Assembly: GCA_902633855.1 (NCBI GenBank)
Contig: CACPHU010000002.1
Location: 115,001-160,855 of the forward strand
From: an uncultured OCS116 cluster bacterium
Lineage (GTDB): Bacteria; Pseudomonadota; Alphaproteobacteria; Rhizobiales; TMED25
Reading direction: 5' to 3'
Length of the DNA: 45,855 bases
The notes below the pieces were generated by a model. It saw only the letters and a list, made by a program, of their open reading frames with translations, made no database searches and was not told the origin of the DNA. Positions 1 through 45,855 of this stretch are shown here, piece by piece; positions within the stretch are counted from its first letter, which is position 1, and the number at the start of each line of letters is the position of its first letter. A program made the translations under genes and the position numbers.

Positions 1-107
1 AAAAGGTAATTATTCATCAACATTTGCATGTATTAAGGTTGAAAAAATGAAGTTTTTACAAAAATTTTGGACTAGTTTTTTTTTAATAACTGAAATAAGA
101 TTTTAAT

Positions 108-1454
108 ATGCGGTTTTTACTAAAAAATAAGATAATTATTATTTCTTCTTCAATTATTATTTTGCTAATTGTTATATTCTTCTATTTCAAGAAAGCTGTT
201 CAGCCTGTGCAAATTATTTCAAACCCAAATATAACAAACATAATACCCACTGAAGAATTCATTAGTCAAAATAGCACGGATATCCCGGGGGCAGTTCAAA
301 TTATAGAGTCAGACTCGAGCCAAAAGGAAATTATTGGCAAACAGGAAGTTTATAGTTTTGATTTAGTTGACAAACACGAATTCAAGAATGGAGATACAAT
401 AGTTGGTATATTAAAAAACAGAGGCTTTGAATTGTCTGAAGCAATTGCACTATCAAATGCCATAAACCCAATTATTCCTGTAAAATTAATTCAGATTGGT
501 GATCAAATTGAGATCTACAGGTCTGAAAAAGACAGATCTTATAAAATAATTTTAATAACAAAAGGGGCACGATTAGCCGTCATAAAAGAGAAAGGTGAGT
601 ATAAGGCAGATTTAATACGAGAGCCTGCTAAATTAAATTATGTATACAGAGAATTTCTCATTGACGATAATTTTTATGATAGTTCAATCAGAAATGATAT
701 TCCTGAATCAATACTTAATAAAGCCATTGAATTGCATAGCAAAAATGTAAATTTTTCACGTGACATAAGAGTTGGAACAAAATCAAAATTGTATTTTACA
801 AATAATCAGAGTTTTAAAAAAGGTGAAAATGGTAAATTTGAGCTCCTGTATTCATCTCTAAGCAATCAAATTATAAATGAAGAATTCTTTTTATATCAAA
901 CAATGGACGAGAAAAAAAATTACTATGATCGAGAAGGTATTGGAGCCGGAGGAATGAAAATAATAAGCCCGCTTAGAAAATTGATCGAAACTTCAAAATA
1001 TGGTATGAGAGTTCACCCTGTGTCTGGTGAAGAAAAAATGCATTATGGAATTGATTATGCAGCGGAACTCAATACACCCATTTTTGCGATTGCAGATGGG
1101 GTAGTTGATTTTATTGGTGTTAAGGGTGATTTTGGTAATTACATCAGATTATCTCATGCAAATAACGTAGAATCAGCATATGCACATCTCAATAAATTTT
1201 CCGAAAACCTTATTAAAGGAAGTTTAGTAAATCAGTCTGACATCATTGGCTATGCTGGGCAAACCGGACTGAGTACAGGTGTTCACCTTCATTATGAAAT
1301 AATCGTTAACGAGAAGAGAATAGACCCGAACAGATTTGATGAGGAGATCAACAATTATTTCCTCACCAATGAGGAACTTGCTGACTTCGATATTGAAAGG
1401 GAAAAAATTAGAAATGATATTAGAAAGCTAGAGCAAAAAATTACTTACCAATAG
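108..1454 (+). CDS. M23-family (LytM/NlpD-like) membrane-anchored murein endopeptidase
   Basis: This is a cell-wall peptidase that probably cuts peptide cross-links in the periplasm, or activates amidases if catalytically weak. Residues 7-28 form one hydrophobic N-terminal anchor, and about residues 90-140 look LysM- or OapA-like. The C-terminal M23 domain spans about 285-410. It keeps the metal-site pattern: H312 and D316 in MHYGIDYA, and H393/H395 in GVHLHYE. H360 in AYAH fits the other catalytic histidine, so the enzyme looks active. The final 30 residues are charged and probably helical. The start is the first ATG before the anchor. The gene converges on the DUF4167 gene with a 14-base overlap of the 3' ends. 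Family assignment is firm; the exact bond cleaved is not known. Confidence 0.93.
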   Translation: MRFLLKNKIIIISSSIIILLIVIFFYFKKAVQPVQIISNPNITNIIPTEEFISQNSTDIPGAVQIIESDSSQKEIIGKQEVYSFDLVDKHEFKNGDTIVGILKNRGFELSEAIALSNAINPIIPVKLIQIGDQIEIYRSEKDRSYKIILITKGARLAVIKEKGEYKADLIREPAKLNYVYREFLIDDNFYDSSIRNDIPESILNKAIELHSKNVNFSRDIRVGTKSKLYFTNNQSFKKGENGKFELLYSSLSNQIINEEFFLYQTMDEKKNYYDREGIGAGGMKIISPLRKLIETSKYGMRVHPVSGEEKMHYGIDYAAELNTPIFAIADGVVDFIGVKGDFGNYIRLSHANNVESAYAHLNKFSENLIKGSLVNQSDIIGYAGQTGLSTGVHLHYEIIVNEKRIDPNRFDEEINNYFLTNEELADFDIEREKIRNDIRKLEQKITYQ

Positions 1455-1851
1455 ATTGTTCTTCGATTGTGACTGGTATTATCTTACCTTGCTCAATATT
1501 ATCTGAGTTTGATTGGTTTTTTGTTATAGTTTTTTCTTTTGACTGATCATTTTCATCGTATCCGTTGGAAATAACCTGTTCATTTATAGAGTGATTTTGA
1601 CTTCTTTGTATTTTAAGTTCATTAGCATCGACAATTCGCTGGTAATGCTCTGCATACTGAAGATAACTTTCGGAAGCTATCGGGTCACCAGAGGATTGCG
1701 ACTCACGTGATAATGCCAAATACTTTTCGACAATCTGCGAAGCGCTTCCTTTAATTTTTATATCTGGACCGTTCGACTCCAAAAGTCTAGAAGATGTGTT
1801 CGATCTCCTTGGTCTATTTCTATTTTTTTTCTTTGTTGGCAAAAGTACCAT
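1441..1851 (-). CDS. DUF4167 domain protein (small, basic N-terminus)
   Basis: This is a 136-residue protein of the alphaproteobacterial DUF4167 family. The N-terminus is rich in Lys, Arg and Asn (residues 7-17), suggesting nucleic-acid binding. The conserved segment at about 25-75 reads SNGPDIKIKGSASQIVEKYL and then SYLQYAEHYQRI, the family signature. The rest is polar, low complexity and probably disordered. It lies downstream of prmC on the same strand, 176 bases away, which is the usual alphaproteobacterial order prfA-prmC-DUF4167. The family's function is not established; a link to translation or RNA is inferred only from position and charge. Confidence 0.88.
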   Translation of the reverse strand: MVLLPTKKKNRNRPRRSNTSSRLLESNGPDIKIKGSASQIVEKYLALSRESQSSGDPIASESYLQYAEHYQRIVDANELKIQRSQNHSINEQVISNGYDENDQSKEKTITKNQSNSDNIEQGKIIPVTIEEQSIGK

Positions 1852-2027
1852 TTGTTCCTAACTATATAAATACTGAATAGTAAATCGTATCTATGATAAT
1901 AATTGATTTAGGTTTTTCCTGAGTATTCTAAAATTAATTTTATATCTGTGCTTTGGCCGCTTACTCAGTTATATTTTACATATATATATAATTATCATAG
2001 ACATTTCAAACTAATTTGTAAAAAAAA

Positions 2028-2882
2028 TTAAAATTTGCAGCTAATTACTCTTTTTCTGCTTGATAAATCATTATATAAACTTATGTTTTTCCTCTCAAAA
2101 CCAACGCAAGTAAGGAGTTGAAATAACTCTTTGGCCATATCCTCGTTGATTTCCATAATTAAAAATTTTGCTTCATCATTACTTTTATTTTGTAAATTTG
2201 ACACTATTTTTTTGTAATGAGTCAGACCGTCAATCCCACCATCTAGTGCAATTAATGGATCGTTATATGACACTTCTAGCGGAAGTCTCTCAAGATCTTT
2301 ACTTAGGATATAAGGGGGATTTGCTATGATTATATCAAACTTATTGAAGTTAATAGCATCAAGCCAATCCGATAAAACGAAGGAAACTCTGTGATTAATA
2401 TTATATTTTTTTGCATTTAGCTGAGCGATATTTAGTGCATTTTCTGATATGTCCGAACCAATACCACTGGCATTTGGGAATTCAAGAAGTAATGTGGATA
2501 TTATACACCCAGATCCTGTTCCAAGATCGATAAGAGAAAAGTCATCATCCTTTGCATAGAGCTCCTTAATTATATCAATTATTAACTCTGTATCGGACCT
2601 TGGGTCCAAAACATTGCAATTGACAACAAATTCTCGGCCATAAAACTCGCGCTTACCTATAATATTAGAAATTGATTCACCGTCTAGCCGTCTTTTGATT
2701 AAATTTTTGAATTGATTTATTTTTTTATCATCAAGTTCCTCATTTGCATTGATGATAAGATATTCTTTGGATACACCAAGCGTGAAGGACAATAAAATTT
2801 GACACTCTAAATTGGATATCTCAATTTTATTTTTTTCAAGTTCTTGATTAGCAGCAGTTAGAATACTTATTATATCTTGCAT
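2028..2882 (-). CDS. prmC: PrmC, peptide chain release factor N5-glutamine methyltransferase
   Basis: This enzyme methylates the glutamine of the GGQ motif of release factors using S-adenosylmethionine. The N-terminal helical domain covers about 1-85. The Rossmann-fold methyltransferase follows, with motif I LIDLGTGSGCI near residue 120 and the glutamine-binding NPPY motif in IIIANPPYIL near residue 187. At 284 residues it has the family's normal length. The ATG lies three bases after the prfA stop, so the two are surely co-transcribed and the enzyme sits beside its substrate gene. The assignment is secure. Confidence 0.96.
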   Translation of the reverse strand: MQDIISILTAANQELEKNKIEISNLECQILLSFTLGVSKEYLIINANEELDDKKINQFKNLIKRRLDGESISNIIGKREFYGREFVVNCNVLDPRSDTELIIDIIKELYAKDDDFSLIDLGTGSGCIISTLLLEFPNASGIGSDISENALNIAQLNAKKYNINHRVSFVLSDWLDAINFNKFDIIIANPPYILSKDLERLPLEVSYNDPLIALDGGIDGLTHYKKIVSNLQNKSNDEAKFLIMEINEDMAKELFQLLTCVGFERKNISLYNDLSSRKRVISCKF

Positions 2883-2885
2883 CTT

Positions 2886-3962
2886 TTAATTAGTTTCACC
2901 AGCCATAATTTGAGCTTTATCTTCAGCAATGAGTGCGTCGATAATTTCTTGAAGACCCTCTGACTCCATGACCGCCACCAGCTTGTGTAAAGTAAGATTA
3001 ATCCTATGATCTGTAACCCTACCTTGTGGAAAATTGTATGTCCGTATCCTCTCAGATCTATCACCACTGCCAATTTGTGATTTTCTGTTCGAAGCTCTTT
3101 CCTGATCCATCTCATTTTTTTCTTTTTCATATAATCTAGCTCTGAGAACTTTTAATGCTTTTTCACGGTTTCTGTGTTGAGATTTTTCATCCTGCTGTGA
3201 TACAGTTATTCCTGATGGTATATGCGTAATCCTAACTGCGCTGTCCGTGGTGTTAACAGATTGCCCCCCTGGACCACTGGCTCTAAAAACATCAATCCTT
3301 ATATCTTTATCCTCAATTTTTACATCTACTTCTTCTGCTTCGGGAAGAACTGCAACTGTTGCAGCAGATGTATGAATCCGTCCACTTGACTCAGTATTTG
3401 GGACTCTTTGCACTCTGTGTACACCCGACTCAAACTTTAATTTTTGATAAACATTATTTCCAGCTATATTTGCGATGAACTCTTTGTATCCTCCAAATTC
3501 ACCCTCGTTTGAATCCATAACCTCAACTTTCCATTTATTGTTATCCGCAAATCTTAGATACATTCTCGCAAGATCCCCCACAAATAAAGCTGCTTCATCC
3601 CCGCCCGTTCCGGCTCTTATTTCAATAATCACACTTTTATTATCATCAGAGTCTTTCGGTAAAAGTAGTTCGCCAATGACGGACTGCACCTTCTCTATTT
3701 TTTGCGTTACCAGAGTAATATCTGACTTTGCCATTTCTATAACGTCATCATCCTCTGACTCAGAGTTTAGGATTTCCTCTAAATCATTCTTTTCTTTTAA
3801 AATCATGCGATACTCGATGATTGCCTTTGCTATTTCCTCTATTTTTGAGAACTCTATAGCCAATTCCGCATACTTATTTCTATCTCCCGATAAAGTCAGC
3901 ATTTGATTTTGAATATCTTCATAATTTTGAAGTATTTTATCTAATTTCTTTTCGTCTAACAT
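2886..3962 (-). CDS. prfA: Peptide chain release factor 1
   Basis: RF1 ends translation at UAA and UAG codons. The catalytic GGQ is at residues 232-234 ([10 protein letters not shown]), and the stop-codon-reading tripeptide region is VPNTES around 187-192, the RF1-type P-x-T rather than the RF2 SPF. The N-terminal part (1-100) is the helical, acidic domain 1. Length is 358, typical of RF1. The gene is co-directional with the upstream RodZ-like gene (18-base gap) and with prmC (3-base gap). Nothing unusual is seen in the motifs. Confidence 0.97.
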
Positions 3963-3980
3963 TCGTAACTCAATTTTTGA

Positions 3981-4751
3981 TCAAAAAATAATGCTACTGA
4001 GATCTATTTCAACAACATCGTCCCCTGGTTTTTGCGTCAAAGCTATTTGGGTCCCATTATATTTAATGATTATATTTGATAGATTATCTGTTAACAATAT
4101 CTCATTGCCCCTAAAATTAAAGAGGTATCTCTCTCCTTTTTTGAAGTTTCTTGATATGTAAGTGTTTTCTTCGTCTACGACCTCAACCCAAACATTTCCT
4201 TGTGCATGAACTTCTATTGTATTAAATTTTTTGGCTTCTATTTGAGTGTTCTTTTCTTGAGAATTTTCATTTATGTCGAGATCTATGCTCTCATAATTAG
4301 TATTCGTTAATGAGTTATTTAACGCATCAATAGTTATCGTTTCGTGATCAGTGATATTGATATTCTTTAGCAGCACCCTCCCATAAAAATCTTCATCGTA
4401 TATAATTGTGATACAAGCCAATAACATAAATATGAAGATTATATTTCTCAAGATTGACCAGCCTCGTCTATAGAAACTTCTGCTTGAAGTCTTCTGGTCT
4501 GTGATTTTTAGTATTTGTTTCGCTACATTTCTGATTTTTTTTGAGTCTTTATCAGGAATCTGAATAAATTTAGCATACTTAATTATTAAATTATAAGCAT
4601 AGTGATTATTCGGCATTTCAGAGAAAAAATTATTTTCAATAGCATCCAAATACTCAATTGGCGCATTAAGTTCATTTGCACAATCTGTAATAAGCATGCC
4701 CTGCTTTTTTCTCCAACTAACAAGGATATCGCCTATAGTCTCCTCTTTCAT
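3981..4751 (-). CDS. RodZ-like helix-turn-helix membrane protein
   Basis: This 256-residue protein has the RodZ arrangement. An N-terminal HTH_25-type domain (about 1-75, starting TIGDILVSWRKKQGM) is followed by a basic stretch. One membrane segment lies at about 100-118 (ILRNIIFIFMLLACITIIY), then an acidic linker and a C-terminal beta-rich DUF4115-like domain (about 175-256). In the family the cytoplasmic HTH contacts MreB and the outer part acts in cell-shape control. Here it lies between lysC and prfA, a place often occupied by ptsP in alphaproteobacteria. The C-terminal domain is weakly conserved by eye, so the RodZ name is given as similarity only. Confidence 0.75.
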   Translation of the reverse strand: MKEETIGDILVSWRKKQGMLITDCANELNAPIEYLDAIENNFFSEMPNNHYAYNLIIKYAKFIQIPDKDSKKIRNVAKQILKITDQKTSSRSFYRRGWSILRNIIFIFMLLACITIIYDEDFYGRVLLKNINITDHETITIDALNNSLTNTNYESIDLDINENSQEKNTQIEAKKFNTIEVHAQGNVWVEVVDEENTYISRNFKKGERYLFNFRGNEILLTDNLSNIIIKYNGTQIALTQKPGDDVVEIDLSSIIF

Positions 4752-4780
4752 TTTCCACGCATAGTTTTTTATATAGGGAT

Positions 4781-6043
4781 CTAGTTTTGATCAAGTTTGT
4801 AGGCTGAATGTAGCGCTTTCATTGCTTTTTCGATATGCTTAAGCTCAATTAATACGCTGATCTTGATTTCTGAAGTAGTTATAGCTTGTATATTTATAGC
4901 ATTTTCAGCTAATACCGAAAACATTTGAGCTGCAACACCTGCGTGGCTTCGCATACCAACACCAATTATAGAAAGTTTCGCAATATCTTTTGATTCCTCA
5001 AGTTTGGCGTATTTGATAGTATTACTCAAACTCTCAATAACCAATTTCGCTGAACTCAAGTCTGTTTCTTGCACAGTAAATGTTAAGTCTGTGTGCATAC
5101 CATCAGCCGATATATTCTGTACTATCATATCAACATTTATTCCATTATCCGCAAGATTGCCGAATATTTCTGCGGCGACCCCTGGTTTGTCCTCAAGCTG
5201 TTGAATAGTAACTTTAGCCTCACTCTTCGAGTATGCAATTCCACTTACAACTTTATCTTCCAATATACCATCCTCATTTGTAACAACTGTGCCTATATTA
5301 GTGCTATTCGTATTATTTTCAAAATCATTTTCAATGAATGTTGACCTGACTCTGATTGGCATATTGTATGACATAGCCAATTCAACTGATCTCGTCTGGA
5401 GAACTTTAGCTCCTTGAGATGCCATTTCTAGCATCTCTTCAAATGATATATGTTTCATTTTTTGTGCTACTGGGATTATTCTTGGGTCTGATGTATAAAC
5501 TCCATCGACATCCGTGTATATATCGCATAGATCTGCATGAATACCACAAGCGATTGCCACTGCTGTTGTGTCAGAGCCGCCTCTGCCAAGGGTTGTTACT
5601 CTATTTTCTTCTGATATACCCTGAAACCCTGCAATTATTGGGACAATACCGTTTTTCATTAGATTTTCAAGATGGTTTGACTTGACATTGCTTATCCTTG
5701 CAGATCCATGAATCCCCCTAGTAATTAAAGGTATTTGCCAGCCTTGTATGGATCTCGCATCTATATTTCTTCTATTTAATATCATTGATAATATTGCCGA
5801 ACTAACCTGTTCACCTGTTGAAATTATAACATCCCTCTCAGATTGCTGCATATTATTACCCGCTTGATCTGCTAGACTTATGAGGCGGTCAGTTTCACCA
5901 GCCATTGCTGATACAACAACAGCAATTAGGGTCCCATTGGATAATTCTCTTTCAATATGGTCCGCTACTTTTGATATACAATCCATATCCGCCATTGACG
6001 TTCCGCCGAATTTCATGACAATTTTTTTATATTTTTGATCCAT
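4781..6043 (-). CDS. lysC: Aspartate kinase
   Basis: LysC phosphorylates aspartate, the first step toward lysine, threonine and methionine. The kinase domain begins MDQKYKKIVMKFGGTSM, with the nucleotide-binding KFGGTS motif, and continues through TLGRGGSDTTAVAIA. Two ACT domains at the C-terminus (from about 265, VTIQQLEDKPGVAAEIF, and about 345, LSIIGVGMRSHAGVAAQMF) are the usual feedback sites. I start at 6043, giving 420 residues, close to the family's length of about 405-415. A longer frame from 6082 adds a hydrophobic extension unlike the family. No start has a clear ribosome site. The gene is divergent from ubiG. Confidence 0.95.
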   Translation of the reverse strand: MDQKYKKIVMKFGGTSMADMDCISKVADHIERELSNGTLIAVVVSAMAGETDRLISLADQAGNNMQQSERDVIISTGEQVSSAILSMILNRRNIDARSIQGWQIPLITRGIHGSARISNVKSNHLENLMKNGIVPIIAGFQGISEENRVTTLGRGGSDTTAVAIACGIHADLCDIYTDVDGVYTSDPRIIPVAQKMKHISFEEMLEMASQGAKVLQTRSVELAMSYNMPIRVRSTFIENDFENNTNSTNIGTVVTNEDGILEDKVVSGIAYSKSEAKVTIQQLEDKPGVAAEIFGNLADNGINVDMIVQNISADGMHTDLTFTVQETDLSSAKLVIESLSNTIKYAKLEESKDIAKLSIIGVGMRSHAGVAAQMFSVLAENAINIQAITTSEIKISVLIELKHIEKAMKALHSAYKLDQN

Positions 6044-6116
6044 TGTAGACTTGAGTTCTATTACTATAAGCTTTAAATACATAATATATATTTTAATACT
6101 TACTGCAAGGTGAACT

Positions 6117-6863
6117 ATGGTTCCTGAAATGAATAAAACCGTTGATCAATTGGAAATAACAAAATTTTCAAATATATCTTATGATTGGTGGAATCCTGAA
6201 GGAAAATTTGCGACGCTGCATAAAATTAATCCAATCAGAGTTAAGTTTATGCTCGATTTAATTTTTAAAAACAACCAGATTGATGTCCATGCAGAAAGAC
6301 CCCTTGCTAATTTTCGTGTATTGGATATTGGTTGTGGAGGAGGATTATCATCCGAACCTTTTGCAAAGCTTGGAGCCCATGTATGCAGTGTTGACGCTGA
6401 TAAACAGGCAATAGAGGTTGCAAAAAATCATGCAAAAAATGATAAATTGAAAATTGATTACAAGAACTGTTCTGTCGAGGACCTATCATTAAAAAAAGAT
6501 GGTAAGTTTGATGTCATATTAATATTGGAGCTTCTCGAGCACATTGATGACACAAACCACTTCCTCTCGATTGCATTAAAATACCTGAAAAAAAATGGAG
6601 TTGTTTTTGTTTCTACTATAAATAAAAATATTAAATCGATGGTTTTAGCAAAATTTGCCGCAGAGTATATTCTTAACTGGGTTCCGAAGGGAACGCATGA
6701 CTGGAATAAATTTATTACACCAAGTAATTTAAGTCAGATGATGGAACGTCATGGTTTTGATGAGGTATTAAGGGCGGGTATTGTATTTGATCCAGTTAGT
6801 CTAAAATGGAAGCAATCAACGGACGTCAGTGTCAATTACATAACATCTTTTTCACAGATGTAA
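6117..6863 (+). CDS. ubiG: UbiG, ubiquinone biosynthesis O-methyltransferase
   Basis: UbiG performs both O-methylations of the ubiquinone ring. The N-terminus has the family sequence ISYDWWNPEGKFATLHKINP, and motif I is VLDIGCGGGLSSEPFAKLGA (about 68-87). EDLSLK and DVILILELLEHI follow in the expected places, and GTHDWNKFITPSNL is the conserved late segment. AAGGTG lies just upstream of the ATG at 6117 and supports that start; a second ATG four codons in is possible. Length is 248, normal. The gene is divergent from lysC, the usual alphaproteobacterial neighbourhood. Confidence 0.95.
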   Translation: MVPEMNKTVDQLEITKFSNISYDWWNPEGKFATLHKINPIRVKFMLDLIFKNNQIDVHAERPLANFRVLDIGCGGGLSSEPFAKLGAHVCSVDADKQAIEVAKNHAKNDKLKIDYKNCSVEDLSLKKDGKFDVILILELLEHIDDTNHFLSIALKYLKKNGVVFVSTINKNIKSMVLAKFAAEYILNWVPKGTHDWNKFITPSNLSQMMERHGFDEVLRAGIVFDPVSLKWKQSTDVSVNYITSFSQM

Positions 6864-6864
6864 T

Positions 6865-7290
6865 CTAATTTTTGTCATCAGGAATTTCGGGGATTTGGAT
6901 AATATCAATGCCTTCATCCACGAGTTCTGTAATCTCTGTTTTTGATGCTTTTCCATATATAGGGCGCATCTCAGCTTCATTATAGTGGATCTTTCGCGCC
7001 TCCTCAGGAAACTGGTCACCCACATATTCAGAATTTTTCTTTATTTCATCTCTAATTTTACGAATGGCATCATTTATAGATCTGGAGCTACTATTTGCGA
7101 TGACATTACCATTTTTTGTGTTCGTTTTTTTTGGAATTCCGGGAGCCATCAAGGACTTTGATATATTAATGCTGCCGCACTCTGGGCAAACTATTTCATT
7201 CGCATCCAGCTGCTTCTGATAACTCTTTGAGTCTTTGAACCATGACTCAAAAAAGTGCTCATTCTCACAGAATAAATCATATCTTATCAT
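6865..7290 (-). CDS. DUF1178 family zinc-ribbon-like protein
   Basis: This is a 141-residue protein of the DUF1178 family. The N-terminus MIRYDLFCENEHFFESWF and the pair CPECGS (C35, C38), together with C8, make a probable small zinc-ribbon fold. The middle is a charged stretch with the family's EEARKIHYNEAEMRPIYG segment (about 100-117), followed by a short acidic tail. Its function is not known. It converges on ubiG with one base between the stops and lies downstream of the nitrilase-family gene, an arrangement often seen in alphaproteobacteria (grxC, nit, DUF1178). Confidence 0.88.
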   Translation of the reverse strand: MIRYDLFCENEHFFESWFKDSKSYQKQLDANEIVCPECGSINISKSLMAPGIPKKTNTKNGNVIANSSSRSINDAIRKIRDEIKKNSEYVGDQFPEEARKIHYNEAEMRPIYGKASKTEITELVDEGIDIIQIPEIPDDKN

Positions 7291-7332
7291 TCAAAAAATC
7301 CATTTTAAATTAATTTAAATATACTCTTGTAT

Positions 7333-8157
7333 TCATATATAATAATTATTTTGGTTAACAGAAGGTATTTTTTTTCTAAAATTTTCAACCATTGTGATAT
7401 CAATATCTGCAAGAGCAATGCTATCCTCGTCTGAAATTTCAGTTATAATCTCTCCCCACGGAGAAATTATCATAGTGCGTCCATAAGATATTCTACCATT
7501 TTCATGTTTACCCACTTGCGCTGGGGCCAGTATAAAACAGCCTGTCTCAATTGCCCTCGCTCTTAGAAGGGTATGCCAGTGTGCTTCTCCTGTAGTAACT
7601 GTAAAAGCAGATGGTACAATTATCACAGATGCTCCTTTTTGAGCTAATTTTCTATATAATTCAGGAAATCTTAAATCATAACATATTGTAAGTCCAACAT
7701 CACACCAGGGTAGCGTCACCAACGATAATTTCTTTCCGGGTTTATATATTTTTGACTCATGGTACTTTTCACCGTCACTCAAGGTTACATCGAACATGTG
7801 TATCTTATCATAAACGCCAATAATATCTCCATCAGGATTGAATGCATATGTCCTATTAAGCGCCAAATCCTCATTGTATTTTATGGATATTGAGCCAACT
7901 ATCACAAATAAACCTAACTTTTTGACAATACTCCGAAGTTTTCTTAAACCAAAATCTTCATCTTCATAAGAGATATTTTCAAATAAAGAGGCTTTATTTT
8001 CTGCCATTAGAAGGGATTGTTCCGGTGTAACAATAAAATCTGCGCCCTTTTCTTTTGCTTCCTGAAACCTGGTCTCCAGTGTGGAGAGATTTTCAGATAT
8101 TTTTGTGCCTGTCGTCATCTGAATACAAGCAACCCTAAATTGATGATTTTTACTCAT
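7333..8157 (-). CDS. Carbon-nitrogen hydrolase, Nit2/omega-amidase-like
   Basis: This nitrilase-superfamily amidase has the catalytic triad E46 (VTPEQS), K118 (GVYDKIHMFD) and C159 (GLTICYDLRFPELYRKL). The sequence resembles the Nit1/Nit2 branch, which hydrolyses deaminated glutathione or omega-amides such as 2-oxoglutaramate. Length is 274, normal. Its start overlaps the end of the glutaredoxin gene by eight bases, so translation is probably coupled. That neighbourhood fits a repair role in glutathione metabolism, an inference from Nit1 biology. The exact substrate cannot be read from the sequence. Confidence 0.9.
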   Translation of the reverse strand: MSKNHQFRVACIQMTTGTKISENLSTLETRFQEAKEKGADFIVTPEQSLLMAENKASLFENISYEDEDFGLRKLRSIVKKLGLFVIVGSISIKYNEDLALNRTYAFNPDGDIIGVYDKIHMFDVTLSDGEKYHESKIYKPGKKLSLVTLPWCDVGLTICYDLRFPELYRKLAQKGASVIIVPSAFTVTTGEAHWHTLLRARAIETGCFILAPAQVGKHENGRISYGRTMIISPWGEIITEISDEDSIALADIDITMVENFRKKIPSVNQNNYYI

Positions 8158-8422
8158 TTATATTATTTAAAATAATGTCGTTTAAGGTACCCTTCCTATC
8201 CATTTCATACAGCTCATCACAACCACCAATGTGAACATCATTTATAAATATTTGTGGTACAGTCCTCGAACCATTAGCTTTTTCAAGCATCTTTTTCCTA
8301 AGAGTAATATCACTGGAAACATCGTATTCGGAATAGCTGACATTTTTTTCGTCCAACAACCTCTTAGCTGCAACACAATAGAAGCAGTTTACTGAAGTAT
8401 AAATTTCTATATTCATTGACAT
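8150..8422 (-). CDS. grxC: Glutaredoxin 3-type (GrxC) with CFYC active site
   Basis: A 90-residue single-domain glutaredoxin. The active site is C13-F-Y-C16 in SVNCFYCVAAKRLL, a dithiol site with phenylalanine where the family usually has proline (CPYC). The TVPQIFIN segment (cis-proline) and GGCDEL glutathione-binding segment are intact. It should reduce mixed disulfides with glutathione in the cytoplasm. The start could be the ATG at 8422 or the one two codons later. It overlaps the downstream nitrilase-family gene by eight bases. Confidence 0.92.
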   Translation of the reverse strand: MSMNIEIYTSVNCFYCVAAKRLLDEKNVSYSEYDVSSDITLRKKMLEKANGSRTVPQIFINDVHIGGCDELYEMDRKGTLNDIILNNINE

Positions 8423-8499
8423 TTTTTATACAAATCTATTTTTTTAATATTAAATGTAAATATGGTATGTTTCATAATATTACAAATCCAATTTAACAG

Positions 8500-9363
8500 A
8501 TGTCCGAATATCAGAAAGAAAATAAGATATTATTCAACCGAAAGAAGTTAAGACGCTCTCGGGTTCGAGCGATGAATTATGATATACGAAACTTCATTTA
8601 TGAGCACACTGCCCAAGATCTTACGTCGAGATTAGATGAAATAAATAGAGAGTTTAAATCAATTCTAATTCTTACAAAGAATAAAAATTTTATATCGGCT
8701 AAATCCCTTACTAAAAAAATAAAAGATCCATTAATTGTCAGCCCAATAAGTTTATCAAACAAAAAAGCGATAATGATTGAGGATGAGGAGAACTTGCCCT
8801 TTCAAGAGAATTCATTTGATTTGATTCTATCCGACCTCATGCTTCACGCATCAAATAATCTCAAAACCTCGTTAGAAAAGATATATGCACTCTTGAAGCC
8901 AGATGGACTAATGCTATGCAGTATGTTCGGTTCAGAAACATTAAGAGAACTCAGGGGTTGTCTACTTGGAGCCGAAGAACAATTCAAAGAAAAGGTATAC
9001 CCGCGTATACACCCATTTACTGATATCAGAACAGCGGGTGATATCTTGCAAAGCTCAGGTTTCAAACTTTGTGTTGCGGATGATACAACAATTAAGGTTA
9101 CCTCGAAAGATGTTTATCAATTGGTGAAATTAATCAGATCTATGGGTGAGAATAACTACTTAAATATAGACAAACCAAATATTTCGAGAAATATATGGAA
9201 TAAGACATCCGAGTTGATGAAAGATACTACGCCTTATGAAGATGGGGTAATATCAACTTTTCAAATATTAACTCTCACCGGTTGGAAGTATCATGCAGAC
9301 CAACCAAAACCACTAAAACCTGGGTCAGCCAAGATAAGCCTCGCTGATTTTTTTGATAAATAA
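8500..9363 (+). CDS. BioC/NDUFAF5-like methyltransferase fold protein with a degenerate SAM motif
   Basis: This 287-residue protein belongs to the alphaproteobacterial class usually labelled SAM-dependent methyltransferase, related to BioC and mitochondrial NDUFAF5. The N-terminus (LFNRKKLRRSRVRAM) and the later blocks LPFQENSFDLILSDLMLHA, LKPDGLMLCSMFGSETLREL and YPRIHPFTDIRTAGDILQSSGF are conserved. Where motif I with its glycine-rich SAM loop should be, the sequence reads SILILTKNKNFISAKSL, with no glycines, so SAM binding is doubtful. It is divergent from grxC and converges on the Nudix gene. Its role, perhaps complex I assembly or none catalytic, is an inference. Confidence 0.8.
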   Translation: MSEYQKENKILFNRKKLRRSRVRAMNYDIRNFIYEHTAQDLTSRLDEINREFKSILILTKNKNFISAKSLTKKIKDPLIVSPISLSNKKAIMIEDEENLPFQENSFDLILSDLMLHASNNLKTSLEKIYALLKPDGLMLCSMFGSETLRELRGCLLGAEEQFKEKVYPRIHPFTDIRTAGDILQSSGFKLCVADDTTIKVTSKDVYQLVKLIRSMGENNYLNIDKPNISRNIWNKTSELMKDTTPYEDGVISTFQILTLTGWKYHADQPKPLKPGSAKISLADFFDK

Positions 9364-9370
9364 GCAAGAC

Positions 9371-9769
9371 CTAGATAAGGTCCCTCAAGGTTGCGAAGAA
9401 GGATTTATCAGCAGGCAAGACCTTGTAATCTGCGATATCATTGGGGAATGTCCATGCTAGTTCCTGATTTTCCATAGGTTTCATGAAGCCTTCCCATTTG
9501 CGGCATACGTAAAGTAGAACCACCACATAATATTTTTCATAATTCTTTTCTGTAAATGATAATGGAGCCAGACAAGCAGCTGAAATGTCAATATTAATCT
9601 CTTCCTTTAGCTCACGAATAATAGCTTCTTCTGGTGTTTCGTTTTCTTCCACTTTTCCACCAGGAAACTCCCAATATCCTGCATAATCTCTTCCTTTGGG
9701 CCTCTTATTAATTAGAACCTTTCCCTGCTCATTTATAAGAGCGCATGCGGCTACAAGTTTAATTTCCAT
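9371..9769 (-). CDS. mutT: MutT-like Nudix hydrolase
   Basis: This 132-residue Nudix protein has the MutT signature: the N-terminus VAACALINEQGKVLINKRP, the GYWEFPGGKVE segment, then ETPEEAIIRELKEEINI. The Nudix box is complete in its acidic residues (REL.EE), but the near-terminal glycine is asparagine (EEINI rather than EEVGI). MutT removes 8-oxo-dGTP from the nucleotide pool. The gene starts six bases after the argJ stop, and pairing with argJ is common in alphaproteobacteria. MutT is the best name by order and motif; other Nudix substrates are not excluded. Confidence 0.87.
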   Translation of the reverse strand: MEIKLVAACALINEQGKVLINKRPKGRDYAGYWEFPGGKVEENETPEEAIIRELKEEINIDISAACLAPLSFTEKNYEKYYVVVLLYVCRKWEGFMKPMENQELAWTFPNDIADYKVLPADKSFFATLRDLI

Positions 9770-9775
9770 AAGTCC

Positions 9776-10999
9776 TCAAGATCTGTAATCTGTGTTTATA
9801 TCAATATATTTATGTGAAAAATCACAAGTCCAAACTGTATGATCACAGCTTCCCATACCAAGATCTATAATGATTTGAATTTCATCTTTTTTCATGTATT
9901 GCTTCACGATTTCTTCATTATAATTATCAAGCGCCATTCCTCCAGAAATTATCTTATGCTCACCAAAAAATAATCCTAGTGCCTCATGATTTATCTCCTC
10001 GTAGGATTTCCCAATTGCTGCAATTACTCTTCCCCAATTTGGATCTTCCCCATAAATTGCTGTTTTGACAAGAGGCGAATTTGCAACTGATTTTGCTATA
10101 TTTGTTGCAATATACTTATTTTTTGCTCCAGATACAATTATTTCAACAAATTTCGTTGCGCCCTCTCCATCTTGTACAATCTGTTTTGCTAAGTCTGTAG
10201 CAACATCATTCAAAGCATTCCTGAACAAATTAATTCTCGGATCATTTGCTTTGCTGATCATGTCATGGCGGGCTTCATTAGTTGATATTAGCATTACAGT
10301 GTCACTAGTTGAAGTGTCGCCATCAACCGTGATTGAATTGAAGCTGTTCTTCGTTGCATCAATAAGTAAACTTTTCAAAAGAGTGCCATCCACGTTCGCG
10401 TCAGTAAATATGTACGATAGCATGGTTCCCATGTTTGGCTCAATCATCCCGGACCCCTTTGCGATACCCAGAATATTTATTTCACTTTTATCAATAAAAA
10501 AATTTTTTAATGATAATTTCGGAAATGTATCTGTGGTCATAATTGCCTCAGCGGCGTCCAACCATGATGATCCTTTATTTGACTTTGCGAAGCTCAATGC
10601 ATCGACAATTGATTTTGTATTTAAAAATTCCCCAATCACCCCTGTCGATGAAACAGCGACCTCCTCTTTCTCACAATTTAGCATCTCGGCAACATAATTT
10701 AAAATATGATCAAGATCTTCTTCCCCTCGACGCCCCGTAAACGCATTTGCATTACCAGAATTTACAAGTAAGCCCCTGATTTTATCTTTTAAATTATTCT
10801 TTGCCCAGCCAACAGGTACTGATGGGCATGATGATTTTGTATATAATGATGCCTGTGAAACAGGCTTATCGAACTTAATTAATAACAAATCCTTCCTGTT
10901 CTTGTAGTGGGCATTTGAAGTGAATGTGTATACACGTAGACCCACCAAATCTGGTTCTTTAAAATTTTTTATTTCTTTAATTTTTTTTTTAATATTCAT
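9776..10999 (-). CDS. argJ: ArgJ, bifunctional ornithine acetyltransferase / N-acetylglutamate synthase
   Basis: ArgJ recycles acetyl groups in arginine synthesis, moving acetyl from N-acetylornithine to glutamate. The self-cleavage site is MGTMLSYI, with the nucleophile T192, so the proenzyme should split into alpha and beta chains between G191 and T192. The usual residue before the threonine is alanine; glycine here is a mild variant. Other conserved blocks are VNSGNANAFTG, VAVSSTGVIGE, ITVDGDTSTSDT and the C-terminal YIDINTDYRS. Length is 407, normal. It is divergent from secA, sharing a 197-base intergenic region. Confidence 0.96.
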   Translation of the reverse strand: MNIKKKIKEIKNFKEPDLVGLRVYTFTSNAHYKNRKDLLLIKFDKPVSQASLYTKSSCPSVPVGWAKNNLKDKIRGLLVNSGNANAFTGRRGEEDLDHILNYVAEMLNCEKEEVAVSSTGVIGEFLNTKSIVDALSFAKSNKGSSWLDAAEAIMTTDTFPKLSLKNFFIDKSEINILGIAKGSGMIEPNMGTMLSYIFTDANVDGTLLKSLLIDATKNSFNSITVDGDTSTSDTVMLISTNEARHDMISKANDPRINLFRNALNDVATDLAKQIVQDGEGATKFVEIIVSGAKNKYIATNIAKSVANSPLVKTAIYGEDPNWGRVIAAIGKSYEEINHEALGLFFGEHKIISGGMALDNYNEEIVKQYMKKDEIQIIIDLGMGSCDHTVWTCDFSHKYIDINTDYRS

Positions 11000-11196
11000 G
11001 CTAGATATCCAAATATGAGAGAGTCAAAATATAGCCCAATTTTTTGCATTTTTTTAATTTATAATTACCTTAAACTTAATATATATTATACATACAATTA
11101 TTGTAAGTAGTTATGTCTATTCATTAATCATTGATTTTATTTGTTAATCAGTTGTTTAGTATATATAGATAAATACTATTGTTGAGGGATTTTTTG
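11000..11196. promoter_or_regulatory. Divergent argJ/secA intergenic region
   Basis: These 197 very AT-rich bases separate argJ (leftward) and secA (rightward) and must hold both promoters. I see several TATA-like runs near 11080-11100 and 11158-11170 but no unambiguous -35/-10 pair. GAGGG at 11184-11188 is the ribosome site for the secA ATG at 11197. No leader hairpin or secM-like arrest gene is visible. Confidence 0.5.
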
Positions 11197-13938
11197 ATGA
11201 TTGATTTAAAAAAAATTACAAACAGCTTGTTTAACAAGCCCATCAAAAAGAAGTATAAATTCTATGAAGACCAAGTTTCATTAATTAATCAACTTGAAAA
11301 AGAGTATTCCTCACTCAAAGATGAAGATCTAAGAAAAAAAACCACTGAATTTAAAGATAGAATATCAAATGGATCTCAACTATCTGATTTATTAGTTGAA
11401 GCATTTACAGTTGTTCGTGAGGCATCGAAAAGAACATTAGGTCAAAGACATTATGACGTACAGTTAATTGGGGGAATGGTGCTCAATGAAGGTGGAATCA
11501 GTGAAATGAAAACTGGTGAAGGTAAAACTCTTGTTTCAACTCTTCCCGTATATTTGAATTCGCTAACCGGTAAGGGTGTTCACGTAATTACTGTTAATGA
11601 TTATTTGGCACAGAGAGACTCAGAATGGATGGGTCAAATTTTTAACTTTCTTGGATTAGATGTTGGATGCCTTCAAAATGACTTGACCGATGCAGATAGA
11701 AAGGTTGCCTACAATGCAGACATAACTTATGGCACAAATAACGAATTTGGCTTCGATTATCTGCGAGATAACATGAAGCATGATTTCGAAAGTATGGTTC
11801 AAAGAGGACACAATTTTGCAATCGTTGATGAGGTTGACTCAATTTTGATAGATGAAGCCAGAACGCCTCTCATAATATCAGGTCCCTCTGAAGTAAAATC
11901 TGAGATGTACAACTCAATAAATAAACTGATGCCACTTTTGGTAGATGAAGATTATGACATTGATGAAAAGACGAAGTCTGTTAATCTCTCTGACAAAGGG
12001 ATTGAGCACGCAGAGGAATTATTGAAAACGAACGGTCTTTTGACCGGTCAATCTCTTTTTGATATAGAAAATATTTCCATTATTCACCACATAAATCAAG
12101 CAGCTCGAGCTCACAAGCTTTTTGTTAAAAATAAAGATTACATAGTCAAAGAAGGCAAGGTAATAATCATCGATGAATTCACCGGAAGAATGATGGAAGG
12201 TCGAAGATATTCAGACGGCCTACATCAGGCAATTGAAGCAAAGGAAAATTGTCAAATTCAAGCTGAAAATCAAACACTCGCATCAGTAACATTCCAAAAT
12301 TATTTTAGATTATATGAAAAATTAGGTGGCATGACTGGAACAGCATCAACTGAAGCTGAAGAATTTATGGATATTTATGGGTTGCCCGTATTAGAAATAC
12401 CCACAAATGAAGCTGTTAACCGAATTGATGAGAATGATGAAATATATATGACAGTTGAAGAAAAATATGATGCCATCATAAAAGAAATAAAAGAATGTAA
12501 TACAAATCAACAGCCTATATTAGTTGGTACGACCTCGATAGAAAAATCAGAAGTAATCGCCACCATGTTAGAAAAATTGGGCTTCAAGCGCACGAATTAT
12601 ATTGAGAATAAAAACACTAATATCCAAAAAAATACTTTTTCAGTACTTAATGCCAAATATCATGAGCAGGAAGCGAAAATTATTGAACAGGCTGGTAGGC
12701 TTGGCGCCATCACAATTGCAACAAATATGGCTGGAAGAGGAACAGACATTCAGCTTGGAGGAAATCTTGAAGCGGAATTAAAATTATTAGATAAATCAAG
12801 TATTGAAGATGACAAAAAAATTTCCGCCATAAGAAATAGAATAGCTGATGAAAAACAGCAAGTGATTAAGTCAGGGGGGCTTTACGTGATAGGGACCGAA
12901 AGGCACGAGAGTCGAAGAATAGATAATCAATTAAGAGGTAGGTCGGGAAGACAAGGTGACCCAGGAAAATCAAAATTTTACCTGAGCTTGCAGGACGACT
13001 TGATGAGAATCTTTGGGTCTGAAGATATGGAGTCATTACTCAAAAAATTTGGGCTCAAGGATGGAGAACCAATTGTCCACCCATGGATAAATAAAGCTCT
13101 TGAAAAAGCCCAAACAAAAATAGAGTCACGGAATTTTGATATTAGAAAAAATATCCTGCAATTTGATGACGTTATGAACGATCAAAGAAAAGTGGTCTTC
13201 GAACAGCGTAAAGATCTCATGGATGATACAGAGGCCTCAGAAACTATTATAGATATGCGCTACGAATATATCGAGGATATGGTAAAAGATTATATTCCCG
13301 AAAACTCATATCCCGAGCAATGGGATACACAAGCACTTCGAAATAAAATTAAAACAAATCTTTTAATTGATGCCCCTGTTGACCAATGGGCTGCAGAAGA
13401 AGGCATTGCTGAAGACGAAATAATCACACGTTTAAAAAAAATAATTGATCAGATAATGGCAATTAAAGAAAAAAAATATGGTGAAGAAGTTATACGTAAG
13501 ATTGAAAAAACAGTGCTATTACAAGTACTCGATATTTTATGGCGCGAACACTTATCAAGACTTGAACACTTGAGAACATCAGTATCATTGCGAGGTTATG
13601 GGCAAAGGGATCCATTAAACGAGTATAAAACTGAGAGCTTCGAGCTATTTCAAAGCCTATTGATTAGACTAAGAGAGCAAGTCACTGCCCACCTAATAAG
13701 AGTAGAAATAGTTAAAAAAGAGAATTTTGAAAAAAAATCGGATGAGTCAGATGAGATGGATGCATCAGATACTCAAAAACAGAAGAAAGAGAAAAATCAA
13801 AACCAAGCTGAGTTATTCCCAGCTGCAGCAAAACAGAGTAATTTAGATCCTAAAACATTTGGAAAAGTTGGCAGAAACACCCCATGCCCTTGCGGAAGTG
13901 GAAAGAAATTTAAGCACTGCCATGGAAGTACAATATGA
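11197..13938 (+). CDS. secA: SecA, preprotein translocase ATPase
   Basis: SecA drives export of unfolded proteins through SecYEG. Walker A is in EMKTGEGKT, Walker B is in [17 protein letters not shown], and the helicase motif [11 protein letters not shown] and [12 protein letters not shown] are intact. The preprotein cross-linking, scaffold and wing regions follow. The C-terminus has the SecB/zinc motif [14 protein letters not shown] after a charged linker. The ATG at 11197 has GAGGG eight bases upstream and gives 913 residues; upstream TTG codons would add only six. The stop abuts the accA stop with no base between. Normal in every respect. Confidence 0.97.
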
Positions 13939-14889
13939 TTAGCCAACGCGACCTATAGCCAAGAATTTATCACGTCTGTCTTCGATAATTATTTTTCGAT
14001 CTAATTTAGTTATCTCTGATAAATGTCTGGACAGAGTTGTTTCAACATCTCTCAAAATCTTTTCATGATTTCGATGTGCTCCACCAACAGGTTCCGGTAT
14101 AACGTCATCAATAATCTTCATTTCAATTAGATCTTGAGCAGTTATTTTCATGCTATTTGCTGCTTCGCTCGCTTTTCCAGAGTCTCTCCATAGAATTGAT
14201 GCTGATGCCTCCGGTGAAGCAACTGTATATATTGAGTGCTCTAACATTATTACCCTATTTGCGGTTGCAATTGCTACGGCACCGCCGGACCCCCCTTCAC
14301 CAATTATTATTGAAATAAGTGGCACGCCAACATTGAGGCAAGTCTGGGTTGACCTTGCTATTGCTTCGGACTGACCTCGTTCCTCGGCTCCAATACCCGG
14401 ATAGGCACCCGCAGTATCAACAAATGTAACGATAGGGATATTAAATCTATCAGCAAGGCTCATCAAACGCTCGGCTTTTCTGTAACCTTCAGGGCCCGCC
14501 ATACCAAAATTATGTTTTATTCTTTCGGTTGTATTTGAGCCTTTTTCATGACCAATTACCATTACGTTGGTGTCACCAAATTTGGCAAGACCACCGATAA
14601 TTGCATGATCATTGGAGTATTTTCTATCTCCTGCTAACTCAATAAAGTCTTCAAATAATGCTTCAAGGTAGTCTCTAAAGTGCGGTCTATCGGGGTGACG
14701 AGCCACTTTAGTTTTCTGCCATGGACTCAAAGTTGAATATAACTTCTCAAGAGCCATATTTGCTTTCTGTTCAAGTTGTTTTATGTTTTCGTCAATTGAT
14801 ATGTCTTCATCGCTTGGTGTTAGCTGCCTAAGCTCGCTTACCTTACTTTCTAGTTCTGCTACATTTTTTTCGAAGTCAAGATATTGCAT
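13939..14889 (-). CDS. accA: AccA, acetyl-CoA carboxylase carboxyltransferase alpha subunit
   Basis: AccA, with AccD, transfers carboxyl from biotin to acetyl-CoA to make malonyl-CoA for fatty acids. The conserved blocks are WQKTKVARHPDRPHFRDYL, IIGGLAKFGDTNVMVIGHEKG, NFGMAGPEGYRKAERLM and the oxyanion region VGVPLISIIIGEGGSGGAVAI. Length is 316, typical. It lies next to xerD on the same strand, a common alphaproteobacterial order. accD is not in the window. Confidence 0.96.
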   Translation of the reverse strand: MQYLDFEKNVAELESKVSELRQLTPSDEDISIDENIKQLEQKANMALEKLYSTLSPWQKTKVARHPDRPHFRDYLEALFEDFIELAGDRKYSNDHAIIGGLAKFGDTNVMVIGHEKGSNTTERIKHNFGMAGPEGYRKAERLMSLADRFNIPIVTFVDTAGAYPGIGAEERGQSEAIARSTQTCLNVGVPLISIIIGEGGSGGAVAIATANRVIMLEHSIYTVASPEASASILWRDSGKASEAANSMKITAQDLIEMKIIDDVIPEPVGGAHRNHEKILRDVETTLSRHLSEITKLDRKIIIEDRRDKFLAIGRVG

Positions 14890-14958
14890 AAAAAATTGCT
14901 CTTAGTTTTCTTTAATATAATGAATATAATAGTTTAACGAAACTATAACATATTTATA

Positions 14959-15885
14959 TCACATTTTTTTTGATAAAGGATGATTTTCCTTTATAGCCAT
15001 TTTTAGCTTATCGTCTAAGATGTGCGTATATATTTGTGTTGTTGAGATATCTGAATGGCCAAGCATTTGCTGCACGGAGCGTAAATCTGCTCCATTTTGC
15101 AATAGATGACTTGCGAAAGCGTGCCTGAGTACATGAGGTGAAATATTTTTTTCGTCAAGACCCGCCCCTCTTGCATAAGCTTTTAATTCACTAGCAAAAT
15201 ATTGGCGAGTAAGAGACTTATTTTTTCTTGAACCAGGGTATAAATATGTCTCCTTTGCTAAATCTCGATCGCAACCTAAAAGGTCAAGATAATGTCTCGT
15301 CTCACTTAAGGCTTCCTCCGTCAAAGGAACAATCCTCTCCTTATTCCCTTTTCCCATCACATTTAAGAAATAATTATGCTGGTTCAAGTCTGAAATCTTT
15401 ATAGATAATAATTCACTAACCCTCATACCTGTTGAATATAGTATCTCTATTTGTGATAAAAATCTCTGGTGTCTTAATCTCTTTTTATGAATTAATTCAC
15501 CTCCAGTTTGCAAGTCTTTAACGTGCTTTATTAATTTTAATATCGAGTTTTCACTCAGTAATTTCGGAAGTGATCTCCCGAGTTTGGGACCTTCAATTCC
15601 ATTCATTGGATTATCAGTTATTATATTTTCTTGAAATAAGAATTTATAAAACTGTCGAATTGTACTCATATGCCGCGCTAATGAACTGCTAGTTGCGCCA
15701 CTCTTCGAAATTTCTCTAAAAAACTCACGCATGCTTGCATTTTCAACTTTTTCTAGTAAGAGTTTTTTTCGGTTTAAGTAACGCGACAAATTATTTAAAT
15801 CATGCCTGTAGGAAGTAAGAGTATTTTGAGTAGCTGCTCTTTCAACTGACATCATTTCAATAAAATTTTCAATGAGCTGACTCAT
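14959..15885 (-). CDS. xerD: XerD-type site-specific tyrosine recombinase
   Basis: XerD resolves chromosome dimers at dif with XerC. The N-terminal SAM-like core-binding domain is at about 5-95. The catalytic domain has all six residues: R158 (STGMRVSELL), K182 (GKGNKE), H254 and R257 (HVLRHAFASHLL), H280 (MLGHSDISTTQIYTH) and the nucleophile Y289, by the numbering of a frame starting three codons upstream at a GTG. I prefer the ATG at 15885. Position between accA and aroK is the conserved housekeeping xerD locus, so I do not read it as a mobile-element integrase. The XerD rather than XerC label rests on this order. Confidence 0.9.
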   Translation of the reverse strand: MSQLIENFIEMMSVERAATQNTLTSYRHDLNNLSRYLNRKKLLLEKVENASMREFFREISKSGATSSSLARHMSTIRQFYKFLFQENIITDNPMNGIEGPKLGRSLPKLLSENSILKLIKHVKDLQTGGELIHKKRLRHQRFLSQIEILYSTGMRVSELLSIKISDLNQHNYFLNVMGKGNKERIVPLTEEALSETRHYLDLLGCDRDLAKETYLYPGSRKNKSLTRQYFASELKAYARGAGLDEKNISPHVLRHAFASHLLQNGADLRSVQQMLGHSDISTTQIYTHILDDKLKMAIKENHPLSKKM

Positions 15886-15985
15886 GCAATTCACAATACT
15901 TTTAAGAAGATAAATACATTATTTATTAATGTTAATATGTAATATTTAATATATGGTTATTTTGGTTTTTAACAGGAATAAATAA

Positions 15986-16507
15986 ATGCATATTGTGCTT
16001 GTAGGAATGATGGCATCTGGTAAGTCAAGTATTGGTAAAGTCCTATCCAAGTCCATGAATATTCCCTTTCTCGATATCGATAAGGAGATTGAGTTTCATG
16101 AAAGAAGGAGCATCAAATCGATTTTCGAAAACAGTGGAGAGAGATATTTTAGAAAACTTGAAAGTAAAATTATAATTGAGAACCTCGGAGTAAAGAAAAC
16201 AATGGTAATTGCTCTTGGTGGAGGTGCTTTTTTGAATGCAGCAGTCCGAAAAAATGTAAATGAAAAGTCAATATCAGTTTGGCTTGACGTTAATATAGAG
16301 ACGATAATAACTCGCGTAAAAAAAAATCAAAAACGACCTCTTATCGAGAAAAAATCTGACGAAGAAGTTAAGAAAATATATGAAAAAAGATTGAAATATT
16401 ACGAAATGTCAAAAATTCATATAGACTGCAATAAAAAAACTAAGACAGAATGTGCAGAAGAAATTATTTTCAAGCTCAAAAGTATAGGTATCAATGAGAA
16501 CAATTGA
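15986..16507 (+). CDS. aroK: Shikimate kinase
   Basis: This enzyme phosphorylates shikimate in the chorismate pathway. Walker A is GMMASGKSSIGKVLS (about 7-21); FLDIDKEIE holds the shikimate-binding aspartate, and FRKLESKII and ALGGGAF are the other substrate-binding blocks, with the lid arginine in KNQKRPLIEK. Length is 173, normal. Its last 14 bases overlap aroB, so the two are translationally coupled. It is divergent from xerD. Confidence 0.95.
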   Translation: MHIVLVGMMASGKSSIGKVLSKSMNIPFLDIDKEIEFHERRSIKSIFENSGERYFRKLESKIIIENLGVKKTMVIALGGGAFLNAAVRKNVNEKSISVWLDVNIETIITRVKKNQKRPLIEKKSDEEVKKIYEKRLKYYEMSKIHIDCNKKTKTECAEEIIFKLKSIGINENN

Positions 16508-17594
16508 AGTAAATCTTGATAAAGATCCATATAAAGTTCTATATTCTGATATTCAACAAGGAATTCAAACTATCCAGGCTGAGAGTATTAAAGGGAGGAA
16601 AATTGCGGTTATTTCTGATAATGACGCAGCAAATAATAACCTAGACGCGCTCAAAAAGGCTTTATCACGCTATGACATTAAACTAATCGAAATTATTTTG
16701 TCCCCCGGTGAAAAAAATAAAGAATTAATGATTGCAGAAAGTATTATTGATAAACTTTTATCAAAAAAGTTTGAACGCGGTGATCTTATCATTGGACTTG
16801 GAGGAGGAGTAATTGGGGATTTGTCTGGTTTCGTTGCAAGTATAATCCATCGAGGAGTTAAATTTATTAACATACCTACGACTTTATTAGCACAGGTAGA
16901 TTCATCAATCGGAGGGAAAACAGGCGTTAATAGTAAATATGGGAAAAATCTTATTGGTTGCTTCAAGCAACCGGAATTAGTTGTTTGTGATATAAATTCA
17001 CTCTCCACACTTCCAAAAAGAGATCTACTTGCAGGTTATGCTGAGCTAATAAAGCATGCGCTCATTGGAGATGCTGAATTATTTAGCTATCTCCAAAATA
17101 ATGTCAAAAATATATTTAATGACCATACCATTTTGCAGGAAGCCATACACAGAAGTGCACTTGTAAAAGCAGATATAGTAATGGAAGATACTCATGAAAA
17201 AAATATAAGGGCCCAATTAAACTTAGGCCACACCTATGGTCATGCTATTGAGTCATTCTACAAATATGATGGGCGTTTACTTCATGGAGAAGCCATATCG
17301 ATTGGAATTATTATGGCTTTCAAAACATCCCTTAGGCTTGGTTTATGTCAGGCAGATCATCTTCATATTGTTGAAGATCATTTCAATAAAATTGGTTTGC
17401 TGACTCATTTGAAAAGTTTAAATGGAAAAAAAATATTACCTGAAAAAATTATTGATCTAATGCGAAGTGATAAAAAAGTCACGAATGGGACAATAAATTT
17501 AGTACTCCCAAGAGAAATAGGGCGTGTTGAAATCCGAAATGATGTTAATGAAAATGTCATTCAGGATGTACTTCACGAAACACTCCATCTTTAA
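16494..17594 (+). CDS. aroB: 3-dehydroquinate synthase
   Basis: AroB makes 3-dehydroquinate, the second step of the shikimate pathway, using NAD and a divalent metal. Conserved blocks are ILSPGEKNKEL, IIGLGGGVIGDLSGFVAS, IPTTLLAQVDSSIGGKTGVN, the metal-binding GYAELIKHALI and LNLGHTYGHAIE, and HGEAISIGI. Length is 366, normal. It starts inside the end of aroK, so the pair forms an operon. Its stop overlaps the bolA stop from the other strand. Confidence 0.96.
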   Translation: MRTIEVNLDKDPYKVLYSDIQQGIQTIQAESIKGRKIAVISDNDAANNNLDALKKALSRYDIKLIEIILSPGEKNKELMIAESIIDKLLSKKFERGDLIIGLGGGVIGDLSGFVASIIHRGVKFINIPTTLLAQVDSSIGGKTGVNSKYGKNLIGCFKQPELVVCDINSLSTLPKRDLLAGYAELIKHALIGDAELFSYLQNNVKNIFNDHTILQEAIHRSALVKADIVMEDTHEKNIRAQLNLGHTYGHAIESFYKYDGRLLHGEAISIGIIMAFKTSLRLGLCQADHLHIVEDHFNKIGLLTHLKSLNGKKILPEKIIDLMRSDKKVTNGTINLVLPREIGRVEIRNDVNENVIQDVLHETLHL

Positions 17595-17896
17595 AAACAA
17601 GTCAACTTGCCAGCAGAGTCATTTTCTTTTGAAGTTTTTGTTGATATTGATAGTGAGTGAATCATTTTAATTTCATCAAATAGTAATTCGTTTATTATCT
17701 TATGACGTTCTAATTTTGATTTATCGATAAAGTGATCTGAAACGATGGTGATATGAAAATGAGTTTGCCCGCCCTCCTTCCAACCGGAATGGCCTTTATG
17801 CTTGTCAGAAACATCGGCAATATCAAGTTCTATTGGCTCCAAAACCATTATCTTAGCCCTTATTTTATCGGTAATATTAATTTGCAAAGTTCCCAA
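17591..17896 (-). CDS. bolA: BolA family protein
   Basis: A 101-residue BolA-fold protein. The family core is LDIADVSDKHKGHSGWKEGG followed by THFHITIVSDHF and LERHKIINELL. The histidine in KHKGH and the H in THFHI region are the usual Fe-S ligand candidates with monothiol glutaredoxins, although the partner glutaredoxin is not adjacent here. No ATG fits the N-terminus: the first in-frame start is TTG at 17896, just after an in-frame TAA, and a second TTG lies three codons on. An internal ATG would remove the first helix. It is divergent from the J-protein gene with a 42-base gap. Confidence 0.87.
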   Translation of the reverse strand: MGTLQINITDKIRAKIMVLEPIELDIADVSDKHKGHSGWKEGGQTHFHITIVSDHFIDKSKLERHKIINELLFDEIKMIHSLSISTKTSKENDSAGKLTCF

Positions 17897-17938
17897 AAAA
17901 TATTTATACGAATTTTAGTTAAACAGAGTAAAAAATAA

Positions 17939-18547
17939 ATGGCAAACGTTAATTCAAAATTTTTTGATGGTATAAAAATATCCAAAAAACAAGAGTCTAT
18001 AAAAAGAGAAGATAATTGCCAGTGGGAAGATTGCGAGATGCCAGCAGTTCACAAAGCACCTAAGGGGAGGGGTATGGAAGGGCAATATTATAATTTTTGT
18101 CTTAAACATGTCCGTGAATATAATAAAAACTACAATTATTTTGAAGGTATGAATCAAACTGATCTCTCAAAATTTCAAAAAGAAGCAATGCTTGGGGATA
18201 GGCCAACTTGGAAGCTTGGTGTTGATAATAAAGATCAGCTGGGTAGTTTTTCGGCTGAAGAAATACTTAAAAAATTGAAGGCTAACCGCACAGGTATAAA
18301 TCAAGATAGTGAGAAATCAAATTATAATAGCCAAAAAAGACAAAAGATTGGAAATGCTGCAAAAAAAGCGCTATATGTACTAGGATTGGATAATACATCG
18401 ACAAGTGATGAAATTAAAAACAGGTATAAGCTTTTAGTTAAAAAGCATCATCCCGATCTTAAAGGCGGTAAAGAAACATCAGATGAGAAATTAATTGAGA
18501 TTATCAAATCATATAGATATTTAAAATCAATTGGACTTGTAAATTGA
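17939..18547 (+). CDS. J-domain (DnaJ-like) protein next to cobS
   Basis: A 202-residue protein with a C-terminal J domain (about 140-200) whose HPD motif is in VKKHHPDLKGG. The domain stimulates DnaK ATPase. The N-terminal part has cysteines at C23, C28 and about C50, in NCQWEDCEMPAVHKAPKGRG and FCLKHVREYN, a conserved alphaproteobacterial segment that may bind a metal. No Gly/Phe region or CxxCxGxG zinc domain is present, so it is a type III J protein, not DnaJ itself. It is followed by cobS after 20 bases, the usual order in alphaproteobacteria; the client is unknown. Confidence 0.88.
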   Translation: MANVNSKFFDGIKISKKQESIKREDNCQWEDCEMPAVHKAPKGRGMEGQYYNFCLKHVREYNKNYNYFEGMNQTDLSKFQKEAMLGDRPTWKLGVDNKDQLGSFSAEEILKKLKANRTGINQDSEKSNYNSQKRQKIGNAAKKALYVLGLDNTSTSDEIKNRYKLLVKKHHPDLKGGKETSDEKLIEIIKSYRYLKSIGLVN

Positions 18548-18567
18548 ACTTAAACTGAGGAAGAAAA

Positions 18568-19557
18568 ATGAATACAGAAAATGAAGATAAGAACCTAACA
18601 CCAGATATTGAGATATCGGTTGAAAAAACTTTTGGATTTAAGTCAAAATTGAAAGTTCCAGCCTACTCGGTTAGGAATGAATATGTACCTGAAATTGACG
18701 ACTCGTATATATTTGATCCTCAAACCACGCTAGCTATTCTTGCAGGGTTCTCTCACAACAGACGTGTAATTGTACAAGGGTATCACGGAACAGGAAAATC
18801 AACTCATATAGAGCAGGTTGCCGCTCGTCTGAATTGGCCGTGTTTGCGAATAAATCTTGATAGCCACGTGAGCAGGATAGATTTAGTAGGAAAAGATGCG
18901 ATAGTGCTGGAGGATGGGAAACAAGTAACTGAATTCAAAGAGGGTATTCTTCCTTGGGCACTACAATCAAATATTGCTCTTGTATTCGATGAGTATGACG
19001 CCGGCAGACCCGACGTCATGTTTGTTATACAAAGAGTGCTCGAGGTGTCTGGAAAGCTTACACTGCTTGATCAAAGTAAGGTAATAAAGCCGCACCCATA
19101 TTTTAGGATGTTTGCGACCACAAACACTGTTGGGCTTGGGGATACAACTGGCTTATATCATGGTACTCAACAGATAAATCAAGGGCAAATGGATAGATGG
19201 TCGATTGTTTCAACATTAAATTACTTGCCCCATGATGTCGAAAAATCTATCGTCATATCAAAAGCAAAATCATACGAAAATAAGGATGGTGAACAGACAA
19301 TTGATAAAATGGTAAAGGTCGCCGAACTGTCAAGAAATGCATTCATAAATGGTGATCTATCGACGGTAATGAGCCCAAGAACTGTTCTTACATGGGCAGA
19401 AAATAGTCTCATATTTGATGATATTGGCTTTGCTTTCAGGCTTACTTTTTTAAACAAATGCGACGAACTCGAACGACCGGTAGTGGCAGAATTCTTCCAA
19501 AGATGTTTTGACCAAGAACTTGAGGGTGTAGAACTAATTAAATCAACAGAAGAATAA
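18568..19557 (+). CDS. cobS: CobS, aerobic cobaltochelatase ATPase subunit
   Basis: CobS is the AAA+ motor of the cobaltochelatase CobNST, which inserts cobalt into hydrogenobyrinate diamide in aerobic vitamin B12 synthesis. Walker A is GYHGTGKST (71-79), Walker B is [13 protein letters not shown] (about 137-149), and [19 protein letters not shown] is the characteristic sensor region. Length is 329, typical. GAGGAAG lies just before the ATG. cobT follows after ten bases, so the two form an operon with the upstream J-protein gene. No cobN is present in the window. Confidence 0.95.
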
Positions 19558-19567
19558 TTACTAGGAT

Positions 19568-21379
19568 ATGCCAGAAATCAAGGAAAATAATTTTTCTGAG
19601 ATCATCAAAAAAACGATAACAGAAGCCACAAGATCTATTGCCGAAGAGCCTGAGCTTGAAGTTATATTCAGTGATGAGCCGCCAAATATAAGTGGAAAGA
19701 AGATAAAATTAAGAGACCCTGGCGCATCCCTAAATAAGTCAGAACTTGCAGTCCTGCGCGGTAACGCAGATTTAATGGCATTGAAAATTAAAAATCATGA
19801 CCAAGAAATACATAGGAAATACCAACCCACATCACCTCAGGCACAAAAGTTATATGACTTAATTGAAGAGGCCAGAATAGAGGCCTTAGGCGCAGAAGAT
19901 ATGCCAGGTTGTGCGACAAATTTAAATGCAAGGAATATTGAAAATTATAGAAATTCAACTTTAAATAATGTCACGCATAAAGATGAGGCACCGATTGGAG
20001 AGGCTATCAGCTTAATTATCAGAGAAGCATTAACTGGTTTCGCACCACCTAGTAATACACGAAAATTTGTTGATATATGGAGACCGCATATAAATGAAAA
20101 AGCGCTTGAAGAGTTAAAAAAATTAAAGGATGAAATACATAATCAAGAGTTATTTGCAAGTCAAATACCGCAGCTGCTTGATGCTCTTGATATTGCAAGT
20201 AGCTTGGGAGATTCGGACCCATCCTCATCAAAAAATGAAGATGGAGAGAGTGATCTTGAGGGATCCGAGGAAGAAAATACTGAAATCAGTGACGAATTCG
20301 ATCCCGATGAGTCGGAAGTAATTGATGACGAGAGCACAGAAGAGCTTATTGACCTTGACGATTTAGAGGGCGCAGATGAAGAAGGCGAGGAAAGTTCGGC
20401 ACCAGATAGTAGCGGCGAAATTGATGACTCACAAAATTTGAGAAAGCAAGATTATAAGATTTACACAAATCAATACGATGAGATTATTAACGCAGAAGAA
20501 ATGGCCGATCTAGAAGAATTGGATAGGCTCAGGAATTATTTAGACAAACAGATATCAAATCTACAGGCAATCGTAGCAAGGTTAGCAAATAAGCTCCAAA
20601 GAAAATTGATGGCTCAACAAAATCGTTCATGGGACTTTGATTTGGAGGAAGGGGCACTCGATACTGCCAGATTGGTCCGTGTTGTAACAGATCCTATGCA
20701 TCCATTATCATTCAAAATGGAAAGAGATACAGATTTTAGAGATACCGTTGTTACATTGCTAATTGATAACTCTGGATCGATGAGAGGGCGCCCAATTATG
20801 GTTGCGGCAACTTGCGCAGATATATTAACGAGAACCCTAGAGCGATGTGGGGTAAAAGCAGAGGTTCTCGGTTTTACAACCAAGGCTTGGAAAGGTGGAC
20901 AATCTCGAGAATTATGGACTGATTCTGGAAAGCCTATGCGACCTGGAAGATTAAATGATCTTAGACACATTATATATAAATCAGCTGACGCACCTTGGAG
21001 AAGATCAAAACGAAACTTAGGTCTTATGATGAAAGAAGGTATATTAAAAGAAAATATTGACGGGGAAGCGCTTGAATGGGCATTCGAAAGGCTTCAAAAA
21101 AGACAAGAACAAAGAAAAATTATGATGGTCATATCAGATGGCGCCCCAGTTGATGATTCATCTTTATCTGTGAATTCTGGTAATTACCTCGAACTTCACC
21201 TAAAAAAAATCATAAATAAGATTGAAAACAACCAAGATGTTGAGCTTATTGCAATTGGGATAGGTCATGATGTAACACGGTATTATAAAAGAGCCGTTAC
21301 AATTATCGATGTTGAGGAGCTCGGTGGTGCAATGACAGAGAAGCTTGCTGAATTATTTGATGAGAATGAAAATAAATAA
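19568..21379 (+). CDS. cobT: CobT, aerobic cobaltochelatase VWA subunit
   Basis: CobT partners with CobS in the CobNST chelatase. The N-terminal 200 residues are the conserved cobalamin-biosynthesis domain. A very acidic low-complexity linker follows (about 215-290, rich in Asp, Glu and Ser), and the C-terminal von Willebrand A domain has the metal motif D400-N-S402-G-S404 (LIDNSGSM) and GLMMKEG. Length is 603, close to the family. The gene ends one base before the stop of the convergent VUT-transporter gene. Function is clear by family, while activity depends on a cobN elsewhere. Confidence 0.95.
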
Positions 21380-21988
21380 TTAAGCTTTTAATTTATTATT
21401 ATATCTATAATAGATCACCTTGAATGGAATCAATAACATCATAGCAACAAATAATTTAACGGCAAAATCACCAAATGCCCACATCAGCCATCGAGGAGAT
21501 TCTGCTAGTCCAGACAGAATTACAATATTTTCAGTAGCAAAGCTATCCTCATAACCCATCACTGAAAAAGTTACCGAAAAGGCAATTGTAAAAAATAGAA
21601 TTGTATCGATTATAGATCCAAGCGTGGAGGATACCAACGGAGCTTTCCACCACTGGAATTTACTTAACTTTGAAAAGATTTGTATATCAATTAATTGTGA
21701 TAATAAAAATGCACTGCCTGATGCGATAGCAATCCTTGGGGTTGCAAAATAAAAAGATAAAACGACGGCTGTAATAAATCCCCAATAGACAATTCTTCGT
21801 GCGGCTAATTCTCCATAAATTCTATTGGTTATATCTGTGATGAAAAATGCAACAGGATATGTAAATGCTGCCCATGTAAGTAAATCTTCTAAACCCCAGA
21901 TCATAACAGGATATTGAACTAAAATATTTGATATGAGTATTACGGTTACCATACATAGAATAAGAAGTAACCTTTTCCTATTCAACAT
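21380..21988 (-). CDS. VUT-family (YhhQ-like) queuosine precursor transporter
   Basis: A 202-residue integral membrane protein of the VUT/YhhQ family, with about six hydrophobic segments. The family motif FITDITNRIYGELAARRIVYWGF lies at about residues 49-71, and SSTLGSIIDTILFFTIAF at about 118-135. E. coli YhhQ takes up preQ0/preQ1 for queuosine in tRNA, the likely role here. Its start codon overlaps the rpmB stop by one base (TGATG), so translation is coupled to ribosomal protein L28. That link between tRNA modification and translation genes is suggestive only. Confidence 0.88.
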   Translation of the reverse strand: MLNRKRLLLILCMVTVILISNILVQYPVMIWGLEDLLTWAAFTYPVAFFITDITNRIYGELAARRIVYWGFITAVVLSFYFATPRIAIASGSAFLLSQLIDIQIFSKLSKFQWWKAPLVSSTLGSIIDTILFFTIAFSVTFSVMGYEDSFATENIVILSGLAESPRWLMWAFGDFAVKLFVAMMLLIPFKVIYYRYNNKLKA

Positions 21989-22281
21989 CAGCTTTGAGCA
22001 CCGTTTGCTGCTTTTTGAATACGCTTTTTGATTGATTGGGCTTTTGATGATAGATTCTCTTTCGATTCTTTCATGAGAAATTCATCAAGTCCACCTCTGT
22101 GCTCAACACTGCGAAGTGCCTTTGAAGATACTCTCAAATAAACCTTTTCATCTAACAAGCTACTTCGAAGTGTGACTTGGTGCAGATTAGGTAGGAATTT
22201 ACGGCGGTTTTTGTTATTAGCATGACTTACATTGTTACCAGACATCACAGCTTTACCTGTTAATTCACATTTTCTTGACAT
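21988..22281 (-). CDS. rpmB: Ribosomal protein L28
   Basis: L28 is a component of the large ribosomal subunit. The protein begins [20 protein letters not shown] and has [15 protein letters not shown] and [19 protein letters not shown], the alphaproteobacterial long form with a C-terminal extension of basic residues. I start at the ATG at 22281, preceded by GGAGATC, giving 97 residues; a longer frame from 22335 would add a leader not seen in L28. It is divergent from the DUF3108 gene. Confidence 0.95.
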
Positions 22282-22437
22282 TTTTTGATCTCCGATTAAA
22301 GCACTAATAGACAGTATATAAACCCTCACCAACAATCCGTCAACTTCAATATTTATTATATTTGAATAAAAAAAATCTTGCTAACATAAATATAAAGTCA
22401 TACTTATTTTACTAATTCAAGTTAAGATCTGTCACTT

Positions 22438-23283
22438 ATGAAGCATATAATTCTTAAATTAACTGTCCAGCCAATTTTGGTTATTTTTATGATGACTATC
22501 ATTTTGTTATTTAACATGTATTCAATCGTGGATGGAAAAGAGTTTAACGATAGATTTGAATATGATATTGAAAAAAGATACTTCATTGACGATCAAATAA
22601 ATCTAGAATACGACATCAAATCACTGGGATTAAAAATTGCAAAACTTAACTTTGAAGTTAACTTTGGAGAAGCACAGTACTTTTCAAGCGCCACCGTTCA
22701 AACGCAAGGTATTGGAGATCTTTTCTCAAATTCAATTTGGACATTCTCAGCAAGGGGTACATTGGGTAAAAATGATATAAAACCAAAATTTTATAATAAC
22801 CATATTGAAACAAAAAAAGGTGTTGGTCATGTAAGTATAGTTTATCGAAACGGAAAACATAACATATTGGCACGACCAGAAATAAAGGAAAATAAACTTA
22901 TAAGGCTTTATGAAAGACTGAACGTACAAACTATAGACCCAATTTCAAGCATGATTGAAATGTCTATGTATCACAATAAAGATATTTGCACAGGAGAATG
23001 GGAAGTTACTGATGGAAGAAGAATATTTTCAATACAGTTTGAACAAGTACTCGACCAAAATATTTGTAGTGCAAAATTCATGCCACTTGTTGGATTTTCT
23101 GATAAAGAAATGAAGAGATATGAAGATAATCCTGTACCACTTTTCATGCTGCAGCTCATGAAAATTACTATCAAAGATGAATTTATATTCTTAATACCAA
23201 TCAGCATAAATGCAAGTGAGGGTATTTCTGGATCAATTGACTTGGTTGACTTATCAATAAATGGTAAATCTATAGTTTTTTGA
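22438..23283 (+). CDS. DUF3108 domain protein with N-terminal membrane anchor
   Basis: A 281-residue exported or anchored protein of the DUF3108 family. Residues 10-32 are a hydrophobic signal-anchor (IILLFNMYS near its end), and the rest is beta-rich: LEYDIKSLGLKIAKLNFEVNF, then IWTFSARGTLGKNDIKP, and YERLNVQTIDPISSMIEM. The family is common next to rpmB in alphaproteobacteria and is predicted periplasmic or outer-membrane associated; its molecular role is not known. Two cysteines (in DICTGEW and NICSAKF) could form a disulfide in the periplasm. Confidence 0.82.
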   Translation: MKHIILKLTVQPILVIFMMTIILLFNMYSIVDGKEFNDRFEYDIEKRYFIDDQINLEYDIKSLGLKIAKLNFEVNFGEAQYFSSATVQTQGIGDLFSNSIWTFSARGTLGKNDIKPKFYNNHIETKKGVGHVSIVYRNGKHNILARPEIKENKLIRLYERLNVQTIDPISSMIEMSMYHNKDICTGEWEVTDGRRIFSIQFEQVLDQNICSAKFMPLVGFSDKEMKRYEDNPVPLFMLQLMKITIKDEFIFLIPISINASEGISGSIDLVDLSINGKSIVF

Positions 23284-23418
23284 ATATTTTTATATGTACT
23301 AATCAAAATTAATGTACTAAATGTAGTATGGAACAAAAAATGAATTAGTATATATCACTGATTCGGACATGATTTGTTCCTCCAATGTTCTATTTTCATA
23401 AATCTTTTGTTAATTACA

Positions 23419-25902
23419 ATGATGAGTAGAAAAGCAAATCCAAAAATAAAAGCAATATTGGGTCCGACTAATACTGGTAAAACTCATCAGGCAATCAATA
23501 TGATGCTTGGCTATGACACAGGTATGATTGGAGTTCCATTGAGACTCCTTGCACGCGAGCTATATGATAAGATATCGAGTAAAATTGGTGCACAGTCGGT
23601 TGCGCTTATCACTGGCGAAGAAAAATATATACCAAAGTTTCCAAAATATTATATATGCACAGTTGAAGCAATGCCAACAGATTTACCTGTTGAGTTTATT
23701 GCAATTGACGAAATACAACTCGCAAATGATATTGAGCGCGGGCATGTATTCACAAAGAGAATATTTGAAGCGAGGGGATCAATTGAGACTGTATTTCTAG
23801 GTTCTGAAACAATAGAGATGATATTAAAAAAAATCATCCCAGACATCGAAGTCATAAAAAAAACAAGATTTTCAAAATTAACATATGAAAATTCAAAAAA
23901 GGTCTCAAGATTAAGAAAGAGAACAGCAATAATTGCATTTTCCATAAATCGTGTGTATGAAATTGCTGATTTTGTGAGACAGCAAAATGGAGGTGCGGCA
24001 GTGGTTCTTGGAGCTTTATCTCCAAGAACACGCAATTCCCAAGTTGAATTATATCAGTCAGGGCAAGCAGACTATCTAGTTGCCACTGATGCGATTGGGA
24101 TGGGATTAAATATGGATATTGACCATATCGCGTTCGACTCAATCAAAAAATTTGATGGAAATAAATACAGATATCTGTACCCTCATGAAGTTGGACAAAT
24201 TGCAGGTCGTGCAGGGAGATATATGAATAATGGCACTTTCTGTATGACATATCCAAACCCTGAATTAGATCCCAACATTGTAAGTTCAGTAGAGAACCAT
24301 AAGTTTGCTACAGTTGATAATATTAAATGGCGTAATGGCAATATAAAGTTCAATTCCATTACTAGTATGCTCGATTGCTTGAACGAAAAACCAGATTTGC
24401 CTTACCTTAAATCGGTTAAACCTAGTGAGGATCAGCAAACATTAGAATATATCAATGAGAACAAGTTATTAAGTGATAGAAAATTAAAAATTGACGAATT
24501 AAGGCTGCTGTGGGATCTCTGCCAGATACCAGACTATAGGCAAACCGGCATAGATAACCATGCAAAAATAGTACTAAAGATTTTCTATGATATAACAGAG
24601 TCAGGTGGATATGTGGATGAAGAATGGTTTGATAAGGAAGTAAAATATTGCGCAAAATATAATGGTGATATCGATGGCTTATCGAATAAAATTTCTTTCA
24701 TCAGAACATGTAACTTCATAGCGAATAAAAGTGGCTGGGTTCAGGACTCAAAGCATTGGCAGAAGAAAACAAGAACCATTGAAGATAAACTATCCGATAA
24801 ATTGCATGATAGACTTATGCAAAGATTTATTGATAAAAGGACTAGTATCCTTGTTAATTATACAGACCTAAAAAATATTAAAGTAGATGAAAAGAATAAA
24901 ATTAATGTTGGAAATATTTCCTTGGGTACAGTTGAAGGATTGAAATTTAAACATCAATCAACAGCTAAATTAAATAAATCAGCAAAAAGTAAGCTAAATA
25001 ATATCATACACACAAAAATAAACGAGCAGGCAAGAATTATACTTGTGTCAGATAATGTCGATTTCCAACTTTCAAATACGAATGAGTTGTTATGGAAAAA
25101 TATGCCAATTGCATCAATATCAAGAAGCTCAAATATTTTGCTACCAAAAATTCAACTGTTGGCTGATGATTTTCTTGATGCAAATAATAGAAAGAAATTA
25201 CAAAATAAGCTCGAGAATTGGCTTTCTTTTCACATTAAGAAGGTGCTGCCAGGGCTTGTAAAGTTTAATAATGCGAAGCTTAAAAGCCCTCTCTCAGCAA
25301 TACAATTTTCAATAATAGAGAATCTAGGAGTAATTCAGAAAAGTAAGCTTGGGATAGAATTTGATCAGCTTACAAAAGAGGAAAAAAGGGAGCTTCGATC
25401 ATATGGTATATTTATTGGTGAAAATTTTTTATACTTTAAAAAAATATTTGAAGATAATGAATTCTCACTCAGACTTAAATTATATAACATCAATGTCGGT
25501 AACTCTTACGCTCACGGACAGATAAGGAATGAGAAGATTATTGAGAATAAGCCAGATACAATTTTTTACCAAAATCTAGGCTACTTTGATTCTAGTAATC
25601 GGTATATAAGACCTGACCTTGTAGAAAATATGCTATCTACTATCAGAGAAAAGATGCAAAAAGAAAAATCTTCTAAATTCATACTTGATAATGAACTGAT
25701 AAAGAAAATGGAACTGAAAAAAAATTTAACAGAGAAGCTACTTCGAGATCTTGGTTTTATCAAAATTAAAAATACCAAAAAAGATAATGATCAATTTTGG
25801 ATAAAGAAAAAAATAAACGAGATGCCGTATAATGAGTTTGAGTATAGTGAGATTAATCCATTTTCAGTATTAAAAAAATTTAACAATGCTTCAAATCATT
25901 AG
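23419..25902 (+). CDS. SUV3-like ATP-dependent RNA helicase
   Basis: A superfamily-2 helicase resembling the mitochondrial degradosome helicase SUV3. Walker A is ILGPTNTGKTHQA (about 13-25 from the chosen start). The DEAD-box equivalent is AIDEIQLANDIERGHVFTKRI, and the C-terminal helicase motif includes VATDAIGMGLNMDIDHIAF and GQIAGRAGRYMNNGTF. The SUV3 C-terminal region follows, then a long Lys- and Asn-rich tail. I use the ATG at 23419; 15 codons upstream are open but hydrophobic and unlike the family. It probably unwinds structured RNA during decay. In many alphaproteobacteria an S4-domain protein separates it from fdxA; here it does not. Confidence 0.9.
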   Translation: MMSRKANPKIKAILGPTNTGKTHQAINMMLGYDTGMIGVPLRLLARELYDKISSKIGAQSVALITGEEKYIPKFPKYYICTVEAMPTDLPVEFIAIDEIQLANDIERGHVFTKRIFEARGSIETVFLGSETIEMILKKIIPDIEVIKKTRFSKLTYENSKKVSRLRKRTAIIAFSINRVYEIADFVRQQNGGAAVVLGALSPRTRNSQVELYQSGQADYLVATDAIGMGLNMDIDHIAFDSIKKFDGNKYRYLYPHEVGQIAGRAGRYMNNGTFCMTYPNPELDPNIVSSVENHKFATVDNIKWRNGNIKFNSITSMLDCLNEKPDLPYLKSVKPSEDQQTLEYINENKLLSDRKLKIDELRLLWDLCQIPDYRQTGIDNHAKIVLKIFYDITESGGYVDEEWFDKEVKYCAKYNGDIDGLSNKISFIRTCNFIANKSGWVQDSKHWQKKTRTIEDKLSDKLHDRLMQRFIDKRTSILVNYTDLKNIKVDEKNKINVGNISLGTVEGLKFKHQSTAKLNKSAKSKLNNIIHTKINEQARIILVSDNVDFQLSNTNELLWKNMPIASISRSSNILLPKIQLLADDFLDANNRKKLQNKLENWLSFHIKKVLPGLVKFNNAKLKSPLSAIQFSIIENLGVIQKSKLGIEFDQLTKEEKRELRSYGIFIGENFLYFKKIFEDNEFSLRLKLYNINVGNSYAHGQIRNEKIIENKPDTIFYQNLGYFDSSNRYIRPDLVENMLSTIREKMQKEKSSKFILDNELIKKMELKKNLTEKLLRDLGFIKIKNTKKDNDQFWIKKKINEMPYNEFEYSEINPFSVLKKFNNASNH

Positions 25903-25966
25903 ATTTTTCTGCTATAAGTATTCATCTCATGGTTCATGAAAAGTTAATATCCATAGAAAGACATAG

Positions 25967-26305
25967 ATGACCTACGTTGTAAATCAAGCCTGTATTAAAT
26001 GTAAATATATGGATTGTGTTGAAGTTTGTCCTGTCGATTGCTTTTATGAAGGGGAAAATATGCTAGTTATTCACCCTGACGAATGCATTGATTGCGGTGT
26101 TTGTGAACCCGAATGTCCTGCTGAAGCAATTCTTCCCGACACAGAACCAGGTATGGAAGAATACCTTGAACTAAACAAGAAATATTCTGAAATTTGGCCA
26201 AATATAACGATGAAAAAAGACTCACCAGTTGATGCTGATGAATTTAAGGACAAGAAAAATAAATTACAGGAATATTTTTCAGAAAAACCTGGAACCGGAG
26301 ACTGA
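25967..26305 (+). CDS. fdxA: FdxA, 7Fe ferredoxin
   Basis: A 112-residue seven-iron ferredoxin with a [3Fe-4S] and a [4Fe-4S] cluster. The cysteines lie in [21 protein letters not shown] (about 9-29) and [17 protein letters not shown], the FdxA layout. The C-terminal 55 residues are the usual alpha-helical extension ending in a lysine-rich tail. It carries low-potential electrons in the cytoplasm, with partner enzymes unknown. It lies 64 bases after the helicase and 22 before carD, a conserved trio. Confidence 0.95.
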
Positions 26306-26327
26306 TTAAAATAAGGAAGCTTAAATA

Positions 26328-26864
26328 ATGGCAAACAAGGTAAATAAGAATTACAAAATAAACGAATATGTGGTTTATCCATCACACGGGGTGGGTAAGA
26401 TTACCGATATAGTTGAACAAGAAATAGCCGGAATGAAACTCGAACTATATGTCATTTACTTTGAAGAAGATAAGATGACACTCAGAGTACCAACAAATAA
26501 AGTAGAGTCGACAGGTATGAGGGCGATATCAGACACAAATTTGATAGATGAAGCATTTTCAATTCTTAAAAGTAATGCAAAAGTAAAAAAAACAATGTGG
26601 AGCAGACGAGCTCAAGAGTATGAAACCAAAATCAATTCGGGTGATATTATTGCCTTGTCCGAAGTTGTAAGAGACTTACATAGAAACCCGAGCCAATCTG
26701 AGCAATCATACTCCGAAAGGCAATTATATGAATCAGCACTTGATCGTCTTGCAAAAGAAGTCTCAAGAGCGCGTGGTATAAAAGAAATTGAAGCAGTTAC
26801 AAATATTGAAGGTCAACTTGCAAAAAATAGCAAGAATGCTGCTGCTGCTGCTGCTTCTAATTAG
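26328..26864 (+). CDS. carD: CarD-family transcription regulator
   Basis: CarD binds RNA polymerase beta and stabilises open promoter complexes, notably at rRNA promoters. The N-terminal Tudor-like RNAP-interaction domain is VVYPSHGVGKITDIVEQEIAGMKLELYVIYFEEDKMTLRVP in spirit (about 14-54). The C-terminal helical DNA-binding part contains the conserved MWSRRAQEYETKINSGD segment. AAGGA precedes the ATG. Near the end a six-fold GCT repeat (26838-26855) encodes a polyalanine run before the last residues. Length is 178, normal. Confidence 0.93.
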   Translation: MANKVNKNYKINEYVVYPSHGVGKITDIVEQEIAGMKLELYVIYFEEDKMTLRVPTNKVESTGMRAISDTNLIDEAFSILKSNAKVKKTMWSRRAQEYETKINSGDIIALSEVVRDLHRNPSQSEQSYSERQLYESALDRLAKEVSRARGIKEIEAVTNIEGQLAKNSKNAAAAAASN

Positions 26865-26898
26865 TCATTTAGCCTGGCTGTAACAATTAAAGCGAACA

Positions 26899-27846
26899 AT
26901 GACCCCACTTAAAAAAATTAATATTTTGGGTGGCGACTACGAATTTACGCTCAATATTTCAGGCCCAATGGACAACTATGATCTAGACTACGTGCCATCA
27001 GACCTACCAGATATATATAAAAAAATACTAAATCAGGAAAGTTTTCAAGTGTCGGAGTTCTCATTATCAAACTATTGCATGATGCGTGAGCGAGATATTT
27101 GCCAAATGACAGCAATACCTGTCTTTGTTAATCGAGGTTTTCGACATGGTATAATTTGGGTTCGAAAAGATAGTAATTTAAATAGTGCAACTGATTTAGA
27201 GAATTGTAAGGTTGGTATAAAGGAATATTCACAAACAGCTGCAGTATGGCTTCGCGGTATACTGTTAGAAGAATATGACCTACACTGGAGCTCTATTAAT
27301 TGGTATGCAAACAAGAAACAGAGATTTGTTCCACCAACCCAAGCAAATGTGAAGCTTATCAGTAAAGATCCCGAGGAATTAGTGATAAATGGAGAGCTTG
27401 ATGCATATGTTGCTCCTAGACCATTTGATAGTAAGAAATCACCAAAGGATAGGGTTTTGAGACCGCTTATAAATAACTACATGGAAATAGAAAGAAAATA
27501 TTTTGAGACGAGTGCTATATACCCAATAAATCACTGCGTGATGATTCATAGAGATACATACAGTGCATATCCTGATCTTGGAAAGATCTTATTTAGCGCC
27601 TATAGCCAGAGTAAAAAAAGAGCCCTGAAACGAAGATTAGGATCTACGTTACTTCCATGGGCTGATAGAAAATGGGTTGATATTCTTGATATATTTGGTG
27701 GAGACCCATATCCATTTGGACTAAATGATATAAATAGAAAGAATGTAAACAAATTAGTAGAGTATTTATACGAACAAAAGTTGATAAAAAATCGAATAAA
27801 GATTGATGATTTATTTCCAGAGGACTCCATTAACTGGTCAGAATAA
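26899..27846 (+). CDS. Pht5-like (4,5-dihydroxyphthalate decarboxylase family) periplasmic-binding-fold protein
   Basis: A 315-residue protein of the family named after 4,5-dihydroxyphthalate decarboxylase, built on an NMT1/THI5-like type 2 periplasmic-binding fold. Conserved pieces are LNISGPMDNYD at the start, FSLSNYCMMRERDICQMTAIPVF, GIIWVRKDSNLNSATDLENCKVG and VWLRGILLEEYDL. No signal peptide is visible, so it is cytoplasmic and acts as an enzyme or ligand binder, not a transporter subunit. The family is broad and most members have no proven substrate, so no decarboxylase activity is claimed. It converges on the MOSC gene with six bases between stops. Confidence 0.75.
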   Translation: MTPLKKINILGGDYEFTLNISGPMDNYDLDYVPSDLPDIYKKILNQESFQVSEFSLSNYCMMRERDICQMTAIPVFVNRGFRHGIIWVRKDSNLNSATDLENCKVGIKEYSQTAAVWLRGILLEEYDLHWSSINWYANKKQRFVPPTQANVKLISKDPEELVINGELDAYVAPRPFDSKKSPKDRVLRPLINNYMEIERKYFETSAIYPINHCVMIHRDTYSAYPDLGKILFSAYSQSKKRALKRRLGSTLLPWADRKWVDILDIFGGDPYPFGLNDINRKNVNKLVEYLYEQKLIKNRIKIDDLFPEDSINWSE

Positions 27847-27852
27847 TCAAAA

Positions 27853-28404
27853 TTAGACAATATCCAACTTAATGAATGGCTTCTCTGGTAATAAAACTTC
27901 TATGGTATCTGAAACACTTACAATTCCACCCATCTTAACAATTGTCATTATACCTGTTTTTCTAACAAGGCTCCCTTCATCATCTTTCGATATCATTTTT
28001 TTTAAAAGACCACTTCTAAAATCTTCGATTTGTCGACATGGATTTCTAAGTCCGGTAACTTCAAGTATAACCGATTCACCGATCTTTAACTGTGTATGTT
28101 TGGGTAAATTAATCAGATCAATACCCGAAGTGGTAATATTCTCACCTAAATCTCCAGGTTTAATTACATACCCTTCTTGGGTCAGTTCAGTAAATAATTC
28201 ACTAGCTATAAGATGCACCTGCCTTATATTCAGCTGCGTTGGGTCCTTCTTGACTCGAGATCTATGTTTAACATATTTTCCTGCATGAGCATCACCATCG
28301 ACACCATGCATAGTAATTAACCGTACCTTCTCCTGAATTTCTTTTGAAAATTCATGCGTACTTTTTTTACTTACAGAACACACCTTTCCAATTTTTGGAT
28401 CCAT
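27853..28404 (-). CDS. MOSC domain protein
   Basis: A 183-residue MOSC-domain protein (molybdenum cofactor sulfurase C-terminal fold). The signature is VDGDAHAGK, followed by RQVHLIASELF and PGDLGENITTSGIDL, and the conserved cysteine lies in TGLRNPCRQIEDF (about residue 120), where MOSC proteins place the sulfur-carrying cysteine. Stand-alone MOSC proteins such as YiiM act in molybdenum-dependent detoxification or sulfur transfer. Its neighbours, the Pht5-like protein and the Kdo-transferase-like gene, do not define the role. No molybdenum-cofactor genes are in the window. Confidence 0.87.
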   Translation of the reverse strand: MDPKIGKVCSVSKKSTHEFSKEIQEKVRLITMHGVDGDAHAGKYVKHRSRVKKDPTQLNIRQVHLIASELFTELTQEGYVIKPGDLGENITTSGIDLINLPKHTQLKIGESVILEVTGLRNPCRQIEDFRSGLLKKMISKDDEGSLVRKTGIMTIVKMGGIVSVSDTIEVLLPEKPFIKLDIV

Positions 28405-28444
28405 TAGTAAGCCTCCACATTAAAAAAAATCACTACAAAATCAT

Positions 28445-29578
28445 TCATTTTGCGTAAATTTTTACAATATTTTCAATCTTCTGTAAAGTATCAGACGGCA
28501 AGTTATTAAAGTAACCATGAAAAAGATACTTATTCCATATATAACCTAAAAACTGTATTCTTAATCTCTCATTAGGTAGCCAGCCTTCATCCATGATAAA
28601 CTCATTTAATTTTTTTATATTGTTGGCGTGCCTTACAAGGCCGTTTACATTATAACATGCATCAGCAAGTGTTATAACTGGCTTACCAAATAATAACGCC
28701 TCGATACCAACTGTTGAATTCAGTGTTATAACAAGCCGTGCATTTTTTATTAGTTCCTCTGTGCTATTGCCATTGGCAATAAGTATATTTTTTCTTGGAG
28801 GGTATTTTCCAGCTATAGATTGCTTAAAACTTGGGTGCTCCTTAATTACAAAATTTTTATCTGGATATTTGGCGGCAAATGATATTATTAAGTTCATAAA
28901 ATCATCCATCGTCTTTATCCATCTCGAATGAACCCTAATCTGTTGATCTGACGGAATTTGAAAGGGGAGAAATATATAGTCATCTGGCAGCGGGGTAAAT
29001 GGATAGCTAACCTTTAATTTTCTGACTTGAACCTTGGTCGGTAAATCTTGTACCCCATAGTTTGGTTGATTTAGATAATACTCAGGCTCTCTTGGTAATG
29101 AGTTGGCTGCATTTACTCCACGGCAATCTATTTGCAGTGTATTTGGGAAAAAACCATTCTCGATATAAACACGCCTGTGATTTGTCTTGATGTCATCAAA
29201 AATATTATCAGGTGATATGGACCCATTAAAGATTAGAAAAGTTAGTTCATCCTCTTTATTATTATCTGCTAAAATTTTTAATAGCCTTTTCAACAATGAG
29301 GCCTGTAATGTCTTGTATAAAATATAGGGCTTGTTGATCAATCGCAGTTTAAATATTTTTGGGTAATCAACCTGTTTCCTATAAACATTCCCCGCAATCA
29401 ACTCCGAGCAACTACAATCATTGATTCCAAAAACTACTGAGGATAGTATGTTGGGCGCTTTATTTCTGTATAAATTAATTATAATGGACAATACATTTGT
29501 CCTGACAGTAATTACTCTATTTTTTTCTATCATGCCAAAATTACGCATCACAGATCTGTCTAATTTTAAAAATTTCAT
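28445..29578 (-). CDS. Capsule polysaccharide biosynthesis (KpsC/KpsS Kdo-transferase-like) protein
   Basis: A 377-residue protein of the capsule polysaccharide biosynthesis family, which includes the beta-Kdo transferases KpsC and KpsS that start capsule chains on lipid. The diagnostic block is about residues 196-215, YIFLPFQIPSDQQIRVHSRW. FVIKEHPSF (about 247) and VITLNSTVGIEALLFGKPVITL (about 283-304) follow, the GT-B-like nucleotide-sugar region. The N-terminal 150 residues are less conserved. It stands alone, with no kps or lipopolysaccharide genes near it, just upstream of the tRNA island edge. It may use another acceptor, and the glycosyl transfer is inferred from the family. Confidence 0.8.
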   Translation of the reverse strand: MKFLKLDRSVMRNFGMIEKNRVITVRTNVLSIIINLYRNKAPNILSSVVFGINDCSCSELIAGNVYRKQVDYPKIFKLRLINKPYILYKTLQASLLKRLLKILADNNKEDELTFLIFNGSISPDNIFDDIKTNHRRVYIENGFFPNTLQIDCRGVNAANSLPREPEYYLNQPNYGVQDLPTKVQVRKLKVSYPFTPLPDDYIFLPFQIPSDQQIRVHSRWIKTMDDFMNLIISFAAKYPDKNFVIKEHPSFKQSIAGKYPPRKNILIANGNSTEELIKNARLVITLNSTVGIEALLFGKPVITLADACYNVNGLVRHANNIKKLNEFIMDEGWLPNERLRIQFLGYIWNKYLFHGYFNNLPSDTLQKIENIVKIYAK

Positions 29579-29710
29579 ACTGCTTTATTGTTAGATCTAT
29601 CTTTTAATTAATTATATCAATTACAATTGAATATAATATATTTTTATTTTCTAATTCGATCTGAAAAGCCTATAGACCACGAAATAAACATTCGTTATTA
29701 TCAATCAAGT

Positions 29711-29787
29711 GGGGGCGTAGCTCAGTAGGATAGAGCACCAGATTCCTAATCTGGGGGTCACAGGTTCAAATCCTGTCGTCCTCACCA
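29711..29787 (+). tRNA. tRNA-Arg (CCT anticodon)
   Basis: A complete 77-base tRNA. The acceptor stem GGGGGCG pairs with CGTCCTC with two G-T wobbles. The D arm is GCTC/GAGC, and the anticodon arm is CCAGA-TTCCTAA-TCTGG with anticodon CCT, reading AGG. The T arm is ACAGG-TTCAAAT-CCTGT, and the CCA end is encoded. No group I intron interrupts the anticodon loop, unlike some alphaproteobacterial tRNA-Arg(CCT) genes. The 3' end faces the phosphonate locus, and a decayed copy of its 3' half lies at 41775-41824, so this gene is the likely attachment site of an island. Confidence 0.97.
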
Positions 29788-30012
29788 TATTCCTCTGATA
29801 CCTTTAAGCAGTTTTCCCTTTGTCACCTTTCGTTTCGATGACATTACTTGTTCTACTCTACTGATTCTATATTATTGCAGAATCCTTGTAAAATGCTTCA
29901 TTTTCGACCCAAATTACACACCAATTACATAAATATTACATTTTTACGATTCCTCTGTAACCATTGGTGAACAACGTTCTTGGGGGTGTAAAGTAAAGGT
30001 ATATACTATTGT

Positions 30013-30057
30013 TTGTGGATCAGGAGGTCCTTGGCTCGAATCCAAGCAGTGGTACCA
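30013..30057 (+). pseudogene. 3' half of a tRNA-His (anticodon loop to CCA)
   Basis: This 45-base stretch fits canonical tRNA positions 32-76 exactly. It has a seven-base loop TTGTGGA with anticodon GTG, stem half TCAGG, variable loop AGGTC, T arm CTTGG-CTCGAAT-CCAAG, acceptor half CAGTGGT, discriminator A and CCA. The T54 position is C, a mutation unlikely in a working gene. Nothing upstream pairs to make the D arm and the 5' anticodon stem, so it is not an intact tRNA. A73 without an extra G fits alphaproteobacterial tRNA-His. The break in the anticodon loop is where many tRNA-targeting integrases cross over, so it is probably a remnant attachment site. Confidence 0.75.
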
Positions 30058-30110
30058 AATACATTATGTTTAGTCAGCTTTCTTTGATACTAATTGTAGC
30101 CCTGCTGTCA

Positions 30111-30132
30111 TAAAAAATACCAATTGCTTGGT
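30111..30132 (-). terminator. Rho-independent terminator after the phnDCE-methyltransferase-MFS operon
   Basis: On the minus strand ACCAA-GCAA-TTGGT forms a five-base-pair hairpin with a GNRA-type loop, followed by ATTTTTT. It lies about 20 bases after the stop of the MFS gene and fits the end of that leftward operon. The stem is short, so termination may be partial. Confidence 0.6.
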
Positions 30133-30150
30133 GTTTATGGTAAAAAATCG

Positions 30151-31341
30151 TTACTTTTTTGGTAATGATTTGAAATACTTATATTTCAAAAGATAGCAAA
30201 TAAGAAGACCAATTATGCTCGATAGAATTATAAAGATTATTACAAAATCGTAGTTGCTATTTGTCCAGATTAAAGAACCAATCCAAGGCCCACATGACAA
30301 ACCTATCGCATAGAATACAGATACATATCCGAATTTTTGTCCGAAGTCACTCATTCCTAGTACATCTTTTGATATTAAGGGTAATATAATTGACGTAATC
30401 CCATAAGCTGACGCCTCCAGTAGGATAAATATAAATGCAAGTGTTGGTGATATATGCGTTACATACAAAAACAGGAGAGAAATTACTGTCATGTAAAAGA
30501 TGTAAAACAGAGAATTTGTATCACTAATTTTCTCTCCAAAAAATAAAATTATCATTCTGCCAACAACTTGAAAAGGGCCAAATAAAGATGCAATTATGAT
30601 TGCCATTTTAAACTCTAACCCTTTTTCAAGCAGAAGAGGAATAATATGACTCACCAACATTTGATGGTTAAGGGCAATAAGGAAAAACGGTAAAGATAGT
30701 AATAAAAGCTTACTATCGATTGGTAGAAAAATTTTATGATTATTTTGCAATTTTTTCGGCACTTCAACTATGACGTAATTTTTCATACCTGCATATAGCA
30801 TGGGAGTACCGATAATTATTATTGATATACCAATTATCATAATTGCAAGTTTCCAACCATGTGTTGATGCAAAATATGTCATGATCGGAAAGGTGATAGT
30901 ACTGGCAAAACCCGCGATTAATGTTATAATTATAATCGTTCTTTTTGTGTCTTTTTTCTCGGCCATAGTAATTATGGAGAAGACCATATTGTAAGTGCAT
31001 CCGGCAGCAAAAAAATTGACAGATATCCATCCTGAAAGAAATACAATGTATAATTCTGCTGCATAGCTCAAATAAAGAAGAGATAAACCAATCATGATTG
31101 GGCATATCAATATTAAAATTAACCCATAGCCCCTATCGATTAACCTCCCATAAAATGGAAAAGCAAAAGCCTGAACGAATAATGATAGGCTAAACGCGAA
31201 TGTAAGATTATTTTTTGAGATACTTAGAGTATCCAACCAAAAATTTAATAATGCAGGAAACAGGTAATATGACGCACTATAAAACAATGTAACGGCGACT
31301 CCTGTACATATCGCCGCTATTGGCACTGACGAAATTAACAT
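30151..31341 (-). CDS. Major facilitator superfamily transporter
   Basis: A 396-residue membrane protein with about twelve hydrophobic segments in two halves of six. The loop between segments 2 and 3 reads YGRLIDRGYG, the MFS motif A region (G-x-x-x-D-R). The substrate cannot be read from the sequence; the closest general look is that of the monocarboxylate/oxalate-formate class. It is the last gene of the leftward run phnD-phnC-phnE-methyltransferase-MFS, 36 bases after the methyltransferase, with a terminator after it. Membership of that operon suggests a role in phosphonate handling, perhaps export of a product or import of a related compound. That is inference only. Confidence 0.85.
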   Translation of the reverse strand: MLISSVPIAAICTGVAVTLFYSASYYLFPALLNFWLDTLSISKNNLTFAFSLSLFVQAFAFPFYGRLIDRGYGLILILICPIMIGLSLLYLSYAAELYIVFLSGWISVNFFAAGCTYNMVFSIITMAEKKDTKRTIIIITLIAGFASTITFPIMTYFASTHGWKLAIMIIGISIIIIGTPMLYAGMKNYVIVEVPKKLQNNHKIFLPIDSKLLLLSLPFFLIALNHQMLVSHIIPLLLEKGLEFKMAIIIASLFGPFQVVGRMIILFFGEKISDTNSLFYIFYMTVISLLFLYVTHISPTLAFIFILLEASAYGITSIILPLISKDVLGMSDFGQKFGYVSVFYAIGLSCGPWIGSLIWTNSNYDFVIIFIILSSIIGLLICYLLKYKYFKSLPKK

Positions 31342-31377
31342 TTTTATATTTTTAACAGTAATGGAAAATTAAGTATA

Positions 31378-32043
31378 CTATTTTAAAAATTTTGAAAATA
31401 TGTGCCAGTGATAGGAGTTTGGTTTTTTATGAGCAGTGTCCAGCATTTCATATATCTCAAAATCTTTAAAAAGATCCATAATATCGTGCTCATTTACATA
31501 ATAATGTGGGTGCCCAACCTCATGGCCCTGATCTTTTGTCCATGTATTTTCTGCTACTAATTCACCTTTCCCGTAGCCTACATTTTTTTTGGAGAGCATG
31601 CTTATTATTAAAAATCCTCCTGGACGCATTACTCTCTTGATTTCATTGATAGCATTAATCACCGACTCATGATTGCCATGGTATATTACATTAAATGATA
31701 CAATCGCATCAAATGAGTTTTCATCGTATGGTATGTTTGTAAATGATCCAATAAGAGTGTCTATATTTTTTAGATCGTATTCTGTGATCATTTCATTTAA
31801 GTAGGCGATGCCTGTTTCACTTGCATCAATGGCGGATACTTTAAAGCCAGCTTTGGCAAGTTCTAAGCTATGGCGTCCAATACCAGAACCCAAATCAAGA
31901 ATTTCTTTTACGCCATTATCTTTCAAATAGGATACCTTGCTCGTAATAAATGGTTCAGGTACCATCCAATCAGTCCTACCCCTCTCATCAGCCCAAACAT
32001 TGTTCCAGGCCTCATAGGCTGTTTCAAATTCGTTTTTCTTCAT
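31378..32043 (-). CDS. Class I SAM-dependent methyltransferase coupled to phnE
   Basis: A 221-residue methyltransferase. Motif I is EILDLGSGIGRHSLELAKAG (about 45-64), motif II is VSAIDAS, and the post-I region is FDAIVSFNVIYH (about 111-122), with MRPGGFLIISM as the beta-5 strand. The N-terminus WVADERGR-like region (WADERGRTDWMVPEP) and PHYYVNEHDI near the C-terminus look family specific. The ATG lies inside the end of phnE, with AAAGG upstream and a 20-base overlap, so its expression is tied to the transporter. It lacks the cysteine set of arsenite methyltransferases. The substrate is unknown. Confidence 0.85.
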   Translation of the reverse strand: MKKNEFETAYEAWNNVWADERGRTDWMVPEPFITSKVSYLKDNGVKEILDLGSGIGRHSLELAKAGFKVSAIDASETGIAYLNEMITEYDLKNIDTLIGSFTNIPYDENSFDAIVSFNVIYHGNHESVINAINEIKRVMRPGGFLIISMLSKKNVGYGKGELVAENTWTKDQGHEVGHPHYYVNEHDIMDLFKDFEIYEMLDTAHKKPNSYHWHIFSKFLK

Positions 32044-32911
32044 TTTGTGTAACCTTTCTTCTCAAATATTGACTAACTTGCTCTACAACAAAAATCAAAG
32101 CGAATATCATCCCTATAATCACCATCGCTCTGTCATATGCCATCCAATTAAAGAGGGCATTCAGACTCATACCGATTCCACCTGCTCCAACAAGCCCTAA
32201 AATAACAGATCCTCTGATTGCTTTTTCAAATGCAAAGAGTGAAGTTGTAATTAATCCAGGCATCGCAGCGGGTACGACAGCAGCAAAAGTTGCATCAAGC
32301 TTTGTTGCGCCGCAGCTTTCAAGTGCATCTGCAGGACTTTTATCAACATCTTCCATTTCTTCTGCAAAAAATCTTCCGCAAAATCCAATAGTATCAACCA
32401 TTATGGTCAATGTTCCTGCAAAAGCTCCTAAGCCAACAAGCATAACAAAAATTATGGCCCAAACAAGATCTGGAACAGTTCTAAATAATAATATTAATGC
32501 CTTTACTGTTTCTTGAACAAGTCTCATGGGACGAGAATTACCAAGCAAACCCTTAGATGATAATAATGCAAGTATGAAGCCAAATATTATACCAAGCAGT
32601 GTACCCGTAAATGCCATTTGGAAAGTTTCAATTAATTCCCGCGTATATCGAAACGTATCTTTCCAGGTTATGCTATGCTCATTTTCTCCGAGTATGCCAA
32701 TGGAAGGAAAGGCCTCACCCAAAAATCTTTTAAAATATTGCGTGCTATCGAGCAGACCTTCAAAGCTGAATTGTGAACCTTGGAATGACCAAATGACCAT
32801 TACAATCAAGGCCAAATAAATAAAATATCTAGTGATACTGATTTTCTTGTATCTTCGTGGTAAATTATTTAACTCTGATTTCTTATCGATATCTATTAGG
32901 CCATCAGTCAT
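32024..32911 (-). CDS. phnE: PhnE, phosphonate ABC transporter permease
   Basis: The membrane channel of a PhnCDE importer. The N-terminal 25 residues are polar, followed by about six membrane segments. FQMAFTGTLLGIIFGFILALLSS begins the core, RTVPDLVWAIIFVMLVGLGAFAG is a conserved block, and LESCGATKLDATFAAVVPAAMPG is the cytoplasmic EAA-type loop that contacts PhnC. Length is 295, close to other PhnE proteins. Only one phnE is present. It begins inside the last eight bases of phnC and runs 20 bases into the methyltransferase gene. Confidence 0.95.
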   Translation of the reverse strand: MTDGLIDIDKKSELNNLPRRYKKISITRYFIYLALIVMVIWSFQGSQFSFEGLLDSTQYFKRFLGEAFPSIGILGENEHSITWKDTFRYTRELIETFQMAFTGTLLGIIFGFILALLSSKGLLGNSRPMRLVQETVKALILLFRTVPDLVWAIIFVMLVGLGAFAGTLTIMVDTIGFCGRFFAEEMEDVDKSPADALESCGATKLDATFAAVVPAAMPGLITTSLFAFEKAIRGSVILGLVGAGGIGMSLNALFNWMAYDRAMVIIGMIFALIFVVEQVSQYLRRKVTQNEEKRI

Positions 32912-33665
32912 ATTCAGCCTGCAGAGTTTTTATTTCTATAGAGTTTGAGTCTTTAAAAAGACTCAATCGACCATTTTTTATTGCTAACACTTTGTTACCA
33001 TACTCAAGTGCGTGCTCAACATTATGTGAGGTGAATATTAGTGTTATATTTTTATTCTTACACAAATCATAAAAAAGGCTCATTACCTCGTTTGCTGCTA
33101 CTGGATCTAGACTTGCAACCGGTTCATCAGCCAATATCATATTAGGCTCTTGCATCAGCGCCCTTGCAATCGCAACTCTTTGTGATTGTCCGCCTGATAG
33201 TGTGTCTGCTCTCTGCAAGGCCAAATGAGATAAACTCACCATTTCTAATGCTTCCATAGCTTTTTTTCTAGTTCGATTACTCGCACTTATTTGTCCCCAA
33301 TTTCTTATCCCTGCCAGTGGAAATTTTGAAACATTGTGCAAGCGACCTATATCCCCATGAATTACATTTGTTAGAACTGATAATCTGGGTACAAGGTTAT
33401 GTTTTTGGAATACTACTCCGATGGATGAACGCATTCTTCTCAGTGCGCCCGTCCTGAATTTCAAGATCGGATCCCCGAATATGTTAATTGAACCTTGTGA
33501 TGGTTCAGTTATTCGAGTTAAGCATTTTAGTAAGGTTGATTTACCCGCACCGTTTGAGCCTATAATTGCTATTGACTCACCTACTCCTATTGTAAAGGAA
33601 ATATCCCTTAAAACTTCAAAATCAGCATATGATTTTGATAAGTGATTAACTTCAATTGCATTCAT
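32904..33665 (-). CDS. phnC: PhnC, phosphonate ABC transporter ATPase
   Basis: The ATPase that powers phosphonate import. Walker A is GSNGAGKSTLLK and the Q-loop is VFQKHNLVPRLS. The signature LSGGQSQRVAIARAL, Walker B MILADEPVASLDP and switch HNVEH are all present. I start at the ATG at 33665 (MNAIEVNHLSKSY), giving 253 residues. The longer frame from 33698 would run through a strong hairpin. The gap to phnD is occupied by that hairpin. It overlaps phnE by eight bases. Confidence 0.95.
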   Translation of the reverse strand: MNAIEVNHLSKSYADFEVLRDISFTIGVGESIAIIGSNGAGKSTLLKCLTRITEPSQGSINIFGDPILKFRTGALRRMRSSIGVVFQKHNLVPRLSVLTNVIHGDIGRLHNVSKFPLAGIRNWGQISASNRTRKKAMEALEMVSLSHLALQRADTLSGGQSQRVAIARALMQEPNMILADEPVASLDPVAANEVMSLFYDLCKNKNITLIFTSHNVEHALEYGNKVLAIKNGRLSLFKDSNSIEIKTLQAEYD

Positions 33666-33674
33666 TGTAAAATG

Positions 33675-33699
33675 TTTGGGCCGGTTTAACCGGCCCAAA
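33675..33699 (-). promoter_or_regulatory. GC-rich hairpin between phnD and phnC
   Basis: An inverted repeat with ten-base arms, TTTGGGCCGG and CCGGCCCAAA, around five bases. It is by far the most GC-rich element nearby in an AT-rich genome. It lies 12 bases after the phnD stop and 9 before the phnC start. No strong U run follows on the minus strand (AAACATTTT), so it is better read as an mRNA 3'-end stabiliser or partial attenuator for phnD than as a full terminator. Such a hairpin after the binding-protein gene lets it exceed the membrane subunits, as with malE. Confidence 0.75.
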
Positions 33700-33711
33700 T
33701 CCCATTTCTGT

Positions 33712-34596
33712 TTAGTCCATGATATCGAATTCAGGAAGGCCTGCTGTACGATACATATTTCTTACGACATCATAATCTGAGTCGTTCACTTCGAGCAATC
33801 TTGTGCCCTCATATTTATCGTTAGCCATTTCACCTTCATCATCGACCCCTGCTAGGATAGCAGCAATTAGTGCCTCTTCATTTTCGACTATTGCAGCTTT
33901 TATTCTAGCAATCTCTGAGTCAGAGATCGTACCATTAGCCATAAGCATATCGTAAGGCAAATCGCCTGATCGTGCTAAAACTTTATAGTCTCCGTTGCCG
34001 TTTGGCTCTTTTGATCGATCATATTTTATCCAAGAACTAACTTTAACGCCTATAGCTTGAGTGTCATCACGCACCAAACCTGCATGCTGTAGACTTTTCT
34101 TTGTATGAATGACTTTGATGTCGCTCATTGGATCTACACCATGGTCCATTAGCACTTGCATTGGGCAGAAATGACCGGACGTTGATCCCGGTCCAGAAAA
34201 TGAAACTGTTGTTCCTTTTAGATCTGTGACCTTAGTATAGCCGCTTGAATTTTTAACAACAATTCCACAGTAATAATCAGGTCTCGCGAGCCCAATCATT
34301 GCTTTTCCATCAGTAAGCTTTGATATGGCGACATACTCAGCTGGGCCAGTAATCGCAAAATCAACCCTATTTGATCTCATTGCTTCTGCTGTTGCTGTTT
34401 GATTTGCAACATCAAAAAATTCGAATGAATCGCCAGTTACGTCTGATAAAGCATCAATGAATGGCCCCCATTCTGAAATTAATGCATCCATACCTTGAAT
34501 ATCAGTAACCGCGATTTTGTAGTCTTTGGCATTTGCATTTATTGAAGTGACAGTCATCAACAAAAAAGCACAAAATCCCATTATAAATTTACGCAT
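33712..34596 (-). CDS. phnD: PhnD-type periplasmic phosphonate-binding protein
   Basis: The solute-binding subunit of the importer. A signal peptide occupies residues 1-23 (cleavage after NANA, before KDYK). The mature protein has the PhnD fold with FFDVANQTATAEAMRSNRVD, FAITGPAEYVAI and the ligand loop FSGPGSTSGHFCP, whose serine and threonine bind the phosphonate group in PhnD. Length is 294, somewhat shorter than E. coli PhnD. AAGGAG lies seven bases before the ATG. It is the first gene of the leftward operon and divergent from the DUF1045 gene. The preferred ligand is not known. Confidence 0.93.
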   Translation of the reverse strand: MRKFIMGFCAFLLMTVTSINANAKDYKIAVTDIQGMDALISEWGPFIDALSDVTGDSFEFFDVANQTATAEAMRSNRVDFAITGPAEYVAISKLTDGKAMIGLARPDYYCGIVVKNSSGYTKVTDLKGTTVSFSGPGSTSGHFCPMQVLMDHGVDPMSDIKVIHTKKSLQHAGLVRDDTQAIGVKVSSWIKYDRSKEPNGNGDYKVLARSGDLPYDMLMANGTISDSEIARIKAAIVENEEALIAAILAGVDDEGEMANDKYEGTRLLEVNDSDYDVVRNMYRTAGLPEFDIMD

Positions 34597-34851
34597 TTTC
34601 TTCTCCTTGAATTTTAAAGTTTAATTAGCTTTGTTTGACCAATGAAATAACTGTGAATTTATATCTTTACAGAATTGTTGAGAAAACTTTAAATATTTAT
34701 GACATTATTGGATTTAAGAAAATATCCACAATAAAAAAATTAAATACAGTTAAAATACATTTATCTTATCACTCACAAATAAATAAAATTATCTTAGATA
34801 AATTAGTACGTGATACAATTATGTAATAATTTACTCTTAGAAATGCTTTTA
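34597..34851. promoter_or_regulatory. Divergent phnD / DUF1045 intergenic region
   Basis: About 255 AT-rich bases between two divergent genes. On the minus strand near 34694-34711 ATGTCAT-AAAT-ATTTAAA has one good and one poor Pho-box half at the right spacing, about 100 bases before phnD. GATATAAAT lies about 20 bases downstream as a possible -10. No convincing gene is present; a 63-codon rightward frame at 34635-34826 has no ribosome site and looks accidental. Confidence 0.35.
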
Positions 34852-35547
34852 ATGAATAAAAAATACAACCGATTTGCGATATATTTTATGCCACAATCAG
34901 AAAGCTTATTTTATGATTTGGGCATACGTTGGTTTGGATGGGATCCATTGCGAGGGTCCGAGGTAAATGGATTACATAATAAGGGAACTGATGAGCACCT
35001 TTTAGTAATTGAAAAAGCACGCAAATACGGTCTTCATGCGACCCTCAAGGCACCATTTAGACTCAGAAAAGGTTGTGAACTAGATGATCTAATTTCTTTT
35101 TTTCAAGATACATGTACGCGTTATGATGGCTGCATCTTTAATAATATTTCAATTAAGAAAATTTCAGATTTTATCGCTATTACTCCAAATTCGGATACAA
35201 CCAAAATTCATTCACTTGCAGCAGATATTGTAAAAGAATTCGATCAATTTAGAGATGAACTTAACGAGTCAGACATCGAAAAGAGGAACTTATCGAGTTA
35301 TTCATTAAGACAAAAAGAATATTTCTACAGTTGGGGCTACCCGTATGTTTTTGAAGAATTCAAGTTTCATATGACGCTGGGTAAACTCTCGCATTCAAAA
35401 GATGGAACAGCCGAAGAAAAGATTTGTAATGAATACTTTCAAGAAATTATTTCAAAACCAATGAAAATAGATAATTTATGCCTGATGGGTGAAGATCAAA
35501 ATGGAATGTTTCATATACTTGAAAATACGATTATAAATTGCAAATAG
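34852..35547 (+). CDS. DUF1045 two-histidine (2H) phosphoesterase-like phosphonate protein
   Basis: A 231-residue protein of the DUF1045 family found in phn clusters. It has both motifs of the 2H phosphoesterase fold: H62-A-T64 in GLHATLKAPF and H173-M-T175 in FHMTLGKL. The N-terminus YNRFAIYFMPQSESLFYDLG is typical. 2H enzymes open cyclic phosphodiesters, and because no phnP is present this is the best candidate to hydrolyse 5-phosphoribosyl 1,2-cyclic phosphate. The ATG at 34852 is chosen over a GTG at 34810. It is transcribed against the rest of the locus and its last 17 bases overlap phnN. Confidence 0.88.
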   Translation: MNKKYNRFAIYFMPQSESLFYDLGIRWFGWDPLRGSEVNGLHNKGTDEHLLVIEKARKYGLHATLKAPFRLRKGCELDDLISFFQDTCTRYDGCIFNNISIKKISDFIAITPNSDTTKIHSLAADIVKEFDQFRDELNESDIEKRNLSSYSLRQKEYFYSWGYPYVFEEFKFHMTLGKLSHSKDGTAEEKICNEYFQEIISKPMKIDNLCLMGEDQNGMFHILENTIINCK

Positions 35548-36070
35548 CATCAACCAAACTTTGAATGCCAGCCTCAATTGTACCACTATTATCGACTATT
35601 ATAGCCTTCTCTGGAATTGCCAAATTTAAGTATTTTAGACGTCCCTCAATTTTTTCCTCACTCTCTCGACCCCTTTTTATGAGCCTATCTTTTACCTTAA
35701 GCTTACTGGCAGTAATCCATATAATATAAATATTTGGATACTTTGATTGGATCTCACTCAATGCCCTTCTTGATCCATTAAAAATAACGTCCAAGCCGTT
35801 TTGTATTTTTGCAAGATATTCATTTGAAATACCATAGTGTAGATCATTTGCGCTCCAGCTTAGCATGAAATTGTCATTGTGCATCATCTTGTCAAACGTG
35901 GCATTGTTGACAAAAATATGAGTCTCTGCATCCGCTGTATTTGGTCGTGTAATGTGCCTTGTTACAAAGACTTTCTTTGTCAGAATTTTTTTTGCACCTC
36001 TGATGAGAGTGTCTTTACCTACACCAGATGGTCCGACAACACATATCAGTTTGCCAGATACCTTAGTCAT
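35531..36070 (-). CDS. phnN: PhnN, ribose 1,5-bisphosphokinase
   Basis: PhnN converts ribose 1,5-bisphosphate to PRPP, feeding the product of phosphonate breakdown into nucleotide metabolism. It is a guanylate-kinase-fold protein with Walker A GPSGVGKDTLIRGA (about 13-26), and FVTRHITRPNTADAE is the GMP-kinase-like substrate block. Length is 179, close to E. coli PhnN. Its ATG overlaps the phnL stop by four bases (ATGA). The 3' end overlaps the convergent DUF1045 gene. Confidence 0.94.
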   Translation of the reverse strand: MTKVSGKLICVVGPSGVGKDTLIRGAKKILTKKVFVTRHITRPNTADAETHIFVNNATFDKMMHNDNFMLSWSANDLHYGISNEYLAKIQNGLDVIFNGSRRALSEIQSKYPNIYIIWITASKLKVKDRLIKRGRESEEKIEGRLKYLNLAIPEKAIIVDNSGTIEAGIQSLVDAICNL

Positions 36071-36735
36071 TTGAATGAATTAACATCTATTTCCCGATCA
36101 GCTATCTCATTGCGAATCATTTCGTCATGAAAAATACCAATGATCGTACATCCATTTTTTTTTAACTTGTCGATTAGAGTAATAACTTTCTCTATATTCT
36201 TATTATCCAAGCTTGCAGTAGGCTCATCAAGCAGAAAATATGGATAATTACAAATCATTGCACGAGCAATATTTATCCTTTGTTGTTCTCCACCCGAGAA
36301 CGTCAAGGGTGATAAATTCCAGAGTTTACGTGGTATATCAAGGAAATTTAAGAGTTCAGATGCTTGCGCCAATGCATCTTCTTTTTCAGATCCTAATTTT
36401 ATCAAAGAGTCCGATACAATATTCATTGTTGAAACCCGAGGAATAACTCTTAAGAATTGACTTATATAACCCATTTTATGGTTACGAATTCGAATTAGAT
36501 CTTGAAGATTAATTTTTGTAATATCAGTCTTATCAACTAATATTGAACCTTTTGAAGGTAGATAGTTACCATATATCATCTTCATCAATGTTGTTTTTCC
36601 TGAGCCAGATTTACCCGTAAAAGCAACGAGCTCTCCTCGATTTACTGTTAGATTAACATCTTTAAAAACGGTAATTTTGGCACTATTTTGAGTGTATAAC
36701 CTAAAGGATTTGGATATATCTTTTAATTCGATCAC
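36067..36735 (-). CDS. phnL: PhnL, C-P lyase ABC-type ATPase subunit
   Basis: PhnL is an ABC ATPase-like subunit of the C-P lyase complex, needed with PhnG, H and I for making ribose 1-phosphonate 5-triphosphate. Walker A is TGKSGSGKTTLMK, signature FSGGEQQRINIARAM and Walker B YFLLDEPTASLD. It follows phnK after two bases and overlaps phnN by four. There is no transporter membrane partner, consistent with an enzymatic, not transport, role. Length is 222. Confidence 0.95.
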   Translation of the reverse strand: MIELKDISKSFRLYTQNSAKITVFKDVNLTVNRGELVAFTGKSGSGKTTLMKMIYGNYLPSKGSILVDKTDITKINLQDLIRIRNHKMGYISQFLRVIPRVSTMNIVSDSLIKLGSEKEDALAQASELLNFLDIPRKLWNLSPLTFSGGEQQRINIARAMICNYPYFLLDEPTASLDNKNIEKVITLIDKLKKNGCTIIGIFHDEMIRNEIADREIDVNSFK

Positions 36736-36737
36736 GA

Positions 36738-37514
36738 CTACACCTGTATTATTGAGCTGACTAGCAATTGAGTATATGCGTGGTGAGGATCATCAAGAAC
36801 CTGATCCGTAATGCCCTGCTCAACGATATGGCCATCCTTCATAACAAGCACTCTATCGGCAAGCAAACGAACAACACCAAGATCATGCGTAACAATGACC
36901 GCAGCTATGTTTAATTCTTCCACTAATTTCTTTATTAAATCTAGAATCTTGGCTTGCACCGATACATCCAAACCACCTGTCGGCTCATCCATATAGATCA
37001 GTTTAGGCTCTGTAATAAGACATCTTGCAATCTGCAAACGCTGCTGCATACCGCCAGAAAAGTTTGATGGAAGTTCATCTATTCGGCTGGAGTCGATCTC
37101 TACTTTTTCAAGCCAGGCAGCTGCGGCCTCTCTAATATTACCATAGTGTCTATTTCCGATGGCCATAAGCTTCTCACCTATATTACCTCCAGCGCTTATA
37201 TTCATTCTTAGGCCATCTCTCGGATTTTGATGAATAAAAGACCAGTCCGTTCGCATCAGCTGTCTTAAATCAGGCTCACTAATATTACAGATATTTTGTA
37301 CATAATTATCATCACTTCGAAAAAATACTTCTCCTGAATCAGGCTTATAAAGGCCTGATGCGCATTTTAGAAGTGTGGTTTTACCCGAACCTGACTCACC
37401 CACAATTCCAACTATCTCACCTGGATAAACTTCAAGAGTGATTGAGCTACATGCAATAATATTGCCAAAACTTTTTGTAAGATTTGTAATTTTAATTATT
37501 TCATTCATATTCAT
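36738..37514 (-). CDS. phnK: PhnK, C-P lyase ABC-type ATPase subunit
   Basis: PhnK is the second ABC ATPase-like protein of the C-P lyase and binds the PhnGHIJ core through PhnJ. Walker A is GESGSGKTTLLK, the signature is FSGGMQQRLQIARCL and Walker B is LIYMDEPTGGLD. DWSFIHQNPRDGLRMNISAGGN is the characteristic PhnK region. Its start overlaps the phnJ stop by four bases (ATGA), and phnL follows after two. Length is 258, like E. coli. Confidence 0.95.
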   Translation of the reverse strand: MNMNEIIKITNLTKSFGNIIACSSITLEVYPGEIVGIVGESGSGKTTLLKCASGLYKPDSGEVFFRSDDNYVQNICNISEPDLRQLMRTDWSFIHQNPRDGLRMNISAGGNIGEKLMAIGNRHYGNIREAAAAWLEKVEIDSSRIDELPSNFSGGMQQRLQIARCLITEPKLIYMDEPTGGLDVSVQAKILDLIKKLVEELNIAAVIVTHDLGVVRLLADRVLVMKDGHIVEQGITDQVLDDPHHAYTQLLVSSIIQV

Positions 37515-38359
37515 GGATTGTATATTTTTTTCAGTAAATTATTATGGCAGTAATTGGTATCTGAACATACAAACATTCTGCCACCCGCATTATCAATAAT
37601 AATTTCATCGAGGTATGAGTCTGTCGCTCCGCATAATTGGCATACTGCGTTCGCTTTGGTTGCTTCAAAAGGATAATCCTCAAAATCGAGACTGATAACC
37701 TTTGTATATGGTGGAATTGCATAAATACGTTGTTCGCGCCCAGCACCGAATAGCTGTATAGCTGGATTATTATTCATTTTCGGATTATCAAATTTTGGTA
37801 TTGGAGATGGTGCAGATATATAATTGTCATCAACAAGAACAGGGTAATTGTATGATGTTGAAATGTGTCCATTTTTTGATATATCTTCATAAAGCTTTAG
37901 GTGCATTATACCATACTCTTTCAGGGCATGAATTTTTCGTGTTTCAAACTCACTTGGTTCCAAAAATCGAAACGGCTCGGGTGTGGGAACCTGATATACT
38001 AATATTTGCTTCTCGACTAGTGGGATCTCCGGAATTCTGTGCCGTGTCTGGATTATTGTTGCCTTATTAGTATCTTCAGTTGTTTGAACATTCGTAACAC
38101 GTTTAAAGAAATTTCTTATGGAAACTGCATTGGTTGTATCATCTGATCCTTGGTCTATAACCTTTAGAGTATCATCCTGTTTGATGCATGATGACGTAAC
38201 TTGTATACCGCCCGTTCCCCATCCATAAGGCATTGGCATCTCCCGAGATGAAAAAGGAACTTGATAACCAGGAATAGATAGGCCTTTAAGAATTGCTCTT
38301 CTTATTGTTTTCTTTGTCTGCTCATCCAGGTACGCAAAATTATATTTTAATTCGTCCAT
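37511..38359 (-). CDS. phnJ: PhnJ, C-P lyase radical SAM catalytic subunit
   Basis: PhnJ breaks the carbon-phosphorus bond by radical chemistry using a [4Fe-4S] cluster and S-adenosylmethionine. Cysteines C240, C243, C265 and C271 form CX2CX21CX5C, the same spacing as E. coli C241, C244, C266 and C272, and Gly31 in IPGYQVPF matches the glycyl-radical site G32. MPMPYGWGTGGIQVT and FNPKM-like DNPKMNN blocks are intact. The protein is 282 residues and looks fully active. It is two bases after phnI and overlaps phnK by four. Confidence 0.97.
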   Translation of the reverse strand: MDELKYNFAYLDEQTKKTIRRAILKGLSIPGYQVPFSSREMPMPYGWGTGGIQVTSSCIKQDDTLKVIDQGSDDTTNAVSIRNFFKRVTNVQTTEDTNKATIIQTRHRIPEIPLVEKQILVYQVPTPEPFRFLEPSEFETRKIHALKEYGIMHLKLYEDISKNGHISTSYNYPVLVDDNYISAPSPIPKFDNPKMNNNPAIQLFGAGREQRIYAIPPYTKVISLDFEDYPFEATKANAVCQLCGATDSYLDEIIIDNAGGRMFVCSDTNYCHNNLLKKIYNP

Positions 38360-38361
38360 AG

Positions 38362-39429
38362 TTAGTCTTTCATCTGTTGACTTCTAATTTTTCGAACAAG
38401 TTCTAGCTCAGATTGAAAATCAACGTAATGAGGAAGTTTGATGTGCTCAACGAAACCTGTGGATTGTATGTTATCACAGTGCGATATAACAAATTCCTCA
38501 TTTTGTGTTGGTACATTCTGATAAGACTCACCTAGCTCTTTCCATCTCAGTGCCCTGTCAACCAAAGCCATCGATATTGCCTTCCTTTCACATTGACCCA
38601 TCACCAATCCATATCCCCTTGTAAATTTAGCTAGTTCTTTTTTGCTTCCAGTAAACTGATTTATTGTTTCACACTCAGTTACCTCAATTTCAGCGACCGT
38701 TATGGTGATCTCAAGTTCTGGTATCTCCACATTAACTGCAACAAGCCCGATGCGAAGCTCTCCTATAAAAGCGTGCGTTCCTCCATAACCACGTTGAGTT
38801 GAATATGCGAGGCCAAGTAGGAAACCTTCGTCAGCCCTAGATAGAGCTTGAAGACGAGCAGCTCTTGTTGTGGGATATTGAATTGAAGACCTGGTTATAT
38901 CTATAGGCTCTTCTAAAGTATCAATCTGATCCTCAATGAGCCCTTCTTTGTTTAATAGGTCTAATATTTTCGGCATATCTAGATCTTCCGCTCTATCTGT
39001 TTCCGTGTCTATGACCAGATTTTTCGGACCTTTTAACCCATCTAATAATCGATGAGTGTAATCAAAAGTTGGGCCTAAATTTTGTCCACCCGGGATATCC
39101 TTGAAGGTCGCAGATATTCTCCTTTTGCATATCATTTTTGTTGTATTGATGGGCTTACTTGTCGCGAGACGTGGAAGAGTTGTTCTGAACGCCCGAATTA
39201 AAAAAATTGCTTCAATCAAATCACCTCGAGATTGCTTTAAGGCAAGCGCAGCAAGCTCACGGTCGAATAGAGATCCCTCTGAGATTATTCGGTCCACAGA
39301 TAAAGTAAGCTGTTCCGATAATTGACTTATTTTTATTTCAGATATCTTGGTATTACCACGTCTGATTTGCGCTAGCCAATCATGGGCATTTTTTATTGCC
39401 TTTTCACCACCTTTTACAGCCACATACAT
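38362..39429 (-). CDS. phnI: PhnI, C-P lyase nucleosidase/phosphonylation subunit
   Basis: PhnI acts with PhnG, H and L to swap adenine of ATP for the phosphonate, giving ribose 1-phosphonate 5-triphosphate. Recognisable blocks are MYVAVKGGEKAIKNAHDWLA at the start, GFLLGLAYSTQRGYGGTHAFIGELR and HCDNIQSTGFVEHIKLPHYVDFQSEL near the C-terminus. Length is 355, as in E. coli (354). It is two bases after phnH and two before phnJ, so the order G-H-I-J-K-L is unbroken. Confidence 0.96.
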   Translation of the reverse strand: MYVAVKGGEKAIKNAHDWLAQIRRGNTKISEIKISQLSEQLTLSVDRIISEGSLFDRELAALALKQSRGDLIEAIFLIRAFRTTLPRLATSKPINTTKMICKRRISATFKDIPGGQNLGPTFDYTHRLLDGLKGPKNLVIDTETDRAEDLDMPKILDLLNKEGLIEDQIDTLEEPIDITRSSIQYPTTRAARLQALSRADEGFLLGLAYSTQRGYGGTHAFIGELRIGLVAVNVEIPELEITITVAEIEVTECETINQFTGSKKELAKFTRGYGLVMGQCERKAISMALVDRALRWKELGESYQNVPTQNEEFVISHCDNIQSTGFVEHIKLPHYVDFQSELELVRKIRSQQMKD

Positions 39430-39431
39430 TA

Positions 39432-39989
39432 TTATTTGATCCCTATAACTTTTGTTGTTCGGTTGATAACCATAATTTTCTGGTCATTTGTAAAATAAAA
39501 ATCAAGACCGATAGGAAATTTATTATTATTTTCATTAAACAAATCGACCTCGGGTAACTTACATTTTTTTTTAAGCTTAATTCCGGGTCCTTGTATATAT
39601 ACAGGCCTGAAATTAACGTCTGATTGATCTACAATTAAGGTTGATGATCTATCTGGGTATTCTGCTGTACCAAGCTTAAAATTATCTACTTTCTTGAGCT
39701 CAGACCACTCTCCAATTGCAAAGTCACACATATCAGAAGCTGTGATTTTTGCCCCTGTATGGAATGTAATCCATCTTATAATCTCTTCTCTGTGATGGCT
39801 TTTGGCTAGATATATAGAATTTGTATAATCACAAAGAGTAAGAATGATGCTACCAGCTGCAGGTGATATACCATTCGGTACGTCACATCTTGTCAGCTCA
39901 AAAGTGCCACCAGGGTAGGCAACAGCGTTCATCAATTGACGAAAATTATCAGCACTATCTGTTGAAAAATTTTTAAATCCGATTTGCAT
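39432..39989 (-). CDS. phnH: PhnH, C-P lyase subunit
   Basis: PhnH is a structural subunit of the C-P lyase core (PhnG2H2I2J2). The blocks FRQLMNAVAYPGGTFEL and FHTGAKITA are characteristic, and GPGIKLKK lies near the C-terminus. The ATG at 39989 begins one base after the phnG stop and gives MQIGFKNF, 185 residues, matching the family. A longer frame from 40037 overlaps phnG by 47 bases and adds a lysine-rich extension not expected in PhnH. Confidence 0.92.
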   Translation of the reverse strand: MQIGFKNFSTDSADNFRQLMNAVAYPGGTFELTRCDVPNGISPAAGSIILTLCDYTNSIYLAKSHHREEIIRWITFHTGAKITASDMCDFAIGEWSELKKVDNFKLGTAEYPDRSSTLIVDQSDVNFRPVYIQGPGIKLKKKCKLPEVDLFNENNNKFPIGLDFYFTNDQKIMVINRTTKVIGIK

Positions 39990-39990
39990 T

Positions 39991-40458
39991 TTATTTATCT
40001 GCTTTCTGATTTTTTGTTCGCTGTGTGTCAAGAGCAAAAAAATCCACTCTTGTGCTTGCCATTTGATTTTTAATCAGGTCGATTTCTACATTTTTCTTCT
40101 TCTCGAGTTTTTGTATAATATTTTCCATAACAAGATTATAATGAAATGACTGAAGATGGGCATCGCAAAGCGCGGCGATTTTTGCTTTGTCAAAGCTTCT
40201 ACCTTGAACATACCCATAGCCCATACACTCATTGAGCAGTAATACACATTTTGTTATCGTTATTTCGCCAAAATTGAACTGGCTTCCTATTCCACCAATT
40301 CTACCCCTAACCATAACACTTGCATGCTCGGGCTTTTTTATCCACTCATATTTGTCAGCAAATTTTAAATCACTATATAAGCTGGATAGTTGACCATAGT
40401 CGGACTGGGATAATATGCTTAACCACTTTTTTCTTTTTTTTAAAAATTCACTTTTCAT
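39991..40458 (-). CDS. phnG: PhnG, C-P lyase subunit
   Basis: PhnG is a small core subunit of the C-P lyase complex, partner of PhnI. The protein starts with a basic helix and has MVRGRIGGIGSQFNFGEITIT (split by the family pattern G-x-x-F-N-x-G-E) and CMGYGYVQGRSFDKA, the PhnG hallmark. Length is 155, like E. coli. It is the first gene of the leftward phnG-N run, with a candidate Pho box and a TATAAT about 60 bases upstream. It is divergent from phnM. Confidence 0.94.
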   Translation of the reverse strand: MKSEFLKKRKKWLSILSQSDYGQLSSLYSDLKFADKYEWIKKPEHASVMVRGRIGGIGSQFNFGEITITKCVLLLNECMGYGYVQGRSFDKAKIAALCDAHLQSFHYNLVMENIIQKLEKKKNVEIDLIKNQMASTRVDFFALDTQRTKNQKADK

Positions 40459-40526
40459 TGTGCATAACTTTCAACGATAAACTATCATGATCATTTTGTA
40501 ACATTTTCTAAACATCTAAATTATAT

Positions 40527-40544
40527 GTGAAGGAAATATGACAA
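40527..40544 (-). promoter_or_regulatory. Candidate Pho box upstream of phnG
   Basis: On the minus strand TTGTCAT-ATTT-CCTTCAC matches the Pho box (two CTGTCAT/C halves, four bases apart) in 6 of 7 and 5 of 7 positions. It lies 69 bases before the phnG start, and TATAAT follows after only two bases (40520-40525), closer than the usual ten. Phosphate-starvation control by PhoB is the common mode for phn operons. The match is suggestive, not proof. Confidence 0.4.
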
Positions 40545-40567
40545 ATATTAAGTTTGATTTGAATTAA
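40538..40567 (+). CDS. Nine-codon leader reading frame coupled to phnM
   Basis: A short open frame encodes MTNIKFDLN. AAGGA lies three to eight bases before its ATG, the best ribosome site in this gap, whereas phnM has none of its own. Its TAA overlaps the phnM ATG by one base (TAATG), the usual sign of translational coupling. The frame could set phnM level by re-initiation, or an in-frame change could have shortened phnM. No function is claimed for the peptide. Confidence 0.4.
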   Translation: MTNIKFDLN

Positions 40568-41757
40568 TGAAAAGTTTATCGAGTTATCAACACGAAAATA
40601 AGTGCTACCGGATAACATCAGAAAATATTTACAAAGGTGATAGCAGTCTATCGAGTGGTCATATTGTATTTGACTCGAATGGTATTCAAACAATTGACGA
40701 TGACAAATCTACCCATAATATAGAATTGAATATTGGTGATAGACTACTTTTACCCGGTATAATAGATCTCCATGGAGATTCATGGGAACGCACAATGATG
40801 CCACGTCCAAATATCTATTTTGACCCAAAGAAATCTCTCTTATCATTAGACAAAGAGCTGGCGTGTTCTGGGGTTACTACAGCTTACCTCGCTCAGGGTT
40901 ATAGCTGGGAAGGTCGAACAAGGTCACCTGAAGCTGCGGAAAATTTCCTAAAATTATTTAGTGAATATAAACACTTAATGCAAGCTGATGTTAGAGTTCA
41001 AATTAGACTCGAGACAGAACTTAAAAACAGCGCGGAAAAGATATGTCAATTAATCTCAGATCACAATATTGACTATTTAGCATTTAATAATCACATACCG
41101 CAGGCAAAACACCAAAGAGATAAAAGCCCATTAGATTTTGCAAATTGGGCTGAAAAAAGAGGAATAACCGTTGAAGAATTATCAAATATTGTGGATGCAT
41201 ACCTGGATAATGATAACAAAGAGACATCGATAAATACTGCGAAGGTTGCCGAGTTTCTAAAAAAGAGAGGTCTAACAATTGGATCTCATGACGATAAAAC
41301 AATCGATACTCGACAATATTATAGATCCCTTGGGGCTGATGTTTGCGAGTTTCCCGTTGTTAAAGAAGTTGCAGCAGATGCAAAAAACAATAACGAGACT
41401 ATAATTATGGGTGCACCTAATGTTGCTAGGGGTGGGAGCCATACAAATAACATTGCAGCCGAAGAATTGATAAGAGAAAACCTATGCGATGTACTGGTAT
41501 CTGATTACTATTTGCCCGCACTAATTCAAGCAGTTGAAGTAATCACTAAAAAAGAAATAATGCCATTTTGTGAGGCATGGAATCTTATCAGCTTAAACCC
41601 CGCGAAAGCCCTTAGGTTTTTTGACAGAGGTTTGATTAAAATAGGCAATCGTGCAGATCTTGTCATTGTCAATCCGGAGACTTTCGAAGTTGAAGCTACA
41701 ATTTCTAATGGATCTTTTACTTATTTAAGAGACTCTATAATTGCTTGCTTTCAATAA
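40567..41757 (+). CDS. phnM: PhnM, ribose 1-phosphonate 5-triphosphate diphosphatase
   Basis: PhnM removes pyrophosphate from ribose 1-phosphonate 5-triphosphate so PhnJ can act. It is an amidohydrolase-fold metal enzyme. LLLPGIIDLHGDSWERTMMPRP holds the H-x-D pair, SHDDKTIDT and MGAPNVARGGSHTNNIAAEEL are the later metal and substrate blocks, and SDYYLPALIQAV follows. The first motif is LHGDSWE, not the E. coli LHTDN, placing it in a distinct PhnM subgroup. Length is 396. It is divergent from phnG, ends 17 bases before the tRNA-Arg remnant and has no ribosome site of its own. Confidence 0.9.
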   Translation: MKSLSSYQHENKCYRITSENIYKGDSSLSSGHIVFDSNGIQTIDDDKSTHNIELNIGDRLLLPGIIDLHGDSWERTMMPRPNIYFDPKKSLLSLDKELACSGVTTAYLAQGYSWEGRTRSPEAAENFLKLFSEYKHLMQADVRVQIRLETELKNSAEKICQLISDHNIDYLAFNNHIPQAKHQRDKSPLDFANWAEKRGITVEELSNIVDAYLDNDNKETSINTAKVAEFLKKRGLTIGSHDDKTIDTRQYYRSLGADVCEFPVVKEVAADAKNNNETIIMGAPNVARGGSHTNNIAAEELIRENLCDVLVSDYYLPALIQAVEVITKKEIMPFCEAWNLISLNPAKALRFFDRGLIKIGNRADLVIVNPETFEVEATISNGSFTYLRDSIIACFQ

Positions 41758-41774
41758 AATAAATACTACCCGCT

Positions 41775-41824
41775 CCAGTTTCCTAATCTGGGGGCCATAG
41801 GTTCAGATACTGACTTCTTCATCA
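41775..41824 (+). pseudogene. Decayed 3' half of tRNA-Arg (CCT): right edge of the island
   Basis: These 50 bases match tRNA-Arg(CCT) from the anticodon stem (CCAG) to CCA in 41 positions, including the 15-base block TTCCTAATCTGGGGG. They lie in the same direction as the intact gene at 29711-29787. The D arm and 5' acceptor stem are absent, and the T stem and acceptor half carry mutations (for example ATCA for ACCA), so it cannot fold as a tRNA. This is what an island integrated at the anticodon loop leaves at its far end. It is strong evidence that 29.8-41.8 kb arrived as one unit. Confidence 0.85.
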
Positions 41825-41837
41825 CAATTGAGACAAT

Positions 41838-42077
41838 TTAAGTTTTATTTCTTTCCTCATTTTCAGCTTTCTCAATCCTTTCATTAACCTCTTTGACACC
41901 CATCTCAAAAAGCTTGTTGTATTCATCCTCGGTTCCCCTTTTTTTATGCCAGTCTCGCATAGTGAATACACCTGCAAAGTTCTTAAGTTTCCTATGCTCT
42001 TTTAGGAGGTTATAATACAAAATAGCTAGAGTTATCGCAATTATAAGAGTTACAAAAAATAGAAGGTTAATGTTCAT
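41838..42077 (-). CDS. Small membrane-anchored protein of unknown function
   Basis: A 79-residue protein with one N-terminal membrane segment (about residues 4-23, INLLFFVTLIIAITLAILYY). A charged cytoplasmic or periplasmic tail follows, rich in Lys and Glu, ending in ERIEKAENEERNKT, probably a coiled helix. I do not recognise the family. It is the last of a leftward group of small genes just outside the tRNA-Arg remnant, 25 bases after the next gene. Confidence 0.6.
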   Translation of the reverse strand: MNINLLFFVTLIIAITLAILYYNLLKEHRKLKNFAGVFTMRDWHKKRGTEDEYNKLFEMGVKEVNERIEKAENEERNKT

Positions 42078-42102
42078 AAGCGGCTACCCATACTCATATA
42101 AT

Positions 42103-42321
42103 TTATATTGGTCTCAATTCAAATATATAGAAGATTACAAAAAAATGAATGGAAACAAGAAAAAACATGAGCAGATATCGCACCAGAATTTTTAAGCTTT
42201 CGTTATTAACCCTATTCGCTGCATTTAATTCCAACCATTTCCAAACAGGCTTCATTAATAATCTTAAGTAAAAATAAGCAGCAGCTAATACGCCAATAAC
42301 AATTAAAATTCCACTTCCCAT
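42103..42321 (-). CDS. Small two-segment membrane protein of unknown function
   Basis: A 72-residue protein with two hydrophobic segments, about residues 3-20 and 48-68, separated by a basic loop (LKPVWKWLELNAANR). No family is recognised. It is in the same leftward direction as the neighbouring small genes, with 25 bases before the next start and 76 after the DUF4864 stop, so an operon is likely. Confidence 0.55.
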   Translation of the reverse strand: MGSGILIVIGVLAAAYFYLRLLMKPVWKWLELNAANRVNNESLKILVRYLLMFFLVSIHFFVIFYIFELRPI

Positions 42322-42397
42322 ATAGGAAGTTTAACAGATGGAATACTCAATGACAATGTTGGTTTTATTTACAATAATTTTTCAATTGAAGGGGTTG

Positions 42398-42811
42398 TTA
42401 AACACCCATGCTATCAGATCTATACCGCGTGACACCCGCAATTACCCATTCCCCATTGTAGTTATAGAGGGTGTATAGATAGTTATTTATTCTGTTATTA
42501 CCAGAAATGACGGTGACCATCTGGAATGCCATTTCGCCTTTAAGCTTCAGTCCTTCGAATGTATGTGACTTAGAATTCCAGATATCAGAATATCCATTTT
42601 TAACCATTTGACCGAAAATTTCAGCAGACGGATATTGTCTTTTAATCTCAGGTGAAGCATAGCTGTATGCAAGTGATAGGTTCTTCTCTTTAAATGCATT
42701 GAACTGTGATGTAATAACTTTTTCTATTTGAGGTCTAAATTCTTTTTCTGCCCCATATGAAATTGTGGTTAAAAAAAATAGAAGTATGGGTAAGTAAATA
42801 ATTTTTTTCAT
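42398..42811 (-). CDS. DUF4864 secreted protein
   Basis: A 137-residue protein with a signal peptide at residues 1-20 (ending SYGA) and the DUF4864 domain after it. The conserved features are IEKVITSQFNAFKEKNLSLAYSYASPEIK, the FGQMVKNGYSDIW segment and the C-terminal NGEWVIAGVTRYR. The fold is NTF2-like by family, and the protein should be periplasmic. Its function is not known. It lies upstream of the two small membrane-protein genes on the same strand. Confidence 0.82.
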   Translation of the reverse strand: MKKIIYLPILLFFLTTISYGAEKEFRPQIEKVITSQFNAFKEKNLSLAYSYASPEIKRQYPSAEIFGQMVKNGYSDIWNSKSHTFEGLKLKGEMAFQMVTVISGNNRINNYLYTLYNYNGEWVIAGVTRYRSDSMGV

Positions 42812-42966
42812 TTTGTGATTTTCTACAATAATTTATTATATAAACGATACTAGATCCGATATAGACCAACTCTTAATTATGAAGTGTTAGTAATATAAAA
42901 TTTTTCCCATATTTATTGGGATCTGAATGCTCTTTATAAAATTATGAATTAGTTTAGCGTGTAGAG

Positions 42967-43245
42967 TCAGTAACTATTATCTGGTCCGTGCTCAGCATTG
43001 TACAGCTCCAAATAGTAGTAATAATCTATTGGGTCTTCTGGTGGACCTAAAATATTACCTCCTCCTTTTATCCAAAAATCAACATCTTCTGATTTAAAAG
43101 GTTCATATATATACTCTTCTTCTTTAGGTAATTTTCTATCATGATCCCAAATATATAATGAACAGACTAACATTGCGATGACCAATACGCCCATTATGAT
43201 GTACTGATTTCTGGTATTCATATATTTTTGATAAAAGCCAGTCAT
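42967..43245 (-). CDS. Single-pass membrane protein, family unknown
   Basis: A 92-residue protein with one membrane segment (about residues 14-33, YIIMGVLVIAMLVCSLYIW). An acidic tail rich in Pro, Tyr and Asp follows, containing GGGNILGPPEDPIDYYYYLELY. The tail is unusual in its aromatic run. The start abuts the stop of the upstream 74-residue gene (TAA then ATG), so the two are coupled. No family is recognised. Confidence 0.55.
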   Translation of the reverse strand: MTGFYQKYMNTRNQYIIMGVLVIAMLVCSLYIWDHDRKLPKEEEYIYEPFKSEDVDFWIKGGGNILGPPEDPIDYYYYLELYNAEHGPDNSY

Positions 43246-43470
43246 TTAAAACCCTTGAGAAAGTATGAAAATTAACAGTGTGCTTAATGCAAAACTAACA
43301 ATGCCAATTTGTAGTATCTTAATTAAAATAGCCATAATTTTATGAGTTAGAGAACTATCAAAAATTTTAATTTTGAAGAATGATAGAATGAGACCGAGAA
43401 ACCACAAAAGGAGTATGGCACCCATCGAAAACACAGAAGCAATACCAGTAATTAATAAAATGGTTCCCAT
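43246..43470 (-). CDS. Small two-segment membrane protein, family unknown
   Basis: A 74-residue protein that is almost wholly hydrophobic, with segments at about 3-32 and 45-70 and a short basic loop. It is directly followed by the 92-residue single-pass gene with no gap, so they probably act together. Upstream is a 296-base intergenic stretch with hairpins. I see no family match. Confidence 0.55.
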   Translation of the reverse strand: MGTILLITGIASVFSMGAILLLWFLGLILSFFKIKIFDSSLTHKIMAILIKILQIGIVSFALSTLLIFILSQGF

Positions 43471-43766
43471 TGTGTAATTATATCAGTAGGCCTGCATCAT
43501 AGCAATGCAGGTATTTTTATAATACTAGCAATCCAAGACTGACTTGGTTTCGTATATTGAATAGTGGGTAGCGGTTTTGTTGTTTTCACCAAACACATCC
43601 CTATAATCACTACCCACACGTACTCATGATATCATCTGCCTAAATTTTATGCAATGATACACTTTACTGTGATTTTTGCGTGTACGGTTTTATTCAACGA
43701 ACTTATCTATGAACATTAAGTCTTTTTGATCTAAAAATTTTTCAAGATGAATTGGATCTCAGTGAT
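43471..43766. other. Hairpin-rich intergenic stretch
   Basis: No reading frame of useful length is present. Three inverted repeats stand out. CCTGCAT/ATGCAGG (43491-43511) has a seven-base loop and is followed on the plus strand by TATTTTTAT. CCAAG/CTTGG lies at 43533-43547. GTGGGTAG/CTACCCAC (43564-43571 and 43610-43617) encloses 38 bases. They could belong to a structured RNA, to a rightward terminator or to a decayed element. The flanking genes are leftward, so the plus-strand terminator shape does not serve them. Confidence 0.5.
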
Positions 43767-44363
43767 TTAACTCAACTTTAACCATTTAATACAATCTTCA
43801 AGCCTATCATCACCCCAAAATACTTCACCATCGTATATAAATGTTGGGCTCCCAAAGACGCCTACTTTAAACGCAGTATTAGTATTTTTCTCGTATATAG
43901 CTTCAATATCCGAGGCCTCTACTTTTTTTAGTACCCTATCTTTATTTAACTTCATCTCTTGCATTATTTCACTCAGATTAGGTTCCGTTGCTGGCTCTTT
44001 CCCCTCCTCAAACCAGCGCCTATAGGTAATTTTTACATAATCAATTCCCCAACCCTCTTTCATTCCGAGAATTGCAATCTTATTTGCCAAATCAAATTGT
44101 GTTAATGGATAGGGCGCTGGAACTTTTGGGCTGAGCCCGTAAAACTGAGCCCTTCTTTCAATGTCACGCCACATATAATCGGACTTGATCTTTTTTGATG
44201 GTGGAGTAAAGGGAATATTATCCATTTCCATCATTATTTTTCTTACACTGAATGGCTTCCAGTTGAATGCGATATTCTCATTTTTTGATATTGCATCAAT
44301 TCGACTGACAGATAGGTATGTATAAGTACTCCCAATAGAAAACCAAAAATCAATTGAATTCAT
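43767..44363 (-). CDS. DsbA-family 2-hydroxychromene-2-carboxylate isomerase-like protein
   Basis: A 198-residue thioredoxin-fold protein of the HCCA isomerase / kappa-class glutathione transferase type. The N-terminus MNSIDFWFSIGSTYTYLSVSR replaces the redox CxxC with S-x-x-S/T, typical of these glutathione-using isomerases. FDLANKIAILGMKEGW and GVFGSPTFIYDGEVFWGDDRLE are the conserved C-terminal blocks. GGAG precedes the ATG at 44363; a longer frame adds ten residues without support. In naphthalene degraders the enzyme isomerises 2-hydroxychromene-2-carboxylate, but no such pathway is visible, so the substrate is open. Confidence 0.85.
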   Translation of the reverse strand: MNSIDFWFSIGSTYTYLSVSRIDAISKNENIAFNWKPFSVRKIMMEMDNIPFTPPSKKIKSDYMWRDIERRAQFYGLSPKVPAPYPLTQFDLANKIAILGMKEGWGIDYVKITYRRWFEEGKEPATEPNLSEIMQEMKLNKDRVLKKVEASDIEAIYEKNTNTAFKVGVFGSPTFIYDGEVFWGDDRLEDCIKWLKLS

Positions 44364-44405
44364 GTAAAATCTCCAGAAAACGAAAAGGTTCAATCTTTTT
44401 AAAAT

Positions 44406-44729
44406 CTAATCTTTTGAAATATTTGTTGCACCAGTCTCGAAGCCGATGACCTGTCCATCTTTAAATGTGTAAACACCCATTACGGCTTGTTGATTACCAT
44501 CGCTAAAAGTCACAAAAGCATGCTCAATTCCAATTTCATCATTTTCGTAAATAATTCTGACTCTTTCACGGTTTATATCGTCACTCATTGCCCAGCCAAT
44601 TACATCCTGTTTGGTCAAAACTGCCCCATTAGAATGCATTGTAAATTTATAATCATCGTGTAGTAACTCATTCATAGCTGATTCATTTTTTTGATCAATT
44701 GCTTGACCTAATTTTTCTATTATTGACAT
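44406..44729 (-). CDS. SnoaL-like / NTF2-fold protein
   Basis: A 107-residue single-domain protein with the SnoaL-like NTF2 fold pattern: the N-terminal helix IIEKLGQAIDQKNESAMNELL, then HDDYKFTMHSNGAVLTKQDVI, and the beta strands AFVTFSDGNQQAVMGVYTFKDGQVIGFETG. Members bind or transform small hydrophobic molecules. It lies 42 bases upstream of the isomerase-like gene on the same strand. The ligand is unknown. Confidence 0.78.
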   Translation of the reverse strand: MSIIEKLGQAIDQKNESAMNELLHDDYKFTMHSNGAVLTKQDVIGWAMSDDINRERVRIIYENDEIGIEHAFVTFSDGNQQAVMGVYTFKDGQVIGFETGATNISKD

Positions 44730-44780
44730 ATTGTTTCCTTATTATTTTGTTTAATTAAAATTATATCGCATATTATTACT

Positions 44781-45320
44781 TTACGATAGGGAGAATTCTC
44801 TGACTCTGTCAAATGTAAAGTGGTCTGCGACATCACTTTTTGCATAGTAGACGTCCTCAACCACACCATCTTCATTTATTAAAATATCGGTAACCGCAAT
44901 ATCAAAATGACCCTTGATACTTAATGGGATGTATCCCTTAACCATTGCTGGAAATATTTTATGAGCCTTTAATATGGTAGCGGCTAGTAATTTAAGAAAT
45001 GATCTTTGTATGTTATGTTTTTTAAAATATGTAAATTCTTCATCTGCTAATATGGTAAATGGTAGATCACCATGCTTATTCATATATTTACCAAGGTTAT
45101 CAACTGGTGAGTGAAATATCCCAACATGGGTGAAATTATCTCCAAACTCGCTAAACCTTTTTTGTAGTTCATTTATTCTCAAATTACAAAAAGAACAGCC
45201 AGCAATCCGATAGAAAGTGAGCAAAACCTTTTTTCCCTTTGTTTCTGATAATTTAAATGGCGTACCATCATGCCTTGGAAGAACTATTTCTTCTATTTTA
45301 TCTCCTTTTTTTATGCGCAT
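44781..45320 (-). CDS. Peroxiredoxin-like (AhpC/TSA) redox protein
   Basis: A 179-residue thioredoxin-fold protein of the AhpC/TSA-like class. The N-terminus is KIEEIVLPRHDGTPFKLSETKGKKV, the site is FYRIAGCSFCNLRINELQKR with C42-S-F-C45, and HVGIFHSPVDNLGKYM and PFTILADEEF follow in peroxiredoxin order. The CxxC spacing resembles PrxQ/BCP-like or thioredoxin-like members. The region after 100 has a hydrophobic helix pair, unusual for PrxQ. Peroxide reduction is likely but not certain. Confidence 0.8.
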   Translation of the reverse strand: MRIKKGDKIEEIVLPRHDGTPFKLSETKGKKVLLTFYRIAGCSFCNLRINELQKRFSEFGDNFTHVGIFHSPVDNLGKYMNKHGDLPFTILADEEFTYFKKHNIQRSFLKLLAATILKAHKIFPAMVKGYIPLSIKGHFDIAVTDILINEDGVVEDVYYAKSDVADHFTFDRVREFSLS

Positions 45321-45357
45321 TATTCAATCCTCTCATTAAATTTAGACGTTTAAAATT

Positions 45358-45855
45358 CTAAGACTTAAATCCAAGTGCAATCTCAGATCCATTCATTGAA
45401 ACCACAAAATCACTCATATTTACTGGATGAGGTGGAAACATCGAACCTAATAAGATTACATCATCTCTTAATATACCTCGCCCAAGTTGGTTTGCAACAA
45501 GGTTACACTCACCAAAATTATCCTCCAAGGTCCCTATAAGAGTTTCAATATTTTCAAATGGCTCCCATCGTTCAGGACCCATTGTTGCCGTGATTTGACA
45601 GTTATTTACGCCATCACCCCAACCCGTTCTTTTATCCACATCCACAATCCATCCGCGCTGATATATATTTTCGGATAGAACAAAAGCGGGGCTTTTAGGA
45701 GGGCTGTGAAAATCAACAAATTCTATACCAGCAACAAGACTGGAAATACAGTTTTTTATTTGATCGAATGTCGCATCTGAAGGAATATCGGAACTTATAT
45801 GCGCTGCTAATTCAGCTTCTACTCTTGGCTCAATAACCCCTTCTAAATCTATTTT
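45358..45855 (-). CDS. Hydratase/decarboxylase of the 2-keto-4-pentenoate hydratase (FAH-fold) type, N-terminus cut by window end
   Basis: The frame is open to the window edge, so the start lies outside. The 165 visible residues are the C-terminal part: EPRVEAELAAHISSDIP with the metal-ligand glutamates, AGIEFVDF, and FGECNLVANQLGRGILRDDV, as in 2-oxopent-4-enoate hydratase and 4-oxalocrotonate decarboxylase. The latter end of meta-cleavage aromatic pathways uses these enzymes, and 2-hydroxychromene isomerase is near, but the pathway is not shown. An internal GTG at 45645 is not a real start. Confidence 0.8.
   Translation of the reverse strand, partial: KIDLEGVIEPRVEAELAAHISSDIPSDATFDQIKNCISSLVAGIEFVDFHSPPKSPAFVLSENIYQRGWIVDVDKRTGWGDGVNNCQITATMGPERWEPFENIETLIGTLEDNFGECNLVANQLGRGILRDDVILLGSMFPPHPVNMSDFVVSMNGSEIALGFKS

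Follow-up and report, generated by a model that had tools for sequence, protein, structure and literature searches.

tRNA genes with displaced fragments of themselves, tandem islands and crossovers in the anticodon loop are standard (PMC4383910). SGI1 is known to use a second integration site and to form tandem arrays (PMC2297512), and a complex tandem that combines tRNA-Ile2 and fis satellites has one type of attachment site at its termini and an unrelated one inside, an arrangement for which its authors suggested homologous recombination (PMC10111431, Figure 5F). Here, we describe a ~12-kb C-P lyase (phn) region, lying between tRNA-Arg(CCT) and a decayed tRNA-Arg 3' half, that also contains a displaced piece of tRNA-His. 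Like Islander-type islands, this phn island has a tRNA gene, a 3' fragment in the same orientation and cargo between them, and the anticodon loop is among the crossover positions recorded for that type; unlike them, it lacks an integrase gene and holds a second fragment from another tRNA (PMC4383910). It shares with the tRNA-Ile2/fis tandem one terminal attachment-site type and an unrelated internal one, but that tandem consists of phage satellites with integrases, whereas the phn island is a nutrient island of a marine alphaproteobacterium and has none (PMC10111431). Tycheposons and other tRNA-flanked flexible islands (PMC10872708, citing Prochlorococcus work) likewise place metabolic cargo beside a tRNA in streamlined plankton bacteria; Methylophilaceae tycheposons carry a tyrosine recombinase, and the phn island, having none, departs from the tycheposon arrangement of such a recombinase beside a tRNA with cargo. 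The HIMB59 phosphonate islands are similar in that only some marine alphaproteobacterial genomes contain the C-P lyase island, which has apparently been exchanged, but the study of them reports no tRNA at their borders and proposes homologous recombination (PMC10734472), whereas the borders of the phn island are a tRNA gene and a half-repeat. Islands of composite make-up whose attachment sites do not match have been described before (PMC10111431), and the present case is not a new kind.

The window, a stretch of 45,855 nucleotides (G000:C2:115001-160855) that reaches the contig end, belongs to a 1.17-Mb genome (G000; 73% complete) whose named relatives, identified via the flanking helicase gene, are OCS116-cluster/'Rhodobiaceae' marine alphaproteobacteria. 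The features of the island are collected in Table 1. The tRNA-His fragment (hereafter the His half) lies at the inner left edge of the island and is oriented like tRNA-Arg; 225 bp separate it from the end of that tRNA gene, and 93 bp from the end of the MFS gene.

Table 1. Positions of the phn island, its borders and its genes in the window
Feature	Position	Strand	Basis
Intact tRNA-Arg(CCT), left island end (attL side)	29711..29787	+	ARAGORN; Rfam 70.5 bits
Non-coding left-end segment of the island, 225 bp	29788..30012	+	
His half, displaced 3' half of tRNA-His(GTG), nt 33-77, T54C at 30035	30013..30057	+	Genome match, ARAGORN
Island cargo, five genes	30151..34596	-	Pfam/NCBIfam
MFS transporter	30151-31341	-	Pfam/NCBIfam
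Methyltransferase	31378-32043	-	Pfam/NCBIfam
phnE-like permease	32024-32911	-	Pfam/NCBIfam
phnC-like ATPase	32904-33698	-	Pfam/NCBIfam, phnC model below equivalog cut-off
Phosphonate-binding phnD-like protein	33712-34596	-	Pfam/NCBIfam, phnD model below equivalog cut-off
DUF1045 / 2'-5' RNA ligase-like phosphonate-cluster protein	34810..35547	+	Pfam/NCBIfam
C-P lyase genes phnN, phnL, phnK, phnJ, phnI, phnH, phnG	35531..40458	-	PhnN just below cut-off
phnM	40567..41757	+	PRK15446 subfamily above cut-off; TIGR02318 phnM below cut-off
Decayed tRNA-Arg 3' half, right island end (attR side)	41772..41824	+	81% over 53 nt

The His half (TTGTGGATCAGGAGGTCCTTGGCTCGAATCCAAGCAGTGGTACCA; 45 nt, + strand) corresponds to nt 33-77 of the 77 nt of tRNA-His(GTG), from a cut in the anticodon loop to the CCA end. 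When up to 3 mismatches were allowed, a search of the whole genome (1.17 Mb) returned only one other match, with 1 mismatch, at G000:C4:83978-84022; these are the 3'-terminal 45 nt of a complete 77-nt tRNA-His(GTG) called by ARAGORN (G000:C4:83946-84022), the only tRNA-His among the 27 genes found in a tRNA scan of the genome. The reversed pattern, used as a control, gave zero matches, and a 45-nt match at one mismatch is far beyond what chance would give. The two sequences are identical at 44 of 45 bases, the sole difference being T54, the first T-loop base, which is C in the window. An earlier note, made from the letters of the window alone, had stated that the fragment fits a tRNA exactly: its length, its cut at the anticodon loop, A73 and CCA all stand, while exactness fails by this one base, and the intact gene of the genome has now been located and its 3' half matched. 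The case that the note had named as fatal to its reading, an intact tRNA with an unusual insertion, does not apply, since ARAGORN calls no tRNA at 30013-30057. Because the Rfam tRNA model reaches only 16.8 bits there, under the gathering score of 29, the His half does not qualify as an intact tRNA, and the same two results led us to reject a whole tRNA that had been split or had decayed. The 31 nt preceding the His half (29982-30012) start with GGGGGTGTA; this resembles the first bases of tRNA-Arg, GGGGGCGTA, and its distance from the half is roughly that within a tRNA. The resemblance is weak, and ~1.1% of window positions score as well.

In most genomes of the genus, tRNA-Arg(CCT) is orthologous but has different DNA after it, which makes its 3' side a hotspot. 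In G005, the site is free of the island and a c26 gene follows tRNA-Arg directly; altogether, the phn island is present in 3 of 14 family genomes, so that the word "fixed", which the earlier note had used for an element beside tRNA-Arg, was too strong. The G009 locus (L042:2630-3343) has a 590-bp insertion bounded by a 53-nt tRNA-Arg half, with one 130-aa ORF and no integrase. Members of this ORF family also follow tRNA-Arg in G010 and G002. In G000, Pfam matches across the genome place integrases at C2:130013 (outside the island), on C17 and on C4, and none within the phn island, the mobility of which we infer. No viral contig searched carried either tRNA half, and no His or Arg half was found near the integrases checked in G011 and G009. 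To the right of the island, window positions 41838-43245 hold small genes of families c1 and c4; c1 also lies directly after tRNA-His in G007 and G011, and c4 does so in G008, at 71-78% protein identity, which suggests that genes have been exchanged between the tRNA-Arg and tRNA-His sites or that an old rearrangement took place.

The whole 12-kb structure recurs in a second genome, G001, in which the island together with the His half is 98% identical to that of G000, and because of this second occurrence misassembly is unlikely. The pairing of tRNA-Arg with a tRNA-Arg half around the island is real, and at the right end of the G001 island the tRNA-Arg half is perfect (50/50 nt). The G001 His half is decaying, with an extra change in the T-arm and a damaged acceptor/CCA end, and is therefore under no evident constraint. 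Between the Arg half and c1, G001 (L041) has an extra 362-aa ORF that is absent from G000, so the tRNA-Arg site has gained or lost DNA on its right side as well.

A third phn island, in the more distant species G003, is 95.5% identical to that of G000 at the DNA level over 11.7 kb and also lies at tRNA-Arg, while the core DNA of the two genomes is only 66-73% identical, which indicates that the island was recently transferred between species. The tRNA-Arg is the same one because the genes upstream of it (MOSC, CarD, FdxA, helicase) agree with those in the window. In G003, the His half is 38 nt long (nt 40-77, 92%), with several changes from tRNA-His, and lies at the left island edge just outside the MFS gene, 2.3 kb from tRNA-Arg and beyond three genes, one of them SnoaL-like; a tRNA-Arg half was not found to the right of the G003 island. 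Between G000/G001 and G003, the His halves disagree at 7 of 45 bases, and the DNA immediately to their right is also different. Because this divergence exceeds the 4.5% of the island, the halves may stem from separate events or may have recombined at the island edge.

Relatives also reveal what happens at tRNA-His itself. In G011, another species, the order is tRNA-His, two small genes (one SnoaL-like), a His half, a third small gene, c1 and c67, whereas in G007 c1 and c67 follow tRNA-His directly. By this gene order, the G011 layout is that of an insertion at tRNA-His with the displaced half at its end. In G004, tRNA-His and a decayed half before c1 are on two separate contigs, and this half probably also marks the end of a tRNA-His insertion as in G011. 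The His half in the window thus has the marks of a displaced attachment-site half: a tRNA 3' terminus, a start at a known crossover position (the anticodon-loop cut, which the earlier note had correctly taken as a sign of an attachment site; PMC4383910) and, in relatives, occurrence at the distal end of DNA inserted at tRNA-His, as judged from G011 and G007.

DNA of the G011 tRNA-His island is found again at tRNA-Arg in G003. One match, which contains the SnoaL-like gene, covers 568 bp at 95.4% DNA identity (G003 181-747); the other, of 133 bp at 92.5% DNA identity (G003 2482-2613), spans the His half together with ~24 nt of its left flank and ~60 nt of its right flank. The SnoaL-like proteins of the two genomes are 99.2% identical, compared with 49-89% for seven other shared proteins. 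These matches support a transfer of DNA out of an insertion at tRNA-His and into the tRNA-Arg site, although the transfer step itself is inferred; because a His half arises only at tRNA-His, the direction of movement is from tRNA-His to tRNA-Arg. The suggestion in the earlier note of an element that once used tRNA-His and later came to lie beside tRNA-Arg gains support from this correspondence. The estimated contamination of G003 and G011 is 6-8%, although the contigs that hold these loci measure 467 and 384 kb. A search of the junction of the G011 SnoaL segment for a hidden tRNA half gave none. At the left end of the G000 island, positions 77-106 after the CCA are 87% identical (26/30 bases, E about 1e-5) to DNA at the same offset just after tRNA-His in G004, which fits related element ends at tRNA-Arg and tRNA-His; the whole 225-bp left segment has a counterpart within the family only in G001.

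The earlier note had also raised the question of a further element beyond the intact tRNA-His of the genome, and there is one: in G000, tRNA-His is followed on C4 (L006:16024-19589) by ~3.6 kb of element DNA that extends to the contig end and contains a truncated tyrosine integrase. This element has several small ORFs, each preceded by a near-identical ~50-nt sequence containing CTATCAGATAG. The repeats are perhaps a shared promoter or leader; integron-like attachment sites were rejected for them because they precede the ORFs and look like a shared 5' leader. The tRNA-His loci of G000 and G011 also share a 123-aa protein of no known family (L006:17995-18366; L054) that is 97% identical between the two genomes, compared with 63-74% for the other proteins compared, which is a sign of recent transfer.

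Based on these comparisons, we consider it likely that the 45 bases are an attachment-site scar from an insertion at tRNA-His, now a passenger in a composite phn island at tRNA-Arg. The observations on which the proposal builds are the Arg half-repeats, the layout of a displaced half at tRNA-His and, at tRNA-Arg, the DNA transplanted from the His locus. In the suggested sequence of events, an element inserting at the anticodon loop of tRNA-His would displace the tRNA-His 3' half to its own far end; this element and the phn cluster would then be joined side by side at tRNA-His, by nested integration or by homologous recombination between element ends; and the joined block would reach tRNA-Arg, the probable routes being homologous recombination between the ends of elements and entry into an element of the Arg type. 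The island would then spread between species by excising and reintegrating at tRNA-Arg with the help of an integrase acting in trans from elsewhere, and the His half would by now be functionless and decaying. Several observations count against this scenario: the left segment of G000 has a single short AT-rich match to the end of a tRNA-His element, the His halves of G000/G001 and G003 diverge more than the island does, the island contains no integrase, G003 shows no tRNA-Arg half on the right, and no genome carrying phn at tRNA-His turned up.

The main rival explanation, which we regard as rather unlikely, is non-cognate integration: a His-type element would have integrated into the anticodon loop of tRNA-Arg, generating an Arg-5'/His-3' hybrid, and a later Arg-type element would have restored tRNA-Arg and pushed the His half inward. 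Such events predict the observed order of tRNA-Arg, segment, His half, phn and Arg half, the 31 nt before the half would be the remains of the hybrid (GGGGGTGTA, cf. GGGGGCGTA), the anticodon stem-loops of the two tRNAs agree at 11 of 17 bases, and occupation of a second site by one island is documented for SGI1 (PMC2297512). However, the 7-nt loops (TTCCTAA and TTGTGGA) differ at 4 of 7 positions and agree at 3 only, the 5' resemblance is weak (~1.1% of background), and the core at the right end of the G001 island (GCTCCAGATT) is Arg-like. Tyrosine integrases generally require a matching overlap, which also counts against this explanation, as does the required stage without tRNA-Arg(CCT); a tRNA-Arg isoacceptor TCT, which could cover the loss of CCT, was not seen in the 73% complete G000 genome.

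A small tRNA-His-type element could instead have inserted directly into a resident tRNA-Arg island at a His-like site, in which case its remains could be the 225 bp that separate tRNA-Arg from the half. We view this as distinctly unlikely, because it requires a pre-existing His-like site in the island and because the G003 half lies at the same island edge even though the left segment there is different and larger, which points to the half being part of that edge. That the half was kept for a function, for instance as a small RNA or as an attachment site for decoy or docking purposes, would accord with the single base by which the G000 copy differs from tRNA-His, but it is very improbable given the changed T-arm and damaged acceptor/CCA end of the G001 copy, the several changes in the G003 copy and a conservation no greater than that of the surroundings. 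tRNA pseudogene pieces do occur in genomes. Nevertheless, a chance or illegitimate duplication with no tie to integration is hardly credible for a 3' half that is cut at a known crossover position in the anticodon loop (PMC4383910), is oriented as tRNA-Arg, has a like half at the end of the tRNA-His insertion in G011 and probably in G004, and is matched between G003 and G011 together with both of its flanks.

Returning to the preferred reading of an attachment-site scar in a composite island, the locus preserves a readable trail of a phosphorus-scavenging island spreading among streamlined ocean bacteria: the same island lies at tRNA-Arg in species with ~66-73% core DNA identity and bears the scar of another tRNA. 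A tRNA-based integration of a phosphonate island is visible here, unlike in the HIMB59 study (PMC10734472), and the integration site by itself does not reveal the history of an island. More tentatively, the tRNA-Arg(CCT) and tRNA-His hotspots of this genus could draw on one common stock of element ends and of cargo islands lacking an integrase, both passing from one site to the other, a possibility we hold to be somewhat doubtful; if it is true, the target tRNA of an island can switch while its cargo stays unchanged.
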